Positions 1 through 64,000 of a stretch of 64,000 nucleotides of DNA are shown here, piece by piece (position 1 is the stretch's first letter; each line of letters begins with the position of its first letter). The DNA is from Paracoccaceae bacterium Fryx2. Lineage in GTDB: Bacteria > Pseudomonadota > Alphaproteobacteria > Rhodobacterales > Rhodobacteraceae. The stretch is taken from positions 744,001 through 808,000 of the forward strand of contig JAVSGI010000003.1 of the NCBI GenBank assembly GCA_032334235.1, given 5' to 3'. Made by a program: the position numbers and the translations under genes. A model generated the notes under the pieces. It had not been told where the DNA came from, did no database searches, and saw only the letters and a program-made list of their open reading frames with translations.

Positions 1-103
1 GCTGAACCCGATCCCGGGCGAAACCGGGATCTGGGAATACGGCGTGTTCAACCTGCCGCGCTGCGATCTGGCGGGTGCCTCGCCGTTGTGCGTTCCCCGT
101 TGA
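1..103 (+). CDS. C-terminal end of an unidentified protein (partial)
   Basis: An open frame enters from the left edge and ends at the TGA at 101-103. Only about 33 residues are visible, with two cysteines (in PRCDLAG and SPLCVPR). The stop overlaps the next gene's ATG by one base (TGATG), so the two are probably co-transcribed. Genes next to Slam-like proteins can encode their surface cargo, but too little is visible here to assign a family. Confidence 0.55.
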   Translation, partial: LNPIPGETGIWEYGVFNLPRCDLAGASPLCVPR

Positions 104-1470
104 TGCGCGCTCTGCGGCGGGTGCTTCTGGCACTGGCGCTGCTGGTGGCGCAACCCCTTGCGGCGGAGCCGGTCGAACTGACGCTGGATCAGGCGCGCAT
201 CGTGGCGCGGCAGGCCTATGCCGCCGGCGAATACGGCGTGGCCAACGCGCTGGCGCGGCGGCTGCTGGAGGCCGACGCGCAGGACGCGCAGGCGCTGCTG
301 ATCCTCGCCGCGACCGAGCCTGCGCTGGGCAATCCGGCGGCGGGGCGGCGCGCCGGGCGGGCGGCCTGGGCGGCGGCGGGCGACGCGCCGGTGCTGCGCT
401 ATGAAATCGCGCGCCACACCTCGGTCGCGGCCTTTCGCGAAGGGCGGCCCGGGCTGGCGCAGTTCTGGCTCCGCCGCGCGGCCGACATGGCGCCCACGCC
501 CGCGCACTACGCCCAGACCGTGGCCGACTACCGCCGGGTGCAGGCGCGCAACCCGGTGCGGCTCGGCTTCGATCTGGCGGTGGCGCCGACCTCCAACCTG
601 AACGGCGCCGGTCAGGGCGGTGTGCTGGAGATCGACGGGCAGGTGCTGGACGGGTTCTACAACCGCTCCCTGCCGCCCCTTTCCGGCGTGCGCGCCGAAG
701 CGCAGGCGCGGCTGAGCTACCGCCTTGCGGCCTCGGAACGCGGCCAGACCACCCTGGGGGCGCAGGTTTACGGCAGCCTCAACATGCTGTCGGAAGAAGC
801 GCGCGCCCTGAACCTCGATGTCAGCGGGTCGGAGTTCAACCAGTTGACGGCCGAGGGCAGCCTGACGCGGGATTTCCTGTGGCCCGGCACGCGGCACCCG
901 GTGCAGCTTGGGCTGACCGCCGGGCAGAACTGGACCGGCGGCGAGGTGCTGGGGCCGCACCTGCGCCTTGGCGGCTCGACCTCCCTGCTGTCGCGCGACC
1001 GGGCCGAGATCCGGCTGGCGTCCTCGGTCGAGCGGCAATGGCAGGATCAGGGGCCGGTGGACACGCTGAGCCTGGCGCTGATGGGGCGGCGGCTTGACGC
1101 GGCCGGCGGGGAATGGGGCGCCGGGATCTATCTGCGCGAGGTGCAGGGGGCAGCGGTCAATCAGGATTTCCGCGATCTTTCGGGCATGATCAGCTATGCC
1201 CTGCCCAGGCCGGTCGGCCCGGTGGCGCTGAGCGCGCGGCTGACGGCGGGCCTGCGCGACTACGACATCTACCGGCTGGGCTTCGTGCAGGTCACCGACG
1301 GGCGCCACGACCAGCGGCTGGGCCTGTCGCTTGACATGACCTTTCATCAGGTCAGCCTGTGGGGCCATTCGCCAAAGGCCAGCATCAGCGGCACGCAGAC
1401 CCTGTCGAACGTCAGCTGGTTCGAGTCGCGCCAGATGGGGCTATCGCTGGGGTTCGAATCGCGGTTCTGA
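103..1470 (+). CDS. Slam-like outer-membrane beta-barrel protein (DUF560-type)
   Basis: A 455-residue protein with a signal peptide of about 21 residues ending in PLAA, then an alpha-helical TPR-like segment (about 25-150), then a long stretch of alternating polar and hydrophobic strands rich in Gly and Tyr that ends in a C-terminal Phe. That architecture is the one of surface lipoprotein assembly modifiers, outer-membrane translocators that export lipoproteins to the cell surface. The ATG at 103 overlaps the upstream stop, so I prefer it to the GTG at 88. Family assignment is from architecture only; a generic porin-like protein with TPRs is the alternative. Confidence 0.65.
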   Translation: MRALRRVLLALALLVAQPLAAEPVELTLDQARIVARQAYAAGEYGVANALARRLLEADAQDAQALLILAATEPALGNPAAGRRAGRAAWAAAGDAPVLRYEIARHTSVAAFREGRPGLAQFWLRRAADMAPTPAHYAQTVADYRRVQARNPVRLGFDLAVAPTSNLNGAGQGGVLEIDGQVLDGFYNRSLPPLSGVRAEAQARLSYRLAASERGQTTLGAQVYGSLNMLSEEARALNLDVSGSEFNQLTAEGSLTRDFLWPGTRHPVQLGLTAGQNWTGGEVLGPHLRLGGSTSLLSRDRAEIRLASSVERQWQDQGPVDTLSLALMGRRLDAAGGEWGAGIYLREVQGAAVNQDFRDLSGMISYALPRPVGPVALSARLTAGLRDYDIYRLGFVQVTDGRHDQRLGLSLDMTFHQVSLWGHSPKASISGTQTLSNVSWFESRQMGLSLGFESRF

Positions 1471-1526
1471 CGGTTCGCCTTCGCTGCGGGCTGTGCTAGG
1501 TTCGACCCTGCAAACAGGAGACCGCA

Positions 1527-1955
1527 ATGACGATCAGATATCTGCACACCATGGTCCGCGTGCTGGACCTCGACGCCTCGCTGGCGTTCTACAAGCTGCT
1601 GGGGCTGGAGGAAACCCGGCGGATCGACAACGAGGGCGGGCGCTTCACGCTGATCTTTCTCGCCCCCCCCGGCCAGCCGGAATGCCCGGTCGAGCTGACG
1701 TTCAACTGGGATGGCGACGCGGGCCTGCCGTCGGACTCGCGGCATTTCGGGCATCTGGCCTATGCGGTGGACGACATCTATGCCACCTGCGCGCATCTGC
1801 AGGCCAATGGCGTGGTGATCAACCGTCCGCCGCGCGACGGGCGCATGGCCTTCGTGCGCAGCCCCGACAACGTGTCGATCGAGCTGCTGCAGGTGGGCGA
1901 GGCGAAGGCCCCGGCGGAGCCTTGGCTGTCGATGGGCAACACCGGGGTCTGGTAA
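1527..1955 (+). CDS. gloA: VOC-family lactoylglutathione lyase (glyoxalase I-like)
   Basis: A 142-residue single vicinal-oxygen-chelate protein. The four expected metal ligands are in place: His7, Glu56 (in VELTF), His76 (in HFGHLAYAV) and Glu119 (in VSIELLQ). Length and motif order fit bacterial glyoxalase I, which isomerises the hemithioacetal of methylglyoxal and glutathione to S-lactoylglutathione in the cytosol. An AGGAG motif lies 5 bases before the ATG. It converges on ribD, with a conserved intergenic repeat between the two stops. Other VOC enzymes share the fold, so the exact substrate is inferred. Confidence 0.8.
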   Translation: MTIRYLHTMVRVLDLDASLAFYKLLGLEETRRIDNEGGRFTLIFLAPPGQPECPVELTFNWDGDAGLPSDSRHFGHLAYAVDDIYATCAHLQANGVVINRPPRDGRMAFVRSPDNVSIELLQVGEAKAPAEPWLSMGNTGVW

Positions 1956-1986
1956 ACCTGCCGCCGGGGGCTCTGGCGGGGAAGCC

Positions 1987-2021
1987 GGAGCCTCCGGCGG
2001 GGATATTTGGGCCAAGATGAA
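1987..2021 (+). repeat. Copy 1 of intergenic element (core GGGGATATTTGG)
   Basis: A 35-base stretch starting GGAGCCTCCGGCGGGG and ending in CAAGATGAA. It lies between the convergent stops of the glyoxalase gene and ribD. Close copies lie at 25969, 28477, 28532 (inverted) and 43744 (inverted). Confidence 0.75.
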
Positions 2022-2025
2022 TGGG

Positions 2026-3123
2026 TCAGAAGGCCCAGCGGGTGAAGGTATCTTCGCCGCTGGTTCCGGCGGAAAGGCGGCGCAGGCGCGGGGCATCGGC
2101 GAGGGATGTCAGGTTCAGCGGGCCAAGGGCGGCGACGCCATCGCCGCCGATCAGCGCGCCCGCGGTGAACAGGGCGAGTTCGTCGACCAGCTTGTCGCGA
2201 ACCAAGGCGGCGGCCAGCGCCGCGCCGCCTTCGCACAGGATGCGGGTCAGGCCGCGCTGTGCCAGGCGTTGCAGCGCGTCGCGCAGGTTCAGGTGGCCGT
2301 GGTCGGTCGCACAGGCGATCAAGGTGGCGCCGGTGGCTTCCCAGGTGGCGCGGGCTTCGGGCGGGGCGGCGTTGCCGTGGCAGATCCAGACCGCGGAGCC
2401 TGCGGCGGTCTGGCCAAGGCGGCTGGCGGGGCTGTGGCTCAGGCGGCTGTCGATCACGATGCGGACCGGCTGGCGCGTGGCGCCGAGATCACGCACCGTC
2501 AGGTCGGGGTCGTCGGCGCGTGCGGTGCCAGACCCCACCATCACGGCATCATGGCTCAGGCGCAGGGCGTGGGTGGCGCGCCGGGCCTGCGGGCCGGTGA
2601 TCCAGCGGCTTTCGCCCGCGGCGGTGGCGATGCGGCCATCGAGCGTGGTGGCGAGTTTCAGCGTGACGAAGGGCAGGCCCTGCATCACGCGCTTCAGGAA
2701 GCCCGCGTTGGCGGCGGCGCCGTCGGTATGCAGCACGCCTTCGGTCACCGCGATGCCCGCGCCCCGCAGCATGGCGTGCCCCTGCCCCGCAACGCGGGGG
2801 TCCGGGTCGGTCAGCGCGGTGACGACGCGCGCGACGCCTGCCGCGATAAGGGCTTCCGCGCAGGGCGGGGTGTGGCCGTGGTGGGCGCAGGGTTCAAGGC
2901 TGACATAGGCGGTGGCCCCGCGCGCCGCCCCCCCCGCCTGATCCAGCGCGCGGCGTTCGGCGTGGGGGCGCCCGCCCGGCTGGGTCCAGCCGCGCCCGAC
3001 GATGCGGCTGCCCTGCACGATCACGCAGCCGACCGCCGGGTTGGGCCAGGTCTGCCCCAGCCCGCGCTGCCCCAGCGCCAGCGCATGGGCCATGAAGCGG
3101 CGGTCGGTCTCGGCGTCGCTCAC
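2026..3123 (-). CDS. ribD: Bifunctional riboflavin biosynthesis deaminase/reductase RibD
   Basis: A 365-residue protein with the two RibD domains in the usual order. The N-terminal cytidine-deaminase-like domain has HAE at 54-56 and the zinc motif [11 protein letters not shown] at 78-88; the reductase domain starts around residue 145. It converts 2,5-diamino-6-ribosylamino-pyrimidinone phosphate to 5-amino-6-ribitylamino-uracil phosphate in riboflavin synthesis. Its start codon overlaps the nrdR stop by 4 bases, so the pair is translationally coupled, an arrangement common in alphaproteobacteria. Confidence 0.95.
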
Positions 3124-3587
3124 TCTTCCGGCGCGCCGCCGGGCCGCAGTTCGGACACGAACTTGTCGAAATCGTCCGCCGCCTGGAAGTTCTTGTAAAC
3201 GCTGGCAAAGCGCACATAGGCCACCGTGTCGATCCGGGCCAGGCTTTCCATCACGATGTCGCCGATGGTGCGCGACGGGATGTCGGTGTCGCCCAGGCTT
3301 TCCAGCCGCCGCACGATGCCGGAAATCATCTGGTCGATGCGCTCGGGGTCGATCGGGCGTTTCTGCATGGCGATGCGGATTGCACGTTCCAGTTTGGTGC
3401 GGTCGAAATCCTCGCGCTTGCCCGATGACTTGATCACCACGAGGTCGCGCAACTGCACGCGTTCGTAGGTGGTGAAGCGGCCGCCGCAGGCCGGGCAGAA
3501 GCGACGCCGCCGGATGGCAACGTGGTCCTCGGCGGGCCGACTGTCTTTCACTTGCGTGTCGATGTTGCCGCAGAATGGGCAGCGCAT
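3120..3587 (-). CDS. nrdR: Transcriptional repressor NrdR
   Basis: A 155-residue protein with an N-terminal zinc ribbon (Cys3, Cys6, Cys31, Cys34) followed by an ATP-cone domain (about 49-139). NrdR senses ATP/dATP and represses ribonucleotide reductase genes by binding NrdR boxes. It is the first gene of a two-gene operon with ribD. A perfect consensus DnaA box lies 58 bp upstream of the start. Length and motif spacing match the family exactly. Confidence 0.95.
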
Positions 3588-3644
3588 GGCTTCCCCCCTT
3601 GTTTGTTCGTGTCCTGCCTCGGGATCAGGGGTTGTTCCCCCATG

Positions 3645-3653
3645 TTATCCACA
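3645..3653 (+). promoter_or_regulatory. Consensus DnaA box upstream of nrdR
   Basis: TTATCCACA, identical to the strict DnaA-box consensus, lies in the 234-base gap between the divergent nrdR and dienelactone hydrolase genes. It is a single box with no cluster around it, so an origin is unlikely. A regulatory role on nrdR is possible but unproven. Confidence 0.4.
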
Positions 3654-3821
3654 AGACTATAGGTCGGGGTCGATGGGTTGAGTAGCGGATTTTCGCAGCC
3701 ACCAGATAAGGGGGCCGACTGTGGCGCGGCGGACTCACGTCGCGATGACGCGTCCGTGATCCGGCTTTGCAGTCGGCTGCGCTATCCTTGCCGGGAAGCC
3801 CACGGCCAACAGGAGGCGCAG

Positions 3822-4709
3822 ATGACCCGGCTGACCGCGAAGGATTTCCACCCCGAACTGCTGGAACTATATGATTTCTACGCCCACGGGCGCATCACCA
3901 AGCGCGAGTTCCTTGAAAAGGCGGGGAAATACACTGTCGGCGGCATGACGGCGGTGACGCTGCTGGGGCTGATGAGCCCCGACTATGCGCTGGCCGAGCA
4001 GGTCAGCTTCACCGACCCCGACATCGTGGCGGAATATGTCACCTACCCCAGCCCCAACGGCCATGGCGAGGTGCGCGGCTACATGGTGCGCCCGGCCGCC
4101 GCCACCGGCAAGCTGCCCGCCGTGGTGGTGGTGCACGAGAACCGCGGCCTGAACCCCTATATCGAGGATGTGGCGCGGCGGGTGGCCAAGGCGGGCTTTC
4201 TGGCGCTGGCGCCCGACGGGCTGACCAGCGTCGGCGGCTACCCCGGCAACGACGAGAAGGGGCGCGAGCTGCAATCCTCGGTCGATGGCACCAGGCTGAT
4301 GAACGATTTCTTCGCGGCGGTGGAATGGCTGCTAGCGCACGAGGACTCGACCGGCAAGGTCGGGATCACCGGCTTTTGCTATGGCGGCGGCGTGGCGAAC
4401 GCGGCGGCGGTGGCCTACCCGGAACTCGGCGGCGCAGTGCCGTTCTACGGCCGCCAGCCCGCCCCCGAGGATGTGGCAAGGATCAAGGCGCCGCTGCTGA
4501 TCCACTATGCCGAACTGGACACCAGGGTGAACGAGGGCTGGCCCGCCTATGAGGCCGCGCTCAAGGCCGCGGGGGTGACCTACGAGGCGTTCATCTATCC
4601 CGGCGTGAACCACGGCTTCCACAACGATTCAACGCCCCGTTACGATCAGGCGGCGGCGGAACTGGCGTGGGAACGCACGGTGGCGTTCTTCAAGGCCAAT
4701 CTGGGTTAG
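3822..4709 (+). CDS. Dienelactone hydrolase family protein (carboxymethylenebutenolidase-like)
   Basis: A 295-residue alpha/beta hydrolase with the family's Cys-Asp-His triad: Cys186 in GFCYGGG, Asp233 in ELDTRVN, His264 in NHGFH. Glu106 in HENRG matches the conserved Glu that orients the nucleophile in this family. Residues 34-58 form a hydrophobic segment ([13 protein letters not shown]), giving the longer dienelactone hydrolases with an N-terminal helix and a possible signal or anchor. I chose ATG 3822 because AGGAGG sits 5 bases upstream; the longer open frame has no ribosome-binding site. The physiological substrate is unknown. Confidence 0.8.
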
Positions 4710-4762
4710 AGTGGCGATGGCGGCCATAGCACACCGCGTCCGGCACGACCGGGAAAGCGGCG

Positions 4763-5898
4763 CTACAGCCACGGGTGGTCGAAGCTGACATCGTAGGTTT
4801 CGACGCCGACCCGAATACGCGCCCGGTCGACAGGCGTGTTCAGGAGTGCGGCAATCTCCTTGCCAATCAGCCAGAAATGACCCGGTCTTGCCGTGCCGTT
4901 CGTTTCATCGCACATGATGGATCGCGCGTTGTTCGTGGCGTTTCGTCCCTTGAAGGTGCACGTGCCATATTCGTCCGGATTGCCGATGAGGTGGCCGAAT
5001 TCATGGGCGATGGCCGCGCCGGTATGCCCCCCGTCATCGACACCCCAATAAAGCGTGTTGATCGTTCCGTCAGCCGGAGAGGTCGGAGAGGATGTCTTGA
5101 CCGCCACCACAGTGTAATCAGCGGTCGTGCTGTCGGTGACCCAGGTGAAATCGAACTCGATCTTGTATTGTTCGAGCGGATCGCCGGTGCCGTCCACCGC
5201 CACGAACCAGGCGGCACTCCAGCGTTCCTCGATGCGCGACTTCCAGTTCAGCTTCACGTCTTCCGTCACGCTTGCGCCGACATGCGTGTTCGGGATCGCG
5301 GCCGCGGTCATCCGGTTCAGATAGGCGTTGTGCTCGGCGCTTCCCCCGGAAAGCGCACAGAAGGTCAGGCTGACCGCAATCGATCTGTCCTGCTTGCCCA
5401 CCCCGGCGTGACCGACCCGGAAAGAGGTCGGCCAGTCGTAGGGCGTGCCGTTGTGAAACTGCTGGATCCTGGCGTTCACCGGGCGGCTTGCCGCGACCCG
5501 CCGCATCTGGGCCATGCCGCCTCTCTGCGCAGCCGCCTGCACGATGTTCGGGGGAATGACGGGGGGCGGTTCTGGGCGGGACCGCCGCGCTGCATCGGGG
5601 CCGGGTTCACCTGGCGGACAGTCGGCTGAACCGGCGTCGGCATCGCGACGCCCTGCGGAAAGAGAATGCCGTTCGCATATTGCCATGCGTTTGCATACTG
5701 GCCCTTTTTTCCGGCAGGGACGGCATCCCACGCCGCCTTTATCCGCGCAAGGAACAGCGGGTTGTTCTGGAAGTTCTTGGGTTTCAGGCAATGGGTCAGA
5801 TTGTGGATCGAGCTTTTGCTCGCCCGTTCATATTGCGGGTTGGCCGCCCGGACGGCCGCCATGTAGGTATTGAACTCCGGCTGCGCCCAAGTGACCAT
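4763..5898 (-). pseudogene. Frameshifted metzincin-like zinc protease gene
   Basis: Two overlapping frames join into one product of about 378 residues if one base is added in a C6 run (G6 at 5561-5566 on the + strand). The N-terminal frame starts at ATG 5898 behind GGGGAGG and runs through a Pro-rich linker ending PAQNRPP. The other frame continues VIPPNIVQ and carries HEFGHLIGNPD, the HExxHxxGxxD zinc motif with Asp as third ligand, then SIMCD, a plausible Met-turn. Together these define a metzincin-type catalytic domain. No signal peptide is evident. Base composition is lower in GC than the flanks, and both neighbours are housekeeping or transport genes, suggesting acquisition by transfer. 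A sequencing error or recoding could also explain the shift. Confidence 0.6.
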
Positions 5899-6052
5899 GG
5901 CACCCTCCCCAAAATCCCCGAAAAACATGGGCGAAAGGATAGGCAAGGGTGGCGGATTCGGCAAGCGCGGCGATCGGGCCGCCTCTTGCCGGGCCAGAAG
6001 ACCCTGCGGTTTCCGGCGTCGCGACGGGTGGCTTGGTTCCGCGGGAGCCCGG

Positions 6053-7522
6053 CTACACCAGCGCCAGCAGCAGCGCGCCGCCGCCCAGCACGCAGGCCAG
6101 ACAGGGAAGCAGGGTCTGCGAGAGGATGCGGCCCTCCTGCCCTTTCAGGCCGACGGTGGCACAGCCGGCGATGATGTTGTGCGGGGCGACGATGTTGCCG
6201 ATGCCGGCACCGAAGGTCTGCCCGGCCAGCATCACCGGCACCGGCAGCGCCAGCGCCGTCGCGGTCGTTGCCTGGAATTCGGAAAACAGGATGTTCGATG
6301 CGGTGGCCGAACCGGTGACGAAGGTGCCCAGCACGCCGATGCTCGGCGCCAGCAGCGGCCAGGCGGCGCCGGCATGGGCCGCAGCCTCGGCCAGGGTGAC
6401 GACCATGCCGGAATGCACCATGATCCGCGCCAGCCCCAGCATCACCAGAAGCGCCAGCCCCACCGGCAGCAGGCGGTGCAGCGCCGCCGCGATGGCGGGC
6501 AGCAGATAGCCGCCCCGCCCGGTGGCCAGCGCCCCGGCGATCAGGCCCAGCGCAAGGATGGTGCCGGGATGATAGAGCGGCTGGAACGCGCCGCTGAACC
6601 CGCCCGGCAGCGCCCAGCGCAGTGCGAGCGAAGACAGCGGTTCCTGCAGCGCCGGGACCAGTCGGCTGACCAGCACCAGACCGAGGATGCAGGCATAAGG
6701 CGCAAGGTCGGCTAGGTGGGTGCGCGACAGCGGCACGGTTTGCCGCGACGGGTCGCGCCGGCGCAGCACCAGCACGAAGGCGCCGCAGCCGATCAGCGCG
6801 CCGCCCAGCGTCGGCAGTTCCGGCCCGACCAGCGCCGCCAGCGCGACCGACGGCACGAAGAAGCACAGGGCCGCCAGCGCGCCCCAGCCCAGATCGGCGC
6901 GGCGCAGCGGTGCGTCATCGGCCAGACGCAGCAGCGTCAGGATCAGCACGATGCCCACCGCGGCGGGCAACACCGCGGCCCACAGGGCGATGTCGGCGGC
7001 AGCGACGCCCGTGATGGTCGCCTGCGTCAGCACCGGCGTGCCTGCCGCGCCAAAGCAGACCCCCGCCGCATGGCCGACCAGCGCCAGCACCACCGCACGC
7101 ACCGGGGTGAAGCCCAGGCCGACCAGCAGCGGCGCGCCCAGCGCCACCGGGGTGCCGAAGCCTGCGGCCCCTTCCATGAACAGCCCGAAGAACCAGGCGA
7201 TCAGCAGCACGAGGATGCGCCTGTCATCGGCCAGCCCGCTCAGCAGGCTGCGGATGCGGTCGATGGCGCCCGAGCGTTGCTGCACCTCGTAGATCGCCAG
7301 CGCGGGCAGGATGATCCACAGGATCGTGGCCGCGGCATGCAGCGCCTCGGCGGCGGTGCCCACGGCGGCCTGCGGCACGCCGATGGTTCCCCCGGACCCC
7401 GCGGTCAGATCGAAGGCGGTCGTGGCCAGCAGCAGGGCCGCAGCCAGCCCCGCCCCGCCCGCAACGGCCGCCGACAGCCGCAGAACCCCCATGCCCAGCA
7501 GCACGACAAGAATGGGAAGCAT
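6053..7522 (-). CDS. lldP: L-lactate permease (LctP/LldP family)
   Basis: A membrane protein of about 489 residues with 12 or more hydrophobic segments and family signatures FMEGAAGFGTPVALGAPLL and GSATASNILFSEFQ. It is a proton-coupled lactate or glycolate importer of the inner membrane. The start is uncertain: the only strong ribosome-binding site (GGAGG at 7549-7553) is too far from ATG 7522 but lies 8 bases before an in-frame ATT at 7540, which would add six residues (PVLLA after the initiator) that fit the family's first helix. No lactate dehydrogenase gene is adjacent. Confidence 0.85.
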   Translation of the reverse strand: MLPILVVLLGMGVLRLSAAVAGGAGLAAALLLATTAFDLTAGSGGTIGVPQAAVGTAAEALHAAATILWIILPALAIYEVQQRSGAIDRIRSLLSGLADDRRILVLLIAWFFGLFMEGAAGFGTPVALGAPLLVGLGFTPVRAVVLALVGHAAGVCFGAAGTPVLTQATITGVAAADIALWAAVLPAAVGIVLILTLLRLADDAPLRRADLGWGALAALCFFVPSVALAALVGPELPTLGGALIGCGAFVLVLRRRDPSRQTVPLSRTHLADLAPYACILGLVLVSRLVPALQEPLSSLALRWALPGGFSGAFQPLYHPGTILALGLIAGALATGRGGYLLPAIAAALHRLLPVGLALLVMLGLARIMVHSGMVVTLAEAAAHAGAAWPLLAPSIGVLGTFVTGSATASNILFSEFQATTATALALPVPVMLAGQTFGAGIGNIVAPHNIIAGCATVGLKGQEGRILSQTLLPCLACVLGGGALLLALV

Positions 7523-7699
7523 CGCCAGCAGAACGGGAATGACGGCAACCTCCGGTTACGGGTGCCCGGGCGCCGGGCTGGGCCGCAACCGTGCCGGAGG
7601 ATGCGGGGCTTGTCGAGGGCTGCGCGACATTGCGGCGGCGGGTCCGGCTGCTCTGTCGCAGGCGGGTGCGCGGCCCGGACCGCGTCAGGCCCGCGCGGC

Positions 7700-9097
7700 C
7701 TATTCTCCCTGCACCGCCAGCAGGTCGGTGGCGCACAGCCGGTCAAGCGCCAGCAGCCCCGCCCCGAACACCTCATCGGCCCCCGGCGCGCCGATGTCGC
7801 GCACCATCACGCCAAGCGCCCCGGCCATCGCCGCAGGCGTCGGCGCCGGGGCACGCGACGCCAGCACCGCCGCCGCCGCCGTGGCGAAGGGCACCGCGAA
7901 CGAGGTGCCGGTCTTGGCCTTGACCCCGGTCAGCGAGGTGGCGCTCCAGATCCCGACGCCGGGGGCGGCCAGATCCAGATGCGGTCCGCGCTGGGCGCGC
8001 CGGTAGATCCGGTCGCGCCCGTCCACCGCGGTGACCGCGACGACCGGGCCATAGCCTGCCGGATAGGCCGGCCCCGCTTCCGGCCCGCCATTGCCCGCCG
8101 CCGCCAGCACCAGCGCGCCCCCCGGCCCGGTGATCCGCATCAGCGCGGCCTCCAGCGCGACATTGGGCGGCCCGGACAGCGACATGTTGATCACCCGGAC
8201 CGAGCGCGATGCCAGAACGTCCAGCGCGCGGATCAGCGCCACCACGCCGGCCCGTTCGTCGCCGCCCGCGCGCCCGAAGACATCGACCGCGATCAGCGGC
8301 GCCTCGGGAACAAGCCCCGGCGCCCGCCCGTCCGCCCGCCCCGCCAGCAGCGACACCACCGCCGTGCCATGCACCGCAAGCGAGGGGTCCAGCGCATCAT
8401 CGGCAAGCCGGATGACCTCGATCCGCGCCGCCGTCAGGTTTTCGTGGTCGCGGTTGATGCCGGTGTCGATCACGCCGACCGGCACCGTGACGCGGCACCC
8501 TTCCAGCGCCGCCCGGTCGGCGGGCCAGCCGATCTGCGCCAGTGCGCGGCAGTTCAGATGCGTGCAGGGTTCGGCCACTGCCGCCTCGGGCCCGGCCTGC
8601 TCGCTGCGGTAATAGTGGTTGAAGTCGCCCGTGGTGCCGCTGGGCTGCGCCCGCACCCGGTCGCGTGCCGCGATCAGGGTCAGGCCGGGGGGAATCCGCA
8701 GCCGGTGCAGCGTCAGCGCCACCTCGGTCAGGGTGAAATCCTCGATCACCGCGAAGCCCTCGGCCAGCAGCAGCGCCAGATCGGCGGCGGCAAGGTCGGT
8801 CACCACGATCTCGTCCGGGGCGTTCGCGGGGCGCGGGGCCGCGTCCGGTGCCGCCGCCATGCGCCGCGTTGCTGCGGGGTTTGCCGGGCGGGGCGCGCGC
8901 ATCTGGCGGTCACGGTCACCGCCGCTCCGGACCGACCCGCCGTCATCATCGTCGTCGCCGTCGTCATCGTCATCGTCCTGCGCATGGGCTGCCCCGTATT
9001 GCGCAAACCCGCCGTCGCCAAACCCCGGAGGCAAGCTGCAGGCGACCAGCACCGACAGCAGCAGGATCAGACCGGAACGGCCAAGGCATGGAAACAT
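7700..9097 (-). CDS. Subtilisin-like serine protease (S8), lipoprotein
   Basis: A 465-residue S8 peptidase. The triad is Asp211 (VGVIDTGI), His243 (HGTAVVSLLAG) and Ser399 (GTSFAVPFA), with the oxyanion Asn near 336. The N-terminus has a lipobox LVAC with Cys20, so it is probably a membrane-anchored lipoprotein. Residues 41-53 are nearly all Asp, followed by an Arg/Pro/Ala-rich linker to about 95 and a prodomain-like segment (95-160). I chose ATG 9097 because it begins the signal peptide; the frame upstream looks noncoding. The Asp run could bind calcium. Substrate unknown. Confidence 0.8.
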   Translation of the reverse strand: MFPCLGRSGLILLLSVLVACSLPPGFGDGGFAQYGAAHAQDDDDDDGDDDDDGGSVRSGGDRDRQMRAPRPANPAATRRMAAAPDAAPRPANAPDEIVVTDLAAADLALLLAEGFAVIEDFTLTEVALTLHRLRIPPGLTLIAARDRVRAQPSGTTGDFNHYYRSEQAGPEAAVAEPCTHLNCRALAQIGWPADRAALEGCRVTVPVGVIDTGINRDHENLTAARIEVIRLADDALDPSLAVHGTAVVSLLAGRADGRAPGLVPEAPLIAVDVFGRAGGDERAGVVALIRALDVLASRSVRVINMSLSGPPNVALEAALMRITGPGGALVLAAAGNGGPEAGPAYPAGYGPVVAVTAVDGRDRIYRRAQRGPHLDLAAPGVGIWSATSLTGVKAKTGTSFAVPFATAAAAVLASRAPAPTPAAMAGALGVMVRDIGAPGADEVFGAGLLALDRLCATDLLAVQGE

Positions 9098-9443
9098 TGG
9101 TCCTTGTCCTTTCTTCAGGGGCAGTCCGGGCGCACGGCCGGGCGTCACCCGTTCGACCTGCAGCAATAACGCGCCACGGAATGACCTATTCCACGGATCG
9201 GCCGCCGGGGCGAGGATTCCCGTCGGCAAAAGGTTGCAGCGCCGCCCGCAGGATGGGCGGCCCCATGCGTGATCGCGGTGCGGCACGAACCTGATTTCGC
9301 CTTGTTTATGCGCAAGAGTTCGCCATACTGCCCGGATTGGCGGCGTCTTGGCGCGGATCCGGCCCTGCCGGGCCGCGGGGCCTTGGTGCCGCGCCTGCGG
9401 CCGCTACGGTCTGCAAAAGACACCTTCAGCGGAGTTTCCTGCC
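9098..9443. other. Divergent intergenic region without a visible gene
   Basis: A gap of 346 bases between the protease gene (leftward) and the NMT1-type binding protein gene (rightward). It must hold both promoters. I see no convincing small open frame, no THI box and no riboswitch core. Confidence 0.5.
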
Positions 9444-10451
9444 ATGTTCCGACCCGCCCTAGCCAGCCTCGCCGCCGCCCTGCTGATCGGCAGCGCCGCC
9501 GAGGCCCAGACCGCCATGCCCTTCGCGCTCGACTGGAAGTTCGAAGGCCCCGCCGCGCCCTATTTTGTTGCCATCGACCAGGGGCTGTTCGCGGCCGAAG
9601 GGCTGACGGTGGAAATCTCGGAAGGCTCGGGCTCGCTCGACGCCATTCCGAAAGTGGCCACGGGGGCCTTTCCGATCGGCTTTGCCGACATCAACAGCCT
9701 GATGAAGTTCCTCGACCAGAACCCCGGCGCGCCGGTCACGGCGGTGATGATGGTCTATGACAAGCCGCCCTTCGCCGTGGTCGGGCGCAAGTCGCTGGGC
9801 ATTTCGGCCCCGGCCGACCTTTCGGGCAAGGTGCTGGGCGCGCCGCCGCCTGATGGCGCCTGGGCGCAGTTTCCGATCTTTGCGGCCGAGAACGGCATCG
9901 ACATGGCAACCGTCACGGTGGAACCCGTGGGCTTCCCGGTGCGCGAACCGATGCTGGCCGAGGGCAAGGTGGCCGCCATCACCGGCTTCAGCTTCACCTC
10001 GTCGCTGAACCTCAAGCGGCTGGGCGTGCCCGCCGACGACATCTCGGTGATCCTGATGGCCGATCACGGCGTGGCGCTGTACGGCAACGCGATCATCGTC
10101 AACACCGATTTCGCCAAGGCCAACCCCGAGGCGGTGACCGGCTTCCTGCGCGCGGTGGCAAAGGGCTGGAAGGCGACGGTGGCTGACCCGGAGACCGCCA
10201 TTGCCAGCCTCGTGCAGCGCAACCCCGCCGCCGATGCCGCGCTGGAAACAGAACGGCTGCAGATGTCGATCGCCGACAACGTGATGACCGACTGGGTGCT
10301 GGCCAACGGCATGGGCGGCATAGACGCCGCGCGGATGGAAAAGGCGATCGAGCAGACCAAATCGGTCTACACCTTCACCAACACCCCCGATGCCGCGCTT
10401 TACTTCGACGCCACATGGCTGCCCGCCGACGGCAGCCTGACGATGCCCTGA
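9444..10451 (+). CDS. ABC transporter substrate-binding protein, NMT1/THI5-like
   Basis: A 335-residue periplasmic protein with a signal peptide ending in GSAAEA (about residue 21) and an NMT1-type fold: start ALDWKFEGPAAPYFVAIDQG and the tract KVLGAPPPDGAW. Proteins of this group bind nitrate, sulfonates, thiamine or riboflavin precursors and similar compounds. First gene of a three-gene importer with the ATPase and permease that follow. The ATG at 9444 follows GGAG with reasonable spacing and starts the signal peptide. The ligand cannot be read from sequence; no thiamine or riboflavin riboswitch lies upstream. Confidence 0.8.
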   Translation: MFRPALASLAAALLIGSAAEAQTAMPFALDWKFEGPAAPYFVAIDQGLFAAEGLTVEISEGSGSLDAIPKVATGAFPIGFADINSLMKFLDQNPGAPVTAVMMVYDKPPFAVVGRKSLGISAPADLSGKVLGAPPPDGAWAQFPIFAAENGIDMATVTVEPVGFPVREPMLAEGKVAAITGFSFTSSLNLKRLGVPADDISVILMADHGVALYGNAIIVNTDFAKANPEAVTGFLRAVAKGWKATVADPETAIASLVQRNPAADAALETERLQMSIADNVMTDWVLANGMGGIDAARMEKAIEQTKSVYTFTNTPDAALYFDATWLPADGSLTMP

Positions 10452-10459
10452 GCCAAGCG

Positions 10460-10481
10460 GCTGCCCGGCCCGCCGGGCGGC
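10460..10481 (+). terminator. Intercistronic hairpin after the binding-protein gene
   Basis: Near-perfect 10-bp inverted repeat (GCTGCCCGGC / GCCGGGCGGC, one G-U pair) in the 39-base spacer between binding protein and ATPase. No T tract follows, so it more likely stabilises the upstream mRNA or attenuates than fully terminates. Confidence 0.45.
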
Positions 10482-10490
10482 CCCGCCACG

Positions 10491-11276
10491 ATGCAGAACC
10501 TGATAGAAATCAAGGGCGTGAGCCACGCCTACCGCACCCCGACCGGCCCGCTGCCGGTGCTGGACGGGCTGGACGTTTCGGTGCCCGAAGGCGAGTTCTG
10601 CGCGGTGGTCGGCCCTTCGGGCTGCGGCAAGTCCACCCTGACCCGGCTGATCGCCGGGCTGATGAAACCCGACCGGGGCGAGGTCTGGCTGCATGGCGAG
10701 CGCGTCACCTCGCCGCGCAAGACGGTCGGCATGGCGTTCCAGAACCCGGTGCTGCTGGAATGGCGGACCATCCTTGAAAACGTCATCCTGCCGCTGGAAA
10801 TCGTCGCCCCCAACATGGCTCGCAAGGACCGGGTGGCCCGGGCCATGCAACTGCTGGAAATGGTCGGGCTGAAGGGCTTCGAGACCAAGCGCCCCAGCCA
10901 GCTTTCGGGCGGGATGCGCCAGCGCGCGAGCCTCTGCCGCGCCATCGTCCACAAGCCCGACGTGCTGATCATGGATGAACCCTTCGGCGCGCTGGATGCC
11001 TTCACGCGCGAGGATCTGTGGCAGACCATGCGCGACCTGCGCGCGGCCGAACCCTTTACCTGCGTTCTGATCACCCATGACCTGCGCGAAAGCGTGTTTC
11101 TGGGGGATCAGGTGATCGTGCTGTCGGGCCGCCCGGCGCGCACCCAGCATGTGCTGGACGTGACCCTGCCCGCCGACCGCACGCTGGACGTGCTTTTCAC
11201 CCCTGCCGCGCAGGACATGCTGCACCTGCTGCGCGACCAGATCCGGATCGCGCAGGGCCGCGACGGGGGGCATTGA
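10491..11276 (+). CDS. ABC transporter ATP-binding protein (nitrate/sulfonate/taurine type)
   Basis: A 261-residue ATPase with Walker A GPSGCGKST at 41-49, signature LSGGMRQR, Walker B VLIMDEP and a switch His in LITHDL. It energises the NMT1-type importer from the cytosolic side. Its stop TGA overlaps the permease ATG by one base (TGATG), so translation is coupled. Confidence 0.88.
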   Translation: MQNLIEIKGVSHAYRTPTGPLPVLDGLDVSVPEGEFCAVVGPSGCGKSTLTRLIAGLMKPDRGEVWLHGERVTSPRKTVGMAFQNPVLLEWRTILENVILPLEIVAPNMARKDRVARAMQLLEMVGLKGFETKRPSQLSGGMRQRASLCRAIVHKPDVLIMDEPFGALDAFTREDLWQTMRDLRAAEPFTCVLITHDLRESVFLGDQVIVLSGRPARTQHVLDVTLPADRTLDVLFTPAAQDMLHLLRDQIRIAQGRDGGH

Positions 11277-12040
11277 TGGACATCCTGCAGAAGATCCTCG
11301 TGCCGATGGCCGCGATACTGCTGTTTCTGGGCCTGTGGGAGGCGCTGGTCTGGGTGAATGGCTGGCCGAATTACAAGATGGCCTCGCCCTCGGACCTGCC
11401 GCCCGCCTTCTGGAAATTCCGCTGGCTGTTCCTGGAAATGGGCTGGCAGACGCTGTGGCGCACTGTGCTGGGGCTGGGGCTGGCGGTGCTGTTCGGCACG
11501 GCCATCGGCATGATCATGGGCTTTTCGCGCATCGCGCGCGACGGGCTTTACCCGCTGCTGGTCGGCTTCAACGCGGTGCCCAAGGCGACGCTGGTGCCGG
11601 TGATCTCGCTGCTGTTCATCGGGCAGCACGATTTCAACACGGTGCTGATGGCCTTTCTGATCAGCTTCTTCCCCATCGCGGTGTCGGTCGGCATCGGGCT
11701 TTCGACGCTGGAGCCGGAGTATCGCGACATCCTGCGCAGCCTTGGTGCCAGCCGCCTGACCATCTTCCGCAAGATCGCGCTGCCGAAAACCCTGCCGGAG
11801 TTCTTCGGGGCGCTGAAGGTTTCGGTCACGCTGGCCTTCATCGGCACCAATCTGGTGGAAATCGTCAGCCCGCACGGGCGCGGGCTTGGCGCGCTGTTCA
11901 AGTCGGGCGAAACCAACGGCGACTACCCGCTGATGTTCGCCGTGCTGATCGCGCTCGCGGTGCTGGGGATCGTGCTCTACTACGCGGTTCTGGTGCTGGA
12001 ACGCATCTTCGCGGGCTGGGCCGAACGCCCGCACGGCTGA
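11276..12040 (+). CDS. ABC transporter permease (SsuC/TauC-like)
   Basis: A 254-residue inner-membrane protein with about six hydrophobic segments and the binding-protein-dependent EAA loop (SLGASRLTIFRKIALPKTLP). It forms the channel of the importer with the two upstream genes. ATG 11276 overlaps the ATPase stop; the TTG one codon earlier is less likely. A short GC hairpin follows the gene. Confidence 0.88.
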   Translation: MDILQKILVPMAAILLFLGLWEALVWVNGWPNYKMASPSDLPPAFWKFRWLFLEMGWQTLWRTVLGLGLAVLFGTAIGMIMGFSRIARDGLYPLLVGFNAVPKATLVPVISLLFIGQHDFNTVLMAFLISFFPIAVSVGIGLSTLEPEYRDILRSLGASRLTIFRKIALPKTLPEFFGALKVSVTLAFIGTNLVEIVSPHGRGLGALFKSGETNGDYPLMFAVLIALAVLGIVLYYAVLVLERIFAGWAERPHG

Positions 12041-12041
12041 C

Positions 12042-12059
12042 CCCGCAAGCCCCTGCGGG
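12042..12059 (+). terminator. Short hairpin downstream of the ABC operon
   Basis: CCCGCA / TGCGGG, a 6-bp stem with a 6-base loop starting one base after the permease stop. No T run follows. Weak candidate for the operon end. Confidence 0.3.
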
Positions 12060-12141
12060 CCAGCCCGGAACCGAGGATTGCACGCAGCGCATGGCTACCA
12101 TGTTATCTGCTCTTGTCATGCATGGTTGCGTTGATGCCTGA

Positions 12142-13704
<1,563 letters not shown>

Positions 13705-13780
13705 TGACCGGTCCGGAGTCGGCCCGCAGCGCCCGGCCGCCTGTTCGCCATGCTACATTGCAGCAATCGGGAGAATCATC

Positions 13781-15454
13781 GTGACGACACGGATCGTGGT
13801 GCTTGGGGGCGGCTTTGGCGGCATGTATGCCGCGCGGGCCCTGCAAAAGCGGCTGGGGGCCAGGGCCCATATCGAACTGGTCAATGCCGAGAACTACTTC
13901 GTCTTCCAGCCGCTGCTGCCAGAGGTGGGGGCAGGTTCCATCACCCCCGCCCATGCGGTTTCGCCGCTGCGGTTCCTGCTGCGCGATGTGGCGGTGCGCA
14001 AGGCCCTGGTGGAAAGCGTCGATTTCGACCGCAAGGTGGTGACGGTGTTCCAGGGCATCCAGAAGCGCCCGACCGAAGTGGCCTATGACCATCTGGTGAT
14101 CGCGCTGGGGCAGTCGGTGGACCTGTCGCGGATGCCGGGGCTGGAAGAACACGCGCTGAAGATGAAGACGCTGGAGGATGCCCGCCGCCTGCGCGGCCAT
14201 GTCATCGACCAACTGGAACATGCCCAGATCACCCAGTTGCCCGAGGTGAAACGCGCAGCCCTGACCTTCTGCGTGGTCGGCGGCGGCTTTTCCGGCGTCG
14301 AGACCGTGGGCGAGATGAAGGAGCTGATCGACCGGTCGCTGAAGTTCTACCCCGAGATCGACCCTGCGGAGGTGCGCGTCGTGGTGCTGGAGTTTGCCCA
14401 GCGTATCTTGGCCGAAATGCCGGAAAAGCTGGCGAAATACGCCGCCGACACGCTGGCGAAGCGCGGAATCGAGGTCAAGCTCGGCACCGGCGTGGCCAGC
14501 GCCACCGGCACCCAGCTTGTCACCTCGACCGGCGAGGTGATCGACACCCGCACCATCGTCGCCACCATCGGCAACGCGCCCTCGCCCGTGGTGCGCCGCA
14601 TGGCGCTGCCGTTCGAGCGCGGCCGCATCGCGGTGGAACGCACGCTGATGGTCAAGGGCCGCCCGGATGTCTGGGCGCTGGGCGACTGCGCGCTGATCGC
14701 CATGAAGGACGGCGCGTCGGAACCGAGCGACTATGCCCCGCCGACCGCGCAGTTCGCGGTGCGCGAGGCGCAGCTTGTGGCCGACAACATCGCGGCGGGG
14801 ATCGAAGGCGGCACGCCCAGGCCCTTCGTCTACAAGTCGCGCGGGGCGCTGGCCTCGCTCGGCGCGCAGCGCGGCATTGCCGAGGTGATGGGGGTTCAGC
14901 TGACCGGCTTTCCGGCCTGGCTGCTGTGGCGCCTTTACTACCTGGCATTCCTGCCCGGCATCACCACCCGGATTCAGGTGCTGCTGAACTGGTTCATGGA
15001 CGGGATCAGCCCGCGCAGCGTGGTGATGCTGCGGTCCTACACACCGCCCGCCGCGCGCTATGTGCATTTCCGCGCAGGCGACCGCATCTACGAGGTCGGC
15101 AACCGCTCTGACGGGTTCTACACGGTGGTCACGGGTGCGGTGGAAATGACGCGGCCCGACCCCGCGACCGGCGCGCCGGTGCTGCGGCGCATCGGGCCGG
15201 GCGAACATTTCGGTGAAAGCATGATCCTTGGCGCCACCCGCCGCCAGACCAGCGTGCGCGCGCTGGAAGATACCAAGGTGCTGGTGCTGCAGCGCGACGA
15301 GTTCCTGCGGCTGGTCGGCAGCTTCTCCGCCCTGCACGACTATTTCGAGCCCTACATGGCGCGTCACGGCAGCAAATGGCCGCCCGCCGACCTTGCCGGG
15401 CCGCAGGCGGTTCAGCCCGCCACGGCCACGGGCCAGGTGGCGGACAGGCGGTAG
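13781..15454 (+). CDS. NDH-2-like NAD(P)/FAD oxidoreductase fused to a cyclic-nucleotide-binding domain
   Basis: A 557-residue protein. Residues 1-370 form a two-dinucleotide-domain disulfide reductase fold: FAD site VVLGGGFGG at 7-15 and NAD site CVVGGGFSGVE near 165. A hydrophobic stretch around 375-410 fits the NDH-2 membrane-contact region. Residues about 425-540 resemble a CRP-type cNMP-binding domain with IGPGEHFGESMIL and RRQTSVRA, the phosphate-binding cassette. Type II NADH dehydrogenases pass electrons from NADH to quinone without pumping protons; the added domain suggests direct control by a nucleotide or a lipid-facing sensor. Start is GTG, preceded by GGGAG. Confidence 0.8.
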   Translation: MTTRIVVLGGGFGGMYAARALQKRLGARAHIELVNAENYFVFQPLLPEVGAGSITPAHAVSPLRFLLRDVAVRKALVESVDFDRKVVTVFQGIQKRPTEVAYDHLVIALGQSVDLSRMPGLEEHALKMKTLEDARRLRGHVIDQLEHAQITQLPEVKRAALTFCVVGGGFSGVETVGEMKELIDRSLKFYPEIDPAEVRVVVLEFAQRILAEMPEKLAKYAADTLAKRGIEVKLGTGVASATGTQLVTSTGEVIDTRTIVATIGNAPSPVVRRMALPFERGRIAVERTLMVKGRPDVWALGDCALIAMKDGASEPSDYAPPTAQFAVREAQLVADNIAAGIEGGTPRPFVYKSRGALASLGAQRGIAEVMGVQLTGFPAWLLWRLYYLAFLPGITTRIQVLLNWFMDGISPRSVVMLRSYTPPAARYVHFRAGDRIYEVGNRSDGFYTVVTGAVEMTRPDPATGAPVLRRIGPGEHFGESMILGATRRQTSVRALEDTKVLVLQRDEFLRLVGSFSALHDYFEPYMARHGSKWPPADLAGPQAVQPATATGQVADRR

Positions 15455-15466
15455 CCGCCGGGCCAG

Positions 15467-15510
15467 GGATCGCCGGGGGGCAAGACATGGCTGCTGCGCC
15501 CCGGCGATCC
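15467..15510. terminator. Bidirectional hairpin between convergent genes
   Basis: Perfect 12-bp inverted repeat (GGATCGCCGGGG and its complement) with a 20-base loop, just after the NDH-2-like gene and before the end of the opposing ABC operon. No T tract. Placement suggests a shared transcription end. Confidence 0.5.
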
Positions 15511-15591
15511 GGACGCGGCCGTTCGCCCTCGGCATGGCGGTTGATGATGTGGACCGACCGGGTGCTGCGCATGGGATGCCTTTCTGGCCGC

Positions 15592-16380
15592 TCAGGGCTG
15601 GTTGCGCCGTTGCAGCAGGCTGAAGCCCGCCAGCAGCGCGCCCGAAAAGACCACCAGCAGCACCGCCGCCGCCGCGATGGCCGGGCTGATCGATTCCCGC
15701 ACGCCCGAAAAGATCATCCGCGGCAGGGTGCGCTGTTCGGCGGTGGTCAGGTAGGTGGCGATCACCACCTCGTCGAACGAGATGATGAAGGCGATCACCG
15801 CCCCCGCCACGACACCGGGCGCGATCATCGGGATCAGCACGCGGCGGAACGCGGTCAGTGGCGGCGCGCCCAGCGACGCCGCCGCCCGCATCAGGCCACG
15901 GTCGAAGGCCTGCAGGCTGGCCAGCACCGTCGTCAGCACCACCGGCGCCGCCAGCCCGGCATGGGCCAGAATCAACCCGAAGCGCGACCCGAGCAGTCCC
16001 GACCGGGCCTGAAAGCTGAACGAGGCCACCGCGAGGATCACGATCGGCAGCACCAGCGGCGTGGCGATCACCGCCATCAGAACGCCCCGGCCGGGAAACC
16101 GGCCCCAGGCAAGGCCCACCGCGGCAGGCGTCGCCAGCGCCACCGCCAGCGCGGTCGACCCGGCCCCGACCAGCAGCGAGTTGCCCAGCGCTGCCGCCCA
16201 GCGCGGGTCGGTCAGCACCACCTCGAACCAGCGCAGCGACCAGCCCGGCACCGGGAAGGTCAGGTTGGTGCCCGAGGTCAGCGCCATAGGCACGATCACG
16301 AACAGCGGTGCCACCAGATAGGCCAGCACCAGCGCGGTCAGGCCGAACGCGGTCCAGCGGTGCAGCGTCTCGCCCCGCAT
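15592..16380 (-). CDS. ABC transporter permease (PotC-like)
   Basis: A 262-residue membrane protein with about six helices and an EAA-type loop (AASLGAPPLTAFRRVLIPMI). It belongs to the spermidine/putrescine importer class and is the second permease of the operon. Its ATG (16380) overlaps the upstream permease's stop by one base. It is the last gene; no ATPase follows, because the next gene is convergent. Confidence 0.85.
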   Translation of the reverse strand: MRGETLHRWTAFGLTALVLAYLVAPLFVIVPMALTSGTNLTFPVPGWSLRWFEVVLTDPRWAAALGNSLLVGAGSTALAVALATPAAVGLAWGRFPGRGVLMAVIATPLVLPIVILAVASFSFQARSGLLGSRFGLILAHAGLAAPVVLTTVLASLQAFDRGLMRAAASLGAPPLTAFRRVLIPMIAPGVVAGAVIAFIISFDEVVIATYLTTAEQRTLPRMIFSGVRESISPAIAAAAVLLVVFSGALLAGFSLLQRRNQP

Positions 16381-17600
16381 CACGCCACCCTGCCGCTGGC
16401 CAGCCTGCGGATCGCCGCCACCCCGGCCGCCGCCAGCGCCAGCACGGCCAGCAACTGGACCGACAGCGCCGCCGCCAGCCCCCAGTTCAGCGTCTTGTCG
16501 GTGTAGAACACGATGAAACTGCTCAGCATCTGGTCGCCCGGCCCGCCGATCAGCGTGGGGGTGATGTAGTAGCCGAGGGCAAACACGAACACGATGCCAG
16601 ACCCGGTCAGGATGCCGGGCAGGATCATCGGCAGTTGCACGCGCCGCCAGGCGGTGGCCCAGGGCGCGCCCAGCGACCGCGCCGCCCGCATGTAGGTCGG
16701 CGGGATGCGGCGCAGAACCGACAGGATCGGCAGGATCATCAGCGGCAGCAGCACCTGCACCATGGTGACCATCAGGCTGCCGCGGGTATAGACCAGCCGC
16801 AGCGGCTCTGTCACCGCGCCAAGCCAGATCAGCGTGGCATTCACCGGCCCCTCGCCCTGCAGCAGGATGATCCAGGCCACGGTCCGCACCAGGAGCGAGG
16901 TCCACAGCGGCAGCAGCACCATCGCCAGCAGCACCGAGGCCAGCCGCGCCGGGGCGGCCGCGATCACATGCGCCACCGGCAGCGCCAGCACCACGCAAAG
17001 CGCGGTCACGGCAAGGCTGATCGAGATTGTCCGCCACAGGATGGTCAGGAACAGCGCCGACTGCGGCGGCACGCGGCCGATGGTGCCATCGGCGCGGCGT
17101 TCCAGATCAAGGCTGGTCAGCAGGTAATAGGACGTGAACCGGCCCCGTTCATGCGCGATGACCGACCAGAGCGCGGGGTTTTCCCACCCTTTCGCCTCGG
17201 CCAGCACGGCGGGGCGGGTCTCGCCCGCCGCAAAGGCCCCGTCGGCGGCAAGGCGGGCGGTTTTCAGCACGAAGGTCCGCGTGCCCGGCACCGCCTGGTT
17301 GAGCCGCGCCGCCAGTCCCCCCGCGCGCCCGGCCGCCTGCGCGGCGGCAAGGTCGGCGACAAGCGCGGCAAAGGCCGGTTCGGGCGGCAGGCCATCGGCC
17401 ACCGTCCAGCCCGCAAGGGCGGCAGAGGTGGCCGCGAGGTTGGTCTGCAGATCGCGGTTGTCGATGGCGCGGAACAGGAACAGCGCCACCGGAATGATGA
17501 CGGTCACCACCACGAACAGCACCAGCGGTGCGACCATCAGCAACCAGGGAAGCTGCCCCCGGAGTGCCGCGCTGCGGCTTGCGGGGGCAGCGCCCGGCAT
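16380..17600 (-). CDS. ABC transporter permease (PotB-like)
   Basis: A 406-residue permease, longer than usual PotB because of a periplasmic insertion of about 120 residues between helix 1 (LLMVAPLVLFVVVTVIIPVA) and the core. The EAA-type loop is ARSLGAPWATAWRRVQLPMI. Partners with the PotC-like permease downstream and the binding protein upstream, whose stop touches its start (17600). The extended first loop is typical of some amine or opine-like importers in this class. Confidence 0.85.
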   Translation of the reverse strand: MPGAAPASRSAALRGQLPWLLMVAPLVLFVVVTVIIPVALFLFRAIDNRDLQTNLAATSAALAGWTVADGLPPEPAFAALVADLAAAQAAGRAGGLAARLNQAVPGTRTFVLKTARLAADGAFAAGETRPAVLAEAKGWENPALWSVIAHERGRFTSYYLLTSLDLERRADGTIGRVPPQSALFLTILWRTISISLAVTALCVVLALPVAHVIAAAPARLASVLLAMVLLPLWTSLLVRTVAWIILLQGEGPVNATLIWLGAVTEPLRLVYTRGSLMVTMVQVLLPLMILPILSVLRRIPPTYMRAARSLGAPWATAWRRVQLPMILPGILTGSGIVFVFALGYYITPTLIGGPGDQMLSSFIVFYTDKTLNWGLAAALSVQLLAVLALAAAGVAAIRRLASGRVA

Positions 17601-18640
17601 TACTGCGACAGCCAGGTCTTGAAGCGTTGTTCCAGAACCTCCTGATTTTCGGCCCAGAAGGCGGAATCATAGGCCGCGCCATAGCCGATCCGGTCGGGCG
17701 AGGTCGGCAGGCGGTCGCGCTGTTCGGCGGTCAGGAGGTCATAGACCCGGGAATCGCCGGTGCCATATCCGTAAAGCCGCGGGAAGCCCGCCTGGTTTTC
17801 CGGCACGGCAAAGAATTCCATGAAGGCGCGTGCGGCCTCGGCGTTGGGGGCGCCGGTCACCACCGCCCACATGTCGGTGCCATAGAAGAACCCGGCCTCC
17901 CAGGCGATCTTGTAGTTCTTGCCGTTGTTTTCATTGTCGAAAGTGATGCGGCCGTTGTACATGTCGGTCATCACGACCTCGCCCGCGTCAAGGTTCTGCA
18001 CGGCGGTCGAGGAACTGGTCCACCACACCACATGCGGCTTGATCTGGTCGAGCCGGGCAAAGGCGCGGTCAACGCCTTCGGGGGTGCGCAGCACGGTATA
18101 GACATCGGCAGGGGCCACGCCGTCGGACAGCAGCGCGTTTTCCAGTGTGTAAAGCGCCTGCCCCAACATGCCGCGCTTGCCGGGGAACTTCTCGACATCC
18201 CAGAAGTCGGCCCAGCTTTTCGGGCCATCGGCCAGCCTGTTGCCGTCATAGACCAGCACCGTGGCCCAGGTATCCGAGGCGATGCCGCAGGGGTGGAAGG
18301 TGCCGGGCAGGTAGTTGCCCTCTTGCGCCGCGACCGCTTCGGGCAGCTTTTCGAACAGCCCCTCGTCGCAGCCGATGGCCAGCTGCGGCGCCTCGACCGA
18401 GACCACGTCATAGCTGACACTGCCGCTTTCGGTCATGGCGCGGATGCGGGCCAGCGATCCGTCCCATTCGTCGATCGTCACCGCCGCGCCGCCCTGCGCG
18501 GTGAAGGGGTCGTATACCCCCGCCTTGTAGGCATCGTTCCAGCTTCCGCCCCATCCGACGATGGTGACAGTGCCTTCGGCCTGGGCGCCGGACGCAGCGC
18601 CCGCCAGGGCGATCGTGCAGAGCAATCTTGAAAGCCGCAT
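17600..18640 (-). CDS. PotD-like periplasmic substrate-binding protein
   Basis: A 346-residue protein with a signal peptide ending SGAQAEG (about 21). The tracts TIVGWGGSWNDAY, SYDVVSVEAPQLAIGCDEGL and VVWWTSSSTAVQNL are typical of spermidine/putrescine-type binding proteins, which often carry small cationic or amine ligands. First gene of the leftward three-gene importer. It shares the divergent promoter region with the aminotransferase gene, and one TTGATCAACTT motif sits 49-59 bases before its start. Ligand unknown. Confidence 0.85.
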   Translation of the reverse strand: MRLSRLLCTIALAGAASGAQAEGTVTIVGWGGSWNDAYKAGVYDPFTAQGGAAVTIDEWDGSLARIRAMTESGSVSYDVVSVEAPQLAIGCDEGLFEKLPEAVAAQEGNYLPGTFHPCGIASDTWATVLVYDGNRLADGPKSWADFWDVEKFPGKRGMLGQALYTLENALLSDGVAPADVYTVLRTPEGVDRAFARLDQIKPHVVWWTSSSTAVQNLDAGEVVMTDMYNGRITFDNENNGKNYKIAWEAGFFYGTDMWAVVTGAPNAEAARAFMEFFAVPENQAGFPRLYGYGTGDSRVYDLLTAEQRDRLPTSPDRIGYGAAYDSAFWAENQEVLEQRFKTWLSQ

Positions 18641-18686
18641 CGGAAGACCTTTCTGTTGGATGAATCGTTTCTGGTTTTCTGGAAAT

Positions 18687-18699
18687 AGTTGATCAACTT
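18687..18699. promoter_or_regulatory. Candidate GntR operator, copy 1
   Basis: AGTTGATCAACTT contains the perfect 12-base palindrome AGTTGATCAACT. It lies just upstream of the binding-protein gene. The 11-mer TTGATCAACTT recurs at 18876. Symmetric TTG-CAA sites of this size fit FadR-type GntR regulators, and such a regulator is encoded at 21128. Confidence 0.55.
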
Positions 18700-18875
18700 A
18701 CATGGCCTGTCAATCATCCGTTTCGAACCGGGTGACTGCGGGCGACTGCGGCCCGCACTCTGGCAATTTTCACTGCAGTATCGTTCGATTGCCGGTGATG
18801 ACAGGCATTCCGGCCCCGGATCGCCCGTCCTTTCAGCACATTCCGTTTGACAGGCCCGCCACCCGTTGCCATGAT

Positions 18876-18886
18876 TTGATCAACTT
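18876..18886. promoter_or_regulatory. Candidate GntR operator, copy 2
   Basis: Second exact TTGATCAACTT, 19 bases before the aminotransferase ATG, a position where bound repressor would block transcription or translation start. Same orientation as copy 1, 187 bases apart. Confidence 0.55.
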
Positions 18887-18905
18887 CAGTGAAGGATCGG
18901 CCGAC

Positions 18906-20219
18906 ATGCTGCGCAATGCCCACCTTGACGACGCCATCGCCGACGCGACCGCCCGCTACATCGCCGCCAACCCGAAAAGCGAAGCGCGGCATCACAAGGC
19001 GTGCGAAAGCCTGCCGGGGGGCAACACACGGTCGGTGCTGTGGTACGAGCCGTTTCCGGTAGCCGTGGTGAAAGGCGAGGGCGTGTATCTGACCGACCTC
19101 GACGGGCACCGCTATGCCGATTTCGTCAGCGAGTATTCCGCCGGGCTTTATGGCCATTCCGACCCGGTGATCATGGCGGCGATGATCGAGGCGGTGCAGA
19201 ACGGCGTGGCGCTCGGCGCGCCGAACATCCGCGAGGCGATGCTGGGCGAGGAACTGGTGTCGCGCTTTGCCGCGCTCGACCGGGTGCGGTTCTGCAATTC
19301 GGGCACCGAGGCCAACATCATGGCGCTGTCCACCGCCCGCGCCGTGACCGGGCGCGACCGGATCGTGGTGTTCCGCGAAGGCTATCATGGCGGCGTGCTG
19401 ACCTTTGCCCACGGCGGCTCGGTCCTGAACCTGCCGTTCCCCTGGCTGTTCGCAGACTACAACGACGTGGAGGGTACCGAGGCGCTGCTGCGCGCCAACA
19501 AGGACAGTATCGCCTCCGTCATCCTGGAACAGATGCTGGGCGGTGGCGGCTGCATCAGGGCGACGCCGCCCTTCCTTGCGATGCTGCGGCGGGTCACGCA
19601 GGACATCGGCGCGCTGCTGATCTTTGACGAGGTGATGACCTCGCGGCTGCACTTCAACGGAATGCAGGCCATCACCGGGGTCACGCCCGACCTGATGAGC
19701 CTGGGCAAGTACATCGGCGGCGGCGCCAGTTTCGGCGCCTTCGGCGGGCGGGCCGACATCATGGCGCGGTTCGACCCGGCATCCGATCACGCCTTCGGCC
19801 ATGGCGGCACCTTCAACAACAACATCATCAGCATGACGGCGGGCCATGCCGGGCTGTCGCAGGTGCTGACGCGGGAAGCCTCGGCCCGGTTCAACGCGCT
19901 GGGCGACCGGCTGCGCCTTGCCATGCAGGCGATGATTGATGCCCACGGCATCGCCGCCTGCATGACGGGCTGCGGGTCGCTGTTCAACCTGCACTTCCTG
20001 CCCGCCGATCAGGTGACCCCCGCCGCCGTCGAACACGCCGACCCCCGGCCCGGCAAGCTCTGGCATCTGGAGATGATGCTGGCGGGCCAGTATGTCACCC
20101 CGCGCGGCATGATCGCGCTGGCGCTGCCGCATGGCGAGACCGAGGCCGACGCGTTCCTTGCGGCGTTCGAGCGGTTCCTGACCGACCACCGGACGATCCT
20201 GCCGGGGGTGGCGGGGTGA
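18906..20219 (+). CDS. Class III aminotransferase, glutamate-1-semialdehyde-aminotransferase-like (possible beta-amino acid aminotransferase)
   Basis: A 437-residue PLP enzyme. PLP lysine is Lys268 in SLGKYIGGG, the cofactor Asp is Asp241 in IFDEVM, and SGTEAN at 132-137 holds the phosphate. GGNTRSVL at 38-45 places an Arg (42) where, from memory, beta-phenylalanine aminotransferases bind the substrate carboxylate; true GSA mutases work in heme synthesis, which has no neighbours here. The next gene encodes a beta-keto acid cleavage enzyme, so I infer that this enzyme makes a beta-keto acid from a beta-amino acid. ATG 18906 is chosen because the long upstream extension is noncoding promoter region. 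Confidence 0.8.
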   Translation: MLRNAHLDDAIADATARYIAANPKSEARHHKACESLPGGNTRSVLWYEPFPVAVVKGEGVYLTDLDGHRYADFVSEYSAGLYGHSDPVIMAAMIEAVQNGVALGAPNIREAMLGEELVSRFAALDRVRFCNSGTEANIMALSTARAVTGRDRIVVFREGYHGGVLTFAHGGSVLNLPFPWLFADYNDVEGTEALLRANKDSIASVILEQMLGGGGCIRATPPFLAMLRRVTQDIGALLIFDEVMTSRLHFNGMQAITGVTPDLMSLGKYIGGGASFGAFGGRADIMARFDPASDHAFGHGGTFNNNIISMTAGHAGLSQVLTREASARFNALGDRLRLAMQAMIDAHGIAACMTGCGSLFNLHFLPADQVTPAAVEHADPRPGKLWHLEMMLAGQYVTPRGMIALALPHGETEADAFLAAFERFLTDHRTILPGVAG

Positions 20220-21106
20220 TGCGGCCGGTCATCATCACCTGTGCGCTGACCGGCGACAGCGACACCCCCGGCCGCAGCCCGCATGTCCCGGTCACCCCGT
20301 CGCAGATCGCCGCCGATGCGCTGGCCGCCGCCGCGGCCGGGGCCGCGATCGTTCATGTCCATGTCCGCGACCCGATCAGCGGCAAGGGCAGCCGCGATCT
20401 GGCGCTGTACCGAGAGGTTGCCGAGGCCATCGCCGCCGCCGGGTCGGATGTGATCGTCAACCTGACGGCCGGCATGGGCGGCAAGCTGATCTTCGGCGGC
20501 GAGACGCCGCTGCCTGCCGACCCCGGCAGCGATCTGATGGGGCCCGCCGCCCGGATGGCCCATATCGAGGCGCTGCGCCCCGAGATGTGCAGCCTCGACT
20601 GCGGCAGCTTCAATTCCGGCATGGGCGACGAGGTCTATGTCAGCACCGCGCCGATGGTGTTGCAGATGGCGGAGAGGATGCGCGATCTGGGCGTGAAGCC
20701 CGAGCTGGAGGTGTTCGATTTCGGCCACATGCGCCTTGCCTGCCATCTGGTGGCGCAGGGGCTCGTCGCCCCGCCACCGCTGTTCCAGTTCGCGCTTGGC
20801 CTGCGCTGGGGTGCGCCGTCGGATGCGGCCACGCTGTTGCAATTGCGCGCCATGCTGCCCGCGGGCGCGCAGTGGGTGGCCTTCGGCGCCGGGGCCGAAC
20901 AGTTCCCGGTGGCGGCGCAGTCGGTGCTGCTGGGCGGCCATGTCCGCGTCGGGCTGGAGGACAACCTGTTCCGGCGGCGCGGGGTGCTTGCCAGCAATGC
21001 CGAACTTGTCGAAGATGCGGTCCGTCTGGTGGAAACGCTGGGGAATCGGGCGGCCTCTTCATCGGAGGCGCGGGCGATCCTCGGGCTTGACCGGCCGTCG
21101 CGCTGA
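20219..21106 (+). CDS. Beta-keto acid cleavage enzyme (BKACE, DUF849)
   Basis: A 295-residue TIM-barrel protein. VHVHVRD gives zinc ligands His46 and His48 at the same numbers as in Kce, the lysine-fermentation prototype. BKACEs condense a beta-keto acid with acetyl-CoA to give acetoacetate and a new acyl-CoA. Position 14, which in Kce is a Glu contacting the substrate amine (from memory), is Ser here (TGDSDTPG), so 3-keto-5-aminohexanoate is an unlikely substrate. ATG overlaps the aminotransferase stop by one base (TGATG), so the two are translated together. Confidence 0.85.
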   Translation: MRPVIITCALTGDSDTPGRSPHVPVTPSQIAADALAAAAAGAAIVHVHVRDPISGKGSRDLALYREVAEAIAAAGSDVIVNLTAGMGGKLIFGGETPLPADPGSDLMGPAARMAHIEALRPEMCSLDCGSFNSGMGDEVYVSTAPMVLQMAERMRDLGVKPELEVFDFGHMRLACHLVAQGLVAPPPLFQFALGLRWGAPSDAATLLQLRAMLPAGAQWVAFGAGAEQFPVAAQSVLLGGHVRVGLEDNLFRRRGVLASNAELVEDAVRLVETLGNRAASSSEARAILGLDRPSR

Positions 21107-21127
21107 CCTGCAAACGAAAGCCATCCG

Positions 21128-21838
21128 ATGCCCGACGAGCACGCCGACCCCGGCACCACCCACAGCTTCGAGCCGGTCTACCATGCGCTGCGCCGGGCGA
21201 TCATGTGCGGCGACATCATGCCGGGAGAGCGCATGGTAGTGAAGCGTCTGTCCGAGCGCTTTCACACCAGCGCCCTGCCGGTGCGCCAGGCACTGCAACG
21301 GCTGGTGGCCGAGGGGGCGCTGATCGACCGGCCCTACTACGGTGCCGAAGTGCCGGTGCTGGATGTCGAGGCGGTGATGGACCTGCGCCGCGTGCGTTGC
21401 GCGCTGGAAGGCCAGGCCGCCGAATGGGCGGCGCAAACCATCACGCCCACCGCCCTGGACCAGTTGCACCAGCTTCAGGCCCGGATGCAGGCCACGACCG
21501 ACCCGGCCCATGCCGAAGCCTATCTGGCCTGGAACCTCGAATTCCACTTCACGGTCTACAAGGCAGCCGGGTCGCCGCTGATCCTGCCGTTGATCGAAAG
21601 CCTGTGGCTCAGGGTCGGCCCCTGCCTGAACGTGATGCGGACAGAGACCACCCTCGGCCTTGGCCTTGACCATCATGACGATGTGCTGGCCGCCCTGACC
21701 CGCGGCGACGGCACCGCCGCCCGCGCAGCCGTGGTGGCCGAACTGACAGAGGCCGCCGAGGTCATGGCCCGCTCGCTGCGCAGCTACACGCCGGACCCGG
21801 CGCTGCGCCGCCGCAGCGGCCGCAGCCGGGCCGAATGA
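21128..21838 (+). CDS. GntR-family regulator with FCD ligand domain
   Basis: A 236-residue protein: winged helix at about 15-80 (YHALRRAIMCGDIMPGERMV, then LPVRQALQRL) and an all-helical FCD domain from about 90 with metal-binding His candidates in EFHFTVYKAAG and DHHDD. It lies 21 bases after the BKACE gene in the same operon. It probably represses its own operon and the divergent importer through the two TTGATCAACTT sites, with a pathway metabolite as inducer. These targets are inferred. Confidence 0.85.
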   Translation: MPDEHADPGTTHSFEPVYHALRRAIMCGDIMPGERMVVKRLSERFHTSALPVRQALQRLVAEGALIDRPYYGAEVPVLDVEAVMDLRRVRCALEGQAAEWAAQTITPTALDQLHQLQARMQATTDPAHAEAYLAWNLEFHFTVYKAAGSPLILPLIESLWLRVGPCLNVMRTETTLGLGLDHHDDVLAALTRGDGTAARAAVVAELTEAAEVMARSLRSYTPDPALRRRSGRSRAE

Positions 21839-21853
21839 CCGTTGGTGAACCGG

Positions 21854-21880
21854 CCGGCCACGGCATTGCGCCATGGCCGG
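21854..21880. terminator. Hairpin between convergent GntR and rpoD genes
   Basis: CCGGCCACGG / CCATGGCCGG, a 10-bp stem with one mismatch and a 7-base loop, between the two stops. No T tract on the + side. Likely a shared transcript end. Confidence 0.45.
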
Positions 21881-21891
21881 GACCGATGCCT

Positions 21892-23880
<1,989 letters not shown>

Positions 23881-23960
23881 GGATGCTCCTCGGGGGCCGG
23901 TGGGCGAATCAGGTGGGCGCGTTCCGAATCAATAGCGCGAATCACGGGAGGGGGAAGGGG

Positions 23961-25910
23961 TCAGCCCTTCTTCTTCACCCAGATCTGACCGTCGATCAGG
24001 TTTTGCAGGTGTTTTGACAGGGCGGCGCGGTCTTCGCCAAGGTCGGAGGCGTCGTCCATGTTGGATTTGTCGGCACGGTGTCTGGCCTCGGCTGCCTGGC
24101 AGAGACGCCATGTCAGCCCTTCGTCGGCCAGGCCTGAAAGATCTTCCATGGCATCCTCGATTTCCTGTCGCGCCCCCCGGCGGGCTTCCAGCTTGGCCAG
24201 TTCCTCGGCAAGACACATCATGGCAAGGTCGCTGTCATGCGGGTTGCGCAATGGTGGGGCGATCTGGACATGGGTCAGCGCCAGAAGGCTGTCAAGGGCA
24301 GCGCCCGCTGCTTGTCCGATGGCCGAGCGGGCCTCGCCCGCATCCCGCAGGTCGGCATGGGCCAGCAGCACGGCGCGCAGGTGGCGGTGGGCGTCGTCGG
24401 TCAGATCCAGCAGTTCCAGCGCGGATTCGAAGCGGCGGATCAGGCCGGGGTGGGTCGCAAACCCGGCCAGGATCACGCAAAGGCGCAGGTGTTCGGTGGC
24501 GGCGTCGTCGGGCGCGCGGGCCAGCATCGAGGCGCGGGTGGCCGGTGCCGGGGCCTCGGCCATCGGCTTTTCGCCCTTGCGCCACGGCATCTGCTTGGCG
24601 CTGCGCGCGACCGTCTTGCCACCGGAACGGCCGAACTGCTCCCAACTCAGGGACTTGATCGCGCTGTCGTAGTGTTTGCGTATATTGGGATCAGTGATGC
24701 GGTTCAGCGTATCCTGCAACGTCTTGTCCAGCGCAGCCAGGCGTTCGGGGCTGTCAAACACCTTTCCTTCGGTTTCGCGCCGCCACAGCAGGCTGACCAT
24801 CGGCTGTGCCTGATCCAGCACCGCCTGCATCGCGGGTGCGCCTTGCGCGCGGATCAGGTCGTCCGGGTCCATCCCGCCCGGCAGCACGGCAAAGCGCAGG
24901 CCCTGCCCCGCCTCCAGCAGCGGCAACGCGAGGTCGATTACCCGCAGCGCGGCGCGGATGCCCGCGGTGTCGCCATCCAGCGCGATGACCGGCTCGGGAT
25001 GGATGCGCCACATCAGGCGCAGCTGGTCTTCTGTGACCGCAGTGCCAAGGGGGGCCACGGCACCCTGAAAGCCTGCTTCCGAAAGGGCGATCACGTCCAT
25101 GTAGCCTTCGGCCACGATCAGCGGCTTGCCCTTGCCCGCCGCCTCGCGCGCGGGGGCATGGTTGTAGAGGTTGCGCCCCTTGTCGAACAGTTCGGTTTCG
25201 GGGCCGTTGAGGTATTTGGCCTTTGCGTTGGGGTCCATTGCGCGGCCGCCAAGGCTGATGGCGCGACCCCGCCCGTCGCGGATCGGAAAGATGATGCGGC
25301 CACGGAACCGGTCGTAGGGCGCGCCGCCATCCTCGGGGCGGGCGCAGAGCCCGGCATCCACGATCAGGTCGGGGGCGATGCCCTTCTGCGTCAGCGCGTG
25401 GAACAGGCCCTGCCGGGCGTCGGGGGCAAAGCCGATGTCCCAGCGGTCCTGCGCGGCGGGGGGAAGCTTGCGCTTGGCCAGATAGTCGCGCGCGGCGGCG
25501 GCGGCGCCGGTCTGCAATTGCAGGCGGTAGTATTTCACCGCCTCGTCCATTACCTGCACAAGCTGGCTGCGGCGGTCGGCCTTCTGGGCCGCCTGCGGGT
25601 CGCGGGCGGGCATCGGCATCCCGGCCTCGCGCGCCAGAATCTCCACCGCCTCCATGAAGCCGACGTTTTCGGTTTCCTTGATGAAGGTGACGGCGTCGCC
25701 CTTGGCGTGGCAGCCGAAGCAGTAGTAGAACCCCTTGCGGTCATCGACGTGGAAGCTGGCCGACTTTTCCTGATGGAACGGGCACGGCGCCCACATGTCG
25801 CCCTTGCCCTGGTTCGACTTGCGCAGATCCCACGTCACCTTGCGCCCGACCACCTGGCTGAGCGAGGTGCGGGTTCTGAGGTCTTCAAGGAATCCGGGCG
25901 GCAGGCTCAT
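23961..25910 (-). CDS. dnaG: DNA primase DnaG
   Basis: A 649-residue primase with an N-terminal CHC2 zinc finger (CPFHQEKSASFHVDDRKGF, then YYCFGC), a TOPRIM core (VAEGYMDVIALSEAG with acidic EGYMD, then ALDGDTAG) and a C-terminal DnaB-interaction region. It lays down RNA primers at the replication fork. ATG 25910 is preferred over the adjacent GTG. It is followed by rpoD after 80 bases. Confidence 0.96.
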   Translation of the reverse strand: MSLPPGFLEDLRTRTSLSQVVGRKVTWDLRKSNQGKGDMWAPCPFHQEKSASFHVDDRKGFYYCFGCHAKGDAVTFIKETENVGFMEAVEILAREAGMPMPARDPQAAQKADRRSQLVQVMDEAVKYYRLQLQTGAAAAARDYLAKRKLPPAAQDRWDIGFAPDARQGLFHALTQKGIAPDLIVDAGLCARPEDGGAPYDRFRGRIIFPIRDGRGRAISLGGRAMDPNAKAKYLNGPETELFDKGRNLYNHAPAREAAGKGKPLIVAEGYMDVIALSEAGFQGAVAPLGTAVTEDQLRLMWRIHPEPVIALDGDTAGIRAALRVIDLALPLLEAGQGLRFAVLPGGMDPDDLIRAQGAPAMQAVLDQAQPMVSLLWRRETEGKVFDSPERLAALDKTLQDTLNRITDPNIRKHYDSAIKSLSWEQFGRSGGKTVARSAKQMPWRKGEKPMAEAPAPATRASMLARAPDDAATEHLRLCVILAGFATHPGLIRRFESALELLDLTDDAHRHLRAVLLAHADLRDAGEARSAIGQAAGAALDSLLALTHVQIAPPLRNPHDSDLAMMCLAEELAKLEARRGARQEIEDAMEDLSGLADEGLTWRLCQAAEARHRADKSNMDDASDLGEDRAALSKHLQNLIDGQIWVKKKG

Positions 25911-25968
25911 CACCCCTTTATCGGGTCTGGCGGCGCGCGAGTCCAGACGCGGTGCGGGCCGATGGGCC

Positions 25969-26003
25969 GAGCCTCCGGCGGGGATATTTGGGCAAAGATG
26001 AAA
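25969..26003 (+). repeat. Copy 2 of intergenic element
   Basis: Almost identical to the copy at 1987 (GGGCAAAGATG in place of GGGCCAAGATG). It sits directly downstream of the CobW-like gene stop at 26007, as copy 1 sits downstream of ribD. Confidence 0.75.
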
Positions 26004-26006
26004 GGG

Positions 26007-26975
26007 TCAAGGCAGCGGGCGCATCTCGGGCAGGAAAGCCTGCATCATTCCGGGCAGTTGCGCCCGGCCGGGGCCAGCGACGATGACCACCATGCGGCCG
26101 GGGAGCGCCGGGCCCGGCAGCGGCTGCGGCGGACTGGTCAGGTGCTGCACGGCGTGAAAGGCGGTGGAGGTCTGGCGGCCGGTCAGGGTGACGATGGCCT
26201 TCAGGCGCAGCAGGTCGGGGCCGAAGCTGGCCTGCAAGGCGCCGATCGCCATATTGACCACCCGTTCCTCGATCGGCGTGTCGGTGGTGAAGCCGAAGGC
26301 GGTGATGTCGCCGTGGCGGTTGGGGTCGTGGTCATGGTGGTGGTGCGGGGCAAAGCGCAGCCAGGCCGCGGGGTCGGGTGCGGCAAGGGTGAACAGGTCG
26401 GCGGCGGTCACATCGGCAGTGGCGATGACCCGGGCATTCGGCGCCATGCCGGAAAGCCGGGCGGTCAGGGCTGCGGTGTCGGGCGCAAGGTCGGTCTTGG
26501 AGAGGATCAGCAGATCGGCCACCCCGACCTGACGGCGTGCCTCGGGAAAGCGGTCGAGCGTGGTTTCGGCGCTGGCGGCATCGACCACCGTCGCCACGCC
26601 GTTCAGCGCGAAACTCGCCAGCATGATGTCGTTCGTCATGAAGGTCTGCAGGATCGGCGCGGGGTCGGCAAGGCCGGTGGTCTCGATCACCACGCGGGAA
26701 AAGCGCGGGCCGGTGCCGCTGTCGGCCGCCTCCTTCAGACCCAGCAGCGTCAGGCGCACGTCGCCCGAAACCGTGCAGCACAGGCAGCCGGTCGAGGTGG
26801 CAAAGGCCCGCTCGCCCGCCGGTTCGACCAGCGCGCCGTCAACGTCCACCGCGCCGAATTCGTTGACGATCACGGCGGTGTCGCCAAAGCCGGGACTGGC
26901 GATCAGCCGGTTCAGGAGAGTGGTCTTTCCGGCACCAAGGAAGCCGGTCAGGATGGTGACGGGAATGCGCGTCAT
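26007..26975 (-). CDS. CobW-like G3E GTPase (COG0523)
   Basis: A 322-residue metallochaperone-type GTPase. P-loop GFLGAGKTT at 11-19, the metal motif GCLCCT (CxCC) near 62, and a His-rich loop (HHHHDHDPNRHGD) before the C-terminal CobW domain. Such proteins deliver metals (cobalt, zinc) to target proteins. The cobQ stop lies 11 bases upstream, and a second CobW paralogue is at 29986. A role in cobalt supply fits the location, but the metal is inferred. Confidence 0.85.
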   Translation of the reverse strand: MTRIPVTILTGFLGAGKTTLLNRLIASPGFGDTAVIVNEFGAVDVDGALVEPAGERAFATSTGCLCCTVSGDVRLTLLGLKEAADSGTGPRFSRVVIETTGLADPAPILQTFMTNDIMLASFALNGVATVVDAASAETTLDRFPEARRQVGVADLLILSKTDLAPDTAALTARLSGMAPNARVIATADVTAADLFTLAAPDPAAWLRFAPHHHHDHDPNRHGDITAFGFTTDTPIEERVVNMAIGALQASFGPDLLRLKAIVTLTGRQTSTAFHAVQHLTSPPQPLPGPALPGRMVVIVAGPGRAQLPGMMQAFLPEMRPLP

Positions 26976-26985
26976 GAGCGGCCTT

Positions 26986-28431
26986 TCAGCGGGCAAGGGC
27001 CAGCAGGCCCGCCACGTCGAGATGGGTTTCCAGATGGGCGGCGAGCGCGTCGAGCACGGTCTCGACCCCCGCGCCGTAGCTTTGCCCCGAGGCCGCCGCC
27101 CCAAGCCCCGCCAGCCAGGCGGCGCGGAAGGCATCGGCGCGGAACAGGCCGTGCAGGTAGCTGCCGCTGATCCGGCCATCGGCCGAGGTGGCGCCCTCGG
27201 GCACGCCCGCGACATGGGCGAAGGGGCGGGCGCGGGCCGGGCCTTCGGTGCGGCCGATGTGGATTTCGTAGCCATCGACGCAAAGGCCGGTGGCGGCGTG
27301 AATCGCGGTGGTGCGGGTCAGGCGCTTGTCTGGGGTCATGGTGGTTTCGACATCCAGCAGACCAAGACCCGCGGTCTCGCCCGGCGCGCCCTCGATGCCC
27401 TCGGGGTCGCGCACCACATGGCCCAGCATCTGGTACCCGCCGCAGATGCCCAGCACATGGCCCCCGCGCCGCACATGGGCGGCAAGGTCGATGTCCCAGC
27501 CCTGCGCCCGCAGATAGGCCAGATCACCCCGGGTCGACTTCGACCCGGGGAGGATCACCAGGTCGGTGTCGCCGGGTATCGGCTGTCCCGCGCCGATCAT
27601 CCGCAGCGACACGCCGGGTTCCTGGCCCAGCGGGTCGAGGTCGTCGAAATTGGCGATCCGCGACAGGGCGAGGCAGGCCACCTTGAACGCACCGCCGCCG
27701 CCGCCTTTGGGCAGATCCAGCGCATCCTCGGCGGGCAGGCGCGACGCATCGGCAAAAAACGGCAGCACGCCGTAGCCGCGCCACCCGGTCTGTGCCGCGA
27801 TCAGCCGGTAGCCATCATCGAACAGCGAAACGTCGCCGCGGAACTTGTTGATCAGGAACCCGGCGATCATCGCGGCGTCTTCGGCCTCCAGCACTACGCG
27901 CGTGCCCACCATCTGCGCGATCACCCCGCCCCTGTCGATGTCGCCCACCAGCACCACCGGCACGTCCGCCGCCCGGGCAAAGCCCATGTTGGCAATGTCG
28001 CCGCGGCGCAGGTTGACCTCGGCCGGGCTGCCCGCCCCTTCGACGATCACCAGATCGGCCTGCCGCCTCAGCCGCGCGAAGCTGTCCAGCACCGGCGCCA
28101 GCAGGCCGGGCTTCAGCGCCGCATAGTCGCGCGCCTTCACAGTCGCCACCCGCCGCCCCTGCACGATGACCTGCGCACCGACCTCGGACTCGGGCTTCAG
28201 CAGCACCGGGTTCATGTCGACCATCGGCTCCACCCCGCAAGCCAGCGCCTGCAGCGCCTGCGCCCGGCCGATCTCGCCGCCGTCCGCCGTGACGGCGGCA
28301 TTGTTCGACATGTTCTGCGGCTTGAACGGCCGCACCTCCAGCCCGCGCAACCGCGCCGCGCGGCACAGCCCCGCCACCAGCAGCGACTTGCCGACGTTGG
28401 AACCCGCCCCCTGGATCATCATTGCCTTCAT
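26986..28431 (-). CDS. cobQ: Cobyric acid synthase CobQ
   Basis: A 481-residue protein with an N-terminal ATP-binding synthetase domain ([19 protein letters not shown]) and a C-terminal class I glutamine amidotransferase domain (nucleophile Cys in [11 protein letters not shown]). It amidates carboxylates b, d, e and g of adenosylcobyrinic acid a,c-diamide. First gene of a leftward pair with the CobW-like GTPase gene; upstream, a large inverted repeat separates it from cobO. Confidence 0.96.
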
Positions 28432-28476
28432 CGCGCCCCCGCCCGTCCTGCCCCCGCCTCACCCGGCTTCAAGACC

Positions 28477-28566
28477 GGAGCCTCCGGCGGGGATATTTGA
28501 AAACAGAAGAAAGGCAAAGTGCGCCTGCACCTTCTTCTGTTTTCAAATATCCCCGCCGGAGGCTCC
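28477..28566. terminator. Perfect 35-bp inverted repeat (two copies of the intergenic element)
   Basis: Arms 28477-28511 and 28532-28566 are perfect complements, separated by a 20-base loop. Each arm is one intergenic element in the variant ending TTTGAAAACAGAAGAA. It lies between the cobO stop and the cobQ start, both leftward. As RNA it would form a very stable hairpin and could end or process the cobO transcript. Confidence 0.7.
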
Positions 28567-28587
28567 TGCTTTTCCGCCAGACCGGCC

Positions 28588-29262
28588 TCAGAATTCCACG
28601 CCCTTCTGTGCCTTGATGCCCGACCGGAACGGATGCTTGACCAGCGTCATCTCTGTCACGAGGTCGGCGGCGGCGATCAGGTCGTCCTTGGCATTTCGCC
28701 CGGTCAGGCAGACGTGGGTCAGGGGCGGCTTTTCGGCTTGCAGGAAGGCCACCACCTCGGCCACGTCGAGGTAGTCGTAGCGGAGCGCGATGTTGATCTC
28801 GTCGAGCAGCACGAAACGGATGGCGGGGTCGCGGATAAGGGCCTTGGCCTTCTCCCACCCCGCCTGCGCCAGTTCGATGTCGCGGGCGCGGTCCTGCGTT
28901 TCCCAGGTGAAGCCCTCGCCCATGGCGTGGAACTGGCAGAGGTCCGCGAAATGCGTCTCGATCAGGCGACGCTCGCCGGTGACCCAGGCACCCTTGATGA
29001 ACTGGACCACCGCGCAGGGCATCTCGTGCGCGATGCAGCGCAGGATCATGCCGAAGCCGGACGACGACTTGCCCTTGCCCGCCCCGGTGTGGACGATGAT
29101 CAGCCCCCGGCCGTCTTCCTTGGTCGCCATGATCCTGTCGCGCGCCGCCTTCTTCTTGGCCATCTTGGCGGCATGGCGCGCGTCGGGATCGGGGGCGGCG
29201 GCGGCCCCGGCTGAGGCCTCGGGAGGGTCGTTTTCCGGCAGGGTGTCGTTTCCGTCCGTCAT
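28588..29262 (-). CDS. cobO: Cob(I)yrinic acid a,c-diamide adenosyltransferase CobO
   Basis: A 224-residue CobA/CobO/BtuR-type enzyme. P-loop HTGAGKGKSSS near 58, then KGAWVTGERR, LLDEINIALRYDY and TGRNAKDDL. It transfers adenosyl from ATP to the reduced cobalt. The N-terminal tail (about 30 residues) is acidic and Ala-rich. I placed the start at ATG 29262; the long frame running upstream is antisense to cobN. It is divergent from the riboswitch-led operon. Confidence 0.95.
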   Translation of the reverse strand: MTDGNDTLPENDPPEASAGAAAAPDPDARHAAKMAKKKAARDRIMATKEDGRGLIIVHTGAGKGKSSSGFGMILRCIAHEMPCAVVQFIKGAWVTGERRLIETHFADLCQFHAMGEGFTWETQDRARDIELAQAGWEKAKALIRDPAIRFVLLDEINIALRYDYLDVAEVVAFLQAEKPPLTHVCLTGRNAKDDLIAAADLVTEMTLVKHPFRSGIKAQKGVEF

Positions 29263-29313
29263 GTGACGTCCTCCATCCTTGACAAGGGGGGGCTGGTGCC
29301 TCAGGTGAGGCTG

Positions 29314-29506
29314 CGCTGGTGCCTGTGGTATGACAGGCGAAGAGGGAATGCGACAGGGTTTGCGACACATCGTGCCGGAAACCTCAAGCGCAGCCGCCCC
29401 CGCGACCGTGACCGGAGAGGTCCCCATCCACTGACCGCAAGGTTGGGAAGGCGGGGTTCCGTTGGGCGCCCCTGCCCTGATCCGCAAGCCGGGAGACCTG
29501 CCAGCG
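29314..29506 (+). ncRNA. Cobalamin riboswitch 1
   Basis: All landmark segments of the B12 element are present in order: GGTGCCTGTGG, GGGAATGCGACAGGG, GCCGCCCCCGCGACCGTGA, GGGAAGGCGGG and the B12 box AGCCGGGAGACCTGCC near 29487-29502. Terminal stem CGCTGG (29314-29319) pairs with CCAGCG (29501-29506). It sits 113 bases before the DUF1636 gene and should switch off the DUF1636-cobW-cobN operon when adenosylcobalamin is plentiful. Confidence 0.92.
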
Positions 29507-29618
29507 TCGACGACTGAACGGGCGGACGGGGTGTTCCGCGACCGGCAGGGGTGCGTGGCGCAGGCTGCAGCCCCCTTCTGGCGCTGCCCCTTTCCGCCGC
29601 AATACCGGAAAGACCGCC

Positions 29619-29993
29619 ATGGCCCCGCGCGCCACGCTGCTTGTCTGCACCACCTGCCGCCGGGGCGACCCGGCCGATGCGGACGCGCCGCGCCCCGGGG
29701 CTGCGATGCTGGCCGCGCTGACGCAAGGCCCCCTGCCCGAGGGCGTGGCGCTGCGCGGCGTCGAATGCCTGTCGGCCTGCACCAATGGCTGCGCCGTGGC
29801 GCTGTCGGCCCCGGGCAAATGGGCCTACGTGTATGGCAACCTCGACCCCGACCTGCATCCTGCCGCGATCCTTGACGGGGCGGCCCGCTATGCTGCCAGC
29901 ACTGACGGCATCGTGGTCTGGCGCGAGCGGCCCGAGATCTTCCGCAAACAATCCATCGCCCGCATCCCGCCACTGGAGGCCCCCCATGACTGA
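29619..29993 (+). CDS. DUF1636 protein, cobalamin-locus metal-binding protein
   Basis: A 124-residue protein with five cysteines in a ferredoxin-like pattern: Cys10 and Cys13 (CTTC) and Cys50, Cys54, Cys58 (CLSACTNGC). This suggests an Fe-S cluster or bound metal in a thioredoxin-like fold. The family is regularly found in B12 clusters but has no proven function. It is the first gene after riboswitch 1, and its end overlaps cobW by 8 bases. Confidence 0.8.
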   Translation: MAPRATLLVCTTCRRGDPADADAPRPGAAMLAALTQGPLPEGVALRGVECLSACTNGCAVALSAPGKWAYVYGNLDPDLHPAAILDGAARYAASTDGIVVWRERPEIFRKQSIARIPPLEAPHD

Positions 29994-31020
29994 CCTTGCG
30001 AAAATCCCCGTCACCGTGATCACCGGCTTTCTGGGCTCGGGCAAGACCACGCTGATCCGGCACCTGATGGCCAATCCGCAGGGCAAGCGGCTGGCCGTGC
30101 TGGTCAACGAATTCGGCACGCTGGGGGTAGATGGCGAGATCCTGAAATCCTGCGCCGATGCCAACTGTCCGGTGGAAAACATCGTCGAACTGGCGAACGG
30201 CTGCATCTGCTGCACGGTGGCCGACGATTTCATCCCGACGATCGAGGCGCTGATGGCGCTGCCGGTGCGCCCCGACCATATCCTGATCGAGACCTCGGGG
30301 CTTGCGCTGCCCAAACCGCTGCTCAAGGCGTTCGACTGGCCCGCGATCCGCTCCAGGATCACGGTCGACGGCGTGATCACGCTGGCGGATGCCGAGGCTG
30401 TGGCGGCGGGGCGCTTCGCCCCCGATCTGGCGGCGGTCGAGGCGCAGCGCCTGGCCGACCCGTCGCTGGACCATGAAACACCGCTGTCCGAGGTGTTCGA
30501 GGATCAGATCGCCTGCGCCGACATCGTGCTCTTGTCCAAGGCCGATCTGGCGGGCGTGGCGGGGCTGGCCGCGGCGCGTGCACTGATTTCGGCGGAAAGC
30601 CCGCGCCGGGTGCCGATGATCGAGATGACCGACGGTGTCGTTGACCCGAAGGTGATCCTCGGCATCAACGCCGCCGCCGAGGACGACATCGCCGCCCGCC
30701 CCTCGCATCACGACGGCGACGACGATCACGAGCATGACGATTTCCTCAGCGTGGTGATCGACCTGGCCGAGGTGGCCGACCCCGACGCGCTGCAGGACGC
30801 GATCCGCCGTCTGGCGCGCGAGCAGGACATCCTGCGGGTCAAGGGCTATGTCGCGGTGCAGGGCAAGCCGATGCGGCTGCTGGTGCAGGCGGTGGGCGAG
30901 CGGGTGCGGGCGCAGTACGACCGGCCGTGGGGCGACACCCCGCGCCAGACCCGGCTGGTGGTGATCGCCGAGCATCACGACATCGACGAGTCCGCGATCC
31001 GGGCGGTTCTGGAGGGCTGA
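29986..31020 (+). CDS. cobW: CobW, cobalamin-pathway G3E GTPase
   Basis: A 344-residue GTPase with P-loop GFLGSGKTT at 13-21, metal motif GCICCTV near 70, VLLSKADL (nucleotide base) and an Asp/His-rich linker (HHDGDDDHEHDD) before the C-terminal domain. CobW proteins are thought to hand cobalt to the CobNST chelatase. It precedes cobN by 3 bases, which supports that role. Shorter GTPase paralogue at 26007. Confidence 0.92.
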   Translation: MTDLAKIPVTVITGFLGSGKTTLIRHLMANPQGKRLAVLVNEFGTLGVDGEILKSCADANCPVENIVELANGCICCTVADDFIPTIEALMALPVRPDHILIETSGLALPKPLLKAFDWPAIRSRITVDGVITLADAEAVAAGRFAPDLAAVEAQRLADPSLDHETPLSEVFEDQIACADIVLLSKADLAGVAGLAAARALISAESPRRVPMIEMTDGVVDPKVILGINAAAEDDIAARPSHHDGDDDHEHDDFLSVVIDLAEVADPDALQDAIRRLAREQDILRVKGYVAVQGKPMRLLVQAVGERVRAQYDRPWGDTPRQTRLVVIAEHHDIDESAIRAVLEG

Positions 31021-31023
31021 ACC

Positions 31024-34000
31024 ATGCACGTCGTCTTCCGCGAAAGCCATGGGCTGGAGGAGACCGGCACACCGTTCGACCTGGGGCAGACCCCGGCCGA
31101 TCTGGTGGTGCTGTCTTTTTCCGACAGTGACCTTGGCGCTTTCGCGGCGGGATGGCAGCGCGGGCGCGCGGGGCTGCCGACGCTGCGGCTGGCCAATCTG
31201 GTGGCCCTGAAGCACCCCCTGTCGGTCGATACCTATGTCGAGGCGACGCTGTCGGCGGCCAAGGGCATCCTGATCCGGCTGATCGGCGGCGAAAGCTACT
31301 GGCCCTACGGTCTGGCGCAGGTGCAGGACATGGCGCGGCGGCGGGGCATCGCGCTGGCGGTGCTGCCCGCCGACGGTCGAGAGGATGCGCGGCTGGACGA
31401 GCTTTCCACCCTGCCGGTATCGACCCTGCGCCGGTTGCAGGCGCTGTGCGATGCCGGGGGCGCGGTGGCGGCACAGGCGGCGCTGGCACAACTGGCGCTG
31501 GCGGCGGGGCTTTATGCCGGGCCGGTCATGGGCGACAAGACGGTGCCCGACTGCGGCTGGTATGATGCTGCGCCCGGCGATGGCCCGACCGTGGCGGTGG
31601 TGTTCTACCGCAGCTACCTGACGGCCGCCGATACCGGGCCGGTGGACGCGCTGCTCGGGGCGCTGCGGGAGCGGGGCTTCCGCGCGGTGGGGCTGTTTGC
31701 GCCGTCGCTGAAGGCGCCGGGCGCGGGCGACTTCCTGCGCGGTGCGCTGGCAGGGCTTGCGCCCGTCGCCATCGTCAACGCCACGGCGTTTTCGGCGAAG
31801 GGCGCGGATGGGGCGACGCCACTGGATGCCCCCGGCTGCCCGGTGTTCCAGGTGGCACTTTCCACCGCGCGCCGGCGCGACTGGGCCGGGTCTGACCGTG
31901 GCCTGTCGCCTGCCGACCTTGCGATGCATGTGGTGCTGCCAGAGGTAGACGGGCGGATCTTCGCGGGCGTCGCCAGCTTCAAGTCGCCCGGCGCGCGCGA
32001 CCCCGACCTGCAATTTTCCCGTTTCGCGCACCGCGCCGATGCGGGGCGGATCGCGGCGGTGGCCGACCGGGTGGCGGGCTGGCACCGGCTGGCGGCCGCG
32101 CCTGCGGGTCAGCGGCGGCTGGCGCTGGTGCTTTCCACCTATCCCGGCAAGGCGCACCAGCTGGCCCATGCGGTCGGGCTGGATGCGCTGGAATCGACCG
32201 AGGCGATCCTGCGCGATCTGGCGGCGGAAGGGTATAACGTGGCAGCGGGCGAAGGGCTGGGCGCGGCGCTGCTGCACCACACCCTGCACTGGCCGCTGGC
32301 GGACTACCGTTCGGCGCTGGAAAACCTGCCGCAGCCCCTGCGCGACACGCTGCACGCGGCATGGGGTGCGCCCGAGGACGACCCCGATTGCCGGGATGGC
32401 CTGTTCCGCTTCAGGGCGCTGCGACGGGGGGCGGCGATCGTGGCACTTCAACCCGAACGCGGCGAGGTGGCAAGCCGGGACGCCGAATACCACGACCTGT
32501 CGCGCACCCCGCGCCATGCCTATGTGGCCTTTCACCTCTGGCTGCGGGCGCAGGGCGTTCATGCGCTGGTGCATGTCGGCGCGCATGGCACGCTGGAATG
32601 GCTGCCGGGCAAGTCGGTCGCGCTGTCGGCCGACTGCTGGCCAGAGGCGCTGCTGGGGCCGCTGCCGGTGATCTACCCCTTCATCGTCAACGACCCCGGC
32701 GAGGCGGCGCAGGCCAAGCGGCGGATCGGGGCGGTGACGCTGGGCCACCTGCCGCCGCCGCTGCTCGATTCGGCCACGCCCGAGGGGCTGCACCGGCTGG
32801 AACGGCTGCTCGACGAATATTCCACCGCCGACGGGCTGGACCCGCAGCGCCGCGACCGGCTGATCGCCAGCATCCGCGCCGAGGCGCAGGGCGCGGGCGT
32901 CGAGGATGATCTCGGCCTGCCCGCCGACGCCAGCCCCGCCGAGGCGATCACCCGGATCGACCGCTTCGTGTGCGACATCAAGGAAAGCCAGTTCGGCGAC
33001 GGGCTGCACGTCTATGGCGCGGGGATGGGCGAGACGGCGGGGCTGCTGGCGGCGCTGGCCGGGCGGCGGGTGGCGGCAGGGCCTGCGGGTTCGCCCTACC
33101 GGGGGCGGACGGACGTGCTGCCGACCGGGCGGAACCTCTATTCGGTCGATCCGCGCGCGGTGCCGTCGCGGGCGGCCCACGCGCAGGGCGTCAAGCTGGC
33201 CGAGGAACTGCTGCGGCGGCATCTGCAGGATCAGGGCGACTGGCCGCGCGGGCTGGTGATCGACCTCTGGGGCTCGGCCACCATGCGGACGGCGGGCGAG
33301 GAGTTTGCGATGGCGCTGCATCTCGCGGGCCTGGCACCACGCTGGGATGACGGGTCCGACCGGGTGTCGGGGTTCGAGATCGTGCCGCTGCCCCTGCTGC
33401 GCCGCCCCCGGATCGACGTGACACTGCGGGTTTCCGGCCTGTTCCGCGACGTGTTTCCGGGGCTGGCGCAGATCTTCGAGGCCGGGGCGGCGGCGCTGTC
33501 CCGGCGCGAGGAGGCCCCCGACGACAACCCCTATCTGGTCCAGGAGTCGCGGGTGTTCGGGCCGCAGCCGGGGCTTTACGGCATGGGCATGGCCGAGGCG
33601 CTGGAAGACTATTCCGACGCGGGCCGCGCGGCGGCTGGCGAGGCGTGGCTGAAGGGCTCGGAATGGACGATCGACGCGGAAGGCGGGGCGCGGCAGGACC
33701 GGGCTGCGCTGGAGGCGCGGGTGCTGGCGGCCGACGGCTTTGCCCATGTGCAGGACCTGACAGAGACCGACCTGCTGCTCGCCTCGGACTATGCGGCGCA
33801 CGAGGGTGGCTTCGCGGCGGCGGTGGCGGCACTCGGCGGGGCGGCCCCGGCCCTGTATCATATCGACGCAACCCGCCCCGGCGCGCCCCGTGCCCGCAGC
33901 CTGGCCGAGGAGATCGCCCGCGTGGTGCGCGCCCGCGCCGCCAACCCGGACTGGGCCAACGGCATGATGGCGCACGGTTTTCGCGGCGCGGCCGAGGTGG

Positions 34001-34236
34001 CGGCTACGCTGGATCACCTCGCCGCCTTCGCCCATCTGACGCGTGCGGTTCCCGCGCACCTGTTTGATCTGTATCATGACGCGACCATGGGCCGGGATGA
34101 TCTTGTCGCGTTCATGGAACGGGCGAACCCCGACGCGCTGGCCGCCATGCGCGCGCGGTTCGTCGCCCTGCGCGATGCTGGCCTGTGGGTCACGCGGCGC
34201 AATTCGATTGCGGCGGCAATGGAGGTTGGCGGATGA
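31024..34236 (+). CDS. cobN: Cobaltochelatase subunit CobN
   Basis: A 1070-residue large chelatase subunit. Family motifs include HVGAHGTLEWLPGKSVALS near 520 and the tract YGAGMGETAG. It binds hydrogenobyrinic acid a,c-diamide and inserts cobalt with the AAA+ partners CobS and CobT, which are not in this window. Shorter than the roughly 1275-residue Pseudomonas denitrificans protein, mainly by internal and terminal trimming. Overlaps cobG by 4 bases (ATGA). Confidence 0.95.
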   Translation: MHVVFRESHGLEETGTPFDLGQTPADLVVLSFSDSDLGAFAAGWQRGRAGLPTLRLANLVALKHPLSVDTYVEATLSAAKGILIRLIGGESYWPYGLAQVQDMARRRGIALAVLPADGREDARLDELSTLPVSTLRRLQALCDAGGAVAAQAALAQLALAAGLYAGPVMGDKTVPDCGWYDAAPGDGPTVAVVFYRSYLTAADTGPVDALLGALRERGFRAVGLFAPSLKAPGAGDFLRGALAGLAPVAIVNATAFSAKGADGATPLDAPGCPVFQVALSTARRRDWAGSDRGLSPADLAMHVVLPEVDGRIFAGVASFKSPGARDPDLQFSRFAHRADAGRIAAVADRVAGWHRLAAAPAGQRRLALVLSTYPGKAHQLAHAVGLDALESTEAILRDLAAEGYNVAAGEGLGAALLHHTLHWPLADYRSALENLPQPLRDTLHAAWGAPEDDPDCRDGLFRFRALRRGAAIVALQPERGEVASRDAEYHDLSRTPRHAYVAFHLWLRAQGVHALVHVGAHGTLEWLPGKSVALSADCWPEALLGPLPVIYPFIVNDPGEAAQAKRRIGAVTLGHLPPPLLDSATPEGLHRLERLLDEYSTADGLDPQRRDRLIASIRAEAQGAGVEDDLGLPADASPAEAITRIDRFVCDIKESQFGDGLHVYGAGMGETAGLLAALAGRRVAAGPAGSPYRGRTDVLPTGRNLYSVDPRAVPSRAAHAQGVKLAEELLRRHLQDQGDWPRGLVIDLWGSATMRTAGEEFAMALHLAGLAPRWDDGSDRVSGFEIVPLPLLRRPRIDVTLRVSGLFRDVFPGLAQIFEAGAAALSRREEAPDDNPYLVQESRVFGPQPGLYGMGMAEALEDYSDAGRAAAGEAWLKGSEWTIDAEGGARQDRAALEARVLAADGFAHVQDLTETDLLLASDYAAHEGGFAAAVAALGGAAPALYHIDATRPGAPRARSLAEEIARVVRARAANPDWANGMMAHGFRGAAEVAATLDHLAAFAHLTRAVPAHLFDLYHDATMGRDDLVAFMERANPDALAAMRARFVALRDAGLWVTRRNSIAAAMEVGG

Positions 34237-35480
34237 CGTCGACACAGTTCAGGGTGCCCGGAGTCCGGGCGCCGTCGCAGGGCGTGAATGGCCCGGCTCC
34301 TGGTCCGGTTGGCGGTCCGGTGATCCAGGGCTGGTGCCCCGGGGCGCTGCGCCCGATGCTGTCGGGCGACGGCTATGTGGTGCGGGTGCGACCGCAGGGC
34401 GGGCGACTGACGCAAGAACAGGCCGCGGGGATTGCCGCGCTGGCGCTGGCGCATGGCAACGGGCTGATCGACCTGTCCGCCCGGGCCAACGTTCAGCTTC
34501 GAGGCGTGACCGAAACCAGCCACGCGCCGCTGATTGACGGCTTGCGCTCGCTGGGCCTGATCGACGACTGCGCAGAGGCCGAGGCGCGGCGCAACATTGT
34601 CGTGACGCCGTTCTGGTCGGCCTGCGAGGTGACGCCGGTGCTGGCGGCGGCGCTTGCGGCGGCGTTGACCGCGAAGGATGCGCCCGCCCTGCCCGGCAAG
34701 TTCGGCTTTGCAGTCGATACCGGGCCGATCCCGGTGCTGCGGGCGGTGTCGGCCGACATCCGGCTGGAACGCGGGCCGTCGGGGCTGATCTGCCGGGCAG
34801 ATGGCGCGGGTTACGGGGCGGCGGTCACGGCAGAGACGGCGGTGACCACGGCGCTGGCGCTGGCCCGCTGGTTCGCCGCGAATGGCGGGATACGCGAGGG
34901 CCGGGGCCGGATGGCGGCGCATCTGGCACGCGGCGCGGTGCTGCCCGAGGCGTTCGCCAGATCCGAGGCGACGGTGGTCGAGACCTATCAGCCGGTGCCG
35001 GGGCGCCTGACCCGGGGCACGCTGGTCGGGTTCGAGTTCGGCCAGATGCGGGCAGAGACGCTGGCTGCACTTGCGGCGCTTGCCCCCCTGCGCGTCACGC
35101 CATGGCGGATGCTGTTCGTCGAGGGTGCCGAGGTGCCCGCCATGCCGGGGATCATCCGCGAAAGCCGCGACCCGATGCTGCATGTGCTGGCCTGCACCGG
35201 CGCACCGGGCTGCGTGCAGGCGTTGCAGCCGACCCGGGCGCTGGCCCGCGCGCTGGCGCCGCATGTGCCGCTGGGCGACCTGCTGCATGTCGCGGGCTGC
35301 GCCAAGGGCTGCGCCCACCCCGAACCCTGCGCCGTCACGCTGGTGGCGCGGGCGCGCGGCTTTGCCGTGATCCGCAACGGTGCGGCGGCGGAAGCGCCCG
35401 ATGCGCCGGTCTTCCCGGCTGCCACGCTGACCTGCCACCCCGAAACCCTGTTCGACCCCACCCCGACCGACCTGAGCTGA
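34233..35480 (+). CDS. cobG: Precorrin-3B synthase CobG
   Basis: A 415-residue member of the nitrite/sulfite reductase fold. The 4Fe-4S ligands are CTGAPGC (CX5C) and CAKGC (CX3C) in the C-terminal third. It is the oxygen-dependent monooxygenase that makes precorrin-3B, and so marks the aerobic B12 route. Start ATG 34233 overlaps the cobN stop. Unlike the rest of the operon, a 51-base spacer with a short tandem repeat follows. Confidence 0.95.
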   Translation: MTSTQFRVPGVRAPSQGVNGPAPGPVGGPVIQGWCPGALRPMLSGDGYVVRVRPQGGRLTQEQAAGIAALALAHGNGLIDLSARANVQLRGVTETSHAPLIDGLRSLGLIDDCAEAEARRNIVVTPFWSACEVTPVLAAALAAALTAKDAPALPGKFGFAVDTGPIPVLRAVSADIRLERGPSGLICRADGAGYGAAVTAETAVTTALALARWFAANGGIREGRGRMAAHLARGAVLPEAFARSEATVVETYQPVPGRLTRGTLVGFEFGQMRAETLAALAALAPLRVTPWRMLFVEGAEVPAMPGIIRESRDPMLHVLACTGAPGCVQALQPTRALARALAPHVPLGDLLHVAGCAKGCAHPEPCAVTLVARARGFAVIRNGAAAEAPDAPVFPAATLTCHPETLFDPTPTDLS

Positions 35481-35490
35481 CCGACCTGAC

Positions 35491-35520
35491 CTGACCCCGC
35501 CACCTGACCCCGCCACCTGA
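35491..35520 (+). repeat. Short tandem repeat in the cobG-cobH spacer
   Basis: Two exact copies of the 13-base unit CTGACCCCGCCAC (35491-35503, 35504-35516) followed by CTGA. Earlier GACCTGA repeats look related. Probably slippage expansion in an otherwise overlapping operon. Confidence 0.6.
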
Positions 35521-35531
35521 ATCGAGACCCG

Positions 35532-36161
35532 ATGCCCCACTTCTACGAAACCGATGGCGCAGCCATTTACCTGCGCTCTTTCGCGATGATCCGCGCCGAG
35601 GCCGACCTTGCCCGCTTCACCCCCGAGGAGGAGGTGGTGGTGGTGCGGATGATCCATGCCGCAGGCATGGTGGGGCTGGAGGCGCATGTGCGCTTCACGG
35701 ACGGTATGGCCGTGGCCGCGCGGGCGGCGCTGGAGGCGGGCGCGCCGATCCTGTGCGACGTGCGGATGGTGTCGGAAGGCATCACCCGGTCGCGGCTGCC
35801 CGCGGGCAACGAGGTCATCTGCACGCTGCAGGATGCGCGGGTGCCCGACATGGCGCGGGAAATGGGCAACACGCGCTCGGCCGCGGCGCTGGAGCTGTGG
35901 CGGCCGCATCTGGCGGGCGCCGTGGTTGCGATCGGCAATGCGCCCACGGCGCTGTTCCACCTGCTGAACATGCTGGAAGACCCGGTCTGCCCGCGCCCGG
36001 CGGCGATCATCGGCTGCCCGGTCGGGTTTGTCGGTGCCGCGGAATCGAAAGAGGCGCTGATGCAGGATGCGCCGGTGCCTGCGATGGTCGTCTCGGGCCG
36101 ACTGGGCGGGTCGGCGATCACGGTGGCGGCGGTGAATGCCCTTGCCAGCCGGAAGGAATAG
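35532..36161 (+). CDS. cobH: Precorrin-8X methylmutase CobH
   Basis: A 209-residue protein with the CobH/CbiC fold; the tract RMIHAAGMVGLE holds the catalytic His that moves the C11 methyl to C12, giving hydrogenobyrinic acid. Other family tracts are GNAPTALFHLL and GCPVGFVGAAESKE. Followed by cobI after 3 bases. No obvious strong ribosome-binding site precedes it. Confidence 0.95.
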   Translation: MPHFYETDGAAIYLRSFAMIRAEADLARFTPEEEVVVVRMIHAAGMVGLEAHVRFTDGMAVAARAALEAGAPILCDVRMVSEGITRSRLPAGNEVICTLQDARVPDMAREMGNTRSAAALELWRPHLAGAVVAIGNAPTALFHLLNMLEDPVCPRPAAIIGCPVGFVGAAESKEALMQDAPVPAMVVSGRLGGSAITVAAVNALASRKE

Positions 36162-36164
36162 CGC

Positions 36165-36890
36165 ATGGCACGGGTGATCTGCGCGGGGCTGGGGCCGGGT
36201 GACCCGGATCTGATGTCGGTCCGGTCGGACCGGCTTATCCGGGGGGCGGCGCAGGTTGCGCATTTCCGCAAGGCCGGGCGGGCCGGGCAGGCACGGCGCA
36301 TCGTCGAGGGGATGCTGATGCCGGGGGTGGCCGAATACGCCATGGAATACCCGGTGACGACCGAACTGCCCTTCGCGAGCCCGGAATACAACGCCGCCCT
36401 GTCTGCGTTCTACGACCTCTGGGCCGACCGGCTGGTGGCCTTGCCCGGCGAGGTGGTGGTGCTGTGCGAGGGCGACCCGTTCTTCTACGGCAGCTTCATG
36501 CACCTTTACACCCGCCTGCAGGGCCGGGTGGAGATGGAGGTGGTGCCCGGCATCACCGGCATGGCGGGCTGCTGGCACGCCACCGGCCAGCCGATCACCT
36601 GGGGCGATGACGTGCTGTCGGTGCTGATGGGCACCCTGCCCGAGGATGATCTGGTAGCCCACATGCGCGGCGCCGATGCGCTGGTGGTGATGAAGACCGG
36701 CCGCAACCTGCCGCGCGTGCGCCGCGCGCTGGACCGGGCCGGGCGGCTGGGCGATGCCTGGCTGGTGGAGCGCGGCACCATGCCGGGGCAGCGCGTCGTC
36801 CGACTGGCCGAGGTTGACGGGGCAGACTGCCCCTATTTCGCCATCGTGCTGGTGCATGGTCACGGCCGTCGGCCCGAGGGGGCGGAATGA
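36165..36890 (+). CDS. cobI: Precorrin-2 C20-methyltransferase CobI
   Basis: A 241-residue tetrapyrrole methylase with SAM-binding tract GLGPGDPDLMSVR at the N-terminus and CEGDPFFYGSFMHLY and PGITGMAGCW in the core. It adds the C20 methyl to precorrin-2, forming precorrin-3A. Its end overlaps the cobJ start by 4 bases. Confidence 0.95.
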   Translation: MARVICAGLGPGDPDLMSVRSDRLIRGAAQVAHFRKAGRAGQARRIVEGMLMPGVAEYAMEYPVTTELPFASPEYNAALSAFYDLWADRLVALPGEVVVLCEGDPFFYGSFMHLYTRLQGRVEMEVVPGITGMAGCWHATGQPITWGDDVLSVLMGTLPEDDLVAHMRGADALVVMKTGRNLPRVRRALDRAGRLGDAWLVERGTMPGQRVVRLAEVDGADCPYFAIVLVHGHGRRPEGAE

Positions 36891-37621
36891 CCGGCTGGCT
36901 GGTGATCGCGGGCCTTGGCCCGGGGGCGGATGCGATGGTCACGCCCGAGGTTTCGGCGGCGCTGGCGCAAGCGACCGATATCGTGGGCTACATCCCCTAC
37001 GTCGCGCGCGTGGCACCCCGCCCCGGCCTGACGCTGCACCCCAGCGACAACCGGGTGGAGCTTGACCGGGCGCTGCACGCCCTGCAGATGGCGGCGGCGG
37101 GCGGGCGGGTGGTCGTGGTGTCCTCGGGCGATCCGGGGGTATTCGCCATGGCCTCGGCGGTGTTCGAGGCGCTGGAGAAGGCGCCGGAGTTTCATGGGCT
37201 GGAGATCCGCGTGCTGCCCGGCATCACCGCGATGCTGGCGGCGGCGGCGCGGGCCGGGGCGCCGCTGGGGCATGATTTCTGCGCCATCAACCTCAGCGAC
37301 AACCTCAAGCCCTTTGCCGTGCTGGAAAAGCGGCTGCGGCTGGCGGCGCGGGCCGATTTCGCCATGGCCTTCTACAACCCGCGCTCGGTATCGCGGCCGC
37401 ACCAGTTTACCCGGGTGCTGGCGATCCTGCGCGAGGAATGTGAACCGGGGCGGCTGATCACCTTTGCGCGGGCGGTTTCAACCTCCGAGGAGCGGTTGCA
37501 GACCGTGACGCTGGCCGAAGCCGTGCCGGAAATGGCCGACATGCGCACCGTCGTGCTGGTCGGCAATTCTGCGACGCGCCGCGTGGCGGGGCATGTCTAT
37601 ACCCCGAGGTCGGCGGAATGA
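36887..37621 (+). CDS. cobJ: Precorrin-3B C17-methyltransferase CobJ
   Basis: A 244-residue methylase; tracts GLGPGADAMVTPE, SSGDPGVFAMASAV, PGITAMLAAAARAGAPLGHDF and FYNPRSVSRPHQ are CobJ/CbiH hallmarks. It contracts the macrocycle while methylating C17 to give precorrin-4. Its 3' end overlaps the 3' end of cobK, which runs the other way, by 25 bases. Confidence 0.95.
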   Translation: MTGWLVIAGLGPGADAMVTPEVSAALAQATDIVGYIPYVARVAPRPGLTLHPSDNRVELDRALHALQMAAAGGRVVVVSSGDPGVFAMASAVFEALEKAPEFHGLEIRVLPGITAMLAAAARAGAPLGHDFCAINLSDNLKPFAVLEKRLRLAARADFAMAFYNPRSVSRPHQFTRVLAILREECEPGRLITFARAVSTSEERLQTVTLAEAVPEMADMRTVVLVGNSATRRVAGHVYTPRSAE

Positions 37622-38343
37622 CCGAGCCAATCCAGCACCTCTGCCACCGTGCCCGCCACCGCACGGGCGGGCAGCTTCGGTCGGTCGATCAGGATCACCG
37701 GCAGGTGCAGCGCGCGGGCGGCCTGCAGCTTGGCCTCGGCCCCGCTGCCGCCCGCGTTCTTGGCGACGATGTGGCTGATGGCATGGGCCTGCAACAGCGC
37801 GGTGTCGCCCGCCTCGGTGAAGGGGCCGCGCGCGATGATGGCCGTGGACTGCGGCAGGGCCAGGTCGCCGGGGGCATCGACCAGCCGCAAGAGGTAATGG
37901 TGCTGCGGCTTTGCGGCGAATGCGGCGAGGTTCTGCTTGCCGATCGCCAGAAACACCCGCGCCGGGGCATCCGGCAGGGCAGCCACGGCGGCGTCGATGT
38001 CGGGAACATGGGTCCAGCGGTCGCCGCGCTGCGCCTGCCATGGCGGGCGCTCGAAGGCCAGCAGCGGCGTGACGGTGGCCCCGCAGGCGGCGATGGCGTG
38101 GCGGCTCATCTGCGCGGCGAAGGGGTGGGTGGCGTCGATCACATGGCTGATGCCTTCGGCGCTGAGATACGCCACCAGCCCATCCACCCCGCCAAAGCCG
38201 CCGGTCCGGGTCGGCAGCGGCTGCGGCACCGGGCTTTCGGTGCGCCCGGCGTAGGAGAAGACCGCATCCGCACCTGCCCCGGCCAGCGCGCGGGCCAGAA
38301 GGCTCGCCTCTGTCGTGCCGCCCAGCAGAAGGATGCGTGTCAT
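37597..38343 (-). CDS. cobK: Precorrin-6A reductase CobK
   Basis: A 248-residue NADPH enzyme with N-terminal ILLLGGTTEASLLARAL, DATHPFAAQMSRHA and late tracts IVAKNAGGSGAEAKLQAA and PVILIDRP. It reduces precorrin-6A to dihydro-precorrin-6. It is the only leftward gene inside the rightward cob operon. Its ATG and the cobL ATG are interlocked in one CATG at 38341-38344, and its stop lies inside cobJ. Confidence 0.95.
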   Translation of the reverse strand: MTRILLLGGTTEASLLARALAGAGADAVFSYAGRTESPVPQPLPTRTGGFGGVDGLVAYLSAEGISHVIDATHPFAAQMSRHAIAACGATVTPLLAFERPPWQAQRGDRWTHVPDIDAAVAALPDAPARVFLAIGKQNLAAFAAKPQHHYLLRLVDAPGDLALPQSTAIIARGPFTEAGDTALLQAHAISHIVAKNAGGSGAEAKLQAARALHLPVILIDRPKLPARAVAGTVAEVLDWLGHSADLGV

Positions 38344-39523
38344 GGCTGACCCCTGGCTTGCCCTGATCGGCATCGGCGAGGATGGACTGGCGGGCCTGAC
38401 CGGCGCAAGCCTTGCCGCGCTGGCGGCGGCCGAAATCGTGTTCGGCGGGCCGCGGCATCTTGAACTGGCGGGCGCGGGCGACCGGGGGCGGCCCTGGCCG
38501 GTGCCGTTCTCGATCCAGCCGGTGCTGGCGTGCCGGGGGCAACGGGTGGCGGTGCTGGCCTCGGGCGACCCGTTCTGGTTCGGCGCGGGCGGGTCGCTGA
38601 TGGCCGACCTGCAGCCGGGGGAGTGGGTGTCCCACCCCGTGCCCTCGACCTTCTCGCTTGCCGCCAACCGTCTGGGCTGGCGGCTGGAGGAGGTGACCTG
38701 CCACGGCCTGCACGCTGCCCCCTTTGCACGACTGCTGCCGGTGCTGGCGCGGGATGCGCGCATCCTCTGCCTCGTGCGCGACGGTGCTGCGGCGGGCGCG
38801 CTGGCGCAATGGCTGACGGCGCAGGGCTTCGGCGCCTCGCGCCTCTGGCTGATGGAGTCGCTGGGCGGGCCGCACGAGCGTTTGCGCGAAACGACGGCGG
38901 CGGGGTTCGACGCGGGCGACCTTTGCGCCCCGGTAGCGGTGGCGGTGCAGGCGGCCGGGGCGCGGGGCCTGCCACGGTCCTGCGGCCTGCCCGACGACGC
39001 CTTCGCCCATGACGGCCAGATCACCAAGCGCGCGGTGCGGGCGCTGACCCTGTCGGCATTGGCCCCGCGCGCGGGCGAACGGCTGTGGGACATCGGCGCC
39101 GGATCAGGCTCGGTCTCGGTCGAATGGTGTCTGGCGGGCGGCCACGCCACGGCAATCGAGGCGCGGGGCGACCGGGTGGCCAACATCCGCAGCAACATTG
39201 CCGCCTTCGGGCTTGGGCACCGCATGGTGGTGGTCGAAGGCGCTGCCCCGGGCGCGCTGGCGGGTCTGCCGGCCCCGGATGCCGTATTCATAGGCGGCGG
39301 CGGCGATGATGCGCTGCTGACCGCGCTCTGGGCCTGCCTGCCGACGGGCGTGCGGCTGGTGGCAAATGGCGTTACGCTGGAAACCGAGGCGCTTCTGGCG
39401 CGTTGGCATGGCTCCAGGGGTGGTCACCTGCTGCGCATCGATCTGGCGCAGGCGGCCCCGCTGGGGCGGATGCGCGGCTGGACGGCAGCGCGCCCCGTGG
39501 TGCAATGGAGCGTCGAGACATGA
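38342..39523 (+). CDS. cobL: Precorrin-6Y C5,15-methyltransferase (decarboxylating) CobL
   Basis: A 393-residue fusion of CbiE- and CbiT-like domains. CbiE part: [11 protein letters not shown] at the start, then [15 protein letters not shown]. CbiT part from about 205: [13 protein letters not shown], the SAM-binding loop of a class I methyltransferase. It methylates C5 and C15 and decarboxylates the C12 acetate to give precorrin-8X. Overlaps cobE by 4 bases. Confidence 0.95.
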
Positions 39524-39882
39524 GAGTTGCGGGTATCGGGTTCCGCCGGGGGGCAACGCTGGCCTCGCTGCGCGATGTGCTGGTGGCGGTGGGCGGCGAC
39601 GTGGTGGCGCTGGCCACCGCCGAGGACAAGGCCGATGCGCAGGTCTTGCGGGTGTTTTCCGCCGAGATCGGCGTGCCGATCCTGTCGGTCGCGCTGGCCG
39701 AGTTGCGCGAACAGGCCACGCCGACCCTTACGCAGCGACTTCCGGCGCGCTATGGGGCGGGCAGTCTGGCCGAAGCGGCCGCCCTTGCCGCCGCCGGGCC
39801 GGGCGCGCGGCTGACGGTGACGCGGGTGGTATCGGCCGACGGCATGGCTACGGCGGCGATTGCGGAAGGAGATTGGGCATGA
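39520..39882 (+). CDS. cobE: CobE (CbiG C-terminal-like) cobalamin biosynthesis protein
   Basis: A 120-residue protein matching the C-terminal CbiG domain: [15 protein letters not shown] at the N-terminus, [13 protein letters not shown] and late [12 protein letters not shown]. Its exact role in the aerobic pathway is unsettled; it may bind a ring-contraction intermediate. Translationally coupled to cobL and cobM by 4-base overlaps. Confidence 0.9.
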
Positions 39883-40661
39883 CGGTGCATTTCATCGGCG
39901 CGGGGCCGGGGGCGGCCGACCTGATCACCCTGCGCGGGCGCGACCTGATCGCGGCCTGCCCGGTCTGCCTTTACGCAGGCTCGCTGGTGCCCGAGGCGCT
40001 GCTTGCCCATTGCCCGCCCGGCGCGCGCATCGTCAACACCGCCCCGCTGTCGCTCGACCAGATCATCGCCGAGATCGCGGCGGCCGATGCGGCGGGGCAT
40101 GACGTGGCGCGGCTGCATTCGGGCGACCTGTCGGTGTGGTCGGCGATGGGGGAACAACTGCGTCGGCTCCGCGCGCTGGGCATCGCCTATGACGTGACGC
40201 CGGGCGTGCCCTCGTTCGCGGCGGCGGCGGCGGCGCTGGGGGCGGAACTGACGCTGCCCGGCGTGGCGCAGTCGGTGATCCTGACGCGCACCTCGGGCCG
40301 CGCCTCGGCGATGCCGGAAGGCGAGACGCTGGCGGCCTTTGCCGCGACCGGGGCGACGCTGGCCATTCACCTCTCGGTGCATGTGCTAGACCGGGTGGTG
40401 GCGGAACTGGTGCCGCATTACGGCCCCGACTGCCCGGTGGCCGTCGTCTGGCGGGCAAGCTGGCCCGACCAGCGCATCCTGCGCGCCACGCTGGCGACTT
40501 TGGAAACCGCCATCGGGGCGGAACTGGAGCGCACGGCGCTGATTCTCGTGGGCCGCGCGCTCGCCGCCGAGGGCTTCGACGAAAGCCGCCTTTACGCGGG
40601 CGACTACGACCGCCGCTACCGCCCGGTCGGCACCAGCCCGCGCTTCCCGGACGCGACATGA
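39879..40661 (+). CDS. cobM: Precorrin-4 C11-methyltransferase CobM
   Basis: A 260-residue methylase with [18 protein letters not shown] at the N-terminus, [16 protein letters not shown] and the C-terminal [11 protein letters not shown]. It methylates C11 of precorrin-4, giving precorrin-5. Its last 4 bases overlap the cobB start. Confidence 0.95.
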
Positions 40662-41983
40662 TCCCGAAAGGGCTGATCATCTCCGCCCCGTCATCAGGGG
40701 CCGGCAAGACCACGGTGACGCTGGGCCTGCTGGCCGCCTTCCGGGCGCAGGGCGTCGCGGTCCAGCCGTTCAAGAGCGGCCCCGACTACATCGACCCCGC
40801 GTTCCACACCGCAGCCTCGGGCCGGGTGTCGGTCAACCTCGACAGTTGGGCCATGACGGCGGGCCGGATCGGCGCGCTGATTGCGGCGGCGTCGGGGGCA
40901 GAGCTGATCCTTGCCGAGGGCTCGATGGGTCTTTTTGACGGGGTTGCGGTGCGCGGGGCGTCCGGCAACGGCTCCAGCGCCGATCTGGCCGCGCTGACCG
41001 GCTGGCCGGTGGTGCTGGTGCTGGATGTCTCGGGGCAGGCGCAATCGGCGGCGGCGGTGGCGCTGGGCTTTGCCGCCCTGCGCCCCGATGTGGCGGTGGC
41101 GGGCGTGGTGCTCAACCGCGTCGCCAGTCCCCGGCACGAGGCGCTGGTGCGCGCGGGCATGGAAGCCGCCGGGGTGCGGGTGTTCGGCGCCCTGCCCCGC
41201 CGCGCCTCGATCACCCTGCCCGAACGCCATCTCGGTCTGGTGCAGGCCGAGGAGCAGTCGGGGCTGGGGGAACTGCTGGCCGAGGCGGGGGCCTTCGTCG
41301 CCGCTCATCTCGACCTTGACGCGCTGCGCGCAGCGGCTGGGCCCACACGGCTGATCCCCGGTGTTTCCCGCCCCCTGCCGCCCCCCGGCCAGCGCATCGC
41401 CCTCGCCCGCGATACCGCCTTTTCCTTCGTCTACCCGCACCTGCTGGCCGACTGGCGTGCGGCTGGCGCCGAAATCATCCCGTTCTCGCCGCTGGCAGAT
41501 CAGGCGCCCGACCCCGCCGCCGATGTCTGCTGGCTGCCCGGCGGCTACCCCGAACTGCACGCCGGACCGCTCGCCGCCGCGCTGCGCTTCCGCGCCGGGC
41601 TGCGCGGCTTTGCCGAAACCCGCCCGGTGCATGGCGAATGCGGCGGCTACATGGCGATGGGCGCGGCCCTGATCGACGCCCATGGCGTGCGGCACGAGAT
41701 GGCCGGGCTGCTGGGGCTGGTCACCTCCTACGAAAAGCGCCGGATGCACCTCGGCTACCGATTGGCAACGCTTGACGCCCCGATGCCCGGCCTCGCACAA
41801 GGCGCGCACCTTTGCGGCCACGAGTTCCACTACTCGACCATCCTCGACCAGCCAGACGCGCCACTGGCGGCGGTGACCGACGCGGCGGGCACGCCCGTGG
41901 CCGAAACCGGCTCGCACCGCCTGCACCCCGGCGGCGGGCGCAGCACCGGCAGCTATTTCCACCTGATCTCCGAGGCGCCATGA
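40658..41983 (+). CDS. cobB: Hydrogenobyrinic/cobyrinic acid a,c-diamide synthase CobB
   Basis: A 441-residue two-domain synthetase: N-terminal ATPase ([20 protein letters not shown], then [13 protein letters not shown]) and C-terminal glutamine amidotransferase with Cys in [11 protein letters not shown]. It amidates the a and c side chains, the last step before cobalt insertion. Overlaps cobA by 4 bases. Confidence 0.95.
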
Positions 41984-42714
41984 CCGGCTTTGTCTCCTTC
42001 GTCTCCTCCGGCCCCGGCGACCCCGAGTTGCTGACCCTGAAGGCGGTGGCGCGTTTGCAGGCCGCCGATGCCGTGCTGTTCGACGACCTGTCTTCCGGGC
42101 CGATCCTGGCCCACGCCCGGCCCGACGCCGATCTGGTCGGGGTGGGCAAGCGCGCCGGGCGCGCCTCGCCGAAACAGGATCACGTCAGCCGTCTTCTGGT
42201 CGACTACGCCCTGACCGGCGCGCGGGTGGTGCGGCTGAAATCCGGCGACGCGGGCATCTTCGGCCGGCTGGAGGAGGAGATCACCGCCCTGACCGCCGCC
42301 GGGATCGGCTACGAGATCATCCCCGGCGTCACCGCGGCCTCGGCGGCGGCAGCGGCGGCGGGCATCCCGCTGACCCGCAGGCTGACGGCGCGCCGGGTGC
42401 AGTTCATCACCGCCGCCGACGTGACCGGCGGCCTGCCCGAAGAAATGAACCTTGCCGCCCTCGCCGACGCCGGTGCCACAACCGTGGTATACATGGGCAG
42501 GCGCACCTTCGCCGCCCTTGCGCGCCTCCTGATGCGGCACGGCCTGCCGCCCGACACCCCCGCCCTGCTGGCCGAGGCCGTCTCGACCCCCGATCAGCGG
42601 CTCCTGCGGTTCACCCTGGACACACTCGCCCAGCACCTCGAACAGGCCGACAGCGGCGCCCCGGCGCTGATCCTCTACGGCCCGCTGGCCCCCGAGGTCG
42701 CATCCCGCCCCTGA
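41980..42714 (+). CDS. cobA: Uroporphyrinogen-III C-methyltransferase CobA (SUMT)
   Basis: A 244-residue methylase with SSGPGDPELLTLKA, VRLKSGDAGIFGRLEEE and PGVTAASAAAAAAGIPLTRR. It makes precorrin-2, the first committed B12 intermediate. It stands alone, not fused to the CysG dehydrogenase/ferrochelatase domain. Last gene of the long cob operon; riboswitch 2 begins about 55 bases after its stop. Confidence 0.95.
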   Translation: MTGFVSFVSSGPGDPELLTLKAVARLQAADAVLFDDLSSGPILAHARPDADLVGVGKRAGRASPKQDHVSRLLVDYALTGARVVRLKSGDAGIFGRLEEEITALTAAGIGYEIIPGVTAASAAAAAAGIPLTRRLTARRVQFITAADVTGGLPEEMNLAALADAGATTVVYMGRRTFAALARLLMRHGLPPDTPALLAEAVSTPDQRLLRFTLDTLAQHLEQADSGAPALILYGPLAPEVASRP

Positions 42715-42767
42715 CGCGTCACATTTGCCCCTTGACCAGCCCCCCCATCCCCCGGCAAATGAAACGG

Positions 42768-42956
42768 CATGGTGTCCGTCAGCGCAAAGCGCCCGGACTG
42801 AAACGGGAATGGGGAAAGGGCGGACCAAAGCGGCGCCCCAAGCCCCAACCGCCCCCGCGACTGTATGCGGAGAGCGGCCTTCCAATTCGCCACTGGCCCC
42901 CGGGCCGGGAAGGCGGAAGGTCGCCACGACCCGCGAGTCAGGAGACCGGCCAGGCA
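42768..42956 (+). ncRNA. Cobalamin riboswitch 2
   Basis: Conserved B12-element blocks in order: GGTGTCCGTCAGC, ACGGGAATGGGG, ACCGCCCCCGCGACTGT, CGGGCCGGGAAGGCGG and B12 box GAGTCAGGAGACCGGCC near 42935-42951. It lies about 45 bases before the CbiM-like gene, which it should control. Boundaries are approximate. Confidence 0.92.
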
Positions 42957-43001
42957 CGGGACAGAAACAGCCGCCGTCGGGTGTGACGGCAAGGAGAGAC
43001 C

Positions 43002-43679
43002 ATGCATATCGAACCCGGCATCGTTACAGGTGCCAAGATCCTGCTCAGCTACGGCACCGCTGCCGCCGTCGGCGGCTACACCCTGAAAGTGGCCTATGAC
43101 GCGCTGCGCGAAAAGGGTGCCGCCTCGCTGGCCCTGCGCGCGGTGATCGCCACCGTCGCCACCTTCACCTTCTTCCAGATCCTGCCGCATTACCCGGTCG
43201 GCGTGTCCGAGGTTCACCTGATCCTCGGCTCCACCCTGTTCCTGCTGCTGGGCGCCGCCCCCGCCGCGATCGGCCTGGCACTCGGCCTGCTGATCCAGGG
43301 CATGTTCTTCGCCCAGACCGACCTGCCGCAGTTCGGCATGAACGTCACCACCCTGCTGGTGCCCCTGTTCGCCTTGTCCGTGCTGGCCGAAAAGCTCATC
43401 GCGCCCCGCACCGCCTATGTCGACCTGCGCTATGGTCAGGTGCTGGCACTCTCCACCGCCTATCAGGGCGGCGTGGTGGCCTGGGTCGCCTTCTGGGCCA
43501 TCCTCGGCAACGGCTTCGCCATGACCAACATCGCGGCCGTCACCAGCTTCGGCGCGGCCTACATGCTGGTCGTCCTGCTGGAACCGCTGATCGACCTCGC
43601 GGTGCTGGCCGGCGCCAAGTCGATCCGCGGCCTGAAAGGCTCGGCCCTCGTCACCCCGCGCCTGCACCACGCGGCCTGA
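43002..43679 (+). CDS. CbiM-like energy-coupling-factor transporter S component
   Basis: A 225-residue membrane protein with six to seven hydrophobic segments. It starts MHIEPG, comparable with the N-terminal Met-His metal site of CbiM cobalt permeases, and has SEVHLILGSTLFLLLGAAPA in the core. The riboswitch upstream makes cobalt (or B12-linked nickel/cobalt) uptake the best guess. The usual CbiN, CbiQ and CbiO partners are not adjacent, and a strong terminator follows, so it is transcribed alone. Confidence 0.8.
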   Translation: MHIEPGIVTGAKILLSYGTAAAVGGYTLKVAYDALREKGAASLALRAVIATVATFTFFQILPHYPVGVSEVHLILGSTLFLLLGAAPAAIGLALGLLIQGMFFAQTDLPQFGMNVTTLLVPLFALSVLAEKLIAPRTAYVDLRYGQVLALSTAYQGGVVAWVAFWAILGNGFAMTNIAAVTSFGAAYMLVVLLEPLIDLAVLAGAKSIRGLKGSALVTPRLHHAA

Positions 43680-43701
43680 CACCCGCCCGAAGCCACCCAC
43701 A

Positions 43702-43738
43702 GGCGCGGCCCCGACCCTGGGCCGCGCCTTGCCTTTTT
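43702..43738 (+). terminator. Rho-independent terminator
   Basis: Perfect 10-bp stem GGCGCGGCCC / GGGCCGCGCC with a 7-base loop and then TTGCCTTTTT, directly after the CbiM-like gene. It is the clearest intrinsic terminator in the window. Confidence 0.85.
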
Positions 43739-43743
43739 GCCCG

Positions 43744-43776
43744 CTTTCACCTTTGCCCAAATATCCTCGGGGGGTC
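43744..43776 (-). repeat. Diverged copy of intergenic element
   Basis: Read on the minus strand, GAGGATATTTGGGCAAAGGTG resembles the element at 25969 but with GAGG for GGGG and a different left part. It lies between the terminator and cobF. Confidence 0.6.
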
Positions 43777-43823
43777 CGGGGGCAGACAGCCCCCCGGTCC
43801 GCCGCCGGGCGCCGGAGTCCCCC

Positions 43824-44570
43824 ATGATCACCCTCACCCTGGTCGGCATCGGCACCGGCAACCCCGAACACCTGACGCTGCAGGCGATCCGCGCGCTGAA
43901 CCGCGCCGACCTGATCCTGATCCCGCAGAAAGGCCCCGACAAGGCCGACCTCGCCGACCTGCGCCGCAGCATTTGCGCCGAGGTCGTCACAAACCCCGCC
44001 ACCGTCATCGCAGGCTTCGACCTGCCGCGGCGCGATGCCGCCAACCCCGATTACCGGCGCGGCGTTGATGACTGGCACGACGCCATTGCCGCCGCCTGGG
44101 CGCACGAGATCGCCAGCCATCTTGGCACAAATGGCAGCGTCGCCCTGCTGGTCTGGGGCGATCCCTCGCTCTACGACAGCACGCTGCGCATCGCCGCGCG
44201 CCTGCGCCCCGCCCCGGCGATCACCGTGATCCCCGGCATCACCTCGATGCAGGCGCTGACGGCGGCCCATGCCATCCCGATCAATGAAATCGGCGCGCCC
44301 TTCACCGTCACCACCGGCCGCCGCCTGCGCGACGAGGGCTTCCCGCCCAGCGTCGACACCGCGCTGGTGATGCTCGACGGCGAATGCTCGTTCCAGCATC
44401 TGCCGCCCGAGGGGATGACGATCTGGTGGGGCGCCTATGTCGGCATGGCCGAGGAAATCACCGACTCCGGCCCGCTGGCCAGCGCCACCCCCCGCATCCT
44501 TGCCGCCCGCGCCGAGGCCCGCGCCCGCCATGGCTGGATCATGGACATCTACCTGCTGCGCCGGACCTGA
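43824..44570 (+). CDS. cobF: Precorrin-6A synthase (deacetylating) CobF
   Basis: A 248-residue methylase with VGIGTGNPEHLTLQAI at the N-terminus, WGDPSLYDSTLRIA and PGITSMQALTAAHAIP. It methylates C1 and extrudes acetate to make precorrin-6A, a step only in the aerobic route. It is apart from the main operon, behind the terminator, so it needs its own promoter between about 43740 and 43820. Confidence 0.95.
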   Translation: MITLTLVGIGTGNPEHLTLQAIRALNRADLILIPQKGPDKADLADLRRSICAEVVTNPATVIAGFDLPRRDAANPDYRRGVDDWHDAIAAAWAHEIASHLGTNGSVALLVWGDPSLYDSTLRIAARLRPAPAITVIPGITSMQALTAAHAIPINEIGAPFTVTTGRRLRDEGFPPSVDTALVMLDGECSFQHLPPEGMTIWWGAYVGMAEEITDSGPLASATPRILAARAEARARHGWIMDIYLLRRT

Positions 44571-44739
44571 TTTTTCGTAGAAGAATCGCGCCATTCGCGC
44601 GTCGCACGATTTTCACGCCAACCGCCCGGAAAATCGGCATTTCATCGCAGACCCCGGTGCCCTGCGGGCCAGTTCGCTGCGGCGGGCATGCGTCCGGCGG
44701 CGCCGGGTGCTTTGCTGAACCCATGCCAGCGGAGTCCCG

Positions 44740-45567
44740 ATGAACGCCCTTTCCCCGCCCTTCCCCGCGATGCAGCGCAGCCATGGCGAAGCTGTGGTCA
44801 CACTGGTGCCGGGGCCGGGGCGCGCCAGGCTCAGAGGTCTGCGCCAGATCGGCTGCGCCAAGGCGATCCTGCCGCGCTGCGAGGGCGCGGTGCCCGAAGT
44901 GGTGTTCCTGAACACCGCCGGCGGGCTGACCAGCGGCGACTTGCTGTCCTACGCGCTGACCCTCGGGCCGGGCTGCCGGGCGCTGGCCACAACCCAGACC
45001 GCCGAGCGCGCCTATGCCGCCCCGCACGGGCCCGCGCGGGTCACGGTGCGGCACGCGGTGGGTGCGGGCGGCTGGCTCGACTGGCTGCCGCAGGAGACCA
45101 TCCTGTTCCAGAATGCCAACCTTCACCGCCAGACCCGGATCGACCTAGCCCCCGGTGCCGGCTGCCTGCTGCTGGAAAGCCTTGTGCTCGGCCGCGCGGC
45201 GATGGGCGAAACCGTGACCCGCCTGCACCTGACCGACCGGCGCGAGATCACCCGCGTCGGCCGCCCGCTGCTGCTTGACCCCTTCGCGCTTGACGGCACC
45301 ATTCTGTCGCGCGCCGACAGTCCCGCGCTGCTTGGCGGAGCGCGGGCGATGGCGGTGCTTGCGCTGGTCGGCGCGGGCGCCGAAGATTCCCTTGCCCCGG
45401 TGCGCGCCGTGCTGGACGAGGCGGGGGTCGAGGCTGCCGCCTCGGCCTTCGACGGCAGGCTGCTGGTGCGGCTGCTGGCGGCCGACGGCTGGCCGCTGCG
45501 GCGGCAGGTGGCGCGGCTGCTGGGCGTGCTGCGCCGGGGTGCGCTGCCCCGCGTGTGGCAGATGTGA
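44740..45567 (+). CDS. ureD: Urease accessory protein UreD
   Basis: A 275-residue protein with LNTAGGLTSGDLLSYALTL, TTQTAERAYAA and QETILFQNANLHRQTRIDL, all UreD hallmarks. UreD holds apo-urease in a complex with UreF and UreG for nickel insertion. First gene of the urease operon, with GCGGAG before its ATG; ureA follows after 18 bases. Confidence 0.95.
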   Translation: MNALSPPFPAMQRSHGEAVVTLVPGPGRARLRGLRQIGCAKAILPRCEGAVPEVVFLNTAGGLTSGDLLSYALTLGPGCRALATTQTAERAYAAPHGPARVTVRHAVGAGGWLDWLPQETILFQNANLHRQTRIDLAPGAGCLLLESLVLGRAAMGETVTRLHLTDRREITRVGRPLLLDPFALDGTILSRADSPALLGGARAMAVLALVGAGAEDSLAPVRAVLDEAGVEAAASAFDGRLLVRLLAADGWPLRRQVARLLGVLRRGALPRVWQM

Positions 45568-45585
45568 TGCGATGAGAGGACCAAG

Positions 45586-45888
<303 letters not shown>

Positions 45889-45897
45889 GAGGTTTCC

Positions 45898-46464
45898 ATG
45901 TCCCATACCCGTCTGTCGCCCCTGCTGGCCGCGCTGCTGCTGATCCCTGGCGCGGCCCTTGCCCACACCGGGCACAATGCCGGCGCGCCCTTCCTTGCCG
46001 GACTGGGGCATCCGGTCGGCGGGGCCGATCATGTGCTGGCGATGCTGGCCGTCGGCCTCTGGGCGGCTGTCAGCGGCGGGCGCGCGCTCTGGGCGATGCC
46101 GCTGGCCTTTGTCGCGGCCATGCTGGCGGGCGGCGCGATGGGGGCGATGGGCGTGCCCTTGCCGGGGGTCGAGCCGGTGATTCTCGCTTCGGTCATCGTG
46201 CTGGGATCGGCGGCGGCGCTGGCGCTGCGGCCGGGGCTGGTGCCTGCACTGGCGGCGATCGCGCTGTTCGGGGTGGCGCACGGGTTTGCCCATGGCGCCG
46301 AAGGGCCGGGCAGCGGGCTTGCGCCTTATGCCGCGGGCTTCGTGCTGGCCACGGCGGCGCTGCACGGCGCGGGGCTGGGGATCGGCCTGCTGGCCCGGGC
46401 ACAAGTCGCGCGGGTGCTGGGCGGGCTCGCGGCCCTGTCCGGCGCCGTGCTGGCCTTCGGCTGA
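45898..46464 (+). CDS. ureJ: HupE/UreJ family nickel transporter
   Basis: A 188-residue membrane protein with a signal-like first segment ending ALAHTGH and His-rich motif [19 protein letters not shown], the HupE/UreJ nickel-permease signature; a second motif is [12 protein letters not shown]. It probably imports nickel for urease. It lies between ureA and ureB, as in other alphaproteobacterial urease operons. Confidence 0.92.
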
Positions 46465-46475
46465 GAGGGCGCGCG

Positions 46476-46781
46476 ATGATCCCCGGAGAGGTCTTTCCCG
46501 CCGATGGCGACATCATCCTGAACGCGGGCCAGCCGCAGATCACCCTGACGGTTGCCAACACCGGCGACCGCCCGGTGCAGGTCGGCAGCCACTACCATTT
46601 CGCCGAAACCAACCCCGGTCTCAGCTTCGACCGGTCCGCCGCGCGCGGCATGAGGCTTGACATTGCCGCCGGAACCGCCGTTCGGTTCGAACCCGGTCAG
46701 ACGCGCGAGGTGCGGCTGGTGCCTTATCGCGGCCTGCGGGTCGTGCAGGGCTTCAACGGGCTGGTGATGGGCGGGCTGTGA
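46476..46781 (+). CDS. ureB: Urease beta subunit UreB
   Basis: A 101-residue protein, [18 protein letters not shown] at the start, with [11 protein letters not shown] and [16 protein letters not shown]. Normal length and motif set. Second structural subunit; a small unknown gene separates it from ureC. Confidence 0.97.
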
Positions 46782-46802
46782 CCCGTGGTGCAGGAGAAGT
46801 TG

Positions 46803-47114
46803 ATGTCGAAACCCTATTCGGTCGCCGAGGCGATGCGGCTGTCCGTCCAGATGAGCATGATGGCGGTCGAGGCGCAGACGGTGATCATGTTGCGGCTCTG
46901 GGGCATGGCCGGTTTGTGGAACACCGCCGATACCGAGAACGACCGGATGATGACGGAAAAGGTCGATGCGATGCGCGATGCCTCGGCGGCGGCCGGGCGG
47001 GCGCTGGCCTCGGGCGCCTCGCCCAACGGGGTGGCGCTGGCCGCGCTGAAACACGTTCGGCGGCGCACCCGGTCGAACGCCGCCCGGCTGACGAAACGCG
47101 GGCCGTTCGCATGA
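46803..47114 (+). CDS. Small helical protein of unknown function in the urease operon
   Basis: A 103-residue protein, starting MSKPYSVAEAMRLSVQMSMM, predicted all-helical with many Met and Ala and a basic tail (HVRRRTRSNAARLTKRG). The profile resembles phasin-like or so-called antifreeze proteins annotated in Rhodobacteraceae, without a known role. ATG 46803 has AGGAG 7 bases upstream; an in-frame GTG at 46785 lacks a good site. It sits between ureB and ureC in a tight operon, so a urease-related role is possible. Confidence 0.7.
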   Translation: MSKPYSVAEAMRLSVQMSMMAVEAQTVIMLRLWGMAGLWNTADTENDRMMTEKVDAMRDASAAAGRALASGASPNGVALAALKHVRRRTRSNAARLTKRGPFA

Positions 47115-47180
47115 TGGCCCCCGAACCCCACCGCACAAGCCGGGCATCCCCGACCCAGCTTCAACCCTGACGGAGGCCCC

Positions 47181-48890
<1,710 letters not shown>

Positions 48891-48990
48891 CCGGCGCGGC
48901 GGGGCGGATTTCCCCGCGGCACGTCTGGACATTTCTGCACCGCGGCATAAGTCGGAAGGGGGGGAGGACGGACCGCCAGAAGGAGCCGCC

Positions 48991-49215
48991 ATGAGCCTGC
49001 ACCCTGCCAACTCTCCGCTAAGCCCGGAAGCCGCCGCAGCCCTGGACCTGTTTTTCGCCGTCGAGGCCACGGGCTGCAATTCATGGTTGCTGCGACAGGG
49101 ACGCGAGGCCGAATTCGCGCGCCTTCACGCCCTGCCCGACGCGGCGCTGGCCTCGATGGGCCTGACGCGCGACGGCCTGCCGCGCCACCTGTTCCGCGAC
49201 ATATTCCGCAACTGA
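48991..49215 (+). CDS. DUF1127-like small protein A (74 aa)
   Basis: A 74-residue protein behind AGGAG. Its C-terminal half (GREAEFARLHALPDAALASM then GLTR and HLFRDIFRN) has the pattern of DUF1127/YjiS domains: a short helix, a D-x-x-L-x-x-[LM]-G-[IL] turn and a terminal aromatic helix. Related in the second half to the next small gene. Function unknown; DUF1127 proteins of alphaproteobacteria include RNA-binding or phosphate-stress factors. Confidence 0.65.
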   Translation: MSLHPANSPLSPEAAAALDLFFAVEATGCNSWLLRQGREAEFARLHALPDAALASMGLTRDGLPRHLFRDIFRN

Positions 49216-49328
49216 CCTGCGCGCCCTGCATCGCGGCAATGCAGATGCAGCATTTGCGCTTGCCGCGCTGGTAAGATAACCTGACCACATGGGAGGAAAA
49301 CTTGGGTTCCATGCCCGGAGGTTTCCAG

Positions 49329-49553
49329 ATGTCTGTCTCTAGCTACCCGCACACGCCACATGCCCTTCACGGACAGTTGGGCGACATGCTGCACGACATG
49401 GCCGTCCGCATGTCCGCGCACGCCGAGCGCCGGGGCCGCCACGCCGAGATTGCCCGGCTGGAAGCGAAAAGCGATGCCGAACTGGCCGCGCTTGGCATCC
49501 AGAGCCGCGACCAGATCGCGGCCCATGTGTTCCGCGACCTGTTCTACGTCTGA
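49329..49553 (+). CDS. DUF1127-like small protein B (74 aa)
   Basis: Also exactly 74 residues, behind GGAGG. The C-terminal half (GRHAEIARLEAKSDAELAAL then GIQS and HVFRDLFYV) aligns without gaps to protein A; the N-terminal halves differ. The first half is His-rich (HTPHALHG, MLHDMAV, MSAHAERR), which could bind nickel. ATG 49329 preferred over a start nine codons earlier because of the ribosome-binding site. Confidence 0.65.
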   Translation: MSVSSYPHTPHALHGQLGDMLHDMAVRMSAHAERRGRHAEIARLEAKSDAELAALGIQSRDQIAAHVFRDLFYV

Positions 49554-49668
49554 CCCCGGGCTTGCCGGGAAAAGCCGCGCATCGGCCTGCAACCATGCCA
49601 CGGCACTTTTCAATCGGTCGGGGGCGGGCTATCGCTGGGGCATGAACTGTCCGCGAAAGGGGCCTGCC

Positions 49669-50217
49669 ATGTCCGATCCTGTCGAAGCGCGTATCCTGCA
49701 CCGTGTCGGCTGCTGGCCCGGACCGAGTGCCGGGGTTGTCAGTCTGGACCATGACGCCCGCTTTCTGCGCCGCAAGCGGCTGGTGACCGAAAGCGGCGAA
49801 AGCCTGCTGGTCGATCTGCCGGAAACTGTCGGTCTGGAACATGGCGACGCGTTCGAACTGGCCGATGGCCGCCTGATCGAGATTGCCGCCGCCGAAGAGC
49901 CGCTGCTGGCGGTCACCGGCGACCTGGCGCGTCTGGCCTGGCACATCGGCAACCGCCACACCCCCTGCGAAATCCAACCCGGCCGCCTGCTGATCCGCGA
50001 CGATCATGTGCTGGAAGGCATGTTGCGCGGGCTTGGGGCACATGTGACCGAGGTCGTCGCCCCCTTCCGCCCCGAGGGCGGCGCCTACGGGCTGGGCCGC
50101 ACCATGGGGCATGAGCATGGACCCGAGGTTCACGCCAATCGGCCCGCCCATGTCCTGCACCACGGCGCGCACCTGCACACCGCCGACGACGACGAAACCC
50201 CGGCCGAGCCGGAATGA
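49669..50217 (+). CDS. ureE: Urease accessory protein UreE (nickel metallochaperone)
   Basis: A 182-residue protein with [20 protein letters not shown] and [12 protein letters not shown], core UreE tracts, and a C-terminal tail with eight His in about 24 residues for nickel binding. It donates nickel to UreG/urease. Its stop overlaps the ureF start by 4 bases. Confidence 0.93.
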
Positions 50218-50852
50218 CCGACGCCGGGTTGCTGACGCTGGTGCAATGGCTGTCGCCCGGCTTTCCGACCGGGGGCTTTGCCTGTTCGCACGGGCTGGAA
50301 TGGGCGATTGCGCAGGGCGAGGTGGCCGATGCCGGGGCGGTTCGGCAATGGCTGGCGGATGTGCTGGCACATGGCGCGGGGCGGTCGGATGCGATCCTGC
50401 TGGCCCACGCGCTCGACCCCGCCGCCGATCTCGATGCGCTGACCGATCTGGCCCGCGCGCTGTGCGGTTCGGCCGAACGCCTGCGCGAGACCGAGGATCA
50501 GGGCGCGGCCTTTGCTGCCACCACCGCCGCGCTGACCGGGCTTGCGCTGGCGGCGCGGCCCCTGCCGGTGGCGGTGGGTCAGGCGGCGCGCAGGCTGGGG
50601 CTGGCACCGCAGCAGGTGATCGCGCTGTATCTGCACGCCTTTGCCGCCAACCTCGTCTCTGCCGCCGTGCGCTTCGTGCCGCTGGGCCAGACAGAAGGCC
50701 AGCGCGCCCTTGCCGCCCTGCACCCGCTGATCACCGATCTGGCGACCGAAGCCGCCACCCTGCCGCTGGGCGCCATCACCACCGCCGCCTTCCGCGCCGA
50801 CATGGCGGCGATGCATCACGAAACCATGGATGTCAGGATATTCCGCACATGA
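50214..50852 (+). CDS. ureF: Urease accessory protein UreF
   Basis: A 212-residue all-helical protein with the UreF entry motif [20 protein letters not shown] and a later [18 protein letters not shown]. It bridges UreD and UreG and gates nickel delivery. Coupled by 4-base overlaps to ureE and ureG. Confidence 0.94.
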
Positions 50853-51472
50853 CTTACGCCCACGGCCCGCTGCGCGTCGGGATCGGTGGCCCGGTCGGGG
50901 CCGGCAAGACCACGCTGACCGAGCAACTCTGCCGCGCGCTGGCGCAACGCTGCTCGATGGCGGTGATCACCAACGACATCTACACCCGCGAGGATGCCGA
51001 CTACCTGATGCGCGCGCAGGTGCTGCCTGCCGAGCGCATCCGCGGCGTGGAAACCGGCGGCTGCCCGCACACCGCAATCCGCGAGGATGCCAGCATCAAC
51101 CTTGCCGCCGTGGCCGACCTGCGCCGCGCCTTTCCCGCGCTTGACCTGATACTGATCGAGTCGGGCGGCGACAATCTGGCGGCGACCTTCAGCCCGGAAC
51201 TGGCCGACCTGTCGATCTATGTCATCGACACCGCCGCCGGGCAGGACATTCCGCGCAAGCGCGGGCCGGGGGTGACACGCTCCGACCTGCTGGTGGTCAA
51301 CAAGACCGACCTCGCACCGCATGTCGGCGTCGATCTGGAGTTGCTGGAGGCCGACACCGCCCGGGCGCGCGGCCCACGGCCCTATGTCATGGCGCGGCTG
51401 CGGCAGGGCGACGGCGTGGCGCGGATCGTCGATTTTCTGGTGCGCGAGGGCGGGCTGACGCTGACTCCCTGA
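50849..51472 (+). CDS. ureG: Urease accessory GTPase UreG
   Basis: A 207-residue SIMIBI GTPase: P-loop GGPVGAGKT at 13-21, the nickel-binding motif GCPHT (Cys-Pro-His), [15 protein letters not shown] and VVNKTDLAP for base recognition. It drives nickel transfer by GTP hydrolysis. Last gene of the operon; the LysR gene converges 5 bases later. Confidence 0.97.
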
Positions 51473-51477
51473 GGCTT

Positions 51478-52416
51478 TCACCCGGGCGGGTCTTGCGCCA
51501 CCAGCCGCCCCAGAACCTCAAGGCAATGCGTGGCGACCGGCGACAGGCGGCGGTCGCGCAGGGTGATCAGCGCATAGGGCGCGACGTGGATCGGCTGCGC
51601 CACGTTCAGGATCACCAGCCCGCTGCGCCCCTCGGTCAGCAGTTGCGCCACCTCCTGGCTGACGGCGGTCACGATGCCCGGACCGCGCAGCAGCGCCATC
51701 ACCATCAGCAGCGAGGCGGTGTTGATCACCCGAAGCGGAAGCGCCGGGCCATGCGCCAGAAACGCCTCGTCCACCGCGCGGCGGATCGGGGTGCCGGTGC
51801 CCTGGATCACCCATTCGTCGGCCAACAGGTCTGCCAGTGCCACCGGGTCCGGCCCGGCGGAGGCATGGTCGGCATGGGCCACGATGCGAGCGACCTCGCC
51901 GCGCGCCGGGCGCACCGACAGGGGCTCGGGCGGCAGGCGGGCGGGCAGCCGCCCCAGCATCATGTCGTGCCGCATCGCCAGCAGGCCGTGCATCAGTTCT
52001 TCGCTGGTGCCGACCTCGACATGCAGTTCGACATCGGGCACCAGGGCACGCAGCGCCCGGATCGCCGGTGCGACATAGCCCACCGCCGCCCCCGTCACCG
52101 CCCCGATCCGCACTACCCCGCCCCGGCCAAGGCGCAGCCGGTCAACCTCCTCTGCGGCACCCTGCAATTCGTCGAGGATGTTGCGCGCCCGCCGCGCCAG
52201 ACTTTCGCCCGCCGCCGTCAGCGTCATCCCGCGCGGGTTGCGCGCGAACAGCGGCACCCCGACGAGGCTTTCCGCCTCGGCCAGCGTGCGCGAGGCGGCA
52301 GGCTGCGTCATCGCCAGCGCATGTGCGGCTATCGACAGTTGGCCATGTTCGGCAATTGCCGCGATCAGCCGCAGGTGCTTCAGCATCAGTCGTGTCGCCA
52401 GAGTCCCGACCATCAT
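51478..52416 (-). CDS. LysR-family regulator of the sugar operon (GbpR-like)
   Basis: A 312-residue protein with an N-terminal HTH (HGQLSIAAHALAMTQPAASR) and periplasmic-binding-like effector domain. It is divergent from the ChvE-GguABC-type operon, as gbpR is next to chvE in Agrobacterium, where it activates in response to sugars. A CCAAT-N11-ATTGG dyad sits in the shared promoter. ATG 52416 chosen as the first start that begins the HTH domain. Confidence 0.85.
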   Translation of the reverse strand: MMVGTLATRLMLKHLRLIAAIAEHGQLSIAAHALAMTQPAASRTLAEAESLVGVPLFARNPRGMTLTAAGESLARRARNILDELQGAAEEVDRLRLGRGGVVRIGAVTGAAVGYVAPAIRALRALVPDVELHVEVGTSEELMHGLLAMRHDMMLGRLPARLPPEPLSVRPARGEVARIVAHADHASAGPDPVALADLLADEWVIQGTGTPIRRAVDEAFLAHGPALPLRVINTASLLMVMALLRGPGIVTAVSQEVAQLLTEGRSGLVILNVAQPIHVAPYALITLRDRRLSPVATHCLEVLGRLVAQDPPG

Positions 52417-52438
52417 GCCAATCCTGTCATGCTCTTTT

Positions 52439-52459
52439 CCAATTTCGGCATTTGATTGG
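52439..52459. promoter_or_regulatory. Candidate LysR operator
   Basis: Inverted repeat CCAAT-N11-ATTGG, midway between the divergent LysR and chvE genes. It has the dyad form and spacing expected for LysR-type sites, 23 bases before the regulator start. Confidence 0.5.
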
Positions 52460-52572
52460 TATGGCGCGCAAAGTCTAGTGTGGAGTTCGGGCCAACCCGG
52501 TCCATAACGAAGAGCCCCCGGGGGCAACGGTCACAGCAAGACCGCATCCCACCTGTGGCAGGGAGGAACACC

Positions 52573-53640
52573 ATGAAGATCCTAACGTCAGTTCTGGCGT
52601 CTTTCGCGCTTGGCGCGGCGCTTCTCACCGCCCCTGTCCTGGCGCAGGACAAGGGCACGGTCGGCATCGCGATGCCGACGAAATCCTCGGCCCGCTGGAT
52701 TTCCGACGGCAATTCGATGGTCGAGCAGTTCACCGCCGCAGGCTATGCCACCGATCTGCAATATGCCGAGGACGACATCCCGAACCAGCTGGCCCAGATC
52801 GAGAACATGATCACCAAGGGCGTCAACGTGCTGGTGATCGCGGCCATCGACGGCACCACCCTGTCGAACGCGCTGGAAAACGCTGCCGCCAGCGGCATCA
52901 AGGTCATCGCCTATGACCGGCTGATCCGCGACAGCGGCAACGTCGATTATTACGCCACCTTCGACAACTTCAAGGTCGGCGTGCAGCAGGCGACCAGCCT
53001 GGTGAACGGCATGAAGGAACGCTTCCCCGACGTGAAGCCGTGGAATGTCGAGCTGTTCGGCGGCAGCCCCGACGACAACAACGCCTTCTTCTTCTACGAC
53101 GGCGCCATGTCGGTGCTGCAACCGCTGATCGATAGCGGCGACATCGTGATCGGGTCGGGCCAGATGGGGATGGACCAGGTCGGCACCCTGCGCTGGGATG
53201 GCGCGGTGGCGCAGGCGCGGATGGACAACCTGCTGTCGGCCAACTACACCGACAAGCCGCTGCACGGCGCACTGTCGCCCTATGACGGGCTGTCGATCGG
53301 CATCCTGTCGTCGCTGAAGGGTGTGGGCTACGGCTCGGGCGACCTGCCGATGCCGATCGTCTCGGGGCAGGATGCCGAACTGCAATCCATCAAGTCGATC
53401 ATCGCCGGGGAACAGTATTCCACCGTGTTCAAGGACACCCGCGAACTGGCGCGCGTGACGGTTGGCATGGTCGAGGCGCTGCTGTCGGGCGGCACGCCGG
53501 AAATCAACGACACCACGACCTACGACAACGGCGTGAAGGTGGTGCCGTCCTACCTGCTGGAGCCGGTGTCGGTGGATGCCGGCAACTATCAGGCGATCGT
53601 GATCGACTCCGGTTATCACAAGGCCGAAGACCTGAAGTGA
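52573..53640 (+). CDS. chvE: Sugar-binding protein ChvE-like
   Basis: A 355-residue periplasmic protein; signal peptide ends APVLAQ (about 25). Family tracts: [44 protein letters not shown] and [10 protein letters not shown]. ChvE-type proteins bind several monosaccharides such as galactose, arabinose and xylose. GGGAGG lies 6 bases upstream of the ATG. A strong hairpin follows the gene. Confidence 0.92.
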
Positions 53641-53646
53641 CACCCC

Positions 53647-53673
53647 GGCCCTGCCGCCATGCGCGGCGGGGCC
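53647..53673 (+). terminator. Intercistronic hairpin between chvE and gguA
   Basis: GGCCCTGCCGC / GCGGCGGGGCC, an 11-bp stem with one T-G pair and a 5-base loop, 6 bases after the chvE stop. It lacks a T run. It would protect the binding-protein mRNA 3' end and lower read-through to the ATPase, a familiar way to make excess binding protein. Confidence 0.5.
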
Positions 53674-53697
53674 TTCCCCCAACCCCCGCAGGCACCC

Positions 53698-55233
53698 ATG
53701 ACCCCCATCCTCGAGATGCGCGGCATCACCAAGACGTTTCCCGGCGTCAAGGCGCTGGACAACGTGAACCTGTCGGTGCTGCCGGGCGAGATTCATGCGC
53801 TGGTGGGCGAGAATGGCGCGGGAAAATCCACCCTGATGAAGGTGCTGTCGGGCGTCTACCCGCACGGCTCGTATCAGGGCGGCATCTTCTTCGAGGGGCA
53901 GGAATGCCGGTTCGGCGGCATCCACGATTCCGAGGCCAGGGGCATCATCATCATCCATCAGGAACTGGCGCTGGTGCCACTCTTGTCGATTGCCGAGAAC
54001 ATCTATCTCGGCAACGAGATCACCCGGCGCGGCGTGATCGACTGGCAGGAGACGTGGCGGCGGACCGATGCGCTGCTGGCCAAGGTCGGCCTGCGCGAAA
54101 GCCCGCAGGCGCGGATCGATTCATTGGGGGTAGGCAAGCAGCAACTGGTCGAGATTGCCAAGGCGCTTTCCAAGAAGGTCAAGCTGCTGATCCTGGACGA
54201 GCCCACCGCCGCCTTGCAGGAAAACGATTCCGCCGTGCTGCTGGACCTGCTGCTGGAGTTCAAGGCGCAGGGCATCACCTCGATCCTGATCAGCCACAAG
54301 CTGAACGAGATCAGCCGCGTGGCCGACCGGCTGACCGTGCTGCGCGATGGCGCCACGGTGTCCGACATCGCGCGCGAAAACATCACCGAGGCCCGGATCA
54401 TCCGCGACATGGTGGGGCGCGACATGGCGCACCGCTACCCCGAACGCACGCCGAAGATCGGCGAGGTGCTGATGCAGGTTTCCGACTGGAACGTGTTCCA
54501 CCCGCAGCACCCCGACCGCCCGGTGATCCGCAACGCGCATCTGACGGTGCGGCGGGGCGAGGTGGTGGGTATCGCGGGCCTGATGGGTGCGGGGCGCACC
54601 GAGTTTGCCATGAGCCTGTTCGGCCGCAGCTGGGGCACCAGGATCAGCGGCCGTGTCACGCTGGGCGGCAAGGCGGCCGATCTGGCCGATGTGCCCGCCG
54701 CGATCCGCGCGGGCCTTGCCTATGTGACCGAGGACCGCAAGGCGCTGGGTCTGGTGCTGGAAGAAAACATCCTGCGCAACACCACGCTTGCCAACCTGCC
54801 CGGCGTGTCGCGGCGCGGGGTGATCGACAGCAACCGCGAACGCAAGGTGGCCGAGGATTACAAGACCCAGCTCAACACCCGCACGCCGACGGTGTTCCAG
54901 CGCGTCGTCAACCTGTCGGGCGGCAACCAGCAGAAGGTGGTGCTGGCCAAATGGCTGTTCACCGACCCCGACGTGCTGATCCTCGATGAACCGACGCGCG
55001 GCATCGACGTGGGCGCCAAGTTCGAGATCTATGCCATCATCAACCAGTTGGCCGACCAGGGGCGCGGCGTGATCCTGATCTCGTCGGAAATGCCGGAACT
55101 GCTGGGCATGTGCGACCGGATCATGGTGATGAACAAGGGCAGCTTCGTGGGCGAGTTGTCCCGCGCGCAAGCCAGTCAGGAGCGGATCATGCAGACCATC
55201 ATGACCGCCGAAACCAGCGGGGCGAACGCATGA
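53698..55233 (+). CDS. gguA: Sugar ABC transporter ATPase GguA-like
   Basis: A 511-residue tandem ATPase. First domain: Walker [10 protein letters not shown] near 37-45, and a signature region changed to [17 protein letters not shown], the degenerate form typical of sugar ATPases. Second domain: signature [16 protein letters not shown] with Walker [15 protein letters not shown]. It powers monosaccharide uptake with GguB. Its last 4 bases overlap the gguB start. Confidence 0.93.
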
Positions 55234-55721
55234 CGAAACCTTCCGGCATCGGGGCCTATCTGCGCGGCCACATGCGCGAATACGGCATGTTGCTGGCCCT
55301 GCTGGCGATCATGGTGTTCTTCCAGATCACCACCGACGGCACGCTGATGCGGCCGGTCAACCTGACCAACCTGTTTTTGCAGAACAGCTACATCATCATC
55401 ATGGCGCTGGGGATGCTGCTGGTGATCGTGTCGGGGCACATCGACCTGTCGGTGGGGTCGGTGGTGGGCTTCGTCGGCGCGCTGGCCGCCGTGATGATGG
55501 TCGACTGGGACATGCACCCGCTGCTGGTGATCGTGATCTGCCTTGCCGTCGGCACCTGCATCGGCGCGGCGCAGGGCTACTGGATCGCCTACTGGCGCAT
55601 CCCGTCCTTCATCGTGACGCTGGCGGGGATGCTGGTGTTCCGGGGGGCGACGCTGTGGCTGTTGAACGGCAAGTCGGTCGGGCCGTTCTCCAAGGGGTTC
55701 CAGTCGCTGTCCACCGGCTTC
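55230..55721 (+). pseudogene. gguB: GguB-like sugar permease, 5' part (interrupted by IS element)
   Basis: The first 164 codons of a sugar permease: EYGMLLALLAIMVFFQI starts helix 1, and SGHIDLSVGSVVGFVGALAA is the family motif. Translation runs into the IS at 55722 and stops about 19 codons later. Joined to the part at 56890 by removing the element and one TTC copy, it would give a normal 396-residue permease. Confidence 0.9.
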
Positions 55722-56889
55722 TACCAACCTGCACTGATCAGCACTCATGCGCCCATTTACGCATCCCGATGGATTTGATGCGCGCGGGCTGGGCGATCAG
55801 CTTGTTCCAAGCATCACAGCAATGATCGACAATTTCGTTGTAGGATTCGAAGATGTGGTTGGAGAGCCAATTATCCCGCATGAACTGCCAGATGTTTTCG
55901 ACGGGATTGAGTTCAGGGCATTTGGCTGGCAGCGGAATGATGCTGATATTCTCTGGTATGATGAGTGCGGCGGTCATATGCCACCCAGCCTGATCCATGA
56001 GCAGTACGGCATGGGCACCAAGCGCCACGGTTCGAGCGATTTCAGCAAGATGCAGATTCATCGCGTCCGTATTGCAAACCGGCAGGACAAGCCCTGCGCC
56101 CTTGCCCAGTGCCGGGCAGATTGCTCCGAAGATGTAGGCTGATATGGTTCGTTGGTCATGCGGTGCGGAGGGCCGTGTTCCACGTTGTGCCCATCGGCGC
56201 GTGATCTTGTTTTTCTGACCGACTCGGGCCTCGTCCTGGAACCAGACTTCTATTGCAGTGCCTTGTGGCAGGCGCGCGCGGACTTTTTCCAGTTTGGTTG
56301 CAAAGCCCCCTTTTTAAACCCCTCCAGCGCCTCTGTGTCTTGTGCATGGTGGCGCGGTCGCGCCGTGAGCTTCACATAACCCAGCTTCTTCAACTCCCGG
56401 CTCACGGTCGTTTCGTCAATCGAGACCGTAAATTCCTTATAAAGCCACTGTGCAAGGTCGATCAGTCGCCAGCGCACGACTCCATGGATTGCAGGGATCG
56501 GTCCGCTTTCGACGATCGCCACAAGCGCCTGGCGTTGGACATCATTGAGCTTGGGTCGATTGCCACGCGCTTTACCATCAATCAGCGCATCCGGCCCGCG
56601 GGCATTGAGCCGCACAACCCAGTCGCGTACAATCTGCAGACCCACACCGCCGATCCGCGCGGCATCGCTGCGGCTGCCGCCATCGTAGATCTCAGCCAGC
56701 GCCAGAAGCCTTCGGCTTTGGTTCGCGTTCTTCGTCTTCCGTGCCAAGCGCCTCAATGTCGCCCCGTCAAAGTCCAACCGCAATGCTATCGCTGCACCCA
56801 TGGCCATGCCCTCCCTGATCTACCGCAATAGATTCAGACTTTTGGCGCTTTGGGAATCCCCCGTGAGTCAGCTTTCGCACCGCTTGGTA
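55722..56889 (-). mobile_element. IS630-type insertion sequence, 1168 bp
   Basis: Ends are TACCAA and TTGGTA, inside longer imperfect inverted repeats of about 28 bases. TTC flanks both ends (55719-55721, 56890-56892). The element lies in gguB and reads leftward, against the host gene. Its sequence is clearly lower in GC than the surroundings. Both ends and the transposase look complete, so insertion is recent. Confidence 0.85.
55738..56807 (-). CDS. IS630-family transposase, two frames joined by -1 frameshift
   Basis: Frame one starts at 56807 with HTH domains (SRSDAARIGGVGLQIVRDWV) and ends at 56250. Frame two continues from the A5G5 run (56306-56315 on the minus strand) as GFATKLEKVRARLPQ, EVWFQDEARVGQKNK, LLMDQAGWHMT and NPVENIWQFM, giving the DDE catalytic residues. 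A -1 slip on AAAAAGGGGG joins them exactly, as in many IS630 members. Product about 356 residues. It inserts the IS by cut and paste. Confidence 0.88.
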
Positions 56890-57591
56890 TTCGTGCCCGA
56901 TTTCCTGCCGTTCATCGCCCCGCTGCTGGGGATGGAGCGGCTGAACGGCTTTGCCTTCGTCACCGGAATCGTGATCGTGGGCATGATCCTGTGGATGGCC
57001 TGGACCGCGCGCAAACGCGCCGCCGCCTATGGCATGGTGGACGAGCCGCTGGCGTTCTTTCTGGTCAAGAACCTGATCGTCGGCGCGGCGATCCTGTACA
57101 TCGCCTGGCTGCTTGCGACCTTCCGGGGCATCCCGAACGTGCTGGTCACCATGGGCATCCTGATCGTGGCCTACATGTTCCTGACCAATTCCACCACCAT
57201 CGGCCGCCGCATCTACGCCATCGGCGGCAACGAGAAGGCGGCAAAGCTTTCGGGCATCAAGACCGAGCGGCTGACCTTCCTTGCCTTTGCCAACATGGGG
57301 TTTCTGGCGGCACTGGCGGGGCTGATCTTTGCCGCCCGCCTGAACACCGCCACCCCCAAGGCGGGCGTGTCCTTCGAGCTTGACGTGATTGCCGCCGTGT
57401 TCATCGGCGGGGCGTCGATGTCGGGCGGGGTCGGCACCATTGTCGGTGCGGTGGTGGGCGCCTTCATCATGGGGGTGATGAACAACGGCATGTCGATCCT
57501 GGGGATCGGCATCGACTATCAGCAGGTGATCAAGGGGCTGGTGCTGCTGGCCGCCGTGATCTTCGATGTCTACAACAAATCCAGATCCTGA
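56890..57591 (+). pseudogene. gguB: GguB-like sugar permease, 3' part
   Basis: The remaining 233 codons: FVPDFLPFIAPLLG, then the helices through MSGGVGTIVGAVVGAFIMG and the end VIFDVYNKSRS. An ATG at 56800 inside the IS is in frame and could start a hybrid of 263 residues, but this lacks the first helices. The downstream catabolic genes may now be transcribed from the IS or from read-through. Confidence 0.9.
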
Positions 57592-57598
57592 GGCCGCC

Positions 57599-58570
57599 AT
57601 GCACCTGAGCCAGATCATCGACGGCGGCGTCATCTGCCGCACCGGCGGCGCCACCCGCCATGTTCCGGGCGCCACCAGCATCCTTGCGCTGGCGCAGGAG
57701 GCCATCGCCTCGGGGCGCGCGCTGGCCGATACCGTGACCGCCCGCGGGCGCGGGGACGATGCCGACCTGCCCGCCCTGCTGGCCGCCGGGAAGATCGACT
57801 GCCCGCTGCGCCACCCCGACCCGGCGCACATGGTCATCACCGGCACCGGGCTGACGCATCTGGGCAGCGCCGCCGCCCGCGACGCGATGCACGCCAGGGC
57901 CGAACTGGAAACGCTCAGCGACAGCATGAAGATGTTCCGCATGGGGCTGGAGGGCGGCAAGCCCGCGCCGGGCACGCCGGGCGTGCAGCCGGAATGGTTC
58001 TACAAGGGCAGCGGCCACGGCGTGCGCGGCCCCGGACAGCCGCTGGCCCGGCCCGCCTTCGCGCTGGATGGCGGCGAGGAACCCGAGATTGCCGCCTTCT
58101 ACCTGATCGCGCCCGACGGCACCCCCTGCCGCATCGGCTTTTCGCTGGCAAACGAGTTTTCCGACCATGTGATGGAACGCATCAACTACCTCTACCTCGC
58201 CCATTCCAAGCTGCGCGACGCGGCCTTCGGCCCGGAACTGCTGCTGGGCGACCTGCCTGCCGATGTGCAGGGCACCAGCCGCATCCGCCGCAACGGCGCG
58301 GTGATCTGGGAAAAGCCGTTCCTTTCGGGCGAGGCGAACATGTCGCATACCCTTGCCAACCTTGAACACCACCACTTCAAGTATGGCCTGTTCCGCCAGC
58401 CTGGCGATCTGCACGTCCACATGTTCGGCACCGCGACGCTCAGCTTTGCCGATGATATCCGCACCGAACCCGGCGACCGGTTCGAGATCGAAGCCCCCGT
58501 CTTCGGTCTGCCGCTGTGCAACCCGCTGGTGCCTGCCACCGATACGGTGCCGCCCGTCCGCGCCCTCTGA
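57599..58570 (+). CDS. gguC: GguC/AraD1-family protein (FAH-like fold)
   Basis: A 323-residue protein of the fumarylacetoacetate-hydrolase fold found beside ChvE-GguAB: TGTGLTHLGSAAARDAMH, PEWFYKGSGHGV and SGEANMSHTLANLEHHHFK. The fold binds a divalent metal through acidic residues. Members act on 2-keto-3-deoxy sugar acids in oxidative arabinose or galactose breakdown; the precise reaction is not settled. Starts 8 bases after the gguB stop, so it was one operon before the IS insertion. Confidence 0.82.
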   Translation: MHLSQIIDGGVICRTGGATRHVPGATSILALAQEAIASGRALADTVTARGRGDDADLPALLAAGKIDCPLRHPDPAHMVITGTGLTHLGSAAARDAMHARAELETLSDSMKMFRMGLEGGKPAPGTPGVQPEWFYKGSGHGVRGPGQPLARPAFALDGGEEPEIAAFYLIAPDGTPCRIGFSLANEFSDHVMERINYLYLAHSKLRDAAFGPELLLGDLPADVQGTSRIRRNGAVIWEKPFLSGEANMSHTLANLEHHHFKYGLFRQPGDLHVHMFGTATLSFADDIRTEPGDRFEIEAPVFGLPLCNPLVPATDTVPPVRAL

Positions 58571-58593
58571 CCTGCTTCCCGAAAGGACCAACA

Positions 58594-60336
58594 ATGACGT
58601 TCCAACCCGCCCCATGGCCCCGCCGCTTGCGTTCGCAGGAATGGTTTGGCGGCACGTCCAAGGACGCGATCTACCATCGGTCGTGGATGAAGAACCAGGG
58701 CCTGCCGGCCGACCTGTTCGACGGCCGCCCGGTGATCGGCATCTGCAACACCTGGTCGCAACTGACGCCCTGCAACGCCCATCTGCGCGATCTGGCCGAA
58801 CGGGTGGCGCATGGCATCTACGAGGCGGGCGGGTTGCCGATGGAATTCCCGGTGATGAGCCCTTCCGAATCCGCCTTCCGGCCCACCGCGATGATGTTCC
58901 GCAACCTCTGCGCGATGGATGTCGAGGAATCGCTGCGCGGCCAGTGCATCGACGGCGTGGTGCTGCTGGCGGGCTGCGACAAGACCACCCCCGCCCTGCT
59001 GATGGGCGCGGCCTCGGTCGATATTCCGGCGATCCTCGTGTCGGGCGGCCCGATGCTGAACGGTTATTTCCGCGGCGAGCGGGTCGGGTCGGGCACCCAT
59101 CTGTGGAAATTTTCCGAAGCCGTGAAGGCGGGCGAGATGACGACCGAGGAATTTGTTGACGCCGAAGCCTCGATGTCGCGCTCGGCCGGGTCGTGCAACA
59201 CGATGGGCACCGCGTCCACCATGGCGAGCATGGCCGAGGCGCTGGGAATGGCGCTTTCGGGCAACGCCGCGATCCCGGCGGTGGATTCGCGCCGCCGCGT
59301 CATGGCGCATATCACCGGGCGGCGGATCGTTCAGATGGTGAAGGACGACCTGAAGCCTTCTGACATCCTGACCCGGCAGGCGTTCGAGAATGCCATCCGC
59401 GCCAACGGCGCCATCGGCGGGTCGACCAACGCGGTGATCCACCTTCTGGCCATCGCGGGCCGGGTCGGGGTGGACCTGACGCTGGATGACTGGGACCGCT
59501 GCGGCCGCGACGTGCCGACCATCGTCAACCTGATGCCGTCGGGCAAATACCTGATGGAAGAATTCTTCTATGCCGGCGGCCTGCCGGTGGTGATGCGGCG
59601 GCTGGGCGAGGCGGGCCTTCTGCACAAGGACGCGCTGACCGTATCGGGTGGCCCGGTGTGGGACGAGGTGCGCGACGTGGCGAACTGGAATGACGAGGTC
59701 ATCCTGCCCGCAGACAGGGCGCTGGCACAGTCGGGCGGCATCGCGGTGCTGCGCGGCAACCTGGCCCCGAACGGCGCGGTGCTGAAGCCTTCGGCCGCCA
59801 CCCCGGCACTGATGGTGCATCGCGGCCGCGCCGTGGTGTTCGAGGACATCGACGACTACAAGGCACGGATCGACGATGAAGATCTGGATATCGACGAAAC
59901 CTGCGTCATGGTGCTGAAGAACTGCGGCCCGCGCGGCTATCCCGGCATGGCCGAGGTTGGCAACATGGGCCTGCCGCCCAAGGTGCTGCGGAAAGGCATA
60001 ACCGATATGGTGCGGATTTCCGATGCCCGCATGTCGGGCACCGCCTTCGGCACCGTGGTGCTGCACACCTCGCCCGAGGCGGCGCGCGGCGGGCCGTTGG
60101 CGGTGGTGCAAAACGGCGACATGATCGAACTGGATGTGCCGCAGCGGCGGCTGCATCTCGATATTCAGGATGCCGAGTTGCAGGAACGGCTGGCCGCCTG
60201 GGTGCCGAACACCCCGGTGCCGACCGGCGGCTATGCCCAGCTTTACCACGAGCGGGTGATGGGGCCGGAAACCGGGGCGGATTTCGATTTCCTCGTCGGC
60301 TGCCGTGGCAATGCCGTGGCGAGGGAAAGCCACTGA
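58594..60336 (+). CDS. Sugar-acid dehydratase, IlvD/Edd family (L-arabinonate dehydratase-like)
   Basis: A 580-residue Fe-S dehydratase. Cluster cysteines appear in CNTWSQLTPC, GCDKTTPA and SCNTMGTAST. Sequence tracts such as EWFGGTSKDAIYHRSWMK mark the sugar-acid branch, not the branched-chain amino-acid enzyme. It removes water from L-arabinonate (or a galactonate-type acid) to give the 2-keto-3-deoxy acid. It lies between the GguC-like gene and the sugar dehydrogenase gene; AAGGA precedes its start. Confidence 0.88.
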   Translation: MTFQPAPWPRRLRSQEWFGGTSKDAIYHRSWMKNQGLPADLFDGRPVIGICNTWSQLTPCNAHLRDLAERVAHGIYEAGGLPMEFPVMSPSESAFRPTAMMFRNLCAMDVEESLRGQCIDGVVLLAGCDKTTPALLMGAASVDIPAILVSGGPMLNGYFRGERVGSGTHLWKFSEAVKAGEMTTEEFVDAEASMSRSAGSCNTMGTASTMASMAEALGMALSGNAAIPAVDSRRRVMAHITGRRIVQMVKDDLKPSDILTRQAFENAIRANGAIGGSTNAVIHLLAIAGRVGVDLTLDDWDRCGRDVPTIVNLMPSGKYLMEEFFYAGGLPVVMRRLGEAGLLHKDALTVSGGPVWDEVRDVANWNDEVILPADRALAQSGGIAVLRGNLAPNGAVLKPSAATPALMVHRGRAVVFEDIDDYKARIDDEDLDIDETCVMVLKNCGPRGYPGMAEVGNMGLPPKVLRKGITDMVRISDARMSGTAFGTVVLHTSPEAARGGPLAVVQNGDMIELDVPQRRLHLDIQDAELQERLAAWVPNTPVPTGGYAQLYHERVMGPETGADFDFLVGCRGNAVARESH

Positions 60337-60337
60337 C

Positions 60338-61258
60338 ATGGCAATACCCGTCGCCGTGGTCGGTATCGGCAAGATTGCCCGCGACCAGCACCTGCCCGCC
60401 ATTGCCGCCAACCCGGCCTTCCGGCTGGTGGCGGCGGTTTCGCGCCACGCACAGGTAGAGGGCGTGCCGAGCTTCACCACCTTCGATGACTACCTTGCCC
60501 ACGGCCCCCACGCCGCCATCGCGCTTTGCACTCCGCCCGATGCGCGGCTGGCGGTCTGCCTGCAAGCCATCGCCGCTGGGCGCGACCTCTTGATCGAAAA
60601 GCCCCCCGCCGCCACGCTGGGCGAGATTGAAACCATCATCGACGCCGCCCGCAGCGCCGGGACCACCCTGTTCGCCACCTGGCATTCGCGCTTCGCCCCC
60701 GGCGTGGCGACGGCCCGCGACTGGCTGGCGGGCCGACGGATCGACGCCGTGCAGATTATCTGGCGCGAGGACGTGCGGCGCTGGCACCCGGGGCAGGACT
60801 GGATCTGGCAACCCGGCGGCTTCGGCGTCTTCGATCCCGGCATCAACGCGCTGTCGATCCTGACAGAAATCCTGCCCGGCCCGATGCATGTCGACACGGC
60901 CGAGCTTGAGGTTCCCGCCAACGCCGCCACCCCCATCGCCGCCCGCCTGGCGATGACCGCGCGCGGCTCCATCCCTGTCTCGGCCGATTTCGACTGGCGC
61001 CAGACCGGCCCGCAGACCTGGGAAATCGCGGTTAAATCCGAAGGCCACCACCTGCTGCTGGCCCAGGGCGGCGCCCTGCTGGCGATTGATGGCGACGCAG
61101 TGGCGCTGGACCCCGAGGCGGAATACCCCGCCATCTACCGCCGCTTCGCCCGCCTGATCGCCGACCGCACTTCGGATGCCGACACCGCCCCGTTGCGGCT
61201 GGTCGCGGACGCCTGCCTGAAAGGCCGCCAGATCGCGGCCGAACCGTTCATCGCCTGA
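60338..61258 (+). CDS. Gfo/Idh/MocA sugar 1-dehydrogenase (galactose/arabinose type)
   Basis: A 306-residue oxidoreductase with nucleotide site VVGIGKIARDQHLPAIAANP and catalytic tract IEKPPAATLGEI with the conserved EKP. The tracts WHSRFAPGV and WREDVRRWHPGQDWIWQPGG are typical of D-galactose/L-arabinose 1-dehydrogenase, which oxidises the sugar to its lactone with NAD(P). It starts right after the dehydratase stop. With the two genes upstream it makes a short oxidative pathway; a lactonase gene is not seen here. Confidence 0.85.
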   Translation: MAIPVAVVGIGKIARDQHLPAIAANPAFRLVAAVSRHAQVEGVPSFTTFDDYLAHGPHAAIALCTPPDARLAVCLQAIAAGRDLLIEKPPAATLGEIETIIDAARSAGTTLFATWHSRFAPGVATARDWLAGRRIDAVQIIWREDVRRWHPGQDWIWQPGGFGVFDPGINALSILTEILPGPMHVDTAELEVPANAATPIAARLAMTARGSIPVSADFDWRQTGPQTWEIAVKSEGHHLLLAQGGALLAIDGDAVALDPEAEYPAIYRRFARLIADRTSDADTAPLRLVADACLKGRQIAAEPFIA

Positions 61259-61261
61259 CCG

Positions 61262-62104
61262 TCAGATTTCGCAGGAAAGGTCGATGATCGCCCGCTCCGC
61301 AAAGCGGCCACGGAACACCTCGTACTGAAACTCCTCCAGCGGGCGGTCGGGGTCGTCGGTGCGCAGCCGCCCGCTGACCGCGATACGGTAGACCGGCCCG
61401 GCATCGACGGTCTTGCCGCCCGAGGGCGGAAACCGCCGGTTGTCGCCCAGAAACAGGCTGGTGAAGCGCAGCCAGCAGGTCCGCGCCCCGATCACCCCGG
61501 CCAGCGCGGGCAGCGCCATCTCGTCCTGGGTTGGCGATTCCACCTTGTCGAACTGCACCAGCACCGGGCCGACCGCACGCCGCGCGACCACCCGCAACGA
61601 CCCCCAGGCCTTGGATTCGGCGGGTTTCGGGCGATCCTCCAGCAGCACGTTCGGCGGGCGCAGGCCAAGCTTGCGCATCAGCTCGTTCACCCCGGCGCTG
61701 CCCCCGGCCAGAATGAAGGCCGAAAGCACCAGCGACAGCGCCGACCCTTCCCCCGTGCCCCCGGCAAGACCCATGATCCGGGCGAAGATGTCGTAATCGA
61801 ACCCGGTCACCACCAGATACCCGGCCGCCACCGCCACCAGCGACTTGACCGCCTTGCCGTTCAGGAACTCGCGGTAGACCCGCCACTGGAACAGCACCGT
61901 CAGCGCGAACTCCAGCACGGTCGCCGCCACGAACAAGCCCAGCAGCGCCTTCAGCAGGGCCTCGGCATTGACCAGTTGCGGGGCCGACGCATCCTGCGCC
62001 AGTGCCCCGGGCGCGCCCAGCGCCAGCAGCGCCCCCACCGCAGCCAGCACACGCAGGGCCCGCGCCAGCCGCGCCTTCACAACAACCAGAGCCGGACCAG
62101 CCAT
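61262..62104 (-). CDS. Membrane protein of unknown function with signal peptide
   Basis: A 280-residue protein. Signal peptide ends GALAQ (36); hydrophobic helices at about 48-70, 85-102 and 118-135; then a soluble C-terminal region of about 145 residues with no motif I recognise (tracts VGPVLVQFDKVESPTQDE and RFTSLFLGDN). The start may be GTG at 62113, which is closer to the GGAAGG ribosome-binding site. It converges on the sugar dehydrogenase with a 3-base gap. Confidence 0.65.
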   Translation of the reverse strand: MAGPALVVVKARLARALRVLAAVGALLALGAPGALAQDASAPQLVNAEALLKALLGLFVAATVLEFALTVLFQWRVYREFLNGKAVKSLVAVAAGYLVVTGFDYDIFARIMGLAGGTGEGSALSLVLSAFILAGGSAGVNELMRKLGLRPPNVLLEDRPKPAESKAWGSLRVVARRAVGPVLVQFDKVESPTQDEMALPALAGVIGARTCWLRFTSLFLGDNRRFPPSGGKTVDAGPVYRIAVSGRLRTDDPDRPLEEFQYEVFRGRFAERAIIDLSCEI

Positions 62105-62502
62105 CTCGACCACGATCCCTTCCTTGCGGTTCCTGCGGGTTTCCGCCCTGTGGCAGAATGGGTGCCACTGCCCGGTGAAACCGTCCGCCAAACGGCGTTC
62201 GGGCCGTCATTCCAATTATGTCACGGATCAGACCCTGAGTCTGCGCATTCAAGAAGCCCGCCGATCCCCGTGCAACGGTTCGAGGCGGGTCGCGTGCGTG
62301 GGGTCATCGCTTCGGGGCGGCGCCGTCCCGACCCGGACGCATCGCGGCTGCAATGATCGCGTCACGCCATGTTGGCATTGGCAATCCAAGCGACTCCACC
62401 GCCCCGGCGAACGTGCATTCACCAGACCACCGCCGCGCCCAGGGTCAGGACCCATGATCTTGCACGCGCGGCGTGATTCAGCCCCCGCACGAAGACTGAA
62501 CG
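62105..62502. other. Region without a visible gene
   Basis: About 400 bases between the unknown membrane protein gene and the transposase remnant. It must hold the leftward promoter. A CAGAC-TCAGG-GTCTG palindrome near 62230 is the only structure noted. No reliable coding frame. Confidence 0.5.
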
Positions 62503-62700
62503 ATGAGCAACCTGTTCTGGCTGACGGACGCGCAGATGGCGCGACTTCAGCCGCTATTTCCGAAGAGCCACGGCAAGCCCCGCGTCGATGACCGGCGGGT
62601 GCTGATCGGAATGGCAGTCATCAATCGCAATGGCTTAGGATGGCGCGGCCTGAGAAGCATGGCCCGCCAAAGACCCTCTACAACCGTCGGAAGCGGTCGA
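62503..62700 (+). pseudogene. Remnant of an IS5-type transposase
   Basis: Starts MSNLFWLTDAQMARLQPLF then PKSHGKPRVDDRRVL, typical of the N-terminus of IS5-family transposases. After GWRG the frame breaks; the expected GPPKTLYNRRKR is readable in another frame (62662-62697), consistent with a small deletion. No DDE domain follows, so it is a dead fragment. Confidence 0.8.
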
Positions 62701-62880
62701 GCGACCCTGCACGACCACCTCGATCTCGGCACGCTGCTGGCAGTGCCAGCGCAGCGGCGACAGCGTGACCTCCGGCACTCCCGGTTCGCCGTCACGCAGG
62801 ATCAGGAGGCCAGCGGCACGTTCGGGAAGCACTTCGCCGCGCAGGGCCGTGGCGAGCCGCGATGAGAGGCGCGCGTGCCG
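62701..62880 (-). pseudogene. Possible fragment of a prophage tail-type gene
   Basis: On the minus strand a frame reads ALRGEVLPERAAGLLILRDG, then EPGVPEVTLSPL and RAEIEVVVQG. From memory this resembles a short protein in Rhodobacteraceae prophage tail clusters (often annotated acyl-CoA transferase). It is cut at the junction with the transposase remnant and has no clean start. Weak assignment. Confidence 0.4.
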
Positions 62881-63189
62881 CGCGTTGAGATATGGTTTCG
62901 CGGAGGCTGGGGAAAAGAAAACTTCCATGCGAAAGGCGAACTGGCGAACTCGTCCGTGCAAGTTGCCACCCCGTGAAGCGTCCCTTCGACGACCACCCGA
63001 CCGACAGATCGCCGCCGAAAGCCGGCAAGGAATGCGCCCTTCCACATATGCCTTTCCGGCGAAAGTAACAGCCGTGCGTTTTTTGTCGTCGCAAGAAACA
63101 GGCTTGCGCTATACCAAAAAGAAAAAATGATAGACCAGAATGTTGGACAGGTGGGTTGCCCACGGGAGCCCCCACAGGGAGGCTTGAAG
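62881..63189. other. Region without a visible gene, upstream of the stress protein
   Basis: About 300 bases with AT-richer patches (a run ACCAAAAAGAAAAAATGATAG near 63112). It must carry the promoter of the universal stress gene. I see no clear FNR box and no credible coding frame. Confidence 0.5.
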
Positions 63190-64000
63190 ATGCTCGCAAA
63201 GATACTCGTCCCCGTGCGTGGTGATGGCATGGGCAAAACGGTCATCACCCATGCGGCGGTGCTGGCCCACCGGCACAAGGCGCATATCGTTGTCGCGCAT
63301 TGCCGCCTGAGCCCACAAGACATGATGCCCCACAGAATTGCGCTGCCAGCCTTTGCCCGCAAGGCCATCGTGTCGCAGGCGGCGCAGCTGGCTGACCAGG
63401 AGGAGACGGCCCTGCGCTCCTCGCTCCACGCCTTCGCGGCCGAGCTTGACCTTGCCGAAACCGACAAACCTGATGGCACCCGGGCAACGGTGGAGTTCAT
63501 CGAGGAATTCGGCACCATGGCAGAGGTGATCAAGCACAACGGGCGGCTTGCCGACCTCGTCGTGGTGGCCAAGCCCGACCGCGACCGTAATCTGGGCACC
63601 AACGCCCTGAAGTCGGGCTTGTTTCAGACCGGTCGGCCCATCCTGATGTGCCCTCCCCGCACCGAGGTTTCAGGCGACTTTGCCGCGCATCTGGCCGTCG
63701 CCTGGAACGGGTCACTCGAGGCCGCAAGAACTGTCGCGCTCACTCTGGACCTTGTTTCAGCAGCGGAACGGGTGACGATCCTGGCCGTCGGGCGTGGACA
63801 GCCTCATGCGGCTTCGCCAGAGGAACTCCTCGATTATTACCGTCTGCGCGGGATCAAGGCCGAGATCTGCCGCTTCGAGGCCCGCTCTCCGGGCCCGGCG
63901 TTGCTCAAGAAGACCAAGGACATCGGTGCAGGTGTTTTGGTCATGGGTGCCTATGGGCAAAGCCATGAACGCGAGACGCTGTTTGGCGGAAACACGCAGA
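63190..64000 (+). CDS. Universal stress protein, UspA family (partial, runs off the end)
   Basis: The open frame from ATG 63190, behind GGGAGG, continues to the window edge (270 residues visible). Two Usp domains in tandem: the first starts LAKILVPVRGDG and is degenerate at its ATP loop, the second ends VLVMGAYGQSHERETLFGG, close to the Gly-rich nucleotide loop. Two-domain Usp proteins act as cytosolic stress or redox sensors. The C-terminal end is beyond the window. Confidence 0.9.
   Translation, partial: MLAKILVPVRGDGMGKTVITHAAVLAHRHKAHIVVAHCRLSPQDMMPHRIALPAFARKAIVSQAAQLADQEETALRSSLHAFAAELDLAETDKPDGTRATVEFIEEFGTMAEVIKHNGRLADLVVVAKPDRDRNLGTNALKSGLFQTGRPILMCPPRTEVSGDFAAHLAVAWNGSLEAARTVALTLDLVSAAERVTILAVGRGQPHAASPEELLDYYRLRGIKAEICRFEARSPGPALLKKTKDIGAGVLVMGAYGQSHERETLFGGNTQ

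Follow-up and report, generated by a model that had tools for sequence, protein, structure and literature searches.

What is handled by a pair of divergent operons in which an importer faces an aminotransferase (AT), a BKACE and a GntR/FCD regulator? The question arises at positions 15592-21838 of the window, as the whole 64,000-nucleotide stretch of Paracoccaceae bacterium Fryx2 DNA that was analysed is called here. W denotes the window locus, L-numbers such as L003 and L134 label the loci compared with it, and SBP stands for solute-binding protein. The six genes of the original prediction lie where it had placed them, as confirmed by coordinates and profile scores, and the features of the region are as follows:

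15433-15572, minus strand: remains of a gene of the proline-racemase family (trans-3-hydroxy-L-proline dehydratase type; found by tblastn with the L003 protein)
15592-16380, minus strand: permease C of a PotC-like ABC importer (BPD_transp_1, 49.9 bits; PotC model, 132 bits, cut-off 326)
16380-17600, minus strand: PotB-like permease B, carrying a long N-terminal extension (131 bits with the PotB model, cut-off 348; 28.7 bits with Pfam)
17600-18640, minus strand: periplasmic SBP of the PotD/opine/GABA-binding kind (SBP_bac_8, 138.4 bits)
18688-18697, no strand: operator-like palindrome GTTGATCAAC upstream of the SBP gene, recurring in relatives as TTGATCAA
18875-18884, no strand: another operator-like palindrome, TTTGATCAAC, upstream of the AT gene, recurring in relatives as TTGATCAA
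18906-20219, plus strand: class III beta-amino acid aminotransferase, MesAT/VpAT group (Aminotran_3, 175.1 bits, cut-off 30.5)
20219-21106, plus strand: BKACE (PF05853, 327.8 bits, gathering cut-off 24.8)
21128-21838, plus strand: GntR/FCD regulator (FCD, 80.9 bits, cut-off 24.3; GntR, 48.4 bits, cut-off 27)

Stop and start codons overlap at the SBP/permease B, permease B/permease C and AT/BKACE junctions. The reading preferred here, to which we give a probability of about 0.77, is that the module serves the uptake and breakdown of a beta-amino acid, its transport, reactions and repression being predicted from the observed genes, co-inheritance, conserved sites and active-site letters.

The closest solved relatives of the AT by sequence are MesAT (2yku) and VpAT (4ao9): a search of solved structures gave 6iz9 and 2yku (408 and 407 bits) and 4ao9 (395 bits) as best chains. 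Aligned with MesAT and VpAT (VpAT numbering), the window AT keeps R41, V43, E75, Y76, K267 and R398, of which Arg41, Glu75, Tyr76, Lys267 and Arg398 are features common with these two enzymes; it differs from them at column 298, where it has Gly instead of the Ala of MesAT or the Ser of VpAT, and in belonging to a separate, BKACE-linked clade. R41 of VpAT is a carboxylate ligand, and the proposed beta-amino acid transaminase motif also comprises V43, E75 and Y76 (PMC9850050); the window AT has all four. The GGNTRSVL motif that had been picked out for a carboxylate-holding Arg is present, and its Arg aligns with Arg41 of VpAT. The label "GSA-like" stands as a family resemblance only, since the score with the HemL equivalog was 265.4 bits against a cut-off of 527.3. 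Its sequence marks the AT as a MesAT/VpAT-like beta-amino acid transaminase.

A HemL-like class III aminotransferase is likewise clustered with a BKACE in lysine fermentation, where the two are Kat and Kce. Kat, also annotated as HemL-like and encoded at the kal locus of the lysine-fermentation clusters, is described as acting on thioesters only (PMC3149608). The window AT might by analogy use a CoA ester, with a Kce as its neighbour, or be a GSA aminomutase, but this is barely plausible: Kat and the Mesorhizobium enzyme are only 24 % identical (PMC3149608), the window AT has that enzyme and VpAT as its closest relatives and keeps their carboxylate Arg, and the equivalog cut-offs of HemL and Kce were both missed. 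Kce has Glu14 and Tyr145 where the window BKACE (243.5 bits with the Kce model) has Ser and Phe; the absence of Glu14, already noted in the original prediction, was borne out by alignment with CcaKce.

The window BKACE keeps the Zn ligands His46, His48 and Glu230, as well as Arg226 and Asp231, in the alignment. Tyr145, thought to matter in cleavage, was stated to occur in all BKACEs by the authors of the work on BsfD (PMC12871164), and its position is occupied by Phe in the window enzyme. BsfD, a BKACE of flavophos biosynthesis (9zsc), has a Phe at this position too (Phe166), together with an inserted loop following strand 3 and, at position 91, a basic residue; its different chemistry has been tied to these features (PMC12871164). 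These three features, all present in the window BKACE, count against a cleavage module. By analogy, the enzyme would acetylate a beta-keto acid with acetyl-CoA, the adduct would decarboxylate to a beta-diketone, and the module would make a product. The gene context of BsfD is different, however, and an importer and a regulator suit uptake. The window AT clade also pairs with BKACEs that have Tyr145, and Phe145 and the loop are found as well in BKACEs beside carnitine 3-dehydrogenase, a setting in which, for Pseudomonas aeruginosa, a BKACE is described as cleaving dehydrocarnitine (PMC12482172). Synthesis of a beta-diketone is accordingly rated as quite improbable. A BKACE paralogue in the organism's own genome adjoins carnitine 3-dehydrogenase (764 bits, cut-off 592) and also has Phe145, for which reason cleavage stays the likeliest activity of the window BKACE.

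How common Phe145 is was seen in a table of 66 BKACEs of the window enzyme's subfamily, made up of 60 of 112 listed places plus W, L003, L005, L020, L062 and L031; as W, L062 and L031 belong to the 112, 49 of these fall outside the table. All 66 proteins have Phe at 145, the window enzyme counted, and for 34 of them a carnitine dehydrogenase match lies in the stretch.

The linkage of AT and BKACE was followed in 85 AT loci, comprising a clade of 12 (100/99; 99 after 26 more rows) and 73 loci outside it. The AT is thinly distributed, a relative at E 1e-60 having been found in 13 of 394 genomes of the family, which counts against the module. A BKACE lies at most 10 kb from the AT in 9 of 11 informative clade loci but in only 8 of the 73 others (Fisher p 3e-6, with rows that are not independent). 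Inclusion of 26 further loci raised the outside count from 2/47 to 8/73, a smaller contrast with 9/11 that still stands. BKACE match rows occur at approximately 0.77 per Mb (12 genomes), so that only about 0.016 would be expected in a 21-kb stretch, and the BKACE beside the AT is more than chance. L006, with 1.1 kb on each side, was the only member of the clade to be set aside; L006 and L009 both measure 3,466 bases and look like the same contig. ORFs in the fetched loci were called by a script from length and third-position GC rather than by a gene finder, and 21 of the 85 loci have less than 5 kb on one side of the AT, which makes BKACE absences in them weak.

The BKACE partners in the clade come from two subfamilies that are about 32 % identical: a Phe145 partner is present in W, L003, L005, L020 and L062 and a Tyr145 partner in L061, L063, L064 and L134. 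This linkage of one AT clade to partners from two subfamilies supports the route from beta-amino acid through beta-keto acid to acetoacetate and acyl-CoA, in which AT and BKACE probably work in series. The original prediction was to be refuted by a gene set not kept together in relatives, and this refutation did not come about. AT, BKACE and a GntR like that of W (at least 49 % identity) occur together in eight loci (W, L003, L005, L020, L061, L063, L064 and L134), six of which have the importer as well, L005 and L020 being without it. Conservation is patchy, though, because L004 has AT and importer with no BKACE or GntR nearby and L021 has an AT with no BKACE, GntR or close importer relative.

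Outside the clade, a BKACE was found in L022, L086, L255, L261, L263, L265, L268 and L274, those of L261 and L274 being a 35 % match at 7.8 kb and a 154-residue match at 7.0 kb, respectively. L086 combines its AT with a 44 % SBP, a Tyr-type BKACE and a 40 % GntR, and a thioesterase (43 %) follows the BKACE. In L263, L265 and L268, ATs of another branch have a Tyr-subfamily BKACE at 1.3-2.4 kb, and in L183 a different beta-transaminase (best chain 6k8h) directly precedes another BKACE. The BKACE of L022 also neighbours a 37 % carnitine-dehydrogenase-like gene and may belong to some other system; a gene of this kind (36-38 %) is near the Tyr-type BKACEs of L103, L104, L105, L107 and L120. The other 65 of the 73 outside-clade ATs have no BKACE in the examined stretch, so a nearby BKACE is not generally required for beta-transamination.

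A gene that the proposed module does not account for is the proline-racemase-like one, of which L003 and L005 have intact copies that pass NF047722. In W, a remnant behind permease C retains 17 codons from the start and 23 residues from the C-terminal part, in different frames and with the middle lost (tblastn matches at 15572-15522, 59 %, E 0.004, and 15501-15433, 65 %, E 1.7e-5). It is the only match to the L003 protein in the organism's own genome.

The palindrome TTGATCAA is present twice in the 265 bases between the divergent operons of W. Of the 85 AT loci, 8 have it no more than 600 bases upstream of the AT: W, six relatives (L003, L005, L061, L063, L064 and L134) and L024. Exact palindromes precede the AT in seven of the eight loci with a W-like GntR, while L020 has one-mismatch forms. 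L024 goes against the pattern, with one site about 0.3 kb from the AT and no BKACE, and 15 of the 68 loci without BKACE have single or scattered sites; a search of L062, L086 and L022 gave no site. A wider form of the pattern has nine sites in the organism's own genome, seven of them outside this region, which fall within ORFs or, for L231 and L233, between a pair of transposase-like ORFs, named by eye; no further regulon under the same palindrome was seen among the nine. The GntR/FCD protein is a probable repressor of both operons, with the palindromes as its putative operators.

The importer has an SBP and two permeases of the PotABCD type at family level, with scores below the PotB, PotC and PotD equivalog cut-offs; the PotB model covers only residues 182-389 of permease B. 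The best chains for the SBP in a search of solved structures were 4i1d, 5l9g (MotA) and 6hly (agropine). Its solved relatives are labelled for mannopine, agropine, GABA and polyamines, a range that does not uphold the earlier preference for an amine over an amino acid importer. ORFs and a profile search revealed no ATPase gene in the importer operon; the nearest one (10491-11276, plus strand) stands with a different permease, and four genes above the potA cut-off were found elsewhere in the window genome. In L134, the row reads AT, GntR, PotA-family ATPase (369 bits, cut-off 355.6), BKACE and thioesterase, with the importer divergent. The shared palindromes, and the presence of this ATPase and thioesterase in the L134 AT operon, make the regulator, importer and enzymes look like parts of a single unit.

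The breakdown of a beta-amino acid would then proceed as follows. The PotD-type SBP and the two permeases would import it, probably served by an ATPase encoded elsewhere. The AT would move the beta-amino group to an alpha-keto acid, leaving an unstable beta-keto acid that the BKACE, encoded by the overlapping next gene, would take before CO2 is lost and convert with acetyl-CoA to acetoacetate and an acyl-CoA two carbons shorter. The GntR/FCD protein would bind the two TTGATCAA sites and shut both operons until the substrate or its keto acid appears. Somewhat more weakly, a Lys at the position of BsfD Arg91 suggests that the distal group of the substrate may be negative, as in beta-glutamate or 3-aminoadipate.

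Arg91 of BsfD meets the phosphonate (PMC12871164). The alignment places a Lys there in all five Phe-type BKACEs linked to the window AT clade, the window BKACE among them, whereas Asp or Glu occupies it in 33 of the 34 paralogues with a carnitine dehydrogenase match nearby (the exception, L197, has Arg91 and a 30 % match). This difference is a hint that the substrate may be anionic, a beta-amino dicarboxylate like beta-glutamate being one example. The Lys91 signal is confined to a single branch in the tree, and the loop that bears position 91 is missing from the Tyr-type partners, so the two AT-BKACE pairings need not share a substrate. A dedicated route for beta-amino dicarboxylates, above all beta-glutamate, by import, transamination to 3-oxoglutarate and acetyl-CoA-dependent cleavage to malonyl-CoA and acetoacetate, is put forward tentatively and in so specific a form is unlikely.

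The position of the window BKACE clade in the tree, as sister to BKACEs mostly beside carnitine dehydrogenase, would also suit catabolism of a cationic or N-acylated beta-amino acid (beta-lysine, N6-acetyl-beta-lysine or aminocarnitine). The old Pseudomonas beta-lysine route is the model for this; we know of no sequence for it. The L134 thioesterase, of which L086 has a relative, shows a weak match (22.8 bits) to the C-terminal part of the model for carnitine 3-dehydrogenase, and C45-type acyl hydrolases are present in L061, L063 and L064. Against such substrates stands Lys91 in the clade-linked Phe-type enzymes, and we consider them decidedly unlikely. An Asp next to the Glu14 position was considered as a marker of cation binding and rejected, since the paralogue in the carnitine operon of this genome does not have it. 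L134 also has one GNAT-like ORF about 8 kb from the AT, named by eye.

The nearest characterised ATs act on beta-phenylalanine, by their structure names, and an aromatic substrate (beta-phenylalanine or beta-tyrosine) broken down to benzoyl-CoA would agree with the ring contacts V43 and Y76 of VpAT (PMC9850050) and with acceptance of benzoylacetate by some BKACEs (PMC4922564, Table 7). The motif leaves aliphatic substrates possible (PMC9850050), however, and BoxB, the aerobic benzoyl-CoA enzyme, is absent from 10 of the 11 genomes in which it was sought, among them the window genome; some of the 11 are incomplete. The path from beta-phenylalanine to benzoyl-CoA was rejected for this, and an aromatic substrate seems improbable.

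Two described systems share the logic of making a beta-keto acid and cleaving it with acetyl-CoA. Carnitine breakdown (carnitine 3-dehydrogenase, BKACE and thioesterase) employs a sister BKACE clade with Phe145 and the loop, but obtains its keto acid by oxidation, where the window module would use transamination, and has Asp or Glu instead of Lys at 91. The CORE cycle module of E. coli (beta-alanine:pyruvate transaminase and BKACE) has the same two steps but is synthetic and hand-built, with malonate semialdehyde as substrate and a different transaminase (PMC11961710). Among the matches listed in a search of titles and beginnings of abstracts in the open-licence literature, no natural route from a free beta-amino acid by AT and BKACE was found. 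The module combines known kinds of enzyme in a new pairing.

beta-Glutamate is an archaeal osmolyte. It has been found at 730 mM inside Nitrosopumilus maritimus, and in two ocean profiles its abundance was higher at depth than in surface water (PMC8269262). If it is the substrate, the module names candidate consumers of this compound. Beta-transaminases are studied as industrial catalysts, and the fate of the beta-keto acid in beta-phenylalanine degraders has been called uncertain (PMC6150868); the module offers a natural answer, with a gene set. If true, the proposed route would add to the substrates known for BKACEs; should a beta-amino dicarboxylate be the substrate, Asp or Lys at position 91 would mark a switch between cationic and anionic substrates, a sequence rule for substrate charge.

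All six genes were recovered where the original prediction had placed them, in divergent operons separated by 265 bases. One operon encodes two permeases and a PotD-like solute-binding protein (SBP), the other a class III aminotransferase (AT) followed by a BKACE and a regulator of the GntR/FCD type.

15433-15572, minus strand: remnant of a proline-racemase-like gene (trans-3-hydroxy-L-proline dehydratase-like), last element of the importer operon, behind permease C; only its two ends remain
15592-16380, minus strand: permease C
16380-17600, minus strand: permease B
17600-18640, minus strand: PotD-like SBP
18688-18697 and 18875-18884: operator-like palindromes
18906-20219, plus strand: AT
20219-21106, plus strand: BKACE
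21128-21838, plus strand: GntR/FCD regulator

Stop and start codons overlap between SBP and permease B, permease B and permease C, and AT and BKACE. No ATPase gene lies within the window importer operon, although the genome has four genes at other places that score above the potA cut-off.

The closest solved relatives of the window AT are MesAT (2yku, 6iz9) and VpAT (4ao9), at 408, 407 and 395 bits, followed by 6k8h (259 bits) and then by GSA aminomutases (199 bits at most); the HemL cut-off is not reached by this protein. PMC9850050 gives R41, V43, E75 and Y76 as the motif letters of VpAT. In the alignment, the window AT carries all four, plus K267 and R398.

For comparison, 85 AT loci were assembled: the window, 4 named records and 11 loci from the family search, to which the class search contributed 66 of its 67 places outside the window and the phylum search 3, one of them (L136) being the 67th class-search place. 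When 59 of these loci were put in a tree together with MesAT and VpAT, 12 ATs formed one clade (support 100/99), which was retained in a quick tree of all 85 (support 99). Gly at VpAT column 298 occurs in 12/12 clade ATs and in the outside locus L086, and elsewhere among the 85 only in L030 and L274. With L006 set aside because its stretch is too short, a BKACE lies within 10 kb in 9 of 11 clade loci (the window, L003, L005, L020, L061, L062, L063, L064 and L134; not L004 and L021) versus 8 of 73 outside the clade, the other 65 having none within the stretch examined. Gene density predicts about 0.016 per locus. The p-value of the contrast, 3e-6, overstates its significance because loci within a clade are kin.

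The pairing also occurs on other branches. At L086 an AT and a Tyr-type BKACE are accompanied by an SBP (44%) and a GntR regulator (40%). At L263, L265 and L268, with ATs of another branch, a relative of the L061 BKACE lies 1.3-2.4 kb away; these loci may encode a sister pathway that acts on a different substrate. In these ATs, Gly43, Ala76 and Ser298 replace the usual letters. A separate pairing is found at L183:4651-6888 (plus strand), where a different, Sphaerobacter-type beta-transaminase, closest to 6k8h, is directly followed by an Arg91 BKACE. This recurrence across branches and BKACE subfamilies is the strongest sign that AT and BKACE would work in series.

Two BKACE types serve as partners. 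Those of the window, L003, L005, L020 and L062 have Phe145, while those of L061, L063, L064 and L134 have Tyr145 and are about 32% identical to the window protein; the L061 and L134 proteins pass NCBI model NF053538. The window BKACE retains H46, H48, E230, R226 and D231 as Zn ligands and catalytic letters, has Phe in place of Tyr145 and, as had been predicted, lacks the Glu14 of Kce, Ser being found there. PMC12871164 (section 8) describes Tyr145 as present in all BKACEs and its loss in BsfD as possibly accompanying a different reaction. Phe is found at this column in 66/66 tabulated proteins of the window subfamily, 34 of which have a carnitine dehydrogenase match within the stretch. The second BKACE of the same genome (L031:6618-8959, minus strand) is also of the Phe145 type, in conflict with that statement, and adjoins a carnitine 3-dehydrogenase (764 bits, cut-off 592), in what is likely a dehydrocarnitine cleavage operon; dehydrocarnitine is converted by a BKACE in P. 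aeruginosa (PMC12482172). Since Phe-type BKACEs thus adjoin carnitine dehydrogenase, a BKACE cleavage setting, Phe145 does not by itself indicate BsfD chemistry in the window protein.

Column 91 bears on the substrate, Arg91 of BsfD being close to the phosphonate (PMC12871164). In the table of 66 BKACEs, which takes in 63 of the 112 listed BKACE places, this column reads D/E 42 times, R 15 times, K 5 times and another residue 4 times. D/E is found in 33 of the 34 proteins with a carnitine dehydrogenase match (the match of the exception is 30%), and K in exactly the five linked to the AT clade. Because D/E tracks carnitine dehydrogenase and K the AT-clade BKACEs, the best guess from these residues is a window substrate with a negative distal group, for example beta-glutamate or 3-aminoadipate. 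Several observations limit this reading: the Lys91 proteins form a single branch of the tree and therefore represent a single event in evolution, the loop that carries column 91 is missing from the Tyr-type partners, and Arg91 BKACEs lie near other ATs at L183 and L226. Further Arg91 BKACEs, at L184 and L207, have genes for TctA-like tricarboxylate carriers (assigned by eye) in their vicinity, as would be consistent with anionic substrates.

A window-like SBP with both permeases is divergent to the AT in the window, L003, L004, L061, L063, L064 and L134. At L134:8682-13262 the AT operon includes consecutive genes for GntR, an ATPase of the PotA family, BKACE and a thioesterase, opposite the importer genes. 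Two copies of the palindrome TTGATCAA stand between the divergent genes in the window, L003, L005, L061, L063 and L134, and one copy in L064, while L020 has one-mismatch forms. No copy is present in L004, which also lacks GntR and BKACE. Among the 85 loci, the sole further site within 600 bases upstream of an AT is a single one at L024. With one mismatch allowed, GTTGATCAAC occurs 5 times in the window versus 1.08 expected, two of the five being the intergenic sites; AGTTGATCAACT occurs once among nine genome sites given by the wider pattern. Importer and regulator appear to belong to the AT/BKACE module.

The additional genes vary from one locus to the next: FAD oxidoreductases (L005, L020, L064, L086, L134), EutQ-like cupins (L086, L134), Dpp-type importers (L005, L020, L063), C45 autoproteolytic acyl hydrolases (L061, L063, L064) and ChaC-like proteins (L061, L064). 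The latter two could act by liberating the amino acid from amides. This variety suggests different ways to free the amino acid, and perhaps different substrates. Intact relatives of the window remnant in L003 and L005 score 621 and 581 bits against the NCBI trans-3-hydroxy-L-proline dehydratase model (cut-off 550), which has no match in the window genome besides the remnant. In L005 the intact gene occupies the place of the importer: it diverges from the AT and shares the upstream palindrome, an arrangement at odds with a simple beta-amino acid route. The L005 record (CP059262.1) is titled an Exiguobacterium profundum MAG; the genes at this locus share 64-74% identity with their counterparts in the window or L003 (Rhodobacter sp.), and the label is probably wrong.

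In conclusion, the module is real and kept by several relatives, and these comparisons make a beta-amino acid route likely, in which the AT would yield a beta-keto acid and the BKACE would cleave it with acetyl-CoA to acetoacetate and acyl-CoA. Earlier studies of N6-acetyl-beta-lysine in a Pseudomonas reportedly describe the same logic. Such logic is also shared with carnitine breakdown and with a synthetic pathway (PMC11961710). Among open-licence papers, judged by listings, the searches brought up no account of the AT and BKACE module. It is thinly spread across family and class: AT relatives are present in 13/394 family genomes at E 1e-60 and in 61/385 of the class at 1e-100, mostly not of this clade. 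What is new in it is the way in which enzymes of known kinds are combined.
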